From NCBI GenBank assembly GCA_026390135.1, contig JAPLGN010000021.1, positions 1 through 48,825 of the forward strand: a stretch of 48,825 nucleotides of DNA. The letters are read 5' to 3'. The translations under genes were made by a program, and so were the position numbers. The notes beneath the pieces were generated by a model. It worked only from the letters and a program-made list of their open reading frames with translations. It was not told the DNA's origin and made no database searches. This document shows, piece by piece, positions 1 through 48,825 of the stretch. Source of the stretch: Campylobacterales bacterium. Lineage in GTDB: Bacteria > Campylobacterota > Campylobacteria > Campylobacterales > Sulfurimonadaceae. Position 1 is the first letter of the stretch; the number at the start of each line of letters is the position of its first letter.

Positions 1-1352
1 AAGAAATCGCGATAAAGGCCATTACCCCATTCGATAAGACCTTTACCACCGGCAAGACCATCAGCTCCATCCCATTTTTCCATGGTTCCAGCATTAGCAA
101 AACCAAATGATTTTTTGGTTTCATCGTATGAATATTCTGCATGAACAGAAATAGCACGAAGCGGATCACCACTCACTCCAGAATAACAAACCGTAAGCGG
201 TGATTTCCATGTTTTACGGCTAAGTTCTTCTCCGCCAAGATATTTAACAATATTCGCGGCAACAATTTTACCCTCGGTATTAGCAGTATTAGCTGATTTA
301 CTAAAGCCCATTGGACGAACGTCACCGGTACAGAATACATTAAGATCACCCACAACTTGATACGTAAACGGATCGATATTCGCTTCCCCTTTGTTAAACA
401 CGCTGTCTTTTGCAACACCCGCAATCTCAAGCAATTTATTACCACGAACACGACTGTATAATGAAGCATCCGTAAAGTCGATCTCTTCACCCAATTCAGT
501 AACAATTTTTTGCTTGTGCGGATCAATACTCGTGATGGTTGTACTTGGCATATACGTAATATAATCCCCATACAATTTTTCAAATGCAGAGTGAAAACCA
601 TCCGCTTTAATCGTAATATTTGGATTTTCGTCCAAAATAACCACTTTACCTTTGATTTTATTACGCTTCATATAATCTGCAATCAAACAGCTGCGCTCGT
701 ATGGTCCAGGTAAACAACGGTAGTTACCGCCAGGAACCGTTTGAACAAACACACTGCCATTCTCTAGGTTTTCAACTTTAGATTTTAGTGACAATGTTTC
801 GCTTCCTGCGATAAATGCACCTGGAAACTTCGTTTTTAATGCTGTTTCAAGCTCTAAATCACCTTTGGTCCATTTTGAATAATCGTAATCAATTCCCGGA
901 GCTAAAACTAATACATCATATTTCAATGTACCTTCATTAGTATAAACAGTTTTAGAAGTACGATCGATATCATGAACCGTTGCTTGCAAAAAAGTATAGC
1001 TTCCATTACGCGCACCTTCCAAAAAGTCATGTGTAATAAATTCAAGAGGAAGGACTCCAGTAGCAACGAGATTGCTGATAAAACCAGACATAAAGACTGA
1101 ACGTTTATCCATCAATACAACATCGACTTTTGGATTTCCTTTTTTGATGTATTTCGCGATAGTCAGCCCAGATGGACCAGCGCCTACAATAACTACACGT
1201 GGACCTTTTGCCGCTGGAACAGGCGCTGGTGATAATAATATCCCTTTAGCAGCTGATTGTGGAGCTTCAGTACCTTTTGCATAACCGCTTGCTGCAGCCG
1301 TAACTGCCGCCAATCCGGTAAATTTCATTGCATCTCTTCTTGATAGTGCCAT
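1..1352 (-). CDS. fccB: sulfide dehydrogenase flavoprotein (FccB/SQR type), 3' end cut by window
   Basis: Flavoprotein that would oxidise sulfide (or polysulfide) in the periplasm and pass electrons to a c-type cytochrome or quinone. The 450 visible residues begin with a twin-arginine signal (SRRDAMKFTG, residues 4-13), so the protein is probably exported folded with its FAD. The dinucleotide motif GAGPSG is at residues 57-62, the family motif RCLPGPYER at 212-220 and the FAD-contacting GD in CTGDVR near 343. Cys213 and Cys389 are 176 residues apart, the same spacing I recall for the redox disulfide Cys161-Cys337 of Allochromatium FccB. AAAGGGG lies six bases before the ATG. The C-terminus lies beyond base 1. 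No haem subunit gene is directly upstream. A sulfide:quinone oxidoreductase subtype cannot be excluded. Confidence 0.85.
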   Translation of the reverse strand, partial: MALSRRDAMKFTGLAAVTAAASGYAKGTEAPQSAAKGILLSPAPVPAAKGPRVVIVGAGPSGLTIAKYIKKGNPKVDVVLMDKRSVFMSGFISNLVATGVLPLEFITHDFLEGARNGSYTFLQATVHDIDRTSKTVYTNEGTLKYDVLVLAPGIDYDYSKWTKGDLELETALKTKFPGAFIAGSETLSLKSKVENLENGSVFVQTVPGGNYRCLPGPYERSCLIADYMKRNKIKGKVVILDENPNITIKADGFHSAFEKLYGDYITYMPSTTITSIDPHKQKIVTELGEEIDFTDASLYSRVRGNKLLEIAGVAKDSVFNKGEANIDPFTYQVVGDLNVFCTGDVRPMGFSKSANTANTEGKIVAANIVKYLGGEELSRKTWKSPLTVCYSGVSGDPLRAISVHAEYSYDETKKSFGFANAGTMEKWDGADGLAGGKGLIEWGNGLYRDF

Positions 1353-1371
1353 CGAAAACCCCTTTATTCTA

Positions 1372-1377
1372 AGTATA
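1372..1377 (-). promoter_or_regulatory. probable -10 box of the flavoprotein gene
   Basis: TATACT on the minus strand, 20 bases before the start codon, inside a 283-base AT-rich gap (1353-1635). No convincing -35 hexamer is present, which is usual for Campylobacterota promoters. The rest of the gap shows no gene; it holds one copy of ATAGAAAAAT at 1585-1594. Confidence 0.4.
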
Positions 1378-1635
1378 AGATTTTTGTATCCTTAGCAGTG
1401 TAACAACGCGAAGCTTAAGCAATTTTAAATATTAATATATATTATCTTATGATAACTATTTACTATTATTAATTATCACAATAAAATTATAAATTATAAT
1501 AATAATTCCAATTTAAATGAGTTAGAAGAGAGGAAAATAGCTGTTTTATCACATTATTGACACTATTTTAATGTATTGCTACACATAGAAAAATAGCATA
1601 AAATGTAATAAAAATAAAGCAGAAATGAAAAAGTT

Positions 1636-2853
1636 TTAAAATCTCGTTAACACATCACCTTGAATCGCCATTATTACTCGACCATGCAGGTTCTCATTTT
1701 TATAAAGTGAGTGATGGTGAGTCACTTGTGTTATCCCATCAGGGTTAAAAAGAACCAAATCCGCAGTAAGCCCCACGTTAATCACACCTTTGCTCATCCC
1801 AATTGCATGTGCAGGATTTTTAGAGGCTAATTCTATGAGACGACTCATCGTAATGGTCTCATTTTTAATAAGATGGGTATAACACAAAGGTAAATATTCT
1901 CCTATCGATGTTGTTCCGAAGCTGGCATCGTTAAATGTAATATCTTTATGAATATCCGAATTAGGCTGATGCAAAGCACTTAATGAATGAATGTTTCCGT
2001 CTTGAAGCGAACGGATTAAAAATGCCCGTTTTTCTTCATTCACCAAAGGAGGATTGATTTTCGCATCCGAATCATATCCCTTACACTCGGAGTCGTTTTT
2101 CAATAAATGATGCAAACCTACTTCACACTCCACATCAATTCCAGACATTCTAGCATGTGAAATCAATTCAACACTTCGAGGTTCTGTTATGCTTTTAAAA
2201 ACGATTTTAATTCCAAAATGACGTGCCACTTCAATCATGGAAGCAACATGAACGATCTCAGAAAGTGGAGAAACACCACTCAGCCCCAAGCCAGCAGCAA
2301 CAGCACCATCTGCCATGACACCACTTTCAAAAAGGCTTTTATCTACAGCTTTATAGAACAGAGGCTTATGTGTCATTTGGAGATATTGGGCAATACGGCT
2401 AATAAGATTGTAATCACTTAGGGTTGATGTGGATACCGAAAGTGCCCCATTTTTTAATAAAATAGCAATATTGCTAAGCGCACCTGCATCGTTGAGAGCA
2501 CTGATACTGCACTCGATAGCCGACCCCTCTTTTGTACGTCGATGCTGATGAACAAATTCCAAGGTAATTTCATTGTCAATACGTGGGTTTAGATCACTGT
2601 TGAGAACAACCGTACTCACTCCGCCAGCGAGGGCATAGCGTGCAAGAGAAACAAGATTTTTACCGTTAAGTTGAGCGTCTTTAAGAGAGACATTCGTATC
2701 AACTAATCCAGGGAGAAGATAACATCCGCTTCCATCAATCATCTCGTCATCGGTTAATGAATCACCAATCTCAACAATCACACCGTTTTGAATTCTAACA
2801 TCGCCGTGACGTTGTGAGTGTGCATCACAAATGAGTGCATTCGCAATAACCAT
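1636..2853 (-). CDS. dihydroorotase-like protein lacking catalytic metal ligands
   Basis: A 405-residue amidohydrolase-fold protein clearly related to type I dihydroorotase (PyrC): it keeps the domain outline, PGLVD at 48-52, EVGLHH at 244-249 and KINPPL near 266-271. The residues that bind zinc are replaced. The HxH after PGLVD is Asn54-Val55-Ser56, the His of the HxS motif is Lys220, and the catalytic Asp of TDHAPH is Leu294. It is therefore probably a non-catalytic paralogue of the PyrX type, which in other bacteria acts as a structural partner of aspartate transcarbamoylase. No pyrB is nearby. A strong AGGAG precedes the ATG. It is divergent from the cytochrome c gene. Confidence 0.85.
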   Translation of the reverse strand: MVIANALICDAHSQRHGDVRIQNGVIVEIGDSLTDDEMIDGSGCYLLPGLVDTNVSLKDAQLNGKNLVSLARYALAGGVSTVVLNSDLNPRIDNEITLEFVHQHRRTKEGSAIECSISALNDAGALSNIAILLKNGALSVSTSTLSDYNLISRIAQYLQMTHKPLFYKAVDKSLFESGVMADGAVAAGLGLSGVSPLSEIVHVASMIEVARHFGIKIVFKSITEPRSVELISHARMSGIDVECEVGLHHLLKNDSECKGYDSDAKINPPLVNEEKRAFLIRSLQDGNIHSLSALHQPNSDIHKDITFNDASFGTTSIGEYLPLCYTHLIKNETITMSRLIELASKNPAHAIGMSKGVINVGLTADLVLFNPDGITQVTHHHSLYKNENLHGRVIMAIQGDVLTRF

Positions 2854-2872
2854 GGTTGCTCCTGTGTTTTGC

Positions 2873-2878
2873 TATAAT
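2873..2878 (+). promoter_or_regulatory. -10 box of cytochrome c-lpxB operon
   Basis: TATAAT within TTTTGCTATAATGACG, 39 bases before the cytochrome c start, in the 64-base divergent gap. No good -35 is visible. Confidence 0.55.
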
Positions 2879-2917
2879 GACGTAATTGTAATCTATGAAG
2901 GTTTAAAAAGGGGGAAT

Positions 2918-3274
2918 ATGCGTGCTTTTGTTTTACTTTTTATAAGTACAACTCTTTTATTCGCAACTGCCTACGATCAGGGGAAAAAACTCTACTTTGA
3001 AAAAGGGTGCAATGGATGTCATGGCTTCACTGCCGGAGGAACTAACCTCTACCCTCCTCTCGCCTTTCGTCGTAAAGAATTTTTAACATATAAATTAAAA
3101 CTGCTTCGATCAAAACAAGGAAATACTCAATTGGCCCAAATGATGATACCCTTCGCTATGGCACTTACCGATTCTCAGATTGATGCACTCACCACTTTTT
3201 TAAGTAACTATCATGAAAAAAGTAAAAAGAGCTATATTCCTGATAATTCCAATACAGGAGGAGGCAGTTCATGA
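2918..3274 (+). CDS. monohaem cytochrome c (class I), exported
   Basis: A 118-residue periplasmic electron carrier. A hydrophobic signal peptide (residues 1-18) is followed by the haem site CNGCH at 31-35; axial methionine candidates are Met76, Met77 and Met81. I place the start at 2918 rather than at an upstream in-frame start codon at 2831. The 2918 ATG has AAAGGGGGAAT in front and gives a proper signal peptide, whereas the longer form would overlap the divergent promoter and add an unrelated 29-residue leader. The C-terminus is a low-complexity Gly/Ser tail. The stop overlaps the lpxB start (ATGA), so the two are co-transcribed. It may accept electrons from a periplasmic dehydrogenase, but that is inference. 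Confidence 0.85.
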   Translation: MRAFVLLFISTTLLFATAYDQGKKLYFEKGCNGCHGFTAGGTNLYPPLAFRRKEFLTYKLKLLRSKQGNTQLAQMMIPFAMALTDSQIDALTTFLSNYHEKSKKSYIPDNSNTGGGSS

Positions 3275-4320
3275 AATTATTGGTATCCGCGCTTGAGCAC
3301 TCAGCGAATGTTCATCTGCGCTATCTTGTTAGAGAACTCGGCAATAATGTTGAATTAAGCGGAATTTTTGATGCCTCTTTGGGAGAGAGTATCGTCGATC
3401 TGAGATCAACTTCCATCATGGGATTTGTGGATGCTCTTAGCAAGCTTCCATTCTTCTTCCGTCTGAAAGATCAGATGGTAGAGCTGGCTCATGATGCCGA
3501 CAAAGTTTTACTGATTGATTCTTCGGGATTTAATTTGCCATTAGCCAAAGCCATTCGTAAACGCTATCCCAGCAAAGAGATTATTTACTATATTCTCCCT
3601 CAAGCATGGGCATGGAAGAAAAAACGTATCTCTGTGCTAGAGAAAACCATCACAAAACTATGTTCTATCCTCCCCTTCGAACCCTCATACTATTCGCCTC
3701 TTGCCCCTATTGAATACGTCGGTCACCCACTCCTAGATGAGATTAACGTCCAAAAATCATCGCTTGAACCTACGGGAATAATTACCTTTATGCCCGGAAG
3801 CCGTCCCGGTGAAATCAAAAAGCTGATGGGGATGTTTAAAGAGGTGCGTGCTCGAATAGAGTGTAAAGCAATGCTGGTCATCCCCTCACATTTTACCCCA
3901 GAAAAAATAGAAGAACTTTATGGTGATACTTCTGATTTTACCGTTACCCATGATACCCACACTACCCTCGCTCAATCGGATTTTGCCTTCATCTGTAGCG
4001 GAACAGCAACGCTCGAAGCATGTCTCATCAAAACACCTTTTACTTTGGTCTATATCGCCAAAAAACTCGATTATATCATCGGACGTGCTTTGATCAAACT
4101 AGAGTTCGCAGGGCTTGGAAATCTGTTATTTATGCACCAATACGGTAAACCGCTCCATCCTGAGTTTATTCAAAACGACGTAACGGTCGAAAACCTGTAT
4201 AATAGCTATACTCAAATGGATAGAGAAAAATTTTTCAATGACGCTGGCGCACTGAGAACCCTCTTGAGACATGGAAGTGCTGTGCGTGTGAGCCAAATAA
4301 TCAAGGAAACCAATGCTTAG
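3271..4320 (+). CDS. lpxB: lipid-A-disaccharide synthase
   Basis: Inner-membrane-associated glycosyltransferase (GT19) that joins lipid X and UDP-diacylglucosamine to form the lipid A disaccharide. Family motifs are visible: LPQAWAWK at about 109-116, VGHPLLDEI at 150-158, PGSRPGEIKKL at 175-185, and a GTATLEAC segment in the C-terminal nucleotide-sugar half. At 349 residues it is shorter than the E. coli enzyme (about 382). The N-terminal SALEHSANVHL replaces the usual SGExSGD, in line with my recollection of other Campylobacterota LpxB proteins. It starts inside the stop of the cytochrome gene and overlaps the next gene by 8 bases. Confidence 0.93.
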   Translation: MKLLVSALEHSANVHLRYLVRELGNNVELSGIFDASLGESIVDLRSTSIMGFVDALSKLPFFFRLKDQMVELAHDADKVLLIDSSGFNLPLAKAIRKRYPSKEIIYYILPQAWAWKKKRISVLEKTITKLCSILPFEPSYYSPLAPIEYVGHPLLDEINVQKSSLEPTGIITFMPGSRPGEIKKLMGMFKEVRARIECKAMLVIPSHFTPEKIEELYGDTSDFTVTHDTHTTLAQSDFAFICSGTATLEACLIKTPFTLVYIAKKLDYIIGRALIKLEFAGLGNLLFMHQYGKPLHPEFIQNDVTVENLYNSYTQMDREKFFNDAGALRTLLRHGSAVRVSQIIKETNA

Positions 4321-4843
4321 ACTTTTTTCATGGACTAAAACCTACTCAAATCGTATCATGAATGATAAAATCATCCCTTACGTTTTTACCCTTTCCGATG
4401 CGCCTATGCTCTTTCGTGATTTGCTTAGAAGCAATAAAATGTATCAAGATGGTCTAAAACTCGAGGGAAACATCCCTGGCTTTCGTTTTAGTGTCGGTAA
4501 AAGCTATATTGTTTTTATAATTTTATGGCATATGATAATGCTGCCACCTGCCGCACTCTTTCATGCTGAGCTGGTCAAAATAAACTGTCATCTGCTCATT
4601 ATTATGTCAGTATTGTTTACGGGGATGTTTTTTGCGATGTATGCTATATTCAAAGAATATCTCATTGATATGGTAGCGCATAAGATTCTCAAACGTGGAT
4701 GGGAAAATCATTTTCCCCATTTTAACTATGAGATTCATGCCCGTGAAGTAGCAAATATCTACTCTGAAGCACTTGATAAAGAAATACCGAACAAAGAATT
4801 ACAGCTATATATTTTAGAGAAGCTTGTTGAGGGGAAGAAGTAA
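4313..4843 (+). CDS. conserved membrane protein of unknown function
   Basis: A 176-residue protein that I do not recognise as a named family. Two hydrophobic segments (about 65-85 and 92-115) sit in the middle, with a charged N-terminal region of about 60 residues and a C-terminal helical region of about 60 residues, both probably cytoplasmic. It overlaps lpxB by 8 bases and is the last gene of the cytochrome c-lpxB operon, so a role in envelope biogenesis is possible but unproven. It is followed by a double hairpin. Confidence 0.7.
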   Translation: MLRLFSWTKTYSNRIMNDKIIPYVFTLSDAPMLFRDLLRSNKMYQDGLKLEGNIPGFRFSVGKSYIVFIILWHMIMLPPAALFHAELVKINCHLLIIMSVLFTGMFFAMYAIFKEYLIDMVAHKILKRGWENHFPHFNYEIHAREVANIYSEALDKEIPNKELQLYILEKLVEGKK

Positions 4844-4872
4844 TACCGAATTCAACTAACCATACACATTCT

Positions 4873-4926
4873 GTCATTCCCGTGAAAACGGGAATCTAGC
4901 TGGATTCCCGCCTTCGCGGGAATGAC
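4873..4926. repeat. double-hairpin palindromic element / bidirectional terminator
   Basis: Two adjacent perfect 8-bp hairpins: ATTCCCGT-GAAA-ACGGGAAT (4876-4895) and ATTCCCGC-CTTC-GCGGGAAT (4904-4923). An 8-base linker joins them and GTC/GAC flank them, so the whole unit is itself palindromic. It lies exactly between two convergent genes and its GC content is well above its surroundings. It looks like a dispersed intergenic palindromic repeat and could terminate both transcripts. Confidence 0.75.
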
Positions 4927-4931
4927 GGGTT

Positions 4932-5315
4932 CTACTTCTTAACGCTATTTAAAATCCCCATAAACGTAGGAATATTTGCTCCCCCATCATAACGTTTCAA
5001 CTTCTCACCTTTGGCATTTAAAAAATGAAAAGTCGGTGTACCGATGTATCCAAGCTCTGAGGGGATTTTATCTTTGTGAACATCAAGATGGACAGGGACA
5101 AAATTTTTATTAATCGTATCCTCAATCATTTGCTCCTCAAAAACATTATTTTCCATATATTCACATGCTGGGCATCCCTCTTTGGAAAGCATTACCATCA
5201 CATTTTTTTTCTCTTTTGCAGCTTTTACTAATGCTGCGTCATACGATGGCGCCCAATTAATCTGTGCAGACGCGTACGATACTATGAGCGCCAATGATAC
5301 TATTATTTTATTCAC
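4932..5315 (-). CDS. exported thioredoxin-like protein (CPAC)
   Basis: A 127-residue thioredoxin-fold protein with an N-terminal signal peptide (residues 1-17, ending ASA) and the redox motif CPAC at Cys48-Cys51. A cis-proline segment (GTPTFHF) lies near 92-98. It probably acts in the periplasm as a thiol reductase fed by the adjacent DsbD. The start is GTG at 5315, preceded by AGGAGGAATAAA, and overlaps the dsbD stop (GTGA), so translation is coupled. Its exact substrate, such as cytochrome c apoproteins or sulfur-carrier thiols, cannot be told from sequence. Confidence 0.85.
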   Translation of the reverse strand: MNKIIVSLALIVSYASAQINWAPSYDAALVKAAKEKKNVMVMLSKEGCPACEYMENNVFEEQMIEDTINKNFVPVHLDVHKDKIPSELGYIGTPTFHFLNAKGEKLKRYDGGANIPTFMGILNSVKK

Positions 5316-7105
5316 TTTATTCCTCCTAAATGGGTTAGAAATTCTTTTGGTTCTTTAAAACCAACGATGCTAGCATCCTCGATCTTTTGACCTTTTTCAT
5401 CAAAAAACAAAATAGCCGGTGGTCCAAAAATTCCATATTTTTTGGTAATGGCTTTGGAGGCATCATCGTTGGCAGTTACATCCACTTGTACTAATACGTA
5501 CGCATCCATACTTTTCTTAACGGTTTCATCACTAAAGGTTTTTTCTTCAAACTCTTTGCATGCGGTACACCAGTCTGCATAGAAATCAACCATCACACGT
5601 TTGCCTTTATTTTCTGCCAAAATAGCATCAAGCTCTTCAATGGAAGTAATTTTTTCAAATGCTTTATGGGTATTAGCTGGGGCTAAAATTTCTTGTTTTA
5701 CACTCAAAAAAGGGTCAAGAGGGTGCAAAAGATTTTTAGCACCCGCCATTCCTCCTATAAGCAATGACATACCATACAGTAGTATCAGAAAACCAAGTGC
5801 TTTTACATTAGAACGTGAACTCCATGAAGGATGATCACCTAAAGGCTCGAGTGCTCCCGTATTAATCGCTACAAAAATCGCTAATCCGCCCCACAATAGT
5901 AAAGTCGTATTTTCATCCAAGACGCGACCCATCATCCAAATGGCGATGCCAAGAAGCATCACCCCGAAAATCGCTTTAATAACATCCATCCACATTCCGG
6001 GTTTAGGCATAAATTTACCTGAAGTTGTTCCGACAATAAGTAAAGGTACACCCATTCCGATACTAAGAGCGAATAAGGCTATACCGCCCAGTAATGCATC
6101 ACCTGTTTGACCGATATAGATCAGCGCCCCCGCAAGCGGTGCAGCCACACATGGTCCGACAATGAGTGCAGACAAAAATCCCATAATAGCGATGCCGATA
6201 ACCCCACTTTGCTGACCGCCGAGCTTGGAGAGTCGCGATTGAATAAAATTTGGAATTTGAAGTTCATACACATCAAACATGGATAACGATAAAAGGACAA
6301 AAACCAGTGCAAATACGGTAATAATCCACGGCGTTTGAAAGGCTGCTTGTAAATTTGCTCCAAACAATCCCGCCAAAACACCTGCGATCGTGTACGCTAC
6401 TGCCATCGACAAAACATAGACCAAGGAGAGTAAAAATGCTTTTTTTGCCCCCATTCCCTTACCCTGAGCAAGAATCACAGATGAAATAATAGGAATCATA
6501 GGAAATACACATGGGGTCAAAGAGAGAAGAAGACCAAAACCAAAGAAACTGATAATGATAAACCACAAACTTCCACCCTTTATGACGCTTGCAATTTGAT
6601 CGGTTTCGGATTCATTTTTAGGTGTCATAACCTCTTTGACAGGCTTTACCAGCGCTAATGCACTCAGATGAGCAGGATCTGCAAGACTAAGCTTATCTGC
6701 ATTAACCATGATTTCTAAAACAGTCTGTTGCGGCTCATAACACAGCCCTGCCAAAGAACAGCCTTGATAGGAGAGCTTAACCCGAACTTTTTGCTCACCA
6801 CTAAGTTTTTTATTCTCACTTAAATCAATATGAGTGACAGGATTGGTTTCATAAACCTTCTCCCCCTCATGATCTACTGTTTTAGTTACCGTATTTACTG
6901 TGCTAAAATTAATCCCATCATTTGAGTCAGCATCTTCAATTTTGAGTTTATCTTTGTAGAGATAAATCTGACTCCCCAACTCTATCTCAACCGCAATCGT
7001 ATCATCATCTACAGTTGTAATTTTAGGCTTGAATGCCTCTTCGGGTTGAAGAAAACTCACTCCAAAAAGAGCCATAGAAAAAAATATTAAAAACAAAAAA
7101 CGCAT
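5312..7105 (-). CDS. dsbD: thiol:disulfide interchange protein DsbD
   Basis: Carries electrons from cytoplasmic thioredoxin across the inner membrane to periplasmic thiol proteins. All three DsbD domains are present in 597 residues. A signal peptide is followed by the periplasmic alpha domain with Cys116 and Cys122. The membrane domain (about 180-455) has Cys199 in TPCVFPMIP and Cys319 in GPCVAAPLAG. A C-terminal thioredoxin domain carries DWCTACK (Cys513, Cys516). It sits between DsrE/rhodanese genes and an exported thioredoxin, and is probably the electron source for that set. AAAGG is placed 7 bases before the ATG. Confidence 0.95.
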   Translation of the reverse strand: MRFLFLIFFSMALFGVSFLQPEEAFKPKITTVDDDTIAVEIELGSQIYLYKDKLKIEDADSNDGINFSTVNTVTKTVDHEGEKVYETNPVTHIDLSENKKLSGEQKVRVKLSYQGCSLAGLCYEPQQTVLEIMVNADKLSLADPAHLSALALVKPVKEVMTPKNESETDQIASVIKGGSLWFIIISFFGFGLLLSLTPCVFPMIPIISSVILAQGKGMGAKKAFLLSLVYVLSMAVAYTIAGVLAGLFGANLQAAFQTPWIITVFALVFVLLSLSMFDVYELQIPNFIQSRLSKLGGQQSGVIGIAIMGFLSALIVGPCVAAPLAGALIYIGQTGDALLGGIALFALSIGMGVPLLIVGTTSGKFMPKPGMWMDVIKAIFGVMLLGIAIWMMGRVLDENTTLLLWGGLAIFVAINTGALEPLGDHPSWSSRSNVKALGFLILLYGMSLLIGGMAGAKNLLHPLDPFLSVKQEILAPANTHKAFEKITSIEELDAILAENKGKRVMVDFYADWCTACKEFEEKTFSDETVKKSMDAYVLVQVDVTANDDASKAITKKYGIFGPPAILFFDEKGQKIEDASIVGFKEPKEFLTHLGGIK

Positions 7106-7150
7106 ACCTAAACCTTTTAATTACAAATGTCCACTATTTTAGCATAACTT

Positions 7151-7504
7151 TTAAAACGTTAGCACTTGATTACTTTCTATTACCCATTGCGTGAGCTGAT
7201 CCATAGTGGAGGAAATCTCTTCACTAAAATAAGGGGCATTTTTATACATTCCACACCGTGCATTACACGTCCCACAAGCACGAACACTCACACCATGCTC
7301 ATAGAGTTTTTTCACCATATCGTGTAAATCAAAATCGTACATCTCAGGCTTTACACAAATACTGCGAGCTAAATCGACCGCGTCATTCATCAAAAAAATA
7401 TTGACCTCTTCACCGTTTTTATGCAGATTTTTCGCTAAACGCAGTGCATTATAGGTAACATCACTTCCATTGTAAGGGTCGTGATTTAAAATCAAGGTAA
7501 TCAT
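7151..7504 (-). CDS. cytoplasmic DsrE-family sulfur-carrier-like protein
   Basis: A 117-residue DsrE/DsrF-fold protein without a signal peptide. The start MITLILNHDPYNGSD matches the family's first strand-loop. Conserved cysteines are Cys50, Cys77, Cys80 and Cys84 (ACGTCNARCG), where sulfur-relay proteins carry their persulfide. AAAGGA precedes the ATG. It lies 20 bases after the rhodanese gene and 45 bases before dsbD, so all are probably one transcript. It may accept sulfane sulfur in the cytoplasm; metal binding by the CxxCxxxC cluster is an alternative. Confidence 0.8.
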   Translation of the reverse strand: MITLILNHDPYNGSDVTYNALRLAKNLHKNGEEVNIFLMNDAVDLARSICVKPEMYDFDLHDMVKKLYEHGVSVRACGTCNARCGMYKNAPYFSEEISSTMDQLTQWVIESNQVLTF

Positions 7505-7524
7505 ATTATGTTCCTTTATTGTAT

Positions 7525-7989
7525 TTATTGCTCTTTGGTCAAAAGAGTAACACCTAGACCTGTCTCTACACCATACCCTTCTTGAGCCCAGCCTTTGAGT
7601 CCGCCTTTGAGAGAAGTTGCATTAACATAGCCCAAATTTTTAAGTGTTTGCGCTGCCAATGCACCTCGGCTTCCTCCGCGACAATAGGTCACAATAACTG
7701 CATTTTTGTCTTTAACTTTATTTAGAACATCAAATTCCAAATTTCCACGTGTGATTGCTAGGGTACTTGGTGCATAAATCTCACCTTCCGCACGCTGATT
7801 TTCCTCACGTACATCCAGAACCATCACCTTTTTTTGCTCATCAATCATCTTCTTTAACTCTTTTGGGGTCATTTCACCCACCTCTTGCTTCGCACTCTCG
7901 ATCAATTTTTCAGATTCAGCATGTCCTGCCATAAGGGACGATCCCACCAATAAACCTACAAGCATAAAAGCTACTTTCATATTTTTCAT
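7525..7989 (-). CDS. exported rhodanese-domain protein
   Basis: A single-domain sulfurtransferase of 154 residues with a signal peptide (about 1-21, cleavage near MAG). The rhodanese fold runs from about 39 to 140, with VLDVREENQ at 57-65 and the active-site loop CRGGSRG at 103-109; Cys103 would carry the persulfide. It probably moves sulfane sulfur in the periplasm. GGAG lies six bases upstream of the ATG. Its own promoter and an 18-bp near-palindrome lie just upstream (8013-8067), so it starts the transcript that includes DsrE, dsbD and the thioredoxin. Confidence 0.9.
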   Translation of the reverse strand: MKNMKVAFMLVGLLVGSSLMAGHAESEKLIESAKQEVGEMTPKELKKMIDEQKKVMVLDVREENQRAEGEIYAPSTLAITRGNLEFDVLNKVKDKNAVIVTYCRGGSRGALAAQTLKNLGYVNATSLKGGLKGWAQEGYGVETGLGVTLLTKEQ

Positions 7990-8012
7990 TCACGACTCCA
8001 AGTATTTACGTT

Positions 8013-8030
8013 ATTAGCTAAATAACTAAT
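8013..8030. promoter_or_regulatory. putative ArsR-type operator, copy 1
   Basis: ATTAGCTAAATAACTAAT is an 18-bp near-palindrome (ATTAG.TA..TA.CTAAT on both strands). It shares ATTAGCTAA-N4-CTAAT with the copy at 8619-8636. It covers roughly +2 to +20 of the rhodanese promoter, a position suited to repression. Confidence 0.6.
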
Positions 8031-8038
8031 TAATGTGT

Positions 8039-8067
8039 ATAGTATAACAATAAAATTAATCTGTCAA
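8039..8067 (-). promoter_or_regulatory. promoter of the rhodanese-dsrE-dsbD operon
   Basis: TTGACA on the minus strand (8067 to 8062), a 17-base spacer, then TACTAT (8044 to 8039). TATACT at 8046 to 8041 with a 15-base spacer is an alternative -10. It is one of the few consensus -35 boxes in the window. Confidence 0.65.
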
Positions 8068-8091
8068 GGATTCATATCCCTATAATCGCGA

Positions 8092-8553
8092 TTAATCGAT
8101 TGATATGTACGCAAAATGATCATTTTGTTTATCGATTAATCCGATGGTTGAGTTGGGTGTTAACTTAACATAATCATACACATTGCTTTTATCAATCTTC
8201 AATGTTTTCATTGTTGCTTCACACATTAAAAATTCCACTTCGTAGGTATCCGCCATTGTAGCAATCCGCTTACTGAGTTGATCGTGAGCCAAAGCCAACT
8301 TTTGATCGTTTTTATAAGGCGAATTTTTTAAATCTTTTACAAAAAACTTATACGCATCCCCATGAATGACCACTGCAACCTCAAGTTTTTCCAATTTTCC
8401 TTCATAATGATTCTTATGAAATACAATTCCCTGTAACACTTTTTTTTCAAACGTTTCCAAATTTCCTGTTTTGAGATCGAAAACAACTTGCTTTACCCCT
8501 TCTTCTGCACATAAAACCGCTGAGAGAGCGAGAATAAGTAACCATTTTTTCAT
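8092..8553 (-). CDS. exported DsrE-like protein
   Basis: A 153-residue protein with a signal peptide (residues 1-16, ending LCAEE) and a DsrE-type domain: VVFDLKTGN at 23-31, VAVVIHGDAYKFFVKD at 59-74 and EFLMCEATMKTL at 107-118. Cys111 sits where the family's sulfur-carrying cysteine is expected. It is probably periplasmic and paired with the exported rhodanese gene downstream. AAAGGA precedes the ATG. A separate promoter and operator lie between it and the divergent ArsR gene. Cys15 could be read as a lipobox cysteine, but the surrounding AVLC is a poor match. Confidence 0.75.
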   Translation of the reverse strand: MKKWLLILALSAVLCAEEGVKQVVFDLKTGNLETFEKKVLQGIVFHKNHYEGKLEKLEVAVVIHGDAYKFFVKDLKNSPYKNDQKLALAHDQLSKRIATMADTYEVEFLMCEATMKTLKIDKSNVYDYVKLTPNSTIGLIDKQNDHFAYISID

Positions 8554-8587
8554 AGTATTCCTTTGTTATGATAATTTTACATTTGAT

Positions 8588-8593
8588 ATTATA
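8588..8593 (-). promoter_or_regulatory. -10 box of the exported DsrE gene
   Basis: TATAAT on the minus strand, 34 bases before the start at 8553. The operator copy at 8619-8636 lies just upstream of its expected -35 position. Confidence 0.45.
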
Positions 8594-8618
8594 ATCACCG
8601 AACGTAAAAATAATGTAA

Positions 8619-8636
8619 ATTAGCTAATTTCCTAAT
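8619..8636. promoter_or_regulatory. putative ArsR-type operator, copy 2
   Basis: ATTAGCTAATTTCCTAAT has half-sites ATTAG and CTAAT separated by 8 bases, with AATT at the centre. It shares the left nine and right five bases with copy 1. It lies in the divergent gap and overlaps the expected -35 region of the ArsR gene (the -10 is at 8650-8655), consistent with autoregulation. Confidence 0.6.
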
Positions 8637-8649
8637 AACTATCTTATGC

Positions 8650-8655
8650 TATAAT
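8650..8655 (+). promoter_or_regulatory. -10 box of the ArsR regulator gene
   Basis: TATAAT in TATGCTATAATTAAAC, 35 bases before the ATG at 8691. The putative operator lies 13 bases upstream of it. Confidence 0.6.
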
Positions 8656-8690
8656 TAAACTATTAAATAGCATCCATAAGAAGGTAGTTT

Positions 8691-9068
8691 ATGTTAGATA
8701 TGGAACAAAAATTAAAGATTTTCAAAGCCCTGAGTAATGAGACACGATTTTTGATTTTCAAAAATGTCTTTACTGGGGGATACACTTGTTCTCTGGATAA
8801 AAAACAAGCCGGTGTTGAAGTAAACCCAATCGCTACATGTGTCAGCACAGTGGCAGAGCATTTTAATTTTTCGCTTCCCACCATCTCTGCGCACATCAAA
8901 GAGCTAAAAGAGGCAAAAATAATCTCTGTAGAAAAAAAGGGAAATAAAGTTTACATTGAGCCTAATATCGAAACAATTCGGGAACTCTCTGCGTGTTTTC
9001 AGACATTGGTCACTAATTTTGACAATAATCGAGAACTTTTTTTTAACGATACCGTAGCGGTTAAATAA
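8691..9068 (+). CDS. ArsR/SmtB-family transcriptional regulator with cysteine-bearing insertion
   Basis: A 125-residue winged-helix repressor. The N-terminal helix (KALSNETRFLIF), recognition helix region (FSLPTISAHIKELKEAKII, 60-78) and wing (KKGNKVYIEP, 82-91) are clear. Cys33 falls near the ELCVCDL cysteine cluster of E. coli ArsR. A segment of about 16 residues containing Cys50 appears inserted before the recognition helix, and Cys102 is in the C-terminal helix. Such cysteines could sense metals, persulfide or disulfide stress. Genes on both sides handle thiols and sulfane sulfur, so a sulfur-responsive repressor is the likeliest reading. AGAAGG precedes the ATG. Confidence 0.85.
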   Translation: MLDMEQKLKIFKALSNETRFLIFKNVFTGGYTCSLDKKQAGVEVNPIATCVSTVAEHFNFSLPTISAHIKELKEAKIISVEKKGNKVYIEPNIETIRELSACFQTLVTNFDNNRELFFNDTVAVK

Positions 9069-9076
9069 GTAGGGCA

Positions 9077-10315
9077 ATGAAATATTTACTATCAACTCTC
9101 ATTTTTATCCTCCCTCTATTGTTGCAAGGAAAAACGCTTGATGATGCGTTTAGAAATGGGAAAGTAAGTGGAGACCTTCGCGCTTTTTGGTATAACGGAG
9201 ACCGTGACCTAAAAGTAGATCGCACCGCTTTAACCGTCGGTGGGATACTTAGCTATCAAACCGCACCCTTTTATGGACTCCAAGCCAACGCTTCTTTCTT
9301 TTCCAGTAACGGTACCACCTCACTCACTCAAATGCCCGAATCTGGACAAACCAGTAACCTCAAAAGTGATGGCAGTTCTATCAATGTTCTCGGTGAAGCT
9401 GCACTGTCGTATACCTACGATGATACGATAGTGAAATACGGACGGCAACGGCTCAATACACCTCTAACTAACGACTATTACAACCGTATGCTTCCAAACA
9501 GTTTCGAAGCACTCACCCTTGAAAACCGTTCAATAGCCGATGTGATACTAAAGGGTGCTTATATCACCAAATGGAAATACAAAGACTCTGACCTCTTTAT
9601 CTCACCAACCGAAAACTACGGATTTCATCGTGATATAGTGATGCTTGGTGGCGTGATAAAAAAAGGGGGAAGTACAAATGAGGTGTATGACTACTATGTC
9701 CCCGATGTGATGAATGCTCTGTATATTCAAAGTGAAACACCGAAAATTTTACCGGAAAGTTCCCCTTTCAATATTTCAGGTGCGGTACAGTTTTTAAAAG
9801 AAAATGGTGTGGGGGATGAACTAATCAAACTCTCTTCTACCTATCTAATCGGGACAAAATTAGGACTTCACTATAATAGTTGGAGCCTTACAGGGCTTTT
9901 CACCCAAATCGGTGACCAATCACTTGCAGGGACAGGAGGACGTTACGCCAAGATGGGATGGGGAGGATTTATCACCTATACCGATCTTCAAATCGACGGT
10001 GAAACAGAAAATGCGGGTGCAGTAGCGTATGGAGCTGTTGTAACACACCGTTTTGACAAAACACTCGAAGCATCGCTGAAATATCTGCGAATCGATCAAA
10101 GCGACACAAAACAAAGTGCTCCAAATTCTCTTACCGACAACCCACGCCCTGACTCAAATGAATACAATTTTGATACCACCTATCAACCGACCAAAGAGAT
10201 ACGATTACGATGCCGTTTTGCGTACATCGACTACAATCCTGACAGCACAAATTTATATAAAAATCGTGCGTATGACGAGTTTAACACCCGTATAATTGCC
10301 GATTATATGTTTTAA
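9077..10315 (+). CDS. OprD-type outer-membrane porin
   Basis: A 412-residue outer-membrane protein with a signal peptide (1-18) and alternating beta-strand pattern throughout, ending in phenylalanine (ADYMF), the outer-membrane assembly signature. The strand pattern VSGDLRAFWYNGD, the YGRQRLNTPLTNDYYNRMLPN region (about 136-156) and the overall length resemble the OprD/OprD-like porins of Campylobacterota. The substrate is unknown. It follows the ArsR gene by 8 bases and is likely under the same promoter, suggesting regulated uptake or export of a small solute. Confidence 0.8.
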   Translation: MKYLLSTLIFILPLLLQGKTLDDAFRNGKVSGDLRAFWYNGDRDLKVDRTALTVGGILSYQTAPFYGLQANASFFSSNGTTSLTQMPESGQTSNLKSDGSSINVLGEAALSYTYDDTIVKYGRQRLNTPLTNDYYNRMLPNSFEALTLENRSIADVILKGAYITKWKYKDSDLFISPTENYGFHRDIVMLGGVIKKGGSTNEVYDYYVPDVMNALYIQSETPKILPESSPFNISGAVQFLKENGVGDELIKLSSTYLIGTKLGLHYNSWSLTGLFTQIGDQSLAGTGGRYAKMGWGGFITYTDLQIDGETENAGAVAYGAVVTHRFDKTLEASLKYLRIDQSDTKQSAPNSLTDNPRPDSNEYNFDTTYQPTKEIRLRCRFAYIDYNPDSTNLYKNRAYDEFNTRIIADYMF

Positions 10316-10328
10316 TATTGGAGAAAAA

Positions 10329-10679
10329 ATGACGTGGCTTATCGTTAAATATTTAGTTACCGCTGGAGTTGTCGTCCTCGTCTCTGAAATGGCAAAACGC
10401 AGTGATAAACTCGGTGGACTCATCGCGGCACTACCCCTCGTAACTTTTTTGGCACTGATTTGGCTTTATGTTGAAAATCAACCTACGGAAAAGATTGCTA
10501 ATCACGCGTGGTATACGTTTTGGTATGTCGTACCGACATTGCCAATGTTTTTGGCATTTCCACTGCTACTGGAGAAAATCGGTTTTTGGCCTTCCCTTCT
10601 TGCCTCCATAGCCATTACCGTGATTTGTTTTATCCTATTTTCATTTATTGTTCGTCAATTTGGGATTGAGTTGTGGTAA
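10329..10679 (+). CDS. DUF3147-family small membrane protein
   Basis: A 116-residue protein with four predicted membrane helices. The N-terminal KYLVTAGVVVLVSEMAKRSDKLGGLIAALP pattern (positions 7-36) is typical of DUF3147. I use the ATG at 10329, with GGAG seven bases upstream, rather than an in-frame ATG at 10296 inside the porin gene. The function is unknown. It lies between the porin and yyaL in the same direction. Confidence 0.75.
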   Translation: MTWLIVKYLVTAGVVVLVSEMAKRSDKLGGLIAALPLVTFLALIWLYVENQPTEKIANHAWYTFWYVVPTLPMFLAFPLLLEKIGFWPSLLASIAITVICFILFSFIVRQFGIELW

Positions 10680-10708
10680 AGTAGTCTATTTCATTTCGGA
10701 GTTACACA

Positions 10709-12625
10709 ATGTCCAACCGTCTCGCACTCGAAGATTCCCCCTATCTCCAACAGCACAAAGATAACCCCTTCGATTGGTATGGATGGTGTGATGAGGCATT
10801 TGAACGAGCAAAACGTGAGAATAAAGCTATTTTTATCTCCATCGGGTACAGCAGTTGCCACTGGTGTCACGTAATGGAACACGATGTTTTTGAAAACGAA
10901 GAGATAGCGCAATTTGTCAATAAACATTTTATTTGTATTAAAGTCGATCGTGAAGAGCGCCCCGACATCGACAAACATTTCCAAGAACTGCACGTACTTC
11001 TCAATCGTCGAAGCGGAGGCTGGCCACTCTCGATTTTTTGTACCCCACAAAACAAACCTTTTTATGCCGCGACTTACATCCCCCCTCACAATCGCGATCA
11101 GATGATGGGATTTAGCGAGCTCACGGCTATCATCGCCGAAAAAATTGCCGTAAATGACGAAAAACTGTTCCAAAATGCCGATGAAATTACCGGTTTTATG
11201 AAACCCAAAGAGACACCGACCCAAGCAACCCAATTGGATGAAAAAATCATGGTTCAATTTGGCAAACAAGCGGAACATAATTTCGACCCAATCAACGGCG
11301 GATTTTCCAAAGCTCCTAAGTTTCCTCATACATCTACTCTTAAAACCTTGATGAGCCAAGAGCGTCTTGAGTCAAATCCACAGCGGCAAACCATCATTAC
11401 GCATACACTCGACTCGATGGCACGAGGAGGGATGTATGACCTCATCGATGGAGGATTTTGCCGATACAGTACCGAAGAGTCATGGCTGATTCCTCATTTT
11501 GAGAAAATGACCTATGACAATGCTTTACTATGTGAACTCTATGCTCTGGCCTTTGTTCAATTCAATAATCCACTCTATCTGCGATGCGCCACAGAGACTG
11601 CTGATTTTATGATGAAATTCATGATGGAAGATCATCTCTTTTACAGTGCGAGTGATGCGGATACCGAGGGTGAAGAAGGAAAATATTTTGTCTACTCTTA
11701 TGATGAAATCACCCAATCACTTCAAAATATAGGTATTTCTAATCTCGATGAAGCCATGGAAATACTTCAAATCACTTCTGAGGGAAATTTCGAAGGGTAC
11801 TGCATTGTCACCCTCTCATCACTAGAACGACCCCAATGGTTTGAGGATTTCGTAAAAGAGTGCCAAAAAATACGTTCCACTCGAACCTACCCCTTTATCG
11901 ACCGTAAGATCAATGTCGCATGGAATGCCATGATGATCAAAGCTCTTTTGATCCTGGGCAAACAGATTCCATCGTATCAACACAATGCTATTACTTCACT
12001 GGATGCACTACTCTCAACCATGTTCATTGACGGAGTTCTTTATCATACGACCCTCATCCATAAACAACCGAAAATAGAAGCTTTTTTAGAAGATTATGCC
12101 TATCTTGCTGATGCGTTAATCCAAGCCTATCAAAGCACTTTTAATGAGGTTTATCTCATACGTGCGCAACAACTTTGCAACAAGGCCTTAGAACTTTTTT
12201 ATCAAAACGGTGCATGGTATTTTAGTCGTGGTGATTTTCCGACTATCACTGAACTCGATGATGGTTCTTACCCTAGTGCAATGGCGATTATGATCGATGT
12301 ATTGCTTTGCCTAGGAAGTCTTATGGATGGAAAGTATCGTCATTTTGCTTTCAAAAGCCTCGAATACGCCTCAATCAAGCTTATGAAAACTCCGATTTAT
12401 TATCCCAAACTTACCGAACAAACCATTCGATATTTAAAAGGTGATCGTATTGTGAAAGCACCCAAAGCATTACTGATGCACTTAAATGGATTAAATTACC
12501 CATTTGCGTTACTCAAAAATGATGAAAGCGTAGAAGGGTTTTTGATCTGTGGTGACAATAGCTGCTTTGCCTCGACCGATGATAGCTTAAAAGTAGATAG
12601 ATTAATAGAGTCAACGTTACAATAA
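10709..12625 (+). CDS. yyaL: YyaL/DUF255 thioredoxin-domain protein
   Basis: A 638-residue protein of the YyaL/SPATA20 family. An N-terminal thioredoxin-like domain (about 1-170) has [10 protein letters not shown] with Cys50 and Cys53 and the family start [21 protein letters not shown]. It is followed by an alpha/alpha-barrel domain related to N-acylglucosamine 2-epimerase and other glycosidase folds. Family members are annotated as possible redox or folding proteins; the reaction is not established. No signal peptide is present, so it is cytoplasmic. CGGAG is well placed before the ATG. Its place in an ArsR-linked string with thiol genes on the opposite arm supports a thiol role. Confidence 0.9.
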
Positions 12626-12644
12626 TAAAAAATAAGAGGTAATC

Positions 12645-13595
12645 ATGCATTCCAAAGGCTCAATGGCTAGAGACGAGATCGCCGAAATGTCAAAAATTGA
12701 TGATGTTTTACACGAGGACCGACGTAAAAATCAAAAAAATATTGATAAGGATACTCGTAAAAAAAACGCCAAAGAAGAGCGTCTCCCCATTTGGGTCAAA
12801 CAAAGCGTTTTCGAATACGAAAAAGAGCTCAAAGAGCTCCAAATCGAATTACTTAAACTCCAAAATCACATCAAAGATCAAGGTTTAAAAGTTTTAATGA
12901 TTTTTGAAGGGCGTGATGCGGCAGGCAAAGGGGGAACGATTAAGCGGCTTACTGAACATCTTAATCCTCGCGGTGCTCGTGTTGTTGCACTCGACAAACC
13001 CTCCGACGTCGAAAAGACACAATGGTATTTTCAGCGCTATGTACAGCATCTTCCAAGTGCTGGTGAAATGGTCTTTTTTGATCGCAGCTGGTACAATCGT
13101 GCAGGTGTTGAACCGGTCATGGGATTTTGTAGCGAGGAAGAACATAAAGAGTTTTTACATGAAGTAGGAGAATATGAACGTATGCTTGTAAACTCTGGAA
13201 TCATCCTCTTTAAATTTTATTTTTCGGTTTCTAAAAATGAACAAGCCGCGCGATTCAAAGCACGTAAAACTGATCCGCTCAAACAATTCAAACTCTCTCC
13301 TGTCGATGCAAAATCACAAGATCTATGGGACAAATACACCATTGCAAAATACTCTATGCTTCTAGCTTCTCATACACCGCACGCACCTTGGGTCATTATC
13401 CGTTCCGATAACAAGAAAAAAGCACGCCTGAACTGCTTCCGCCATATCCTTTCCAAGACTGAATATCTCAAAAAAGCCAAACATACCCATTTCAAAATAT
13501 CCAAAAAGATTTTACTCGATGGAGATCAAGAACTTAAATTAATGGAATCCAGTATGTCCCTGAAGAAAAACGATGAGTTTAACGAAAGAGGGTAA
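12645..13595 (+). CDS. ppk2: polyphosphate kinase 2
   Basis: Transfers phosphate between polyphosphate and nucleoside diphosphates. The 316 residues contain one PPK2 domain: Walker A GRDAAGKGG (89-97), Walker B FFDRSWYNRAGVEPVMGFC (144-162) with Asp146-Arg147, and the lid-region arginines beyond 205. One domain of this size suggests a class I enzyme that uses polyphosphate to regenerate nucleoside triphosphate. The first 45 residues are an unusually charged lysine-rich extension. AAGAGG precedes the ATG. It is 2 bases from the transporter gene downstream, so the two are co-translated. Confidence 0.93.
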   Translation: MHSKGSMARDEIAEMSKIDDVLHEDRRKNQKNIDKDTRKKNAKEERLPIWVKQSVFEYEKELKELQIELLKLQNHIKDQGLKVLMIFEGRDAAGKGGTIKRLTEHLNPRGARVVALDKPSDVEKTQWYFQRYVQHLPSAGEMVFFDRSWYNRAGVEPVMGFCSEEEHKEFLHEVGEYERMLVNSGIILFKFYFSVSKNEQAARFKARKTDPLKQFKLSPVDAKSQDLWDKYTIAKYSMLLASHTPHAPWVIIRSDNKKKARLNCFRHILSKTEYLKKAKHTHFKISKKILLDGDQELKLMESSMSLKKNDEFNERG

Positions 13596-13597
13596 TC

Positions 13598-15808
13598 GTG
13601 ACTCAATCAGCCGTCCTAAAATCTCAAAATATTCTCGCTGATTTTTGGGGCGGGACAGCGGCTATGCTTGTTGCCCTCCCCTCAGCCATTGCCTTTGGCG
13701 TTACCATTTATGCTACCATTGGTGGACATTATGGGGCGTATGGTGCGGTAGCTGGAATCCTTGGAGTTGCGGCGATCGGGATAGTCGCAGCACTTCTAGG
13801 AGGGACAAGCCGTCTAATATCTGCACCAAGTGCCCCAGCTGCAGCCGTTTTATCCGCTTTTGCCCTCACTTATATTTCTAAAGATTTCGGACCCGATGCT
13901 GTTTTTGCAATGTTGATGATTGTAGCGCTTTTAGCAGGTATTTTCCAAATCCTTTTTGGTCTCATCGGTCTTGGTAAATTGATTAAATACATGCCGTTTC
14001 CTGTTGTAAGTGGTTATCTAAGCGGTGTAGGGCTCTATATTATTGCTTCTCAGGCACCTAAGTTTTTAGGGCTCCCGCAAGGTGCCCATATTCTCGAAGC
14101 GCTGAAGAATCCAACAACATGGCAATGGGAAAGTATTACTGTTGGACTCGTCACCATCATCACGATGTTGTATGCAGACAAAATATTTCGAGTTATCCCT
14201 GCCGTTATTTTGGCACTTATCGCAGGTGCCTTGGCCTATGGTTTACTGGGGATTGCTGATCCCTCTCTCTTTATCCCCAACAACCCTTTAGTCATCGGTG
14301 AACTCGGAGAAAGTGGCGGAATTGATTTTTTACAAATGTTTGTTGGGCGCTTTCAGGTACTCGCCAATTTTACTCTTAATGACCTATCTTTACTCTTTTT
14401 ACCAGCATTGACACTCGCGACCCTCCTCTCGATCGATACACTCAAAACTTGTATCGTTATCGATTCAATAACCCATTCGTTTCATAACTCTAACAAAGAG
14501 CTTATAGCCCAAGGCACTGGGAATATTACCTCATCATTAATTGGAGGAATGAGCGGTTCAGGTACAATGGGTGCAACAATGGTTAACCTCTCAAGCGGTG
14601 CACGATCTTCACTTTCAGGAGTAATTGAAGGAATTATGGCCATTGTCTCTTTTGTACTTCTTGGAAGCTTTATTGCGTGGATACCTATTGCGGCATTGGC
14701 AGGTATTTTGATCGTTATTGGTGTGCGCATGATTGATACACACAGTGTCAAACTTTTCAAATCACGTAAAACTGTTTTTGATTTTTTGATCATAGTTGCC
14801 GTATCTCTCACAGCCCTCACCGTAAGCCTTATTGCTGCATCGGGAGTCGGTGTGGTCTTGGCTATCATTTTGTACATCACACAGCAAATGGGTGCTTCAG
14901 TAGTGTATCGCAAGCACGATGGCACTGAAATAAAAAGTAAAATTGTCCGAAACCGTGAACAAGAGGCTTTATTGCTGGGACATGGTGAAGATTTTTCTAT
15001 CTATGAATTGCATGGCAGCCTCTTTTTTGGAACGGCTAATCAACTCTATTCCATGCTTCAAGACGATTTACAGCATAAAAAATACATTATTTTAGATATG
15101 AAACGGGTACAGACAGTTGATTTAACGGCAGCTCATATTCTCTTACAAATCAAAGACATACTTCATGATAACGGCGGATATTTACTTTTATCACGATTGC
15201 CGCACAAGCTTCCGACAGGGGATGATTTAGAAAGCTATTTTAACCACGTAGGACTTTTAAAACATCTCAGCCCCATAACGGTTTTTGACGACTTGGATGA
15301 TGCTGTTGAATGGGTTGAAGATACCATCATTCATGAGAATCTTATGGACGAAGAAGAAGAAAAGTTATTTGAATTGGCTGATTTTGATCTTTTCAAGGGA
15401 CGACATCTTGATACACTCGAAGAACTTCAAAGTCTTCTTGAATACCATTCATACCATAAAGGAGAAATCATTTACTCAGAAGGAAGTTCTAATGGCGAAA
15501 TTTACCTAATTCGACGTGGATCAGTTCGTCTCATGCTACCTTTCCCTGATCGAAAAAGCGTTCATCTCAGTACATTGGGACAGGGGAATTTTTTTGGAGA
15601 ATTTTCATTCTTAGAATGCAGTCCCCATTATACGGACAGCATTGCCAATACGGATACCGATTTGTATCGAATTTCACGCGAAGCATTTGACCTATTTTCA
15701 GAACATCACAAAAAAGCTTCTTTTCATTTTATGCAAAGTCTGGCAACAGTATTAGCAGAGCGGCTTCGTCTGACGCGGTCAGAACTTGGAGACGAAGCCG
15801 ACGTCTAG
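13598..15808 (+). CDS. SulP-family anion transporter with STAS and cNMP-binding-like domains
   Basis: A 736-residue inner-membrane protein. Residues about 10-430 form the SulP/SLC26 transport domain (many helices, with the AAPSAP-type motif as ISAPSAPAAAVLSAF). Residues about 455-555 form a STAS domain with YIILDMKRVQTVDLTAAH, and residues about 590-715 resemble a CRP-type cyclic-nucleotide-binding domain. In that domain the phosphate-binding arginine after GEF-(x)6-P is His677, so cAMP or cGMP binding is doubtful. The substrate could be sulfate, bicarbonate or another anion. The start is GTG with GAAAGAGGG upstream, immediately after ppk2. It is the last gene of the rightward arm. Confidence 0.88.
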   Translation: MTQSAVLKSQNILADFWGGTAAMLVALPSAIAFGVTIYATIGGHYGAYGAVAGILGVAAIGIVAALLGGTSRLISAPSAPAAAVLSAFALTYISKDFGPDAVFAMLMIVALLAGIFQILFGLIGLGKLIKYMPFPVVSGYLSGVGLYIIASQAPKFLGLPQGAHILEALKNPTTWQWESITVGLVTIITMLYADKIFRVIPAVILALIAGALAYGLLGIADPSLFIPNNPLVIGELGESGGIDFLQMFVGRFQVLANFTLNDLSLLFLPALTLATLLSIDTLKTCIVIDSITHSFHNSNKELIAQGTGNITSSLIGGMSGSGTMGATMVNLSSGARSSLSGVIEGIMAIVSFVLLGSFIAWIPIAALAGILIVIGVRMIDTHSVKLFKSRKTVFDFLIIVAVSLTALTVSLIAASGVGVVLAIILYITQQMGASVVYRKHDGTEIKSKIVRNREQEALLLGHGEDFSIYELHGSLFFGTANQLYSMLQDDLQHKKYIILDMKRVQTVDLTAAHILLQIKDILHDNGGYLLLSRLPHKLPTGDDLESYFNHVGLLKHLSPITVFDDLDDAVEWVEDTIIHENLMDEEEEKLFELADFDLFKGRHLDTLEELQSLLEYHSYHKGEIIYSEGSSNGEIYLIRRGSVRLMLPFPDRKSVHLSTLGQGNFFGEFSFLECSPHYTDSIANTDTDLYRISREAFDLFSEHHKKASFHFMQSLATVLAERLRLTRSELGDEADV

Positions 15809-15830
15809 AGTGTTGCATTGCTAATAGATG

Positions 15831-17303
15831 TTACGAAAGAAATTTTAAAATTTCTGTCTCAATATTTTCTTTGTCAATAACCGTATCTTGGATAACAGGT
15901 TTATCGAAGAGTCCTTTGATCATCTCCGGAATAGGCAACTTTGCTATTGCAGAGATAGATTGAAGTGCATCGATGTCATTAGCATCTTTTTCACCGGTAA
16001 GTGCATTCGCAATCGTCGGAGAAAATTTCGTCCATTCTGCTGTTGAGTAGACAATAGTTTTAAGAGGCTTTGTCGCACAACAATCGTATGCTTTAAAACA
16101 CGTAGCCGTATGCGGATCCATCAAATAACCACTGTCATATGCCTCTTTGATATACCCTTTTCCCTCAGAACCATTACAATAATCCGCTGAAAACATACCT
16201 TGAAGCTTCATCGTTTCATCATCACTAAGGGCATAAAAACGATCATTTTCCAATTTCTGCATCAATTCTTTGGTTCGCACCGCTCCAAAAAAGTCAAATA
16301 AAATTCGTTCAACATTGCTGGAGATCAAAATGTCCATTGCAGGGGATGTTGTCGGTACCACTTTATCATTGCGCAGATCATAGTGCCCAGTATTAATAAG
16401 TCGAGTGAGGACATTGTTTTCGTTGGATGCAATGATAATTTTTTCAACGGGTAATCCCATCTTTGTTGCATAATAACCACCAAGAGCATTACCGAAATTT
16501 CCACTTGGAACATCCAAATAAATTTTTTCACCCATCTGGATAGCATTTTGACGTACCAGCTCAAGATAACTGTGGATATGGTAAATAATTTGAAAAATAA
16601 TACGTCCAAAGTTAACCGAATTGGCAGCAGAAAGAGAGATGCTTTTAGTTTTCAACGTTGCCTTAAACGTTGTTGATCCCAATAGTTTTTTCAGAGCACT
16701 TTGTGCATCGTCAAAATCTCCGTGAATTCCGATAACTTTGAGATTCAATGCATCTTCCGTAACCATCTGAAGACGCTGAACGTCCGAAGTCCCCCCATCA
16801 GGATATAGACATACTACACGAATGTTTGCTCTATTTTTAAACGTATCAAGTGCAGCTGGACCCGTATCACCGCTTGTAGCAGCAAGGATAAGATACTCTT
16901 CACCACGCTTTTGCGCGATAGAGGATAATACTACGCCAAAGGGTTGCAATGCCATATCTTTGAATGCACGAGTAGGTCCATGATACAGCTCACTAACATA
17001 CAAATCATCACGCACTTTTACGACAGGAACAGGATTAGAAGGATCATCAAATTTATCATACAAAGATAAGGCTTCATCAATAACTGACGATTCAATATCA
17101 ATCCCAAGGGTAGTAAGGAGATCTTTTGCCAGTACTTTGTACGATGAGTTTAAATGCTTGGTTAAAAATTCTTCACCGAGAGAGGGAAGCTCTTTAGGAA
17201 TATACAATCCACCGAAGGATGCAATGGGACTTAGAATCGCCTCTGAAAAAGTGATTTCGCTAGGCTTAACTCCATCATTTCCGCGTGTTTCAATAAATTT
17301 CAT
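15831..17303 (-). CDS. thrC: threonine synthase
   Basis: PLP enzyme that converts O-phosphohomoserine to threonine. The 490 residues show the N-terminal ETRGNDG motif, the PLP-lysine motif GPTRAFKDMALQPFG and the ATSGDTGPAAL phosphate-binding loop, typical of the longer proteobacterial/fungal form. I choose the ATG at 17303; an in-frame TTG five codons upstream lacks support and the family normally begins at this point. It is convergent with the SulP gene (22-base gap) and has its own -10 box upstream. Confidence 0.93.
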   Translation of the reverse strand: MKFIETRGNDGVKPSEITFSEAILSPIASFGGLYIPKELPSLGEEFLTKHLNSSYKVLAKDLLTTLGIDIESSVIDEALSLYDKFDDPSNPVPVVKVRDDLYVSELYHGPTRAFKDMALQPFGVVLSSIAQKRGEEYLILAATSGDTGPAALDTFKNRANIRVVCLYPDGGTSDVQRLQMVTEDALNLKVIGIHGDFDDAQSALKKLLGSTTFKATLKTKSISLSAANSVNFGRIIFQIIYHIHSYLELVRQNAIQMGEKIYLDVPSGNFGNALGGYYATKMGLPVEKIIIASNENNVLTRLINTGHYDLRNDKVVPTTSPAMDILISSNVERILFDFFGAVRTKELMQKLENDRFYALSDDETMKLQGMFSADYCNGSEGKGYIKEAYDSGYLMDPHTATCFKAYDCCATKPLKTIVYSTAEWTKFSPTIANALTGEKDANDIDALQSISAIAKLPIPEMIKGLFDKPVIQDTVIDKENIETEILKFLS

Positions 17304-17334
17304 CGTTAAATGCCCCAATGTAAAAAGTTTTAGA

Positions 17335-17340
17335 ATTATA
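17335..17340 (-). promoter_or_regulatory. -10 box of thrC
   Basis: TATAAT on the minus strand, 31 bases before the thrC start, directly after the hairpin that follows argB. It suggests that thrC is transcribed separately from argB-lpxK. Confidence 0.45.
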
Positions 17341-17341
17341 A

Positions 17342-17367
17342 CTAAGCCTCTCTCAGGGTTGGCTTAG
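17342..17367 (-). terminator. possible terminator after argB
   Basis: CTAAGCC (17342-17348) pairs with GGCTTAG (17361-17367), with a 12-base loop. The stem overlaps the argB stop codon and is followed on the minus strand by a T-rich stretch. The stem is weak at 7 bp. Confidence 0.4.
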
Positions 17368-18215
17368 AGGGTGATTTGCGTCCCTACCCCCTCAGAAGTA
17401 AAGAGCTCGAGTAAAATCGCGTGTTCAATACGTCCATCAATGATATGAGCTTTTTCTACCCCACCATCGATTGCTTCGAGACATGAATCCACTTTTGGAA
17501 CCATTCCGCCATGAATCGTTCCATCAAGCTTAAGCGCTTCCACCTCTGCTTCGGTGAGGGTCGAAAAAAGTTCTTTTTCATTGTTCAATACACCCGAGGT
17601 ATCGGTCATGAAAATCACTTTGCACGCGCCGATAGCACTCGCGATTGCCGAAGCTGCGAGGTCGGCATTGATATTGTATCCCGGATGTCCAATAGCTTCA
17701 TCGGCTCCTATTGGGGCGATTACGGGGATAAATCCTTCTCGTAAAAGATTATGGATGACATCGGCTTTGACACTCTCTACTCGTCCCGTAAGACCAAACT
17801 TCACCGCATCTTTGGGTTTAGCCATCAAGAAATGGGCATCTTTACCGCTGATTCCGATGGCTTTGGCACCGTGGGAATTGAGCAGTGACGTAATTTCTTT
17901 ATTGATTTCACCGCTAAGAACCATCTCGACGATTCGCATTACTTCAGGGGTGCTTACCCGCTCACCGTCAATAAACTCCGTAGGGATTTTCAAATCACTC
18001 AAAAGTTGAGAGATACGACTGCCGCCACCATGAACAATGACTACTTTTACCCCAACCAGATGAAGCAATACAATATCCTGAGCAAATTTGGCTTTGAGTT
18101 CATCGGAACTTTGCGCTGAACCGCCGTATTTTATGACAACAATCTCATCACGGAACTCTTTAATAAACGGCATTGCATCCATGAGGGTTTTAACGGTTTC
18201 AATTTTTCGTAGCAT
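17364..18215 (-). CDS. argB: acetylglutamate kinase
   Basis: Phosphorylates N-acetylglutamate in arginine biosynthesis. Amino-acid-kinase fold: VVIKYGGSAQ near 26-35, VIVHGGGSRISQ near 58-69, and the C-terminal GTIHGGMVPKVDSCLEAI region, followed by GVGTQI at the end as in arginine-sensitive types. I use the second ATG (18215): AAGGA is 8 bases before it but only 2 bases before the ATG at 18221. It overlaps the lpxK end by 17 bases. In C. jejuni lpxK is followed by thrC, so argB appears inserted into that order here; argD is elsewhere in the window (35573-36751). Confidence 0.93.
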   Translation of the reverse strand: MLRKIETVKTLMDAMPFIKEFRDEIVVIKYGGSAQSSDELKAKFAQDIVLLHLVGVKVVIVHGGGSRISQLLSDLKIPTEFIDGERVSTPEVMRIVEMVLSGEINKEITSLLNSHGAKAIGISGKDAHFLMAKPKDAVKFGLTGRVESVKADVIHNLLREGFIPVIAPIGADEAIGHPGYNINADLAASAIASAIGACKVIFMTDTSGVLNNEKELFSTLTEAEVEALKLDGTIHGGMVPKVDSCLEAIDGGVEKAHIIDGRIEHAILLELFTSEGVGTQITL

Positions 18216-19110
18216 AGACATAATCCTTCACGGTAGTTATTAACTCACCATCAAGCTCTAATGAAAGCTCTAAAATGGAGAGGTTGAGATTAAAAGACGA
18301 CATTTTAACAAAGTCTTTTGAAGTTACCAAGAGACTTGTTGCACCAGTGCGGTTAACAATCTCTTCAAGTTCCCATTGGCTGAAAAAATAGTGATCCTCA
18401 AAATAGATTTTTTCAAGCACATCAGGCAAAAAAGCGTCTAAACGTTGTGGACGAGCAATTGCCGTTACTAAAACCATTTTTTCGGTTGGATTTTTGATGC
18501 TTACGTGACGCTTAAACGTCTCTTCTTCACGCACCATGATAACCGATTTACTGCTCCACAGTTTTTCGCGATACGCTCCGCTTGGAAGACAAAAAGTATT
18601 AGGCGTTTTTACATCGATGAGTATATCCAGCTTTTTGATACCGTGCTTGCCGTATCCATCATCCAAAAATACCATCTCGCATCCCATAGCCAGAGCTTCG
18701 GCAATACCACGTTCACGTTTTTCACTGACAATCACTACTGCCTGAGGGAGGCTCATAGCATACACCATCGCCTCATCTCCACTTTTATGGGTATCACACA
18801 AAATATCGCGATCTTTGACCACAACCATCCCTTTACTTTTTCGTCCATATCCGCGTAAAACAATGGCAGGCTTGGAAAAATGTTTGGCAAGTTCAATGAC
18901 CAAAGGAGTTTTACCGCTTCCGCCAACCGTGAGGTTACCGATACTCACGACAGGAATACCCTTATCCAAAGGGGTACTGCGTGAATAACGAATATACGCA
19001 ATCAGACAATAAAGCCAGCTAAATGGCAAAAGTAAAAAGGAGAGAATTTTTTGAAATAAATTAGGGTGATAAAAATACTGCTCACCCCATAAAACAGCTA
19101 AACGCTTCAA
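18199..19110 (-). CDS. lpxK: tetraacyldisaccharide 4'-kinase
   Basis: Inner-membrane kinase that adds the 4'-phosphate to the lipid A disaccharide. The 303 residues start with a short region and membrane anchor (about 23-42), then VVSIGNLTVGGSGKTPLV with the P-loop (about 55-72) and the family's VLRGYGR and FLDDGYGKHGI motifs. The start is a TTG overlapping the stop of the preceding gene (TTGA); no better start exists, and the first residues (KRLAVLWGEQYF) fit the family. It is in a string with the DegT protein and nadE. Confidence 0.9.
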   Translation of the reverse strand: MKRLAVLWGEQYFYHPNLFQKILSFLLLPFSWLYCLIAYIRYSRSTPLDKGIPVVSIGNLTVGGSGKTPLVIELAKHFSKPAIVLRGYGRKSKGMVVVKDRDILCDTHKSGDEAMVYAMSLPQAVVIVSEKRERGIAEALAMGCEMVFLDDGYGKHGIKKLDILIDVKTPNTFCLPSGAYREKLWSSKSVIMVREEETFKRHVSIKNPTEKMVLVTAIARPQRLDAFLPDVLEKIYFEDHYFFSQWELEEIVNRTGATSLLVTSKDFVKMSSFNLNLSILELSLELDGELITTVKDYVYATKN

Positions 19111-20225
19111 ACGCGTGTCGCGGCCACATCTAAAATTGCATCACAAATCTCTTCAACCTCAGCATCGCTCAATGCTGCATAGTTAGGAATAGAGAGGACT
19201 TGACTGTAATTACGTAACGCAACCGGAAAATCATTAATACGAAGCGAATATTTTGCTTTGTAGTAACTCAATAAATGCAATGGAATGTAATGTAATCCTG
19301 TTTCAATTCCTCGTTCTTTAAGTTCACGTGCAAACGAGTCACGATTTTTATCGATTTTCACAATGTAAAGCGAAAAGCTATGATCTTGTTCTACAACCGG
19401 CAACGTAATATGAGGAGCATCTGCCAATCTTTCATTGAAAATTGCTGCAATCTCCTGTTGGCGTGCAATGATCTCATCTTGTTTTTCAAGCTGTACTAAA
19501 ATGACCGCCGCATCAAGAGGACTGATCGTATATTGACTTCCGATATCCGTCACGTCATACACATAGCCTAACGAATCATCATCGAGTTCAAGTGCATGAT
19601 GACGCAACGATTTGGCTCTCTCAATAATATCTTCATCATCACTTACCATCATTCCACCATTGCAGACATTACGACGTAAATGAGGACTGAAATCAAAACA
19701 GGTAATATCCGCACCCGTAGAACCGATTTTCTTTCCTTTGTACGTAGCACCCAACGCATCAGCAGCGTCTTCGATAATCTTCACATCATACATCTTTGCA
19801 ATACCATACAAACGATCTAAATCAATACTTTGTCCCGCTATGTGTGATACGATGACTGCTTTAAGTTTTTTGGATTTATGCTCATGTAAATAAGCTTCAA
19901 GTTTATCCAAGTCAATCGTAAAAAGATCCGGATAAATATCAATAAACGTCGGCTCTGCATCGAAATGGCGAACCACTTCAGGAACCGAAGGATAGGCATT
20001 AATTGAACATAATACCTTATCACCACGCTTCAAATCAATCGCCAACATTGCCAAATGAAGCGCCGATGTGCCATGAGACGTTGAAAGAGCATACGTTGCT
20101 CCGATGTACGATTCAAAAGCTGATTCTAAATCTTCAATAATATTTGGGGCTTCACCATCAAATACTTCATCTATTTTCTCGCGCTCATCTCCGCCTACTT
20201 CTACTCTAAAAAATGGAATACTCAT
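19107..20225 (-). CDS. DegT/DnrJ/EryC1-family protein lacking the PLP lysine
   Basis: A 372-residue fold-type I PLP protein of the sugar aminotransferase family. STSHGTSALHLAM (48-60), SINAYPSVPEVV (74-85), VSHIAGQ (126-132) and EDAADALGA with Asp153 are all intact. The PLP-lysine region, normally FxFxxxKxxxxGEGG, reads FDFSPHLRRNVCNGG (177-191), which places Leu183 where the Schiff-base lysine should be. No other lysine is nearby. The protein is therefore not a standard aminotransferase; it could be a lysine-less dehydratase-like enzyme (compare ColD, which uses His) or a non-catalytic partner. GAGGAG precedes the ATG. It overlaps the lpxK start, which suggests a surface-sugar or lipid A role. 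Confidence 0.88.
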   Translation of the reverse strand: MSIPFFRVEVGGDEREKIDEVFDGEAPNIIEDLESAFESYIGATYALSTSHGTSALHLAMLAIDLKRGDKVLCSINAYPSVPEVVRHFDAEPTFIDIYPDLFTIDLDKLEAYLHEHKSKKLKAVIVSHIAGQSIDLDRLYGIAKMYDVKIIEDAADALGATYKGKKIGSTGADITCFDFSPHLRRNVCNGGMMVSDDEDIIERAKSLRHHALELDDDSLGYVYDVTDIGSQYTISPLDAAVILVQLEKQDEIIARQQEIAAIFNERLADAPHITLPVVEQDHSFSLYIVKIDKNRDSFARELKERGIETGLHYIPLHLLSYYKAKYSLRINDFPVALRNYSQVLSIPNYAALSDAEVEEICDAILDVAATRV

Positions 20226-20235
20226 ACTATGCTCC

Positions 20236-21036
20236 TCATTGGGTTATATCTCTGGGATAATTAAAATCATGGTTAAGGGTACGGGATGTCAACTTTGCGA
20301 TAATCGGCATCTTACGTTTGAACTGATTTTGATAAATTTTACGGATAATTAACTCTACTAATTCACTTTTTTCGCCACTCTCTAGCAATTCATCGCGTGT
20401 TAAGCGTGATTCAACGTACAGCTTTAAAACACGATCAAGATCAGAGTATGGATAGCCAATCTCACTTTCATCACTTTGCCCTTCCCACAAATCTGCAGAA
20501 GGAGGCTTGGAAATAATCGCGTCATTAACACCTAAATAATGCGCAAGCTCAAACACTTCCGTCTTGTACAAATCACCGATGGGATTCAACGCACTTGCCA
20601 AATCTCCATAGAGTGTCCCATAGCCAAGCATCAGCTCACTTTTATTGCTCGTACCCAATACCAAAGCATTCTCACGTGCAGAAATATCAAACAATGTCAC
20701 CATTCGTAACCGAGCCGAGAGATTCCCGATACGAAGAGGTGACATATCTGCTGCAGGATACGCACGCAGCATCGGCTCAATACTCTGTATCTCGCATCGC
20801 AATCCAAAGCTTGTACACAATGCGTCTGCATCATCCAGTGAGCTTTGTGATGAATAGTGCGAGGGCATTTTCACGCACAGCAAATCATCTCCGAATGCTT
20901 TGTGCGCCAACACTGCCACAACAGCCGAATCAAGCCCACCACTAAGCCCTATCACTGCTTTTTTAAAGCCAGTTTTGTAAACTTCTGATTGTAAAAAACC
21001 GACCAAATAACGGCTGATTAATTCATACTTGTTCAC
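20236..21036 (-). CDS. nadE: NH3-dependent NAD+ synthetase
   Basis: Last step of NAD synthesis, amidating deamido-NAD with ammonia and ATP. The 266-residue protein has the ATP pyrophosphatase loop SGGLDS at 32-37, the TSNKSELMLGYGTLYGD motif and the NPIGDLYKTEV motif, with no glutaminase domain. The start is GTG at 21036, preceded by AAGGTG. It is first in the minus-strand string nadE-degT-lpxK-argB. C. jejuni has nadE directly before lpxK, so the DegT gene is an addition relative to that order. Confidence 0.95.
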   Translation of the reverse strand: MNKYELISRYLVGFLQSEVYKTGFKKAVIGLSGGLDSAVVAVLAHKAFGDDLLCVKMPSHYSSQSSLDDADALCTSFGLRCEIQSIEPMLRAYPAADMSPLRIGNLSARLRMVTLFDISARENALVLGTSNKSELMLGYGTLYGDLASALNPIGDLYKTEVFELAHYLGVNDAIISKPPSADLWEGQSDESEIGYPYSDLDRVLKLYVESRLTRDELLESGEKSELVELIIRKIYQNQFKRKMPIIAKLTSRTLNHDFNYPRDITQ

Positions 21037-21096
21037 ACAAACACCTTATTAAAATTTTAACTATTTGCATTATAACTAATTTTTTGCGTTAAGTTG

Positions 21097-21909
21097 TTAA
21101 CATAAAACTAACGAAATGCGTTTCAGTTCATCTACGCTAAATCCGGCAGATGCTCTCGCCTCACAATTGATCCCTACTTTACGAGGAAAACTGCTTGGAT
21201 AATGATGTTCGATTATCTCAAAATAAATATCCGGATGAATCTTCTCACGCTCACACGCAACTTTAAACCATCTATCACCCCGGTGGACATGGTCGATTTC
21301 CTCATCCAAAATAATCTGTAATGCCTGAATTATTTTCCCGACCATCGGATTCATTTTCAAAGACTCAAGTTTAGCTACAATAAGTGGCGTGGCATCCAAA
21401 CCGTTTGCTTCCAAATAGCGAGGAACAACCGCCATACGCTCCAATAGACTCATCGTATTGAGCGACGCTTCAAACAATCCATTATGAACAGCACATTCAC
21501 CGTAAAAACTTCCAAATTCCTGCAATAATCCTTCAATCATCAGAAAATGACGCACCTCATCATCCGCAACTTTGAGCCAATCATCATTAAACTCATCGCC
21601 AACATCACGGAATCGATACACCGCATCCAGCGCCAAATCAATGGCACTGTATTCAATATGGGCAATGGAATGCAAGAGTTGTATTTGACCGCGAATACCA
21701 CCTAATTTTTGCCGTTTTACAATCTCTTTTGGATCAATTACCGTACAAAAATCATGATAAGAGGGATGGGTAAAAACAACGACAGATGACGTACTGTTTT
21801 GTATTACTTCTCCACGAAGGTACGAATCATAAAAGCTTTTAAAAAGTTGTATTTTTTGGGCTGAAGAAGGAGCCGTTAAAATTGTTTCCAGTGTTGAGTA
21901 AAGTTCCAT
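21097..21909 (-). CDS. DUF455 ferritin-like protein
   Basis: A 270-residue protein of the DUF455 family with a ferritin-like helical fold. Potential metal ligands are grouped as HSIAHIEYSAIDLALD (about 80-95), ADDEVRHFLMIEGLL (about 115-130) and DEEIDHVHRGDRWF (about 205-220), the Glu/His pattern expected for a di-iron site. The function is not established; some relatives of this fold are tRNA hydroxylases. It is encoded divergently from the MBL hydrolase gene. It is followed by a 60-base AT-rich gap before nadE. Confidence 0.85.
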   Translation of the reverse strand: MELYSTLETILTAPSSAQKIQLFKSFYDSYLRGEVIQNSTSSVVVFTHPSYHDFCTVIDPKEIVKRQKLGGIRGQIQLLHSIAHIEYSAIDLALDAVYRFRDVGDEFNDDWLKVADDEVRHFLMIEGLLQEFGSFYGECAVHNGLFEASLNTMSLLERMAVVPRYLEANGLDATPLIVAKLESLKMNPMVGKIIQALQIILDEEIDHVHRGDRWFKVACEREKIHPDIYFEIIEHHYPSSFPRKVGINCEARASAGFSVDELKRISLVLC

Positions 21910-21923
21910 ATTCGTAATTATGC

Positions 21924-21929
21924 TAGAAT
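21924..21929 (+). promoter_or_regulatory. extended -10 box of the MBL hydrolase gene
   Basis: TAGAAT preceded by TATGC (extended -10 TG), 30 bases before the ATG at 21954. Confidence 0.45.
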
Positions 21930-21953
21930 TTGGTTAAAAAAAGAAGTAATAAA

Positions 21954-22547
21954 ATGCAAATACTAAAACAACCAATGGGCGAGTATCAGACGAATTGTTA
22001 TATTGTCAAAATAGATGACAAAGAAATTATCATTGATCCGGGTGTCGGAGCGACAAAGTGGGTGATGGCAAATGTCACCAATCCCATCGCTATCCTCAAT
22101 ACCCATGGACATTTTGACCACGTATGGAGCAATCAAGAACTCAAAGAAAAATTAAATATTCCCCTTTACACACCAAAAGGGGATATTCCTTTACTGACGG
22201 ACAGTACATTTATGCCTAATTTACCTGCTTCTTATCCTGATGTTGAAGTGGATGGAGACATGACATATAATTTAGAAGGGATTGAAATAAAATTTCACCA
22301 TTTTCCAGGACATTGTCCTGGATGTTCCATGATTGAGATTGGCGATGTAATGTTTAGCGGAGATTTTTTGTTTCACAACTCCATCGGACGATACGACTTT
22401 CCCTATTCAAATCCATCCGATATGAAAAAAAGTTTAGAAAAAATGAAGTTACTAAAAGAGGATAAAACCCTTTATCCAGGACATGGAGGAAGCACAACAC
22501 TCTTTAACGAGCAACGCAATGCTGATTATTGGCTGCGCATGCTCTAA
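21954..22547 (+). CDS. metallo-beta-lactamase-fold hydrolase (glyoxalase II-like)
   Basis: A 197-residue cytoplasmic hydrolase. Metal ligands THGHFDH (His51, His53, Asp55, His56), a later FPGHCPGC motif (about 115-122), SGDF near 135 and the C-terminal YPGHGGST fit the small glyoxalase II/YcbL-like branch. Thioester hydrolysis is likely but the substrate is unknown. I start at ATG 21954 rather than at a TTG eight codons earlier; AAGAAG is the nearest ribosome-binding sequence. It converges on the thioesterase gene with 8 bases between. Confidence 0.88.
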   Translation: MQILKQPMGEYQTNCYIVKIDDKEIIIDPGVGATKWVMANVTNPIAILNTHGHFDHVWSNQELKEKLNIPLYTPKGDIPLLTDSTFMPNLPASYPDVEVDGDMTYNLEGIEIKFHHFPGHCPGCSMIEIGDVMFSGDFLFHNSIGRYDFPYSNPSDMKKSLEKMKLLKEDKTLYPGHGGSTTLFNEQRNADYWLRML

Positions 22548-22555
22548 AAAAGTTT

Positions 22556-23029
22556 TTACTCTTCTATATTTTTAAGTAAATCAAGACGAAGAATGTGACG
22601 CTCCGTAATGACCGTTTTAAATTCACCTTCAAAGACTTTTATCTCATGGACGTATCCTTTGACACTCACGGTACGTTTACGCCCCTCTTTTTGATGTTCT
22701 GTCGCTTCAAAAGTAACCTTATCTCCTACGCGAACAGGGGATAAAAATAAACAGCTTGATGACGCCAAAACAACATTAGGCTCATTTACCGCCGCCATTG
22801 CTGCAAAATCAGCTGCACTGAAGATAAATCCTCCATGCACCAATCCTAAATCATCAGCTCTCATAACTTCTATTGTTTCAAGTTCTACAGTCGAACTTCC
22901 ACGTTCAAGCTTCACTATCTCACCACTAAAGGCACTGCTAACTTTTTCATGTGTTATCAAACTCTCTTGCTGGCTATTCACCATCTGCAATAAATCTTTA
23001 TCATCCTCTTGAACTTTAGCTGTTGCCAA
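22556..23029 (-). CDS. hotdog-fold thioesterase (PaaI/4HBT-like)
   Basis: A 157-residue acyl-CoA thioesterase-like protein. The hotdog domain spans about 45-150, with VHGGFIFSAADFAAMAAVN containing the expected HGG turn and an acidic residue (Asp) on the long helix. The first 40 residues are polar and helical. It lies 2 bases after cmoB in the same direction, so it is probably co-transcribed. The acyl substrate cannot be told. Confidence 0.8.
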   Translation of the reverse strand: MATAKVQEDDKDLLQMVNSQQESLITHEKVSSAFSGEIVKLERGSSTVELETIEVMRADDLGLVHGGFIFSAADFAAMAAVNEPNVVLASSSCLFLSPVRVGDKVTFEATEHQKEGRKRTVSVKGYVHEIKVFEGEFKTVITERHILRLDLLKNIEE

Positions 23030-23031
23030 TG

Positions 23032-23925
23032 TTACCCCTTTTTAAGTCGGACATATCCTCGCACTGGTGCTGGGTATCCCTCTACCGTTTTACTACTATC
23101 GTCCGGATCAAGAAAATCTTCAAGGCTTTGTGATTCAATCCACGAAGTTTTACGCTGTTCATCTGACGTTGTTACTACCGTTCCCAATATCTCAAAGCTT
23201 TTAAAGCCAGCGCGATTACACCAATTTTCTAATGCTTTGAGAGTGGGAACAAAATAAACATTGGAAATTTTAGAATACCCATCACTCGGACAAAGGGCAT
23301 ACGGCTCATCCCCTTCGATTATAAAGGTATCAAGATAAAGTTCTCCATCTTTTTCTAATCCGGCGTATAGCGATTTAAGCATCGCAACAGGATCACTACG
23401 ATGATAAAGAACACCTAAGCAAAAAATTACATCAAAATTTTCTTCATAAAATGGCAAATGCTCCACACCGAGCAACTCATATATGATGTCACTTTGTACA
23501 AAATGATTAATCAAATCAAACTGAGATTTAAAAAGGGCTGATGGATCAAAACCGACTATTTTAGCCGGAGAGTCTTCAAGAAAACGGAACATATAATAGC
23601 CGTTATTGCATCCAATATCCGCTACTTTTTTATCTCGAAGATTAAAGTGAGGACGCAAAAAATTGTATTTTTGGTCACTTTTCCATTCGGTATCAATAAA
23701 AAGTCCAAAAAGGTCAAAAGGGCCTTTCCGCCAGGGCATCATTAGGCGTGCAACTCTTTCTAGTTCAATCAAATCAATAGCTTCGTCACTGAGGAGAGCA
23801 ACCGTATCTCCTAAAACAACCGTAGATGTTGGCTGAGGAAGAGAGTCTAATGCACACCGAAGCGGTGCAATATTTTTCCATGTCATCCACTTCTCACGCT
23901 CCGTGCGAACGGCTGATAAATCCAT
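23032..23925 (-). CDS. cmoB: tRNA uridine-34 carboxymethyltransferase
   Basis: Transfers a carboxymethyl group from carboxy-SAM to 5-hydroxyuridine at the tRNA wobble position, forming cmo5U. About 297 residues with the CmoB-specific [12 protein letters not shown] (about 64-75) and [12 protein letters not shown], then the SAM-binding motif [14 protein letters not shown] and [11 protein letters not shown] choose ATG 23925: AAGGA lies 7 bases before it, whereas the ATG at 23940 has no ribosome-binding site and would leave a leader of only about 7 bases. No cmoA is seen in the window. Confidence 0.9.
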
Positions 23926-23953
23926 ACCTAGTTCCTTCATTCTAAAAGAGACA

Positions 23954-23959
23954 ATTTTA
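23954..23959 (-). promoter_or_regulatory. -10 box of cmoB
   Basis: TAAAAT in TTGCTAAAATTG on the minus strand. With the start at 23925 it gives a leader of about 22 bases. It faces a mirror-image box for the divergent transporter. Confidence 0.4.
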
Positions 23960-23971
23960 GCAATCTTTCGC

Positions 23972-23977
23972 TAAAAT
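23972..23977 (+). promoter_or_regulatory. -10 box of the cation transporter, possible leaderless start
   Basis: TAAAAT in TCGCTAAAATCCCC ends 6 bases before the ATG at 23984. Transcription would start at or next to the A of the ATG, and there is no ribosome-binding sequence. Confidence 0.4.
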
Positions 23978-23983
23978 CCCCTC

Positions 23984-24862
23984 ATGCGTATAGAAAAAAA
24001 AGCCACTCTCGTCTCCAGCTCCGTTGCATTAGTTCTCGTAGCCTTTAAACTGACCGTTGGTATTATCAGCGGTTCAGTTGCTGTATTAGCGTCTGCTGTT
24101 GATTCACTGCTGGATATGGTTGTCTCTGCATTCAACTACTTTGCTCTTCACAACTCAGATAAAGAACCCGATGAGCATTTCAACTTCGGGCGGCGTAAAC
24201 TTGAACCTCTCGCGGCTGTTATCGAGGGAACAATCATAAGTCTTTCCGCTTTGTTTATTCTTTATGAAGCCATCTCAAAAATGGTCCAAAATGAACCGAT
24301 CAAACACCTAAGTCTCTCTATATGGGTTATGGTTGGATCGATGGTTATAACAGCTGGATTGGTTGTTTTTCTTAATACCGTGTCGAAAAAAACGGGCAAT
24401 ATGGTCATAAAAGCCGACGCTTTGCACTATAAAACGGATTTATTAAGCAATGGAGCAGTTTTAATCTCTCTTATAATTATCAACTTAACCGAATACACCC
24501 TTATCGATCCAATCCTAGGGATAGGGATTAGTATTTATATGATTTACTCAGCGTTCCCTCTCATTAAAGATGGAATTATGATGCTTCTTGATGCCGCTCT
24601 TGATCCCCAGAGCGTTGGAAAAATAACCACTATTTTAGATAACGAAATCGATATCAATTCTCATCATGATCTCCTTACACGTCATTCCGCTTCTGATATC
24701 TATATTAGCGTGCATATCGTCTTTAGCATAAGCACCTCTTTATATGATGCTCATCTTGTAGGTGATAAAATAGAATTAGCGTTAAAAAATTGCTTTCCTG
24801 ACAATAATGTTCATCCGCTAATTCATCTTGATCCGTATGATGATTCAGAAGCTGAACATTAA
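23984..24862 (+). CDS. cation diffusion facilitator (FieF/CDF type)
   Basis: Proton-driven export of divalent metal such as Zn2+ or Fe2+. The 292 residues hold six membrane helices and a cytoplasmic C-terminal domain. Site-A ligands are Asp40 and Asp44 (DSLLD) and His148 and Asp152 (ALHYKTD). These have the same relative spacing as Asp45, Asp49, His153 and Asp157 of E. coli FieF. The start at 23984 is required because the first helix begins around residue 8. The gene may be translated from a leaderless message. Its stop is one base from that of the convergent CZB gene. Confidence 0.92.
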   Translation: MRIEKKATLVSSSVALVLVAFKLTVGIISGSVAVLASAVDSLLDMVVSAFNYFALHNSDKEPDEHFNFGRRKLEPLAAVIEGTIISLSALFILYEAISKMVQNEPIKHLSLSIWVMVGSMVITAGLVVFLNTVSKKTGNMVIKADALHYKTDLLSNGAVLISLIIINLTEYTLIDPILGIGISIYMIYSAFPLIKDGIMMLLDAALDPQSVGKITTILDNEIDINSHHDLLTRHSASDIYISVHIVFSISTSLYDAHLVGDKIELALKNCFPDNNVHPLIHLDPYDDSEAEH

Positions 24863-24863
24863 A

Positions 24864-25316
24864 TTACACTACGAATTGACCAGCTTGAAGAGCAAATATT
24901 CGTCTCTCAAGCCGCTCAATACCTTCAATTAATCTTTCAGATACTGCTTTCAGTTGATTGTAGTAATCTTTTGCAATCTCTTGACTCAGTGATGTTACTT
25001 TTTTACGTGTACCAAAAAATTTGGAGAAAAAAGAACGATCTTCGTCACTAAAATAGATTTTAAAAATTTTCATGTACACATCATGAAGTTCAAAGTGAAG
25101 TTTCTCAATCTCTTTTAAACAATCCATATTCGGAATCATTCCAAGCGCTTGGCCCTCACCGTAAAACCATAAACCAAACTTACACTCCGTACAGCTAACA
25201 GGAACCTGCTCTTTTTCTATTGGCAATCCTTCGATAAGGCCATGTGCACGTTGAACCCACGTAATATGTGCTTTCTTTGCATTTCTTAAATGGAGTAATG
25301 TCTCTTCTTTATTCAT
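24864..25316 (-). CDS. stand-alone CZB (chemoreceptor zinc-binding) domain protein
   Basis: A 150-residue soluble protein. The zinc-binding pattern of the CZB domain is visible: His17 in KKAHITW, Cys45 in CKFGLWFYGEG, and His74 and His78 in LHFELHDVY. The remainder (95-150) is helical and charged. In chemoreceptors and diguanylate cyclases this domain senses zinc or oxidants such as hypochlorite; here it stands without a signalling partner. It sits end-to-end with a metal exporter gene. AAAGG precedes the ATG. Confidence 0.85.
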   Translation of the reverse strand: MNKEETLLHLRNAKKAHITWVQRAHGLIEGLPIEKEQVPVSCTECKFGLWFYGEGQALGMIPNMDCLKEIEKLHFELHDVYMKIFKIYFSDEDRSFFSKFFGTRKKVTSLSQEIAKDYYNQLKAVSERLIEGIERLERRIFALQAGQFVV

Positions 25317-25359
25317 AAAGTACCTTTTCTAAGTCTAATATATTACATTCTTTAAACTA

Positions 25360-25409
25360 ATAGAAAAATCATAGCATTTTTCTATCACATCATTATTATA
25401 TTTTTCTAT
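25360..25409. promoter_or_regulatory. inverted/direct repeat cluster between rny and the CZB gene
   Basis: ATAGAAAAAT (25360-25369) and ATTTTTCTAT (25376-25385) form a perfect 10-bp inverted repeat with a 6-base loop. ATTTTTCTAT recurs at 25400-25409, 24 bases on. It lies in a 104-base AT-rich gap and may be the rny terminator, an operator of the CZB gene, or both. Confidence 0.4.
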
Positions 25410-25420
25410 AACTTAAACAC

Positions 25421-26992
25421 TTATCGTGCAAACTCTATCGTGCGACTCTCTCGGATTACATTCACTTTTATTTCACCTGGAAATTGTACTTTTTGCGTAA
25501 TTTCATCCGCAATTTCTCGTGCCAGCAATGCACTCTCATCATCATTGATACTCATTGCGTTAACAATAACCCTCACTTCACGTCCCGCATTAATTGCATA
25601 AGCTTGTTTAACACCATATTTTGCAGTTGCAATCTCTTCGATTTCACTTACTCGGCGTAAAAAACTCTCTAGTACTTCACGTCGCGCTCCCGGACGTGCT
25701 GCTGAAAGAGTATCTGCTGCACATACACATGCACACTCGACACTTTTTATCTCTTCTTGACCATGATGAGCATAAATTGCGTTAATCACCACAGGATCTT
25801 CACCTAGACGTCGGCATACTTCTACCCCCAAATCAACATGATTACCACCTGCACTCTCTTGAGTCAGTGATTTTCCAATATCATGAAGCAATCCTGCTCG
25901 CTTGGCAAGGCGGACATCCCCACCCATTTCTGACGCCATTAAGCCAGCCAAATGGGCAACTTCAAGAGTATGCGCCAAAGCATTTTGTCCATAACTTGCA
26001 CGATAACGAAGTCGTCCCACTAATCGACAAAGTTCTGGATGCATAACCCCCAAACCTAAATCAAAGACAATCTCTTCACCCTCTGACAAAATGGCTTCTT
26101 CAAAATCATCTACAACTTTTTGGTAAATCTCCTCAATTCGTGCTGGTTGAATCCGTCCATCTTCAATAAGAAGCTGAATCGTTTTTGTAGCAATCGCACG
26201 ACGATAAAGATTAAATGAGCTTACAATAATAGTATTGGGAGTCTCATCGATTATAATATCAACACCTGTCACCATTTCTATGGCTTTAATATTACGCCCT
26301 TCTTTACCAATAATGCGCCCTTTTAGCTCATCACTTTCCAAGTGTATCACACTGATAAGCCGTTCTGAGGCAAATTCACCGGCAAATCGTGATGTTGCTT
26401 GTCCCAAAATATAATCGGCTTTGCGCTTGAGTTGATCTTTAGTTTGTTCTTCAAGTTGACGCGTTAATCGTCCCAATTCCAATCGGGAATCATTACGCAC
26501 TTGTTCGAGCAATAATGCTTTGGCTTCTTGTACAGAAAGAGCACAACGCCCCTCTAATACAGAAGAAACTTGTTGTGTTTTTTGGTGATATTCTTCTTTT
26601 AATTTCTCTAAAGCACGCTCGCTGCGTTCCAGATTCAATCGTGTGTTTTCGATTCCACTGCGTAAAGCGCTTATCGCACTCGACTCAGCAAGACGAAATG
26701 CCTCAAAATCACTTTGCAATTGAAGCACATGTGCTTCTTGAATACTCAAATCATTTTTGGCACGGTTGTACACTTCGTCATATTTACGGATAGCTTCTTT
26801 TTCAATCTCATTCGATCTTGACGTTGCACGTAACAGTAAATTTTGCGCTTCTGACTCTATTGCATTTGCTTTTGCTCGCGCTTGCGTTTCATAATGTTCG
26901 AAACTAGAGAGTGATATTTTTCTTGAAATTAAAAATCCGACTATCCCGCTTAAAGTGGCTATGCCACTGCCTATGAGCAGGCTGTTTAACAT
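25421..26992 (-). CDS. rny: ribonuclease Y
   Basis: Membrane-anchored endoribonuclease that starts mRNA decay. The 523 residues follow the family plan: N-terminal membrane helix (about 4-23), long coiled coil (about 30-195), KH domain with GRIIGKEGRN at 225-234, and HD domain with His370-Asp371 in LLHDIGKS. The C-terminus ends with VNVIRESRTIEFAR as in the family. The start codon lies 89 bases inside the 5-formyl-THF cyclo-ligase gene; the membrane helix supports this start. Confidence 0.95.
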   Translation of the reverse strand: MLNSLLIGSGIATLSGIVGFLISRKISLSSFEHYETQARAKANAIESEAQNLLLRATSRSNEIEKEAIRKYDEVYNRAKNDLSIQEAHVLQLQSDFEAFRLAESSAISALRSGIENTRLNLERSERALEKLKEEYHQKTQQVSSVLEGRCALSVQEAKALLLEQVRNDSRLELGRLTRQLEEQTKDQLKRKADYILGQATSRFAGEFASERLISVIHLESDELKGRIIGKEGRNIKAIEMVTGVDIIIDETPNTIIVSSFNLYRRAIATKTIQLLIEDGRIQPARIEEIYQKVVDDFEEAILSEGEEIVFDLGLGVMHPELCRLVGRLRYRASYGQNALAHTLEVAHLAGLMASEMGGDVRLAKRAGLLHDIGKSLTQESAGGNHVDLGVEVCRRLGEDPVVINAIYAHHGQEEIKSVECACVCAADTLSAARPGARREVLESFLRRVSEIEEIATAKYGVKQAYAINAGREVRVIVNAMSINDDESALLAREIADEITQKVQFPGEIKVNVIRESRTIEFAR

Positions 26993-27542
26993 GAAAATCC
27001 TTCATTCTACGCACCCCATCAGGTGTGATCAGCAGATCGCCTTGTATATCATAATCATCACACAACGGTAATGCAGTATAACAACGACATGACTGTACAA
27101 AAATTGTTAACGGTTTGCGTTTCAGTGTGGGAAAAAAACGATCATACATACCTTTGCCAAAACCAATTCGGCGTCCAGCTCCATCCACACCCACGACGGG
27201 GACAATAGCAATATCAATTAATTTTATATTTAAGTTTGAAATCCGAGGTTCATAAATCCCGAAGGCTTTACGCTCCAACGGCAACCTTAATGGTACCATT
27301 TTGAAACTGACGTCATCCATAAACGGTAAATATAATGATTTTTTAGAGCGTAACGCCAAAATAGTACGACGAATGTCCGCTTCAAAACCAAAAGGCCAAT
27401 AAAATAAAATTCGCTTCGATGTGTTATGGCGTAAGAATTTTAAAAGATAATGATTAATACGCGAATCACGATATAATTTACCGGTTTTTGGAAGATTTCT
27501 TTGTTGTTTTAAACATTGGTCACGAAAATCATTTTTGGTCAC
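26904..27542 (-). CDS. 5-formyltetrahydrofolate cyclo-ligase
   Basis: Converts 5-formyl-THF to 5,10-methenyl-THF with ATP. The 212 residues include RDSRIN near 26, PVVGVDGAGRRIGFGKGMYDRFF (about 115-137) with the ATP/folate loop, and the usual end ITPDGVRRMKDF. After that point a 29-residue basic tail continues and overlaps rny out of frame by 89 bases; family members normally stop near the DGVRR motif. The start is GTG with AAAGG 7 bases upstream. The order 5FTHF-rny matches my recollection of C. jejuni. Confidence 0.88.
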   Translation of the reverse strand: MTKNDFRDQCLKQQRNLPKTGKLYRDSRINHYLLKFLRHNTSKRILFYWPFGFEADIRRTILALRSKKSLYLPFMDDVSFKMVPLRLPLERKAFGIYEPRISNLNIKLIDIAIVPVVGVDGAGRRIGFGKGMYDRFFPTLKRKPLTIFVQSCRCYTALPLCDDYDIQGDLLITPDGVRRMKDFHVKQPAHRQWHSHFKRDSRIFNFKKNITL

Positions 27543-27559
27543 TTCTAAACCTTTTTCGA

Positions 27560-27565
27560 TATAAT
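27560..27565 (+). promoter_or_regulatory. -10 box of the tlpA-ftsY-radA string
   Basis: TATAAT in TTTTTCGATATAATC, 39 bases before the ATG at 27599. Confidence 0.5.
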
Positions 27566-27598
27566 CATCATATTCTAGCCAATTTACAAAGGTTATCC

Positions 27599-28147
27599 AT
27601 GCGTTTTTCTACTTTTTTTATCTCTTTAGTTTCTGCAATGCTCCTCTTTACCGGATGTAATGACAACTCACCCGAAGAATCGATGGTTTCAACTGCCACA
27701 TTCAGTCTACTCGATACACAAGGAAAATCCTACAGTGTTGAAAAACAGGGAAATAATTTCACTCTCAATGATAGTAAAGGCAAAGTTGTCCTTTTTGATA
27801 TTTTTGCTACGTGGTGCCCACCATGTCGTGCAGAAGTATCTCATTTAGGTAATTTACAAAAAAAATATGGCGATGATTTAATTGTTATGGGTATTACAAT
27901 AGAAGATGATGTCTCCAACAATGATCTTGAAAAATTCAAAGAAAAATACAGTGGGCGATATCTCATCTCCAACAAAGCTCAAAACCAAGATCTTGCACGT
28001 GCCATAGCATCTACAATCGGTGTAGGGCAACAGTTTCCCATCCCTCTTATGATTTTATATAAAGATGGCAAATACATCACGCACTATTCAGGGGCAACTC
28101 CTGAAGAAATGATAGACAGTGATATTGCCCAAGCATTAGGTAAATAA
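27599..28147 (+). CDS. TlpA/ResA-like thioredoxin lipoprotein
   Basis: A 182-residue membrane-anchored periplasmic thiol-disulfide protein. A lipobox LFTGC at about residues 16-20 marks signal peptidase II cleavage. The thioredoxin domain has WCPPC (about residue 70) and a cis-proline in QFPIPLMIL. The ATG at 27599 gives the lipoprotein signal with AAAGG upstream; a longer reading from 27488 would run through the divergent promoter. It is followed after two bases by ftsY. A similar gene precedes ftsY in C. jejuni as I recall it. Confidence 0.88.
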   Translation: MRFSTFFISLVSAMLLFTGCNDNSPEESMVSTATFSLLDTQGKSYSVEKQGNNFTLNDSKGKVVLFDIFATWCPPCRAEVSHLGNLQKKYGDDLIVMGITIEDDVSNNDLEKFKEKYSGRYLISNKAQNQDLARAIASTIGVGQQFPIPLMILYKDGKYITHYSGATPEEMIDSDIAQALGK

Positions 28148-28149
28148 CG

Positions 28150-29037
28150 ATGTTCAGTTTCATAAAAAAAGGGTTACAAAAAACCATTGAAGCGATAAGT
28201 GCTATCGTCCCTGAAAAAAAGTTCACAATAACAAAAGATGAACTCGAAAACATTCTACTCGAAGCGGATGTCGAATATGATCTCGTCGAAATAATTTTGC
28301 GTGAACTTTATCAAAATGACGTAACCCGTGAGCAATTACGCTCCAAGCTGCTCGCAACCTTAAACTTTGCACAAAATTCCCTTCCAGATAATCCCAACAA
28401 ACCTACTGTTACCCTCATCATCGGAGTCAACGGTGCCGGAAAAACGACAACGATTGCAAAACTTGCACAACATCATCTCAACAACGGCGAACGCGTCATC
28501 CTAGGAGCCGGAGACACCTTCCGTGCCGCTGCCATCGAACAGCTTACCCGCTGGGCAGACAAACTCGAAATCCCTATCATATCCTCCCGTCAAGGTCACG
28601 ACCCCAGTGCCGTTGCCTACGACACCATCGAATCGGCTAAAGCACGAGGATTTGAACAAGTCATCATCGACACCGCCGGACGCCTCCATACCCAAACCAA
28701 CCTCGGCAATGAGCTGAAAAAAATCGTCCGTATCTGTGACAAAGCCCATACAGGAGCACCACACCGTAAAATCCTCATCCTCGATGGAACACAAGGAAGC
28801 TCCGCCATCGCCCAAGCCAAAGCATTTAACGAAATGATCGGAATCGATGGAATTATCATCACAAAACTTGACGGTACTGCTAAAGGCGGATCTGTGTTCA
28901 GTATCGCCTACGCGCTTGAGCTCCCGATTCTCTTCATCGGTGTAGGTGAACAACCGGAACATTTGATACCGTTTAACAAATATGAATTTGTGGACGGGAT
29001 TTTGGATGCGATTTATGGAGAAGAAACTCAAAAATAA
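28150..29037 (+). CDS. ftsY: signal recognition particle receptor FtsY
   Basis: GTPase that docks SRP-ribosome complexes to the SecYEG translocon. The 295 residues comprise only the N and G domains (NG form, no acidic A domain): four-helix N domain (1-80), P-loop GVNGAGKTTT (92-101), GAGDTFRAAAIEQL, VIIDTAGRLHTQTNL, TKLDGTAKGG and the end motif FIGVGEQPEHLIPFN. Base composition is more GC-rich between about 28370 and 28860 than in its neighbours. The stop overlaps the radA start by one base. Confidence 0.96.
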   Translation: MFSFIKKGLQKTIEAISAIVPEKKFTITKDELENILLEADVEYDLVEIILRELYQNDVTREQLRSKLLATLNFAQNSLPDNPNKPTVTLIIGVNGAGKTTTIAKLAQHHLNNGERVILGAGDTFRAAAIEQLTRWADKLEIPIISSRQGHDPSAVAYDTIESAKARGFEQVIIDTAGRLHTQTNLGNELKKIVRICDKAHTGAPHRKILILDGTQGSSAIAQAKAFNEMIGIDGIIITKLDGTAKGGSVFSIAYALELPILFIGVGEQPEHLIPFNKYEFVDGILDAIYGEETQK

Positions 29038-30389
29038 TGGCAAAGAAAAAAACAACACTCTTCGAATGTCAGCACTGCGGCTTTACCACCCCTAAATGGA
29101 TGGGAAAATGTACCAACTGCGGAGGATGGGACAGTTTTGTTGAGCTAAATGAACAGCAGCAAGATATTATTAAAATCACTTCTTCATCTTCACCCTCAGA
29201 TGCCTCCAAAGCCAAAGAGATTACTAAAATCCAAGAAGAGACCACAGAGCGTTACAGCAGTGATGATGCCGAGCTTGATATGGTTCTTGGTGGCGGGATT
29301 GTTCCGGGTTCGCTGGTGCTTATCGGCGGAAGTCCCGGAGTTGGGAAATCGACGCTATTACTCAAAATCGGTTCAAATCTTGCTCGTCAAAATAAGAATG
29401 TATTGTATGTATCAGGAGAAGAGAGTGAGGGACAGATCAAACTGCGCGCCAATCGTTTGGGTGCGAATGTCGATAATCTCTACCTTCTTGCTGAGATACG
29501 ACTGGAACAAGTACTCAGTGAACTCCACGAGCGCAGCTATGAATGTATCATCATTGACTCCATCCAAACTCTCTATTCCGAGTCAATAGCGTCTGCTCCC
29601 GGGTCCGTGACTCAAGTTCGCCAAATTACGTTTGATTTGATGCGTATTGCCAAAGAACGTCGTATCGCAATCTTTATTATCGGACACATTACCAAAGAAG
29701 GTTCCATTGCAGGTCCTCGCGTCTTGGAGCATATGGTAGATGTTGTCTTGTATTTTGAAGGAGACAGCGGTCATGAACTGCGTATTTTACGTGGATTTAA
29801 AAACCGTTTTGGACCCACGAGTGAGATAGGGGTATTTGAAATGCGTTCAGAAGGGTTAATGTCTGCAAAGGACTTGTCTTCACGCTTTTTCAATCGTAAC
29901 AAATCTCAAAGCGGATCTGCTTTAACGGTGATTATGGAGGGATCTCGTCCTATTGTCTTGGAAGTACAAGCGCTGGTTAGCGATACTCATGCCCCTAATC
30001 CAAAACGCCAGGCAACGGGGTTTGATAATAATCGTCTTAATATGCTTTTAGCGTTACTTGAGCGTAAACTCGAAATCCCTCTCAACAGCTATGATGTTTT
30101 TGTCAACATCACCGGTGGTATCAAGATCACTGAAACCTCTGCCGATTTAGCCATCCTAGCCGCCATCATCAGTAGTTTTCGTAACCGTTCTATTTCCAAA
30201 GAGACGGTATTTATCGGTGAAGTCTCACTCGTAGGGGATATTCGTGAAGTCTATCAGCTTGATCAGCGTCTCAAAGAAGCACATTCACAGCAGATTACAA
30301 AAGCACTAATCCCGAAAAAACCGCTCGAAAAAACAGCCATTAAATGCTACGAAATTGACGAAGTCAGTAAGCTATTGGAGTGGTTTTAA
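29037..30389 (+). CDS. radA: DNA repair protein RadA
   Basis: DnaB-like branch-migration helicase in recombination. The 450 residues begin with a C4 zinc finger (Cys11, Cys14, Cys25, Cys28). The RecA core follows with P-loop GGSPGVGKST (97-106), the IIDSIQTLYS Walker B region and the RadA signature KNRFG, and then the Lon-protease-like C-terminal domain (LLALLERKLEIPLNSYDVFVN region onward). It shares one base with ftsY. Confidence 0.96.
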   Translation: MAKKKTTLFECQHCGFTTPKWMGKCTNCGGWDSFVELNEQQQDIIKITSSSSPSDASKAKEITKIQEETTERYSSDDAELDMVLGGGIVPGSLVLIGGSPGVGKSTLLLKIGSNLARQNKNVLYVSGEESEGQIKLRANRLGANVDNLYLLAEIRLEQVLSELHERSYECIIIDSIQTLYSESIASAPGSVTQVRQITFDLMRIAKERRIAIFIIGHITKEGSIAGPRVLEHMVDVVLYFEGDSGHELRILRGFKNRFGPTSEIGVFEMRSEGLMSAKDLSSRFFNRNKSQSGSALTVIMEGSRPIVLEVQALVSDTHAPNPKRQATGFDNNRLNMLLALLERKLEIPLNSYDVFVNITGGIKITETSADLAILAAIISSFRNRSISKETVFIGEVSLVGDIREVYQLDQRLKEAHSQQITKALIPKKPLEKTAIKCYEIDEVSKLLEWF

Positions 30390-30400
30390 CGCTTCTGAGC

Positions 30401-30406
30401 TATAAT
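30401..30406 (+). promoter_or_regulatory. -10 box of the small Cys-rich gene-carbonic anhydrase pair
   Basis: TATAAT in GAGCTATAATAAGCC, 34 bases before the ATG at 30435. Confidence 0.5.
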
Positions 30407-30434
30407 AAGCCTATTAAACTAAAGGACATTTACC

Positions 30435-30707
30435 ATGACAGAATGCTCTATTATTGCAGATCATAAATCCGAAGAACGATACACTAAGCTTTCACTTGCT
30501 TATTCTACAGAGCAAGAAAAAGAACAAATTGAAGAAGCCATTCAACAATGTACTACGGAATGTTCTATTCAACCCCTTATTTATGGCGGAGATGTAACCG
30601 GTGGAAAAAAAATGATTACCATCGAATACCATGATGATTGTGATCGAGAGGGAGGAGCTGTCTATGAAAAGATTCTATGCACTCTTGGAATCAAAGAATG
30701 TCATTAA
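30435..30707 (+). CDS. small cysteine-rich protein of unknown function
   Basis: A 90-residue cytoplasmic protein that I do not recognise. It has six cysteines (4, 39, 43, 69, 82, 89), and the peptide TECSI occurs twice (2-6 and 41-45). The predicted beta-alpha-beta pattern (KLSLAYS, helix 25-39, IQPLIYGGD, KMITIEYHD) resembles a small ferredoxin-like fold. AAAGGA precedes the ATG, and the gene has its own promoter. It overlaps the carbonic anhydrase gene by 31 bases if that starts at 30677, so the two are translationally linked. A role in metal or thiol handling for the anhydrase is only a guess. Confidence 0.7.
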   Translation: MTECSIIADHKSEERYTKLSLAYSTEQEKEQIEEAIQQCTTECSIQPLIYGGDVTGGKKMITIEYHDDCDREGGAVYEKILCTLGIKECH

Positions 30708-31378
30708 GCCGTAACAGTTCGGATAAAAGTGCCCAACTTCTTCAGGAATTTGTAAAAGGAAATGAAACATTTCAACAAACTTATTTCAAAAAACATGAGA
30801 AACAGCTACTTAATCTCGTCCAAAATGGGCAAACTCCTCGTGCCTTATTTATTGGATGTTCTGATTCGCGGGTTATCCCCGATTTGATCGTACAAACTCA
30901 TCCGGGAGATTTGTTCGTTGTTCGCAATGTAGGAAATTTTGTTGCTCCCTATAAACCTGATGAAGATTTTCACTCAACCGCTGCCGGAATCGAATATGCT
31001 GTTGCCATTTTGGAGGTTTCAGAGATTATTATTTGTGGACATTCTCACTGTGGAGCGATTGAGGCACTTTACAATCCTACGTGTAACATGTCCATGGTTC
31101 ATACCGCAAAATGGCTAACATTGGGAGAAAAAGCAAAATCTATGGCAATGATAGCGCTAGGGGAAAATGCCCCTCGCGAGGAATTACTTCGCGCAACAGA
31201 ACAACTTTCCGTTGTGACCCAAATTGAGAATTTACTTACGTATCCATATGTGAAAAAATTAGCAGAAGAAGAAAAACTCTTTATTCATGGCTGGTATTAT
31301 GACATCGAAACGGGTGCCATAGAATATTATGATCCTGAATTATTTCAGTTTCGCCCACTCAGTGAGCTTGGAGAATAA
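30677..31378 (+). CDS. beta-carbonic anhydrase
   Basis: Interconverts CO2 and bicarbonate. The zinc ligands are Cys61 (GCSDSR, with the Asp63-Arg65 dyad), His122 and Cys125 (CGHSHCGA), and RNVGNFVAP and AAGIEYAVAILEV match the family. Length is 233 residues from ATG 30677; an alternative ATG at 30698 would remove seven residues and also has a GGA nearby. It is co-transcribed with the small cysteine-rich gene. In an autotrophic sulfur oxidiser it would supply CO2 or bicarbonate for the reductive TCA cycle and carboxylases. Confidence 0.92.
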   Translation: MHSWNQRMSLSRNSSDKSAQLLQEFVKGNETFQQTYFKKHEKQLLNLVQNGQTPRALFIGCSDSRVIPDLIVQTHPGDLFVVRNVGNFVAPYKPDEDFHSTAAGIEYAVAILEVSEIIICGHSHCGAIEALYNPTCNMSMVHTAKWLTLGEKAKSMAMIALGENAPREELLRATEQLSVVTQIENLLTYPYVKKLAEEEKLFIHGWYYDIETGAIEYYDPELFQFRPLSELGE

Positions 31379-31408
31379 TTTTCTTCATCTTACCCGAAGT
31401 AGACTTTT

Positions 31409-31436
31409 CCGCATATGCGGGAATAACAAATTTTTT
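31409..31436 (+). terminator. terminator after carbonic anhydrase
   Basis: The perfect palindrome CCGCATATGCGG (31409-31420) is followed by GAATAACAAA and a run of six T (31431-31436). The sequence TTCCGC...GCGGGAATAAC looks like a decayed relative of the repeat at 4904-4926. It lies between convergent genes. Confidence 0.5.
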
Positions 31437-32229
31437 ACCAATCCAAATACAAAAATAATGATGACATAAAATAGTTAGCGATGAAAATAGCTACTGCTGA
31501 ATAGACAACCGCATAAATCGTTGACTGTCCTACCCCTCGAGCTCCACCACTTGTGTGATATCCAATATAACTTCCAATTGTACTTACAATCCACCCAAAT
31601 ACCGCGGCTTTAATAACTCCTGCCATAATGTCTTTAAGCTCACCAAAACGCATTACTGTCTCTTGGTACGCAATAGGATTTATTCCAAGCGCACCCGTTG
31701 AAATAAAATACGCAGATGAAATTGCAACAAAGTCAAACCATATAACGAGCAAGGGGAGAGAAATAACAGTTGCAACAATTCTTGGCACTAATAAATACTC
31801 TTTCGAATCCACCCCTAAAATATCAATTGCATCAATTTGTTCGCTTACTTTCATCGTACCAAGCTCTGCAGCCATCGCACTAATAGAGCGAGAAATAAGC
31901 ATCAATGAGGCAAATACAGGTCCGAGTTCTTTGGTGATTGAGAGAAAAATCGTGTAACCGATAAAACTCTCAATACCAAATTGGTGAAATCCGCTGTACA
32001 ACTGAATTGCTTCGACCATTCCCGTAAACAATCCAGTAAGAGTTACAACACCCACACAGCCAAGTCCAATAATATCTATTTGGGTCAATAAAATCGTTGG
32101 TCGTTTAAAAACTTTTGGATAAAGACGAAACAGTCTAATCTGAAACAAAATAAACACACCAAAACGCTCAAGACTCTCAAATATATTTAAAAAAGGACGT
32201 CCAATAAATCCTAAAATTGACTCAATCAT
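31435..32229 (-). CDS. mlaE: MlaE-family ABC transporter permease
   Basis: A 264-residue inner-membrane permease of the Mla phospholipid/organic solvent transport type, with about six hydrophobic segments. The conserved features are the N-terminal amphipathic region, GLFTGMVEAIQLYSGFHQFG, the ELGPVFASLMLISRSISAMAAELGTMKVSEQIDAI block and SGGARGVGQSTIYAVV near the C-terminus. No ATPase or MCE gene is adjacent on this side, so its partners lie elsewhere. It is convergent with the carbonic anhydrase gene. Confidence 0.9.
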   Translation of the reverse strand: MIESILGFIGRPFLNIFESLERFGVFILFQIRLFRLYPKVFKRPTILLTQIDIIGLGCVGVVTLTGLFTGMVEAIQLYSGFHQFGIESFIGYTIFLSITKELGPVFASLMLISRSISAMAAELGTMKVSEQIDAIDILGVDSKEYLLVPRIVATVISLPLLVIWFDFVAISSAYFISTGALGINPIAYQETVMRFGELKDIMAGVIKAAVFGWIVSTIGSYIGYHTSGGARGVGQSTIYAVVYSAVAIFIANYFMSSLFLYLDW

Positions 32230-32294
32230 ACTCTAAACCCCGCTTTACTCTCACAAGTTTACTCAAATCGGGACAAATTTCAAAGGTTTCAAGA

Positions 32295-32300
32295 TACAAT
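32295..32300 (+). promoter_or_regulatory. -10 box of fliL
   Basis: TACAAT in AAGATACAATAAAG, 38 bases before the fliL start. Confidence 0.35.
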
Positions 32301-32332
32301 AAAGAAAATATTTACTTTCATAGGAATAACGG

Positions 32333-32911
32333 ATGGCTGAAAAAGACAAAGGACACCAAGAAGAAGAACTACCAGAAGGTGGTGAAAAGAAAAAATCGGG
32401 TAATTTACTCCTGATTATTATCATTGCAGTTTTATTTTTGATCATTATTATTGGTGGAATTATCACCTTTATGATGATGGGAAGCCATGAAGAAGAAGCA
32501 GGTGCAGCTAAAACTGCAAAAGAAGCTTCTGCTCACGGCGATGAAAAAGCTGCCGAAGCAGGAGCTCCAGCTGCAGTAAGTGAAGGGCATAACGGTTCTT
32601 TAACCGAAGTTGGTATTATGTTCCCACTTGATCTTTTCACTGTAAATCTTCTCTCCGAAAGTGGTAGACGCTATTTAAAAGTGGAAATGAACCTTGAGCT
32701 CGAAGGTGAAGAATTAGCCATAGAACTTGAAAAGAAAAAACCGGTATTACGCGATGTTATTATTCGAATTCTCTCTTCTAAATCTCTCGAAGAGATTTCA
32801 ACGGCAAAAGGGAAAGAGACACTCAAAGAGCAAATTGTCTCAGAACTTAACACCAGAGTCAAAGACGGTAAAATTAAAAATGTTTACTTCGTTGATTTTG
32901 TCGTCCAATAA
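32333..32911 (+). CDS. fliL: flagellar basal-body protein FliL
   Basis: Inner-membrane protein that surrounds the stator and supports motor torque. The 192 residues have a charged cytoplasmic start (1-22), one membrane helix (about 24-50), an Ala/Glu-rich periplasmic linker (52-85) and the FliL domain with PLDLFTVNLLSESGRRYLKV and LRDVIIRILSSKSLEEI. TAGGA precedes the ATG. acpS follows after 6 bases, the same pair as I recall in C. jejuni. Confidence 0.92.
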   Translation: MAEKDKGHQEEELPEGGEKKKSGNLLLIIIIAVLFLIIIIGGIITFMMMGSHEEEAGAAKTAKEASAHGDEKAAEAGAPAAVSEGHNGSLTEVGIMFPLDLFTVNLLSESGRRYLKVEMNLELEGEELAIELEKKKPVLRDVIIRILSSKSLEEISTAKGKETLKEQIVSELNTRVKDGKIKNVYFVDFVVQ

Positions 32912-32917
32912 CGGCGT

Positions 32918-33262
32918 ATGATAGGAATTGATCTCATTAAAATTGATCGGATGAAACGTCTCATGGAGCGTTTCGGCGATCATGGATTATCCAAGTTTTT
33001 ATCCCCAGAAGAAATTTCTCTTGCCAAAAGCTACTCTACAGCCGCAGGATTTTGGGCAGCAAAAGAAGCGTGTTCAAAAGCTCTTGGATGCGGGATTGGA
33101 CATGAATGTGGATTTCACGATATAATTCTCTCCAAATCACCCAAAGGTGCTCCTCAAATTGCTTTATCTTCTAAAGTAAAAGATGCGTTTACCATCACCA
33201 GCACCTCTGTGTCCATTACCCACGATGGTGACTACGCCATTGCTGTCGTGGCATTACAATAA
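32918..33262 (+). CDS. acpS: holo-[acyl-carrier-protein] synthase
   Basis: Attaches 4'-phosphopantetheine from CoA to acyl carrier protein. The 114 residues carry the two family motifs, GIDLIKI with Asp5 and FWAAKEACSKALG with Glu50, and SITHDGDYAIAVV at the end. It is positioned directly after fliL with a weak ribosome-binding site, consistent with translational coupling. Confidence 0.95.
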   Translation: MIGIDLIKIDRMKRLMERFGDHGLSKFLSPEEISLAKSYSTAAGFWAAKEACSKALGCGIGHECGFHDIILSKSPKGAPQIALSSKVKDAFTITSTSVSITHDGDYAIAVVALQ

Positions 33263-33277
33263 AACCAAAGGAAAAAT

Positions 33278-33820
33278 ATGCGCAATAACGCTCAATGTGA
33301 ACTCTGTGGATCAACAGAAAATTTAGAACTTTTAAATATCGGGGATGGAAGTGACGAACAGTCTCTCACTCTTTGTGAAACATGCCGTACACAAATTGCT
33401 AATCCACAAACTCTGGATGCAACTCACTGGCGCTGTTTAAATGATTCGATGTGGAGTGAAACCCCTGCTGTTGCTGTCATGTCATACCGTCTACTTAAGG
33501 CGCTTGGTGAATCAGATTTAGTTGATATGATGTATCTCGAAGACGATGTCAAAACATGGGCAGATTCTGGTATGTTAAAAGTAGCTCAAGAAGCAAGTGA
33601 TGGTGCAGTTATTCACCGTGATAGCAATGGAACAATACTTCTCCAAGGAGATACCGTCACTCTTATCAAAGATTTAGAAGTTAAAGGGGCAGGATTTACC
33701 GCCAAACGTGGAACCATTGTTAAAAATATCCACCTTACTGATGATGCTAAATTCATCGAAGGCAAAATTAACGGTACACAAATCGTCCTCGTTGCCGAAT
33801 ACATGAAGAAAAGTAATTAA
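33278..33820 (+). CDS. PhnA/YjdM-like zinc-ribbon protein
   Basis: A 180-residue protein of the PhnA (YjdM) family. An N-terminal zinc ribbon has Cys7, Cys10, Cys33 and Cys36 (CELC...CETC). The C-terminal SH3-like domain shows DSNGTILLQGDTVTLIKDLEVKG and RGTIVKNIHLTDD. Despite the old name, the family is not shown to degrade phosphonoacetate in general. AAAGGAAAAAT lies before the ATG. A strong hairpin follows. Confidence 0.88.
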   Translation: MRNNAQCELCGSTENLELLNIGDGSDEQSLTLCETCRTQIANPQTLDATHWRCLNDSMWSETPAVAVMSYRLLKALGESDLVDMMYLEDDVKTWADSGMLKVAQEASDGAVIHRDSNGTILLQGDTVTLIKDLEVKGAGFTAKRGTIVKNIHLTDDAKFIEGKINGTQIVLVAEYMKKSN

Positions 33821-33828
33821 CGACTAAA

Positions 33829-33855
33829 AAGCTTTTAGAATCACACTAAAAGCTT
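33829..33855. terminator. bidirectional terminator
   Basis: AAGCTTTTAG (33829-33838) and CTAAAAGCTT (33846-33855) form a perfect 10-bp inverted repeat with a 7-base loop between the convergent PhnA-like and thiS genes. Confidence 0.7.
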
Positions 33856-33856
33856 C

Positions 33857-34057
33857 TCACCCTCCGCCTACAAAATCAAGCAGCTCAATAGTATCACCAT
33901 CGTTCAATAGAGCACTCTTCCACGCATCTTTCTTAACAATCTGCATATTAACCGCTGCTGCCATGACACGTTCTTCTAGCCCTAATGTATGAATGACGTC
34001 ATATAATGATGCACCCTCGTTCATTTCTCTATTTTCACCGTTTACTTTTATATTCAT
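33857..34057 (-). CDS. thiS: sulfur carrier protein ThiS-like
   Basis: A 66-residue ubiquitin-like sulfur carrier for thiazole synthesis in thiamine production. It begins MNIKVNGE, has the beta-grasp pattern and ends in Gly-Gly-Gly, the C-terminal glycine being thiocarboxylated by an E1-like enzyme. The extra glycine and the SLYDVIHTLGL helix fit ThiS, but MoaD-like or other small carriers cannot be ruled out. It is the last gene of a minus string that begins with a molybdopterin enzyme; no thiG, thiF or moa gene is adjacent. AGGGGA precedes the ATG. Confidence 0.85.
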   Translation of the reverse strand: MNIKVNGENREMNEGASLYDVIHTLGLEERVMAAAVNMQIVKKDAWKSALLNDGDTIELLDFVGGG

Positions 34058-34066
34058 ATTTTCCCC

Positions 34067-34579
34067 TTACATATACATTTTTATCATTTGAGCAATGAGC
34101 AGATTTTTCTTTTCCAATGCAAAATCATACGCTGTCGCACCATTATTATTTTTAAGATAAGGATCGGCTTTGGCTTTTAGCAAAAAATCCACCACCAAAT
34201 CATTTCCGCTAAACGCAGCTTGATGCAATGGTGTGACGCCGTCATTGTTAGCCAAATTAATATTGGCACCGTGCATGACAACAAACGTCACTAATTTAAG
34301 ATTCTTTTTTTTGACAGCTAAAATCAGTGGAGTATTTCCCTGAAAATCCTGAAAATTAATATCAGCTCCATGATTCAAAAAAAGCTGTGCTGTTTGGATA
34401 TCATCCAATTTTATCGACACATGCAGCGGGCTCAATCCTGCTTTGTTAGGCTCATCAATATTTTTACCTTCTGCCAATATTTTCTTAATACGATCAGTAT
34501 CGCTGGCATATGCAGCATCGTGCAATTCTCCCGCATAGAGATTCAAAAAAAATAGTAAAATTAAAAATAAGTATTTCAC
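34067..34579 (-). CDS. exported ankyrin-repeat protein
   Basis: A 170-residue protein with a signal peptide (1-16) and about four ankyrin repeats, including LSPLHVSIKLDDIQTAQLFL, NTPLILAVKKKNLKLVTFVV and VTPLHQAAFSGNDLVVDFLL. It is probably a periplasmic protein-binding module; no partner is identifiable. The start is GTG with AAGGA upstream. It lies 3 bases after the MidA-type gene and 9 bases before thiS. Confidence 0.85.
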   Translation of the reverse strand: MKYLFLILLFFLNLYAGELHDAAYASDTDRIKKILAEGKNIDEPNKAGLSPLHVSIKLDDIQTAQLFLNHGADINFQDFQGNTPLILAVKKKNLKLVTFVVMHGANINLANNDGVTPLHQAAFSGNDLVVDFLLKAKADPYLKNNNGATAYDFALEKKNLLIAQMIKMYM

Positions 34580-34582
34580 GTT

Positions 34583-35572
34583 TTATCCTTGTGTAAATCG
34601 TATCATTTTGAACCGTTCACCCATCAAAGAAGGAGTAATCAATATTTTTACTTTTTCCAGCTCTTGAATGTAAATTTCATCCGAAACTTTTTCTTTGAGC
34701 AAAGCGAGCAAGTCCAAAATCCCCATTTCAACCAATGCAACTAACTGAGTTGCGTATTGAACACATACCATGCCCTCAGATTCAAAAGCCTCTTTGACAT
34801 GGGAAAAATTGACATCATAGGTAATATCCGTCACTCCAAATACTTTGTCTAAGAGCAAATCATCATCAAATAACGGAATCACCTTATGATCTTGATAGAC
34901 ACGTATCGAAAAATCACTGCGGGCAGCCAATTCACCGTAATCAAAACTCATAAACTCAAATTTTGTAATGCTCTGCGCCATCGACTTTGCAAAGGATTCA
35001 TATCCTACCGCGATTTCTCCACGATCTTTTTTATATTTTTTAGCATGTTTTAGAACTTCAGGAGATTCTTGATCAAAAATAATTTTCCCCTCTTCCACAC
35101 GGCCGATTTTATCTTTATACAAAAGTTCACACGAAAATGCGTCAAATATTTCATTGGCAATAAAAAAAGTATTAGAAGCATTTATTTCACTCACATCATG
35201 ATAATGCTCTAATCTGATTACATCTCCAAAAGAATCAGAAAAATAACTTTTTTGATGATCTTGGAGTGCATCAAACCGCTCAATAATCCCAAAACGAAGT
35301 GTCCTTAAAAGCTCAGGGCGCAGTGTAAATAAAAATTCAATAATGTCTGCAAGAAGATATCCATGATGCGCACCAATCTCACAAATCAAAGAGTCAGGAG
35401 CTAAAAATCCTTCGTCTATACGTACTAGTATATGCTTGGCAATGGTTCCGCCAAAAAACTTAGAGGTACTGACAGAAGTATAAAAATCCCCTTTTTTACC
35501 GATAGGACGGTAAGTACCATAATAGCCATCCTCACCGTACAGCCACTCATTCATATACGTACTAAAAAGCAC
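34583..35572 (-). CDS. MidA/NDUFAF7-type SAM-dependent methyltransferase
   Basis: A 329-residue protein of the DUF185 (MidA) family. The start FSTYMNEWLYGEDGYYG, GDFYTSVSTSKFFGGTIA and the SAM motif ICEIGAHHGYLL (about 62-73) fit, as do ANEIFDAFSCE and the FDYGE segment. Mitochondrial relatives methylate an arginine of a complex I subunit, so a respiratory-complex role is conceivable. The start is GTG immediately after the argD stop (TAAGTG); the six residues before the internal ATG match the family, which favours GTG. Confidence 0.88.
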   Translation of the reverse strand: MLFSTYMNEWLYGEDGYYGTYRPIGKKGDFYTSVSTSKFFGGTIAKHILVRIDEGFLAPDSLICEIGAHHGYLLADIIEFLFTLRPELLRTLRFGIIERFDALQDHQKSYFSDSFGDVIRLEHYHDVSEINASNTFFIANEIFDAFSCELLYKDKIGRVEEGKIIFDQESPEVLKHAKKYKKDRGEIAVGYESFAKSMAQSITKFEFMSFDYGELAARSDFSIRVYQDHKVIPLFDDDLLLDKVFGVTDITYDVNFSHVKEAFESEGMVCVQYATQLVALVEMGILDLLALLKEKVSDEIYIQELEKVKILITPSLMGERFKMIRFTQG

Positions 35573-36751
35573 TTATAAAGCACCCATCGCTTTTTCTAGT
35601 CGCACAAATCCCTCATCAATGTTTGCTTTAGTAATCGTAAGCGGAGGGAGAAAACGAAGGGTATTGCGCCCTGCTTTGAGAACAATGACTCCATTGTCAC
35701 GTGCACCATTGATGATTTTTCCGAGTGTCTCGGCATCGCATACACGCAGACCGCGCATTAATCCAAATCCTACATGCCCTTGGAATATGGCAGGATGTTT
35801 TTGAGCAAACGCTTCCAATGCCGTTTCAAAATAGATCAATGTCTCATCGAGTTCACCACTGACTTTTAGCTCTTCGAGAATATCAAGCACTTCATTCGCA
35901 GCAGCCGTTGAGAGATAATTTCCCCCAAACGTCGAACCATGATCTCCGGGGGCAAAAATATCCAGACGATTGGTCATCACTACGCCGATAGGAACACCGC
36001 CACCAAGACCTTTGGCAAGAGTAATAACATCCGGTTCAATCCCATAAAGATTGGAGGCTAAAAACTCACCTGTACGGTAAATTCCCGTTTGAACTTCATC
36101 CACCATTAACAAAACATTACGCGATTTAAGCATCTTTGCCAAGGCTTGAACCTTTGCCAGATCCAGTGGCTGAACTCCACCCTCCCCTTGTACCAGTTCA
36201 ATCATGACTGCAACCGTATGCTCATCAATAAGTGATTCGATCTCATCAATATTTTTTGCGTAAACGAAACCATCAGGGAAAGGTCCAAAATAATTGTGCA
36301 TCGATTCTTGACCCGTTGCTTTAAGTGCCGTAATCGTACGCCCGTGAAACGAGTATTCGAGTGTAATAATTTTATAGCGCTTAGGCTCTCCGTCCACTTC
36401 TCCAAATTTACGAGCAATTTTAATCGCCCCCTCATTTGCCTCCGCACCGCTGTTACCGAAAAAACATTTCATGTTATATCCGCTGAGCTCCACAATTTTT
36501 TTAGCACATGTAGCTTGCGGCTCAATGTAATACAAATTGGAAACATGAATAAGTTTTGAAACTTGGTCACAAATTGCTTTTGTCAGACGATCATTAGAAT
36601 GCCCCACGCTGCACACCGCGATTCCTGCGGCAAAATCAATGTATTCTTTCCCTTCACTGTCCACTAAAATCGCATTTTTACCCTCCACAAAACTAATGGG
36701 TTGGCGACTATATGTGGGGAGTACATACTGTTCAAAATTTGTTGTCATCAT
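35573..36751 (-). CDS. argD: acetylornithine aminotransferase
   Basis: PLP enzyme of arginine biosynthesis (class III aminotransferase). The 392 residues contain GIAVCSVGHSN, FGNSGAEANEGAIKIARKF, EYSFHGRT, the VDEVQTG aspartate motif and the PLP-lysine motif ITLAKGLGGG. It overlaps the end of the molybdopterin gene by 20 bases and abuts the methyltransferase gene. Two consecutive ATG codons are available; AAAGG is 9 bases before the first. Confidence 0.94.
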   Translation of the reverse strand: MMTTNFEQYVLPTYSRQPISFVEGKNAILVDSEGKEYIDFAAGIAVCSVGHSNDRLTKAICDQVSKLIHVSNLYYIEPQATCAKKIVELSGYNMKCFFGNSGAEANEGAIKIARKFGEVDGEPKRYKIITLEYSFHGRTITALKATGQESMHNYFGPFPDGFVYAKNIDEIESLIDEHTVAVMIELVQGEGGVQPLDLAKVQALAKMLKSRNVLLMVDEVQTGIYRTGEFLASNLYGIEPDVITLAKGLGGGVPIGVVMTNRLDIFAPGDHGSTFGGNYLSTAAANEVLDILEELKVSGELDETLIYFETALEAFAQKHPAIFQGHVGFGLMRGLRVCDAETLGKIINGARDNGVIVLKAGRNTLRFLPPLTITKANIDEGFVRLEKAMGAL

Positions 36752-38486
36752 TTTTTTCTACCTTTATTTTAAATTCTTGATATACCGCATTTTCACCCTC
36801 AAAACTAAGAAGGCTTGGGGTTAAAATATTCACTTCGGGCGTTCCTGCATAAATCAACGCACAATCATTGCGAAGTCTACTATCATAATGGACAATAAGT
36901 GAAATAGCTCCCACTTTATTACTCACCCTCACCATTTCACCCTCATCAAATCCACACTCAGGATGTAAAAAAATCCCCTCTTCTCGGTGAAATTGTGAAT
37001 TTAATGATCGTGAAGATTTTGGTGTGATTAAAAATAACCCTTCCTCATTACTCAAACTCAAATCGACCTCGTCCATAAACTCAAATTCACCCGACTCCGT
37101 GGCAAAGCCTTCCGAATAAGGAATGACAGGACGATTTTTCTTGTAACTAGCTCCATCACTCTTTTCCATTTGAGAGCTTAGTATCTCCAAGCACTCCTCT
37201 TCGCTGGGAATGGAGAGATTAAAATGATCACATAGAGATTTTGAAAGAACATATTCAGAAATGCCAATCTCGCTTTCACGTAATTTTGACATATTTTGAA
37301 GTGTAAAATCACCATACGAAGCGCGGATATCCTCTTTTTCTAAAAATGTTTTTGCCGGAATAACTAAATCTGACGCCAATGAAGTTTCGTTTTCATACAA
37401 ACCAAAATAAATTTTAACTCCTGCATTTGTAAATTCCTTTTGTACTTTCGAAGAATTTGGCATTTGGGCAAGCGGATTTCCTCCTTGAACAAAGACCGTT
37501 TCAAATGTTGAAAAATCCACTATTGGTTTAGCAACCGTGTTATGAATTGAAATAAACGGCAAGTCTATTCCGGCCAAAGAAGAGCCCAAGTAACCCACAC
37601 CGCTTCCGCTCTTTCCAAACAACCCGAGTATCGCACCAAACGCATCTATAGCTCGAATAATATCCGCACCATTTTGATATTTTTGTACCCCAGCCCCAAC
37701 TAAAATTACCGTTTTTTTATCGCGAATAAGTTCTAAAACAGCACCTATTTGTCCAAGGCTTACATCAATGGCTTCCAGTGTCGATTTTATTCGAACACTC
37801 TGTGTTAATTCATAAAACTCTTTATAATCACTTCCAAAACTTTCCAAAAACTCTTCATCTTGCGATCCTTCAATAATACAAAATCGTGAAAGGAGAAGTG
37901 CCAAATGCAAATCACCGCGCGGTTTAATTTGTATATGCAAATGTGCACTTTGTGCTAAAACAGTTTTTATAGGATCAATAACAATAATCTTTTTATTTTT
38001 CAAAAACGACAGTATGTGAGAATGGGTTACATGGGGATTTCTCCCCCATACTATTACAACCTCAGACGCATCAATCATTTCCGCTGAAAGCGGATGGTTC
38101 ACACCTCGTCCAAGCATGATGCCGGCTTCTCCTGCACCATCACAAAGAGATCCTCGTGTTCCTACCGCTCCCATGCGAGCAAAAAAATGGTCCATTGCTC
38201 GCTGCATTAATCCCACATTACCGCTTCCTCGGTAAAAAAGAGTTTTTACTGGAGAATTCGTCTCTAAAATACTTAATAGTCTGCTGTATGCTTCTTCCAT
38301 CGTAATGGTTTTTCCATGATAACGTGGTGCATTAAGTCGTTCATTCTCATCAAAATGATTTAAATGAGGACACAAATATCCTTTCGTTACAGGGTGAGAC
38401 TTATCGCCTTTAACCTTCCCTTTATCATCCAAAATAATACGACACGCATCATAACAATCGAGTGGACAAGCGGTAGTGTAACTCAT
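36732..38486 (-). CDS. molybdopterin oxidoreductase, cytoplasmic type
   Basis: A 584-residue member of the formate dehydrogenase/DMSO reductase superfamily. The N-terminal [4Fe-4S] ligands are Cys7, Cys11, Cys15 and Cys39 (CPLDCYDAC...GYLCP). The molybdenum-cofactor regions follow, including GSGNVGLMQRAMDHFF, GSLCDGAGEAG and VIVWGRNPHVTHSH. No Tat or Sec signal is present, so it is cytoplasmic. It is shorter than typical FdhF or NarB (about 700 or more); the C-terminal cofactor domain is compact. The electron donor or acceptor is unknown. AAAGGGGG precedes the ATG. Confidence 0.88.
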   Translation of the reverse strand: MSYTTACPLDCYDACRIILDDKGKVKGDKSHPVTKGYLCPHLNHFDENERLNAPRYHGKTITMEEAYSRLLSILETNSPVKTLFYRGSGNVGLMQRAMDHFFARMGAVGTRGSLCDGAGEAGIMLGRGVNHPLSAEMIDASEVVIVWGRNPHVTHSHILSFLKNKKIIVIDPIKTVLAQSAHLHIQIKPRGDLHLALLLSRFCIIEGSQDEEFLESFGSDYKEFYELTQSVRIKSTLEAIDVSLGQIGAVLELIRDKKTVILVGAGVQKYQNGADIIRAIDAFGAILGLFGKSGSGVGYLGSSLAGIDLPFISIHNTVAKPIVDFSTFETVFVQGGNPLAQMPNSSKVQKEFTNAGVKIYFGLYENETSLASDLVIPAKTFLEKEDIRASYGDFTLQNMSKLRESEIGISEYVLSKSLCDHFNLSIPSEEECLEILSSQMEKSDGASYKKNRPVIPYSEGFATESGEFEFMDEVDLSLSNEEGLFLITPKSSRSLNSQFHREEGIFLHPECGFDEGEMVRVSNKVGAISLIVHYDSRLRNDCALIYAGTPEVNILTPSLLSFEGENAVYQEFKIKVEKNDDNKF

Positions 38487-38611
38487 AAAATGCCCCCTTT
38501 TACTATTATCAATGCTAATGTATTATTTTACAGTCCCATGGCTTTAATTTTTAGTAAAAAAAAGCTTCAGTTTGGATATGATTAACACCAATAAAACTCT
38601 CGAGGTTAATA

Positions 38612-39571
38612 ATGTCTCTTTTAGAACACGTAGATGGAGCCACTAATCTGGCAAAAAACAATGAAGTACAACTTCTAATCTTTAAAGTAGATGCCGCCCA
38701 AACATCTCCTTATTACGCCATTAACGTTTTCAAAACACGAGAAGTTGTAGAAGCCAAACACCATCTTTTAACTCTCATCCCCTCATCGCACCCTTTGCTG
38801 GAAGGAACCATCGTCTTACGTGGTCTTCAAATCCCCATTCTTAATCTTCCAAAATGGCTGGGATCAGAACTAACAACCGAAAAGAAAAAACTTTCCAATC
38901 TTTTGATATGCGATTTCAATGGAATTATTATCGGTATCCGAATCATGTTTGCCTACCGTGTTATCAAGAAAAACTGGACTGAAATGCACGCACCCGACAG
39001 CTACCGTCTTGGAGAAGACGGATTGGTCATTAACGATACAAGACTCGATGATGGCAGCTTGTGTTTGGTACTCGATTATGAAAAGCTGCTAGCGGATGTA
39101 ATTCCCCAAGCAATGGTCAATGTTTTAGAATCACCTAACAATTTAGCCAATATTGTGATTCCTGACAAGCTAAGAAACGGAACCGTTTTAATTGCCGAAG
39201 ATTCCAAAACTGCTCAACGCCATTTACGTCAGGTATTTGCAAACGCTCATATCTCCTATCAAATTTTCAACAATGGCAAAGAACTGATGGATTTTGTTAA
39301 TGCACATCCCAACCCTTCTTCCATCCCTGCTATCATTACGGATATTGAGATGCCGGAGATGTCAGGTTTTACTGTCGTTCGTCTGCTAAAAGCAAATCCG
39401 CTCACTAAACTAATTCCTGTAATCGTGAACAGCTCTATGACAGGTGAAAATAATAAACGGGAAGCAGCAGGATTAGGGGCAGATGGATTTATTGACAAAA
39501 CAAAGAGTCACGATATCATTCCGTTAATTGTCAGTAAGATGGAAATTGTAAGTCAGGTATTATTGGCTTAG
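38612..39571 (+). CDS. cheV: chemotaxis protein CheV
   Basis: A coupling protein with an N-terminal CheW-like domain (about 15-165) and a C-terminal receiver domain (about 190-318). The receiver has Asp197, phospho-acceptor Asp244 in ITDIEMPEMSG, Ser274-Ser275 and Lys296. It links chemoreceptors to CheA and adjusts signalling by phosphorylation. CGAGG lies before the ATG. The 125-base gap upstream is shared with the divergent molybdopterin gene and shows only AT-rich promoter-like sequence, for example TATGAT at 38577-38582. Confidence 0.93.
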   Translation: MSLLEHVDGATNLAKNNEVQLLIFKVDAAQTSPYYAINVFKTREVVEAKHHLLTLIPSSHPLLEGTIVLRGLQIPILNLPKWLGSELTTEKKKLSNLLICDFNGIIIGIRIMFAYRVIKKNWTEMHAPDSYRLGEDGLVINDTRLDDGSLCLVLDYEKLLADVIPQAMVNVLESPNNLANIVIPDKLRNGTVLIAEDSKTAQRHLRQVFANAHISYQIFNNGKELMDFVNAHPNPSSIPAIITDIEMPEMSGFTVVRLLKANPLTKLIPVIVNSSMTGENNKREAAGLGADGFIDKTKSHDIIPLIVSKMEIVSQVLLA

Positions 39572-39576
39572 TTCGT

Positions 39577-39594
39577 CATACCCGATAGGGTATG
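39577..39594. terminator. hairpin between cheV and the carboxylase gene
   Basis: CATACCC (39577-39583) pairs with GGGTATG (39588-39594) around a GATA loop, between convergent genes. It is preceded by GT, so the start GTCATACCCG recalls the repeat at 4873. Confidence 0.55.
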
Positions 39595-39605
39595 AATGAA
39601 TACGT

Positions 39606-41438
39606 TTAATCTACGATTGCGAGAACTTGACCTGCTTCAACTTTATCATTTACTTGTACCATAACTGCACTCAAAACACCTGAACGCGGTGCTAAAACAT
39701 CAATTTCCATTTTCATTGCTTCGAGAATCATGATCTTATCGCCCGCGTTGATTGGAGCACCTACTTGAGCCAAAAGTTTAAAAACAGAACCGGGAAGCTC
39801 TGAATGAATGGCGTTTTCATTGACTGCTGCAACTACTGGAGCTGCTACTGCTACCGGTGCAACCGCTACTGGAGCTGCTACTGCTACTGATTGAACGTTT
39901 GCATTGCCGTCTACGATTTGTACGTTGTATTGTTGTCCGTCTACGATTACCGTGTAAGTACCATTTGCCATTGTGAAATTCTCCTGTTTTAGTGTTGATT
40001 GAATTGATTGAGTTGCATCAGCCGTTTTCGGGCTATTTTTTCGAACGTTTACGGTTGCTTCCCCTTTGAGGAAGGCAATCCCTTTGACATCACAAGAAGC
40101 CGCGATAAAAATATTTTCATCACTGGCTTCAAGTCCTTCATTCGCCAATTGGGTAGTCCAATACGCAATTGATTTCTTTTCGTCACGATCTGCAATATCA
40201 ATTGCATGATCGGTGGTTGGTTCAAGCTTGAGCTGTTCGTGAGCAATACGCACCACTTCAGCATCAGGAGCCGTTGGTGTTTTACCAAAATAGCCTAATA
40301 CCATTTTGCCATATCCCGGTGCAATTTTCTTCCATGGACCCATAAGGGCATTGTTAAGCGCTTGTTGAAAATAAAACTGAGACACAGGAGTCACCGACGT
40401 ACCGTATCCCCCTTTTTCAACCACTTCACGCATTGCACGAATGACTTCAGGATAACGATCCAACATATTGTTATCACGCATCATCTGAGTATTCGCCGTC
40501 AATGCACCACCGGGCATTGGAGAAAATGGAATTAAAGGTGAAACTTGTGTTGCTTCTGGCGGGATGAAATAGTCTTTTAAGCAATCGCCCAATACATCTT
40601 CGTATTGTAAGATTTTTTCAAGCTCTAAACCACCCAAATCAAAGTTCTTACCCTTGACTGCATGCAACATCGTCAAAATATCCGGTTGAGATGTACCACC
40701 GCTCACAGGAGAGGCTGCCATATCAATACCATCAATACCTGCATCAAGCGCCGCGAGATAACAGGCAACACTCACTCCCGCTGTTTCATGGGTATGAAGA
40801 CGCAAGTGTGTCCCCTCAGGAACAAGACGACGTGCCATTTGAATAGTCTCATAGACTTTTTGGGGACTGGATGTTCCGCTGGCATCTTTGAAACATATTG
40901 AGCTGTAAGGGATACCTGAATCCAAAATCTCTCGAAGTGTTTTTTCGTAAAATGCCACATCATGCGCACCCACACACCCCGGAGGAAGATCCATCATGGT
41001 GACAACGACTTCATGCTTCAACCCATGATGAACAATACGTTCACCTGAGTATTTCAGATTTTCAACATCATTCAAAGCATCGAAGTTTCGGATGGTTGTC
41101 GTACCGTGCTTTTTAAACATCTTGGCATGCAAATCAACCATCTCACGGCTACCCGTATCAAGCATTACAGTATTAACACCGCGCGCAAGGGTTTGAAGAT
41201 TGGCATCCGGCCCCACGATAGAGCGAAATTTATCCATCATATCAAATGCATTTTCATTTAGATAGAAGAAAAGACTTTGAAAGCGCGCTCCGCCTCCAAA
41301 TTCAAAATGGGTAATCCCTGCATGAGCAGCTGCTTCGACCGCAGGGAAAAAATCATTCATTAGTACCCGTCCGCCAAATACGGATTGAAATCCGTCACGG
41401 AACGTTGTATCCATTATGTCGATATATTTTTTTGCCAT
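39606..41438 (-). CDS. pyruvate carboxylase subunit B / oxaloacetate decarboxylase alpha subunit
   Basis: A biotin-dependent carboxyltransferase of 610 residues. The HMGL-like catalytic domain holds MDTTFRDGFQS (9-19), the metal-binding HTHETAG and the ICFKDASG lysine. A conserved carboxylase domain and an Ala/Val/Pro-rich linker follow, then a C-terminal biotinyl domain with EAMKME. It could be PycB, forming oxaloacetate with a separate biotin carboxylase, or OadA of a Na+ pump; no partner gene except the His-triad protein is adjacent. For an autotroph with a reductive TCA cycle, anaplerotic PycB is the more likely role. Confidence 0.88.
   Translation of the reverse strand: MAKKYIDIMDTTFRDGFQSVFGGRVLMNDFFPAVEAAAHAGITHFEFGGGARFQSLFFYLNENAFDMMDKFRSIVGPDANLQTLARGVNTVMLDTGSREMVDLHAKMFKKHGTTTIRNFDALNDVENLKYSGERIVHHGLKHEVVVTMMDLPPGCVGAHDVAFYEKTLREILDSGIPYSSICFKDASGTSSPQKVYETIQMARRLVPEGTHLRLHTHETAGVSVACYLAALDAGIDGIDMAASPVSGGTSQPDILTMLHAVKGKNFDLGGLELEKILQYEDVLGDCLKDYFIPPEATQVSPLIPFSPMPGGALTANTQMMRDNNMLDRYPEVIRAMREVVEKGGYGTSVTPVSQFYFQQALNNALMGPWKKIAPGYGKMVLGYFGKTPTAPDAEVVRIAHEQLKLEPTTDHAIDIADRDEKKSIAYWTTQLANEGLEASDENIFIAASCDVKGIAFLKGEATVNVRKNSPKTADATQSIQSTLKQENFTMANGTYTVIVDGQQYNVQIVDGNANVQSVAVAAPVAVAPVAVAAPVVAAVNENAIHSELPGSVFKLLAQVGAPINAGDKIMILEAMKMEIDVLAPRSGVLSAVMVQVNDKVEAGQVLAIVD
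39833..39887 (-). repeat. 33-bp tandem repeat in the biotin-linker region
   Basis: A 22-base block at 39833-39854 recurs exactly at 39866-39887 (period 33 bases, 11 codons). It encodes the repeated Val/Ala/Pro linker that tethers the biotinyl domain. Confidence 0.8.
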
Positions 41439-41443
41439 AATCC

Positions 41444-41737
41444 CTACTTCTTTTTATTATGATGATGGATTGCTGCAACCAGTGAAGCAAGCCCAGCTAA
41501 ACCATTATTTTGTTGAGAATTTTCGAGCTCATGATGATGAAGCGCTACTGCAATGGCAGCAACTCTCGCCCTGACGTCATTGTTTTCTAAAGAGTGATGA
41601 TGCAATACAGCAGCAATTGCAGCCACTTTTGCACCCTCATGATTAGGAGACGACTCGCTGACACATACTTGTAACTCTGAGAGGTTTTTAGGCTGCGACT
41701 TCGTAAAAAATTTCATTACTCTATCTAGTAATTCCAC
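41444..41737 (-). CDS. small protein with three His-triad repeats (OadG-tail-like)
   Basis: A 97-residue soluble protein built from three related segments. KVAAIAAVLHHHSLEN (37-52) and RVAAIAVALHHHELEN (58-73) are followed by LASLVAAIHHHNKKK (83-97), each carrying three consecutive histidines. The VAAIAAAI-H pattern resembles the C-terminal end of OadG, the zinc-binding small subunit of oxaloacetate decarboxylase, but the OadG membrane helix is absent and the motif is triplicated. GTG start with GAGGA eight bases upstream. The stop is 5 bases before the carboxylase start, so the two form an operon. Metal binding and a role as assembly partner are inferred. Confidence 0.75.
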   Translation of the reverse strand: MELLDRVMKFFTKSQPKNLSELQVCVSESSPNHEGAKVAAIAAVLHHHSLENNDVRARVAAIAVALHHHELENSQQNNGLAGLASLVAAIHHHNKKK

Positions 41738-41788
41738 GTCTATATTCCTCTACTGATATTTGGCAACGCAACACGTTGGCGTGATTTT

Positions 41789-41794
41789 AGTATA
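41789..41794 (-). promoter_or_regulatory. -10 box of the His-triad gene-carboxylase operon
   Basis: TATACT on the minus strand, 52 bases before the GTG start. A small inverted repeat (CAACG-N5-CGTTG, about 41764-41778) lies just downstream in the leader and could be an operator. Confidence 0.35.
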
Positions 41795-41851
41795 AAGTTC
41801 ATTAAAATTAATTTACTGAACCGTTTCAATATAGCTCAAAGATAATTTTGT

Positions 41852-41857
41852 TACAAT
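41852..41857 (+). promoter_or_regulatory. extended -10 box of ppa
   Basis: TACAAT preceded by TGT (extended -10), 35 bases before the ppa start. Confidence 0.45.
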
Positions 41858-41892
41858 CCGCACCTATAAAATAATAACAAAGAGGTACGCAA

Positions 41893-42414
41893 ATGGATCT
41901 TAGTAAAATCGGATATGGCGAAAACCCGGATAAAGTTAAAGCAATTATTGAAATTGCCTGTGGATCAAACATCAAATATGAAGTTGAAAAAGAAAGCGGT
42001 GCATTAGTGCTTGACCGTGTTATGCACTCAGCAATGTACTATCCTGCAAACTACGGTTTTGTGAATAAAACACTTTCTCAAGACGGTGATCCTGCTGACA
42101 TCTTAATCTTGACTGAATATCCTATGGTTGAAGGGTGTGTTACGAACTGCCGTTTAGTGGGTGTTTTAATCATGGAAGACGAAAGCGGTATTGATGAAAA
42201 ATTGCTTGCTGTTCCAACCTCTAAAATCGACCCTACCTTTGATGCAATTCAAGATCTTGGAGATATTCCAAAACATACATTGGCAAAAATCAAGAATTTC
42301 TTTGAAACCTATAAAATGCTAGAACCGAATAAATGGGTAAAAGTAAAAGGATTTGAAGACAAAGCATCCGCAACTAAAATCCTAGAAGATGCAATTGCTG
42401 CATACAAAGAATAA
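41893..42414 (+). CDS. ppa: inorganic pyrophosphatase
   Basis: Family I soluble pyrophosphatase, 173 residues. Catalytic metal-binding aspartates are in DGDPADILIL (Asp64, Asp66, Asp69), with ESGALVLDR and YPANYGF upstream as usual. It drives biosynthetic reactions by removing pyrophosphate, which is also released by sulfate-activating steps. AAGAGG precedes the ATG. A small membrane-protein gene follows after 8 bases. Confidence 0.96.
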   Translation: MDLSKIGYGENPDKVKAIIEIACGSNIKYEVEKESGALVLDRVMHSAMYYPANYGFVNKTLSQDGDPADILILTEYPMVEGCVTNCRLVGVLIMEDESGIDEKLLAVPTSKIDPTFDAIQDLGDIPKHTLAKIKNFFETYKMLEPNKWVKVKGFEDKASATKILEDAIAAYKE

Positions 42415-42422
42415 GTTTACCA

Positions 42423-42713
42423 ATGATTGATTTCTCTTCGCCCGAATTTTTCTCTTATGCTATTTTTGGTGTAATCCTAAATTTCATTTTTTCAATGGCA
42501 TTTGGGGTGTATCTGAGCAATAACATCGGGATTGAAGAGATGCTTCTCTCAAAAGGGGAAAAAGAGCAGCAGTGGTGGCTATCAGTCTCTCTTGTAATAC
42601 CTTTTGCGAAGATGATAATCACTCTTTATCGTGTTGCTATCTTACAATTTTACTTTCTTGACCAAGGAAAGTCTCACAAAGAGTTCTGGATTTATCTTAC
42701 TACTGAAGATTAA
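42423..42713 (+). CDS. small membrane protein of unknown function
   Basis: A 96-residue protein with two hydrophobic segments (about 9-32 and 52-72) separated by a charged loop (NIGIEEMLLSKGEKEQQ). I do not recognise a family. It follows ppa closely with no terminator between and only a weak ribosome-binding site, suggesting co-transcription. Confidence 0.7.
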   Translation: MIDFSSPEFFSYAIFGVILNFIFSMAFGVYLSNNIGIEEMLLSKGEKEQQWWLSVSLVIPFAKMIITLYRVAILQFYFLDQGKSHKEFWIYLTTED

Positions 42714-42795
42714 TAACCTTTCAAATTCTCCCTTTTTAGCTTAAAGTTTGCTTAATATTAACTCCGACCTTAAGTTAACAGAATATAAACAACTT

Positions 42796-42824
42796 TTTAC
42801 AACATTTATAACCTATAATATAAT
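42796..42824 (+). promoter_or_regulatory. strong promoter upstream of the SLT-like gene
   Basis: TTTACA (42796-42801), a 17-base spacer and TATAAT (42819-42824). It lies 147 bases before the start at 42972, so the transcript has a long leader within the 258-base gap 42714-42971. That leader contains GTATTC-N9-GAATAC (42917-42937). Confidence 0.55.
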
Positions 42825-42971
42825 CGAAGCTTAATATCAACTTTCCCTATACATAGGCTCAAACAGCTGATTTTCATTACTTTTTCTTAACTAAACCATC
42901 TAAAATGATTATAGCAGTATTCAAAGCTTATGAATACCTTAAAATTTCACATCCAAAATAAGGAGGTATAA

Positions 42972-43514
42972 ATGATGAAATTCATTTCATTAATAGTTCT
43001 CTTTGTATGTGCATCATTAGCCGATAATACAAGTAATCAAATGAGTCCAAAACAACTTTATGTTTTACAAACAGTTCGAGACGTCGCCAAAACGATTCCT
43101 GATAAACATGGTCAAACCTATGAGAATACAGTAAGTGCCATCTGTATTACTGAAAGCAGTGCAGGTAAAAATACTATAGGTGATTTTCACAATAAAAAAT
43201 CATTTACTAAAGCCTCCCTTGGGCCAATGCAAGTTCGTGTATCAACGGCTAGACACGTTTCACAAAACTTTAAAGCACTCAGCTGGCTTAATAAACTTAG
43301 CGACATTCAACTTGCAGCACGACTTTTGGGTGATACACGCTTATCAGCAAAAGTGGCAACCTATTATGTAGTATTGCTTCACAACAGCCGTAGAAACTCT
43401 TTTAATGCTGTCAGTGGCTACAATGGAGGAATGGTTAATCATAAATACTACGATAAAATTATGCAAAATAAAGCCGTTATTGCTCAACTCGTCTCTTCTG
43501 GAAAACTCTCTTAA
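42972..43514 (+). CDS. lytic transglycosylase (SLT)-like exported protein
   Basis: A 180-residue protein with a signal peptide (1-17). The SLT fold features are Glu61 in ICITESSAGKN, GPMQVRVSTARHV (84-96) and the SGYNGG motif near the C-terminus, where the family usually has YNaG. It is probably a periplasmic peptidoglycan-cleaving enzyme, smaller than housekeeping transglycosylases. A near-perfect Shine-Dalgarno AAGGAGGT stands before two ATG codons, indicating strong translation. It is transcribed ahead of flagellar export genes, so a role in flagellar passage through the wall is possible. Confidence 0.78.
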   Translation: MMKFISLIVLFVCASLADNTSNQMSPKQLYVLQTVRDVAKTIPDKHGQTYENTVSAICITESSAGKNTIGDFHNKKSFTKASLGPMQVRVSTARHVSQNFKALSWLNKLSDIQLAARLLGDTRLSAKVATYYVVLLHNSRRNSFNAVSGYNGGMVNHKYYDKIMQNKAVIAQLVSSGKLS

Positions 43515-43522
43515 AAATTCGC

Positions 43523-43528
43523 TATAAT
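43523..43528 (+). promoter_or_regulatory. -10 box of the small membrane protein-fliK-fhlB string
   Basis: TATAAT in TTCGCTATAATATTCCC. An inverted repeat TCCCAT-N5-ATGGGA (43531-43547) spans the expected start of transcription and touches the ribosome-binding GGGAG. Confidence 0.5.
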
Positions 43529-43555
43529 ATTCCCATATTTGATGGGAGTCTATAA

Positions 43556-43765
43556 ATGGATGATTATAAACTTAAACTGATTCTTGCAGGACTTGGCGGA
43601 TTAGTTTTTGGTCTAATCTTTATATTATTGGCTTTTGTTCTCCCTCTTAAAGATAATAGTGTCAATACAGAGTTGCAAGCTAAACATACTCTCGAAAAGA
43701 TCTCAAAAGGGATTAAAGAAGGTCAGCTTCGACCTCCCCCAAAAGACCAAAGCAATCATGAATGA
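43556..43765 (+). CDS. small membrane protein of unknown function
   Basis: A 69-residue single-span membrane protein: helix about 8-31, then a periplasmic or cytoplasmic tail rich in charged residues and prolines (RPPPKDQ). No family recognised. GGGAG lies well before the ATG. Its stop overlaps the start of the FliK-like gene (ATGA), so it belongs to the flagellar export string. Confidence 0.7.
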   Translation: MDDYKLKLILAGLGGLVFGLIFILLAFVLPLKDNSVNTELQAKHTLEKISKGIKEGQLRPPPKDQSNHE

Positions 43766-44715
43766 TTAGCCCCTCGACCCATTCCAAACTTTCACTCTTA
43801 CTCCCAAACCAAAATAAAGTACTCACCGAAATCATCAAACACGCATCCCCTGAACAATTAACCCATTTGCAGGAAAAAAGCACTCTTAAATCTTTTTTAG
43901 GATCACTTTTTCACGATACACTCACCAATACTAAATCCGATTCGATACTCCTCGATATGCTCAAAAGCAATCCCTCATTTAAAAATATGGGGAATTTCAC
44001 CGATAATCTCAAAACTCTGCTAACGTTATTAAAAGAAGAACCTTCCCTCTTACCAAAACTCGTTAAGCTCGAGAGCTTTATAGAATCTATTCAGACCATA
44101 AATGTCCCTATGTTAAAAGAAAAAATTGTAAATTCCGGTATTTTTATGGAATCTAAAATAGCTTCCTTAGCAGATGCGTCACTCCAAGAGATAGAACAGA
44201 GTATAGGACGCGATGTCAAATCCAATCTTTTAGCTCTTAAATTTGACCTAGAAAAACTGGATTTACCCAATAATGAAGCACTCCAAACTCACGTCGATCA
44301 ACTTATCACGAACATTGACTATCATCAGCTTCTTTCGCACCTAAGTTGCGCTAATTCGCTTTATTTTCCATTTAGCTGGGATCAGCTTCAAGAGGGAAGT
44401 GTTACTTTTAAAAAAGCCAAAGGAAAAAAGTTTTACTGTGAGATCAATCTAATGCTCAAAGAATACGGTGAAATTGACCTGATGATGGGGCTTTATGAGG
44501 AAAATCAACTCGAAATCCAAATACACACCGAAAATACTTCCTTAAAAATACTGATTCAAACCCATCTTGAACTTTTACGGACGCTGCTCATCGATGCAGG
44601 AATCACATTGCGCATCATTCGTGTCCATGAGACTAAAGATTTCCAAAACCCATCCGCAACAGCTTATGCGTCTGAAACAACGGACAGCCATTTTGGGTTT
44701 GAGGCACTTGGATGA
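43762..44715 (+). CDS. FliK-like flagellar hook-length control domain protein
   Basis: A 317-residue protein. The N-terminal 190 residues are helical and variable. The C-terminal part (about 195-290) shows the FliK C-domain pattern SLYFPFSWDQLQEGSVTF, with repeated beta strands (YCEINLMLKEYGEIDLMMGLY) and a following helix. FliK measures hook length and switches the export gate through FlhB. The next gene encodes an FlhB-like C-domain, which supports this call. A second, longer FliK elsewhere in the genome is possible. Confidence 0.72.
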   Translation: MISPSTHSKLSLLLPNQNKVLTEIIKHASPEQLTHLQEKSTLKSFLGSLFHDTLTNTKSDSILLDMLKSNPSFKNMGNFTDNLKTLLTLLKEEPSLLPKLVKLESFIESIQTINVPMLKEKIVNSGIFMESKIASLADASLQEIEQSIGRDVKSNLLALKFDLEKLDLPNNEALQTHVDQLITNIDYHQLLSHLSCANSLYFPFSWDQLQEGSVTFKKAKGKKFYCEINLMLKEYGEIDLMMGLYEENQLEIQIHTENTSLKILIQTHLELLRTLLIDAGITLRIIRVHETKDFQNPSATAYASETTDSHFGFEALG

Positions 44716-44966
44716 AAAAGGCTGTCGCTCTTAGCTATGATAAAATAAAAGACAGAGCCCCAAAAGTCATTGCGAAAGGGAAAGGAGATACGGCTGAAAC
44801 CATCATAAAAATTGCTCAGCTTCATAATCTGCCCATCACACAAGATGAGGATCTCGTAGAGTTGCTCAGTAAAGTCGAAATCGATCGTGAGATTCCCGAT
44901 AAACTCTACGTAGCCGTTGCGGAAGTATTTAAATTTCTCTATACGATTACCCATAAAGAGCCCTAG
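44712..44966 (+). CDS. FhlB-like protein (FlhB cytoplasmic-domain homologue)
   Basis: An 84-residue protein matching the cytoplasmic domain of FlhB/EscU: KAVALSYDKIKDRAPKVIAKGKGDTAETIIKIAQ, then LPITQDEDLVELLSKVEIDREIPDKLYVAVAEVF. The autocleavage NPTH motif is missing (the sequence enters at the strand after it), as in the FhlB proteins that can replace FlhB-CC. It overlaps the FliK-like gene by 4 bases (ATGA). It probably tunes export-substrate switching. Confidence 0.85.
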   Translation: MKKAVALSYDKIKDRAPKVIAKGKGDTAETIIKIAQLHNLPITQDEDLVELLSKVEIDREIPDKLYVAVAEVFKFLYTITHKEP

Positions 44967-44976
44967 AAAATTATGC

Positions 44977-44982
44977 TACACT
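44977..44982 (+). promoter_or_regulatory. -10 box of the UPF0260 gene, possible leaderless start
   Basis: TACACT in an extended form (TATGCTACACT) ends 6 bases before the ATG at 44989. There is no ribosome-binding sequence, so the message would begin at the start codon. Confidence 0.4.
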
Positions 44983-44988
44983 TTCAGC

Positions 44989-45429
44989 ATGAAAAAATAT
45001 ACAAATCCTTTTTGGGAAACCAAACAACTCAATGAACTCACCAATGAAGAATGGGAAGCGCTGTGTGATGGCTGTGGGCTATGCTGTCTGCACAAACTCC
45101 AAGATGAAGAGGTTAAAGACGCTCCTGTTTTGATGACGCGTGTCGTCTGCCGCTGTTACGATCTCCAAGCAGCAGGATGCAGTGATTATCCAAACCGACA
45201 AAAAATTGTCCCCGAGTGTACGGCGCTTACTATCAAAAGAGCTTCTGAATTTGAGTGGCTTCCACAAACCTGTGCTTACCGTTTACGCCATCATAATCTT
45301 CCGATTCCACTATGGCATCCGCTTATCACAGGAACACGTGAGAGCGTTCGACCTTATAGCGTTCATGCTCTTAATCCTGTTCTCGAAACCGAAACGATTG
45401 ATTTCGAAGATTATCTTATCCCGAATTGA
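44989..45429 (+). CDS. UPF0260 (YcgN-like) cysteine-cluster protein
   Basis: A 146-residue protein of the YcgN/YkgJ cysteine-cluster group, close to the usual family length. Cys26, Cys29, Cys32 and Cys33 in CDGCGLCCLHKL are followed by further cysteines (VVCRCYDL, GCSDYPNR, PECTAL, QTCAYR), suggesting a metal or Fe-S site. The ATG at 44989 matches family starts (FWE..L..L), while an in-frame start at 44917 would lie inside fhlB. Function unknown. It ends 3 bases from the convergent FmdE-like gene. Confidence 0.88.
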   Translation: MKKYTNPFWETKQLNELTNEEWEALCDGCGLCCLHKLQDEEVKDAPVLMTRVVCRCYDLQAAGCSDYPNRQKIVPECTALTIKRASEFEWLPQTCAYRLRHHNLPIPLWHPLITGTRESVRPYSVHALNPVLETETIDFEDYLIPN

Positions 45430-45432
45430 GAA

Positions 45433-46041
45433 TTATTGCACGGTACACGTTAGCAGTCGAGGATCGTTTCTACTGTCTATCAAAATTCGCTTGACACGAT
45501 CTTGCCATACTATTCCAAATAGTTCTCGCTGGGAAGCATCGGCTCGCGCTGATGCAATAAGAGGAAGCAGCTCACCCATACGTGGATCACTCACAACAAA
45601 AGAGGGATCGTATCTAAGATTTACACGTTCGCCGGTATCAACACGCTCTAACGCCATCTCTCCTTCTATTTGGACATCATAAAAAAGCAACTGTCGTCGA
45701 TCAAACTTTCCTGCAAGGCCATGAAAACCACCCATATCCGTTGCTCCTGTAATCATTGAAGCAACATTTGCAATCACCCCTACGACACCATCACCAAGCG
45801 TACCCTTCATTAGAACTTTAATCTCTCCACGTACAGGCATTTTATCCCCATACAGTGATTTAAGTCCCTCTTGCACCATCAAAAATGCACCGGCAACCGT
45901 TGGACACGAATGACCAGCAAGTTTTACCACGTCCCTATACGTATAGTCAATTATACCGTTACTCGCAGCTCCAAGTACCTCAGAGAGCGGATCACGCACT
46001 ATTATGGGTGCAACATCATTAAAAAAATCGGGTGTTATCAT
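45433..46041 (-). CDS. FmdE-like protein
   Basis: A 202-residue protein whose N-terminal part has VVKLAGHSCPTVAGAFLM (39-56), the H-x-C-P motif of the FmdE family (His44, Cys46), followed by the glycine-rich GDGVVGVIANVASMITGATDMGG region. FmdE was named from formylmethanofuran dehydrogenase, but many bacterial members have no methanofuran and an unknown, possibly molybdenum-related, role. AGGGAG precedes the ATG. It is alone on its transcript, with a -10 box at 46065-46070. Confidence 0.65.
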   Translation of the reverse strand: MITPDFFNDVAPIIVRDPLSEVLGAASNGIIDYTYRDVVKLAGHSCPTVAGAFLMVQEGLKSLYGDKMPVRGEIKVLMKGTLGDGVVGVIANVASMITGATDMGGFHGLAGKFDRRQLLFYDVQIEGEMALERVDTGERVNLRYDPSFVVSDPRMGELLPLIASARADASQRELFGIVWQDRVKRILIDSRNDPRLLTCTVQ

Positions 46042-46064
46042 CGTCTCTCTCCCTAAAAGAAGAG

Positions 46065-46070
46065 ATTATA
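46065..46070 (-). promoter_or_regulatory. -10 box of the FmdE-like gene
   Basis: TATAAT on the minus strand within the palindrome ATTATAAT, 24 bases before the ATG. Confidence 0.4.
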
Positions 46071-46102
46071 ATGTTTTTACATGCTTTAACCATTGACCTG
46101 CA

Positions 46103-46957
46103 TCAATCTCGTGATACAATCTGACGTAAAGCCTCTTCAAATGACGGATATAAAAATTTAAATCCATTTTTCAAAAGTTTCTCCGGATACACCTCTTTCG
46201 AATCAAGCATAACTGACGAACCTTCGCCAAAAGCAAGTTTTACAAGCCATGCAGGAAGTGTAAAGAAAATTGGGCGATGCAATACTTTTCCAATAATTTT
46301 AGTTTGAGATATATTGCTAAGGGGATGAGGCGCTGTAAAATTTATGACGCCGTTCAAATCAGCATGGTCAATTAAAAAAGCACAAGCACGAACAAGATCG
46401 TCTAAATGAATCCATGAAACGATTTGTGTTCCATCACCCATTTTACCACCCAATCCCATTTTAAAAGGGGGTAACATTTTTTGCATTGCACCGCCATCTT
46501 TACCCAACACGACTCCAAATCGCATCACACATACTCTCGTTTTCTGTGCTTCGAATGCTGCCTTTTCCCAATCCATGACCAAAGTAGCCAAAAAATCATC
46601 GGCAAAGAATTCAGAAGCTTCAGTATGCTGATGATCTCCGTCATAAATACCGACCGCAGATGCATTTATAAATGTAGAAGGAGGATTGTTACATGCAGCA
46701 ATGGCGGCTACCAGTTTATCGGTGCTTTCCAAACGACTTTGACGTAATATATTTTTATAACTCTCACTCCATCGTCCCAAAATATTGGCACCTGAGAGAT
46801 TAATGACCACATCTGCACTTTCAATCGTTTCAACAATTTTTTCAACTGAGGTATCGCTACGAATACTCAACCCAACAACCGTATCGGATCGTTTTAATAA
46901 ATAGGTACGTAATGCACTTCCAACAAATCCACTCATTCCACAAATAACAATTTTCAT
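46103..46957 (-). CDS. TIGR01777-family NAD-dependent epimerase-like protein
   Basis: A 284-residue Rossmann-fold protein of the YfcH type. The nucleotide motif GMSGFVGS is at 7-14, followed by VVINLSGANILGRWSESYK, STFINASAVGIYDGD and VSWIHLDDLVRA. The C-terminal DUF1731 region (PAWLVKLAFGEGSSVMLDSKEVYPEKL) confirms the family. Reaction unknown. AAGGG precedes the ATG, 2 bases from the diguanylate cyclase gene upstream. Confidence 0.92.
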   Translation of the reverse strand: MKIVICGMSGFVGSALRTYLLKRSDTVVGLSIRSDTSVEKIVETIESADVVINLSGANILGRWSESYKNILRQSRLESTDKLVAAIAACNNPPSTFINASAVGIYDGDHQHTEASEFFADDFLATLVMDWEKAAFEAQKTRVCVMRFGVVLGKDGGAMQKMLPPFKMGLGGKMGDGTQIVSWIHLDDLVRACAFLIDHADLNGVINFTAPHPLSNISQTKIIGKVLHRPIFFTLPAWLVKLAFGEGSSVMLDSKEVYPEKLLKNGFKFLYPSFEEALRQIVSRD

Positions 46958-46959
46958 AT

Positions 46960-48732
46960 TTAACCCTTTTGCAGTGTACTTATTTTTATAATCACTCGAT
47001 TTCTACCCTGATCTTTCGCCACATAAAGCTGATCATCTGCTTCTTTATAAAGTTGTTCATGTGTCATGATAGATTCAGGATGATACACAAAAATCCCCAT
47101 AGAGATAGTAACATACGCTGAAGCATCATTATTTTTATGCAAAATTGCTAATGCTTCGGTTTCATTTCGTATGCGATGTCCAAGATACAAATATTCTTCC
47201 TCACTCATATCCGATACTATTATTGCAAATTCTTCTCCCCCAAGTCTAAAAGCATATTCACCGCTTCGAGTAGTATAAAGCTTTAAAATTTTGGCAATGC
47301 GTATCAGAACATTATCTCCGGCTTGATGCCCATACGTATCATTATACTGCTTGAAATGATCAACATCCAACATCATCAAAGCCGTAGTGTGATTATGTCG
47401 CTTAGCACGGTTCATCTCTTCTTGAATGGTCAATATGTAATGGCGTCGATTATACAAATTGGTCATAGGATCAGTAATCGCCAATTCTTGAAGTTGTTTG
47501 GTTTTAGCTTCAATACGCTCTTCCAATGTACGATTAAGTTCTTCCAACTCACTCTTCTGAGCATTTAGGGCAATATTTGTATCATATAATTGTGTCATTT
47601 TTTGTTTGATTTCAATCGCCATTTTTTGAAACGCATGGGTAAGTAATTGCCACTCACGATCGTAGTAGCTGCTGTTAATTTCAATATCATAGTGCCCATT
47701 TGAAATCAATAAGGCATTATGGCTTAACTCTTGAATTGGTTTTACAAACGAACGCAGAGCAATAATAAGCATACCAAAGACAACCGCAACCCCAAAGAAA
47801 AATAATAAAAGCAACGATGTTGTTTGCTTGTACCATTCGTGCAGAAATTCATTTTCGTCCATTTTAACCATCATTCCACAACGAAGCTCTTTTTGATATC
47901 CCCAGGCGACAACCGAATTCTCTCCCGTTTCGTCAACAATATATTTTTGTCCGCTTTCACCACGAACGGCTTCATAGATTGGATTATCCTGAGGTAATGT
48001 TAAAAAAGTATCCGGGGGAATTTTTGTGTGACGTGTGGCAAACATATTTATAAGTTTTCCATTTTCTATAACAGCGGTAATCACTTCACCTGTTTTTCCA
48101 AGCTCACTGGAATCATTTACAACAGCTTGAATCGCTTTATTATCGATTTGGGCAGCTGAAATACCAATTATTTTTCCATTATGAATAATTGGTTCGGCGA
48201 TAAAAGCAGCATAATCATGACTTGGCTCATAAAAGTAGAAATCAGAGACATAGGGAGACCTGTTTTTGAGTGCATCTTTGAATACGCGAGCCAATTGGGA
48301 ACTGCGATAGCGACCTGTCAAAAGATTGGTATGTAAATCAGCCTCATGCTTAACCGTATAAACAATATCACCCTCCAGCGAGATTAGGAAAATATCATAA
48401 AAAGCATTCTTTTGAGCAATAATCGCTAATTTATTTCGCAAACTTTCAGGCGATTGATTCCAAAAATCTCTTTCAAAAATAGTATGATGGCGTGAAGCAA
48501 AATAAAAAAGTTCGGTTACGTTGTCTAAGGAGGTATAACGTTGCTGAACATAGTTGTCAATGGCTTCTATTTTATGATTGAGTATTGTGTAAATACGGTT
48601 TAAACCATTGTGACGGATAGTTTCACGCACCTCCCACCCGATAAATATCAAGATAGTAAAACTAAAAATAGCAATGGCACTTAACCAAATAATAGTTCGT
48701 TTAAGTACCGTCATTTTATTCGTCAAATACAT
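46960..48732 (-). CDS. Cache-HAMP-GGDEF diguanylate cyclase
   Basis: A 590-residue membrane sensor that would make cyclic di-GMP. Membrane helices at about 13-33 and 305-326 enclose a double-Cache-type periplasmic sensor. A HAMP region (about 328-375), a coiled coil (about 378-415) and a GGDEF domain follow, with DPMTNLYNRR (421-430), DVDHFKQYND (456-465) and the active-site motif GGEEF (498-502). The inhibitory site, usually RxxD five residues before GGEEF, reads RSGE (489-492), so product inhibition may be altered. The ATG at 48732 is used; an ATG six codons later is possible. Confidence 0.93.
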   Translation of the reverse strand: MYLTNKMTVLKRTIIWLSAIAIFSFTILIFIGWEVRETIRHNGLNRIYTILNHKIEAIDNYVQQRYTSLDNVTELFYFASRHHTIFERDFWNQSPESLRNKLAIIAQKNAFYDIFLISLEGDIVYTVKHEADLHTNLLTGRYRSSQLARVFKDALKNRSPYVSDFYFYEPSHDYAAFIAEPIIHNGKIIGISAAQIDNKAIQAVVNDSSELGKTGEVITAVIENGKLINMFATRHTKIPPDTFLTLPQDNPIYEAVRGESGQKYIVDETGENSVVAWGYQKELRCGMMVKMDENEFLHEWYKQTTSLLLLFFFGVAVVFGMLIIALRSFVKPIQELSHNALLISNGHYDIEINSSYYDREWQLLTHAFQKMAIEIKQKMTQLYDTNIALNAQKSELEELNRTLEERIEAKTKQLQELAITDPMTNLYNRRHYILTIQEEMNRAKRHNHTTALMMLDVDHFKQYNDTYGHQAGDNVLIRIAKILKLYTTRSGEYAFRLGGEEFAIIVSDMSEEEYLYLGHRIRNETEALAILHKNNDASAYVTISMGIFVYHPESIMTHEQLYKEADDQLYVAKDQGRNRVIIKISTLQKG

Positions 48733-48762
48733 GGATTTAACCTTTAATCGATCGACAGTTAT

Positions 48763-48768
48763 ATCATA
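48763..48768 (-). promoter_or_regulatory. -10 box of the diguanylate cyclase gene
   Basis: TATGAT on the minus strand, 31 bases before the start. The remaining bases to the window end (48769-48825) are AT-rich and show no gene. Confidence 0.35.
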
Positions 48769-48825
48769 AAGCTTTATAATATCAAAGAAGACAATTTTTA
48801 TCTATTAAAGATTTTTTTACCCTAT

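Follow-up and report, generated by a model that had tools for sequence, protein, structure and literature searches.

The window analysed here, a stretch of 48,825 nucleotides, belongs to a Sulfuricurvum genome (1.87 Mb in 56 contigs, 82% complete) and carries a gene cluster in which a thioredoxin-like protein, DsbD, a DsrE-like protein and a rhodanese follow one another on the minus strand. Beyond the rhodanese lies a second, exported DsrE gene, also on the minus strand, and then an ArsR-fold gene and an OprD-type porin gene on the plus strand. The genes and the predicted control elements among them are as follows:

4932-5315, minus strand, thioredoxin-like protein
5312-7105, minus strand, DsbD thiol:disulfide interchange protein
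7151-7504, minus strand, DsrE/TusD-like protein, with no signal-like N-terminus and taken as cytosolic
7525-7989, minus strand, rhodanese, its N-terminus signal-like as judged by eye
8013-8030, no strand assigned, putative operator 1, ATTAGCTAAATAACTAAT, at the predicted transcription start of the rhodanese operon
8039-8067, minus strand (8067 to 8039), predicted rhodanese promoter TTGACA-17-TACTAT, from a promoter scan
8092-8553, minus strand, DsrE-family protein ('exported DsrE'), its N-terminus signal-like as judged by eye
8591-8619, minus strand (8619 to 8591), predicted exported DsrE promoter TTTACA-17-GATTAT, from the scan and weak (9/12)
8619-8636, no strand assigned, putative operator 2, ATTAGCTAATTTCCTAAT, covering the expected arsR -35 and abutting the exported DsrE -35
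8650-8655, plus strand, predicted arsR -10, TATAAT, read off the sequence
8691-9068, plus strand, putative ArsR-fold winged-helix repressor of 125 aa, with Cys33, Cys50 and Cys102
9077-10315, plus strand, OprD/Opr-type porin, starting 8 bp past arsR

The regulator recurs at 88-100% identity in 26 of 37 genus genomes, the window's own included, and Sulfuricurvum is the label on 22 of the 32 named regulator loci at 85-100% identity, drawn from the best 80 of 85 loci. The porin gene probably shares one transcript with arsR, and its product is possibly the outer-membrane port of the system. All promoters given here are consensus matches only, the scan having found eight promoter-like sites in comparison to 4.7 in shuffles, and the arsR promoter was not among the sites that it listed.

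The two dyads at the center of this study are exact and above chance within the window. The sequence ATTAGCTAANNNNCTAAT matches at precisely two places, 8013-8030 and 8619-8636, as the initial annotation had reported, and 100 dinucleotide-preserving shuffles never contained it twice (mean 0.00). Both copies have the symmetric form ATTAG-N8-CTAAT that had been ascribed to them, a pattern found at three places in the window against 0.08 expected; the third exact occurrence, at 43600-43617, has inner bases unlike those of the operator and is probably due to chance. The promoter geometry proposed in that annotation also agrees with what we find. Site 1 adjoins the rhodanese transcription start predicted at ~8032 from the TTGACA-17-TACTAT element, and site 2 lies over the expected -35 of arsR, upstream of the plus-strand TATAAT (plus-strand start predicted at ~8662), and directly abuts the predicted promoter of the exported DsrE gene on its other side.

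Simple counting over whole genomes tells a different story, and the expectation that the motif would exceed its genome-wide background was not borne out. In the window's own genome ATTAG-N8-CTAAT occurs at 5 places versus 7 for the backward pattern, and the 16-mer TTAGCTAAWTAGCTAA, allowing up to three mismatches, gave 28 and 18 matches versus 50 and 55 for the reversed control. Over both strands of 41 genus genomes, the same 16-mer at up to one mismatch gave 69 matches versus 66 for its reversed control. The Sulfurimonas form of the site, at up to three mismatches in 26 other genomes, gave 77 matches versus 33 for the control. The best place for TTAGCTAAWTAGCTAA in the window's own genome is site 1, with a single mismatch, and the three places with two mismatches are site 2, C3:70782 and C10:132175. 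We consider background frequency too blunt a measure because raw counts ignore position. The bare loose motif is uninformative genome-wide, and its count, which falls at or below the reversed controls in the window's own genome and close to control in the genus, was rejected as evidence; the case rests instead on position, conservation and co-occurrence.

Conservation was assessed by a regulator-alignment search of genome contigs, from which we took the best 80 of 85 loci, at 58-100% identity and labelled Sulfuricurvum, Sulfurimonas, Sulfurovum, Arcobacter, Sulfurospirillum and other Campylobacterota. Of 79 of these 80 loci (L178, with only 45 bp upstream, was left aside), 67 have an exact TTAG-N8-CTAA no more than 170 bp ahead of the regulator, so that the check proposed in the initial annotation, conservation upstream of related regulators, was passed. 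Allowing one mismatch raises the count to 76/79, though with a pattern of only 8 bases and AT-rich DNA such matches are weak evidence alone, and some of them (L176, L179, L184) fall off the usual place. The other three loci, L111, L143 and L159, have at least two mismatches near the regulator, and in L111 two exact sites adjoin the rhodanese instead. When all 80 loci (best of 85), L178 included, are compared for density, 70 exact sites fall in the 11,895 bp within 150 bp of the regulator start versus 37 in the remaining 750,507 bp of these loci; a scrambled control motif occurs once near the regulator start and 24 times elsewhere. By our own tally, 29 of 35 outlying listed sites precede rhodanese, DsrE, DUF302, thioredoxin, ArsM-like or sister-regulator genes.

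The inner part of the site is conserved as well. The operator takes the form ATTAGCTAAtTngCTAAt in Sulfuricurvum and aTTAGGCATTTAaCTAAATA in the Sulfurimonas/Sulfurovum type, both groups being drawn from the best 80 of 85. In the first group (29 loci) five of the eight inner columns reach at least 1.8 bits, and in the second group (39 loci) seven of the eight reach at least 1.4 bits; conservation of the TTAG and CTAA columns follows from the use of those bases to pick the sites. In 37 of the same 39 Sulfurimonas/Sulfurovum-type loci the site starts at -64 to -66. The loci share descent, and these counts are therefore not independent. In several genera the putative operator keeps almost the same distance from the regulator that it precedes. 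Another copy, overlapping or inverted, was counted in 41 of 74 loci (from the best 80 of 85) by a loose criterion that carries no control, so that two dimers may bind.

Where the regulator and the rhodanese (or DsrE) are directly divergent, a single putative operator lies beside the rhodanese -10 and over the regulator -35, and in most divergent loci shown the rhodanese TTGACA lies on the opposite strand within TGTCAAGGA, which ends a few bases before the regulator ATG. In the window the exported DsrE gene intervenes, and a separate operator stands on each side of it. An exact rhodanese-side site is present in 11 of 11 loci where the rhodanese start and the stop of the exported DsrE gene are at least 57 bp apart, a set that includes the window and its close kin L105 and L106. 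It is absent in both of the nearly abutting loci (gaps of 13 and 27 bp), as would be expected for co-transcription. A block like the window's rhodanese promoter forms the shared divergent promoter in several loci that have no exported DsrE gene; the window's rhodanese side matches the regulator promoter of L121 at 34 of 38 bases, among them the TGTCAAGGA block, and has no ATG where the L121 promoter leads into one. Ten comparisons of this kind were set against shuffles, of which there were few (200 per pair): for L107, L118, L120, L121, L131 and L152 the similarity exceeds all of them, and for L119, L127, L129 and L138 it does not. This likeness to the shared promoter suggests that the exported DsrE gene arrived later and split an older shared promoter in two.

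Loci with a rearranged gene order have similar sites ahead of rhodanese, DsrE, DUF302, thioredoxin or ArsM-like genes, or of sister regulators of 54-60% identity. The comparison shows that a near-perfect copy usually lies nowhere in the genome but upstream of the regulator, and that it moves with the promoter when the genes are rearranged. Sister regulators with a related operator at their own promoter occur in L112, L115, L148, L156 and L158. In L112 and L115 the sister regulator diverges directly from a gene for an ArsM-like double methyltransferase; in L148 and L158 such a double methyltransferase gene lies ~1.1-1.7 kb from the sister regulator, with a rhodanese-like gene between.

The protein encoded at 8691-9068 has the ArsR/SmtB winged-helix fold in its AlphaFold2 model (pLDDT 87.2), with helices at residues 4-14, 17-29, 46-55, 62-74 and 93-118 and a wing at 78-91. 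ArsR sequence profiles score just under their cut-offs (NF033788, 51.1 vs 55; PF01022, 21.9 vs 22), and the structural neighbours in the PDB are mainly ArsR-family proteins, among them As(III) ArsR, SrnR, CzrA, HlyU, SqrR and BigR. The modelled fold gives no indication of the ligand. All 80 loci (best of 85) have Cys33 and Cys50, and 79 of them have Cys102; L177 shows a two-residue shift and L171 has Tyr. In the model, Cys33 sits on the strand after alpha2, ahead of an 11-residue loop, with Cys50 in alpha3 and Cys102 in alpha5. Five distant ArsR paralogues (25-34% identity) keep the alpha3 cysteine and lack Cys33; by our own reading they have no cysteine at the Cys102 place, and four of the five carry one at another point of the last helix region. 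The near-invariance of Cys33, Cys50 and Cys102, and their difference from the distant paralogues, point to a group-specific cysteine set under strong constraint. In L099 (position 5090), TTAGCTAATTAACTAA lies ~60 bp upstream of a 413-aa gene, behind a distant ArsR paralogue that has the alpha3 cysteine and one other cysteine.

Gene content within 4.2 kb of the regulator favors sulfane sulfur as the effector. Among the best 80 of 85 loci, a rhodanese lies in this range in at least 61, a small DsrE in at least 47, an exported DsrE in at least 21, a thioredoxin-like protein in at least 20, DsbD in at least 17 and DUF302 in at least 15. All of these are lower bounds, given the 4.2-kb limit and a crude ORF caller that left the regulator itself unlabelled in 8 of 80 loci. 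The labels are best BLAST matches to the window's proteins and are loose for thioredoxin, at 24-40% identity. In L121 and L130 the DsrE operon holds a small methyltransferase with a weak match, below cut-off, to the DVU_1556 family. Sulfane sulfur is the likeliest candidate for the effector, and we hold this with moderate confidence.

The same regulator and operators could instead answer to As(III), Sb(III), Cd(II) or a selenium or tellurium species at Cys33, Cys50 and Cys102, with the rhodanese, DsrE and thioredoxin genes serving detoxification. What keeps this explanation alive is an ArsM-like methyltransferase gene within 4.2 kb in at least 16 of 80 loci (best of 85), whose product matches arsenite methyltransferase models below their cut-offs. 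Rhodanese and small DsrE are nevertheless the commoner neighbours, and Ser52 stands in place of the second cysteine of the CxC arsenite site. The arsenite transporters do not accompany the regulator either: ACR3 is found in none of the 41 genus genomes, and ArsB, found in 38 of them and not in the window's own genome, shares a contig with the regulator only in G020, G029 and G031, at least ~300 kb away, and occurs in 10 of the 11 genomes that lack the regulator. Contig breaks in fragmented assemblies could conceal linkage elsewhere. Identification as a canonical arsenic regulator is weakened by the distribution of ACR3 and ArsB. A metalloid effector is, in our estimate, unlikely.

Site and regulator also occur together across the genus. 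The 16-mer (up to one mismatch) is present in 24 of 26 genus genomes with the regulator versus 3 of 11 without it (p = 0.00016), in a test that leaves aside G060-G063, where presence of the regulator was not scored; the reversed control pattern is found in 18 of 26 and 11 of 11, respectively (p = 0.08). Among 26 Sulfurimonas/Sulfurovum-type genomes, reached via 26 of the best 80 of 85 loci, a Sulfurimonas-form site with zero or one mismatch is present in 25 and occurs exactly once in 24, G080 having two such sites and G064 only a 2-mismatch match. The proposal that one ArsR-type regulator controls both arms is supported by this co-occurrence, by the single site in 24 of 26 genomes and by the conservation upstream of the regulator. 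A wider Sulfuricurvum regulon was considered and rejected: the single 1-mismatch places in G008, G023, G025 and G063 fall within or near genes that do not resemble the cluster and were taken as chance, and G008, G023 and G025 have no regulator. In G005 the sole 1-mismatch place is a second rhodanese locus (L098, 5034-5787 on contig C2), where an operator-like site is kept beside the rhodanese, the local regulator is truncated to 65 aa and a full-length copy lies on a different contig, which suggests control of this rhodanese in trans. Judged by its putative operators, the repressor would be autoregulated and nearly locus-specific.

It could still be argued that the sites belong to some other regulator, for instance an unlinked factor or one of the distant ArsR paralogues, and that the linked ArsR is merely a target. 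Some genus genomes do encode distant paralogues (25-35% identity), one of which lies near a TTAGCTAATTAACTAA site in G016, but the site tracks the linked regulator in the comparison of 24/26 with 3/11 genomes, and the sister regulators carry a related operator at their own promoters, so that we regard this explanation as very improbable. That the dyads are AT-rich palindromes that arose by chance, or parts of promoters kept for some other reason, fits the raw motif counts, but is scarcely credible in light of the nearly fixed position, the conservation across genera and the second copy tied to a second promoter.

We are therefore highly confident that both dyads are operators of the ArsR-fold protein encoded beside them, a variant of ArsR repressor that is apparently undescribed; the operators are probably functional. 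In the mechanism that we propose, one dimer would occupy operator 1, at the transcription start of the rhodanese-DsrE-(DsbD-Trx) unit, and another would occupy operator 2, over the -35 that serves the repressor gene and the porin and next to that of the exported DsrE gene, such that both arms and the repressor would be shut together. Less certainly, reactive sulfane sulfur, as persulfide or polysulfide, may modify some of Cys33, Cys50 and Cys102 and release the protein, and this would turn on the periplasmic and cytoplasmic sulfur-carrier system along with the repressor. Taken as a whole, with operators of this ArsR, joint shut-off of both arms and the repressor, and release by sulfane sulfur, we judge this reading likely. 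A short tag kept before sulfur-handling genes and a repressor gene next to them in many related sulfur-oxidising bacteria suggests a landing site at which the repressor shuts them off. The near-unique operator also offers a directly testable entry point, consisting of an 18-bp probe, a 125-aa protein and three cysteines.

Several ArsR-type regulators of sulfane sulfur are known. SqrR, BigR, SoxR, sHdrR, YgaV and HlyU are described as such regulators, in which two shared cysteines bridge through sulfur (PMC12423496, PMC10451225, PMC10509353), and most are repressors of rhodanese and sulfur-transfer genes that are often adjacent (PMC12423496, PMC10451225). ArsR sequence clusters are surveyed in sections of PMC10509353. 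Passages of PMC10451225 count many Campylobacterota among the established chemolithoautotrophic sulfur oxidisers and state that SoxR occurs in Proteobacteria alone. In Sulfurovum indicum grown on S0, two rhodanese-like genes, which may not be the rhodaneses of our locus, rose 2.77-2.82-fold, as reported in part of PMC10045233; passages of PMC12998232 yielded nothing on regulation. Our search of open-access papers found no description of this regulator or operator.

The protein studied here resembles the SqrR/BigR/SoxR group in its ArsR fold and in its context of rhodanese and sulfur-transfer genes. The cysteine pair of SqrR places one residue in alpha2 and one in alpha5, and this pair is unmatched here: Lys24 occupies the alpha2 cysteine position of YgaV in 50 of 50 sequences, in an alignment of the window protein with 49 of the 80 loci (best of 85). 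Alignment to Escherichia coli YgaV, at 18% identity, is loose in alpha5, and the BigR profile NF040642 is not passed (15 bits vs a cut-off of 155). An SqrR-type sensor by homology was rejected on cysteine position. The As(III) ArsR of E. coli (27% identity; structures 6j05 and 6j0e) is alike in fold, and Cys50 corresponds to the first cysteine of its alpha3 motif, but the CxC of that motif is replaced by Cys50-Val-Ser52, no linkage to arsB or acr3 is seen in these fragmented assemblies and the usual divergent partner is a rhodanese or DsrE gene. TsoR, an ArsR-type protein named with the Tso selenoproteins, gives a partial profile match over residues 49-114 (NF045707, 35.1 bits, not passing the cut-off of 115), and the Tso set likewise has a rhodanese/DsbD-like protein.

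Somewhat short of even odds, and thus tentatively, we suggest that the locus encodes an ArsR-fold sulfane-sulfur sensor of separate origin from SqrR/BigR, with a new cysteine set, a near single-site regulon and a periplasm-to-cytoplasm rhodanese/DsrE relay, widespread in sulfur-oxidising Campylobacterota. If this holds, the regulator would be the counterpart of SoxR and SqrR in a phylum for which our literature search found no such regulator described, and it would offer a test of whether sulfane-sulfur sensing evolved repeatedly within the ArsR fold.
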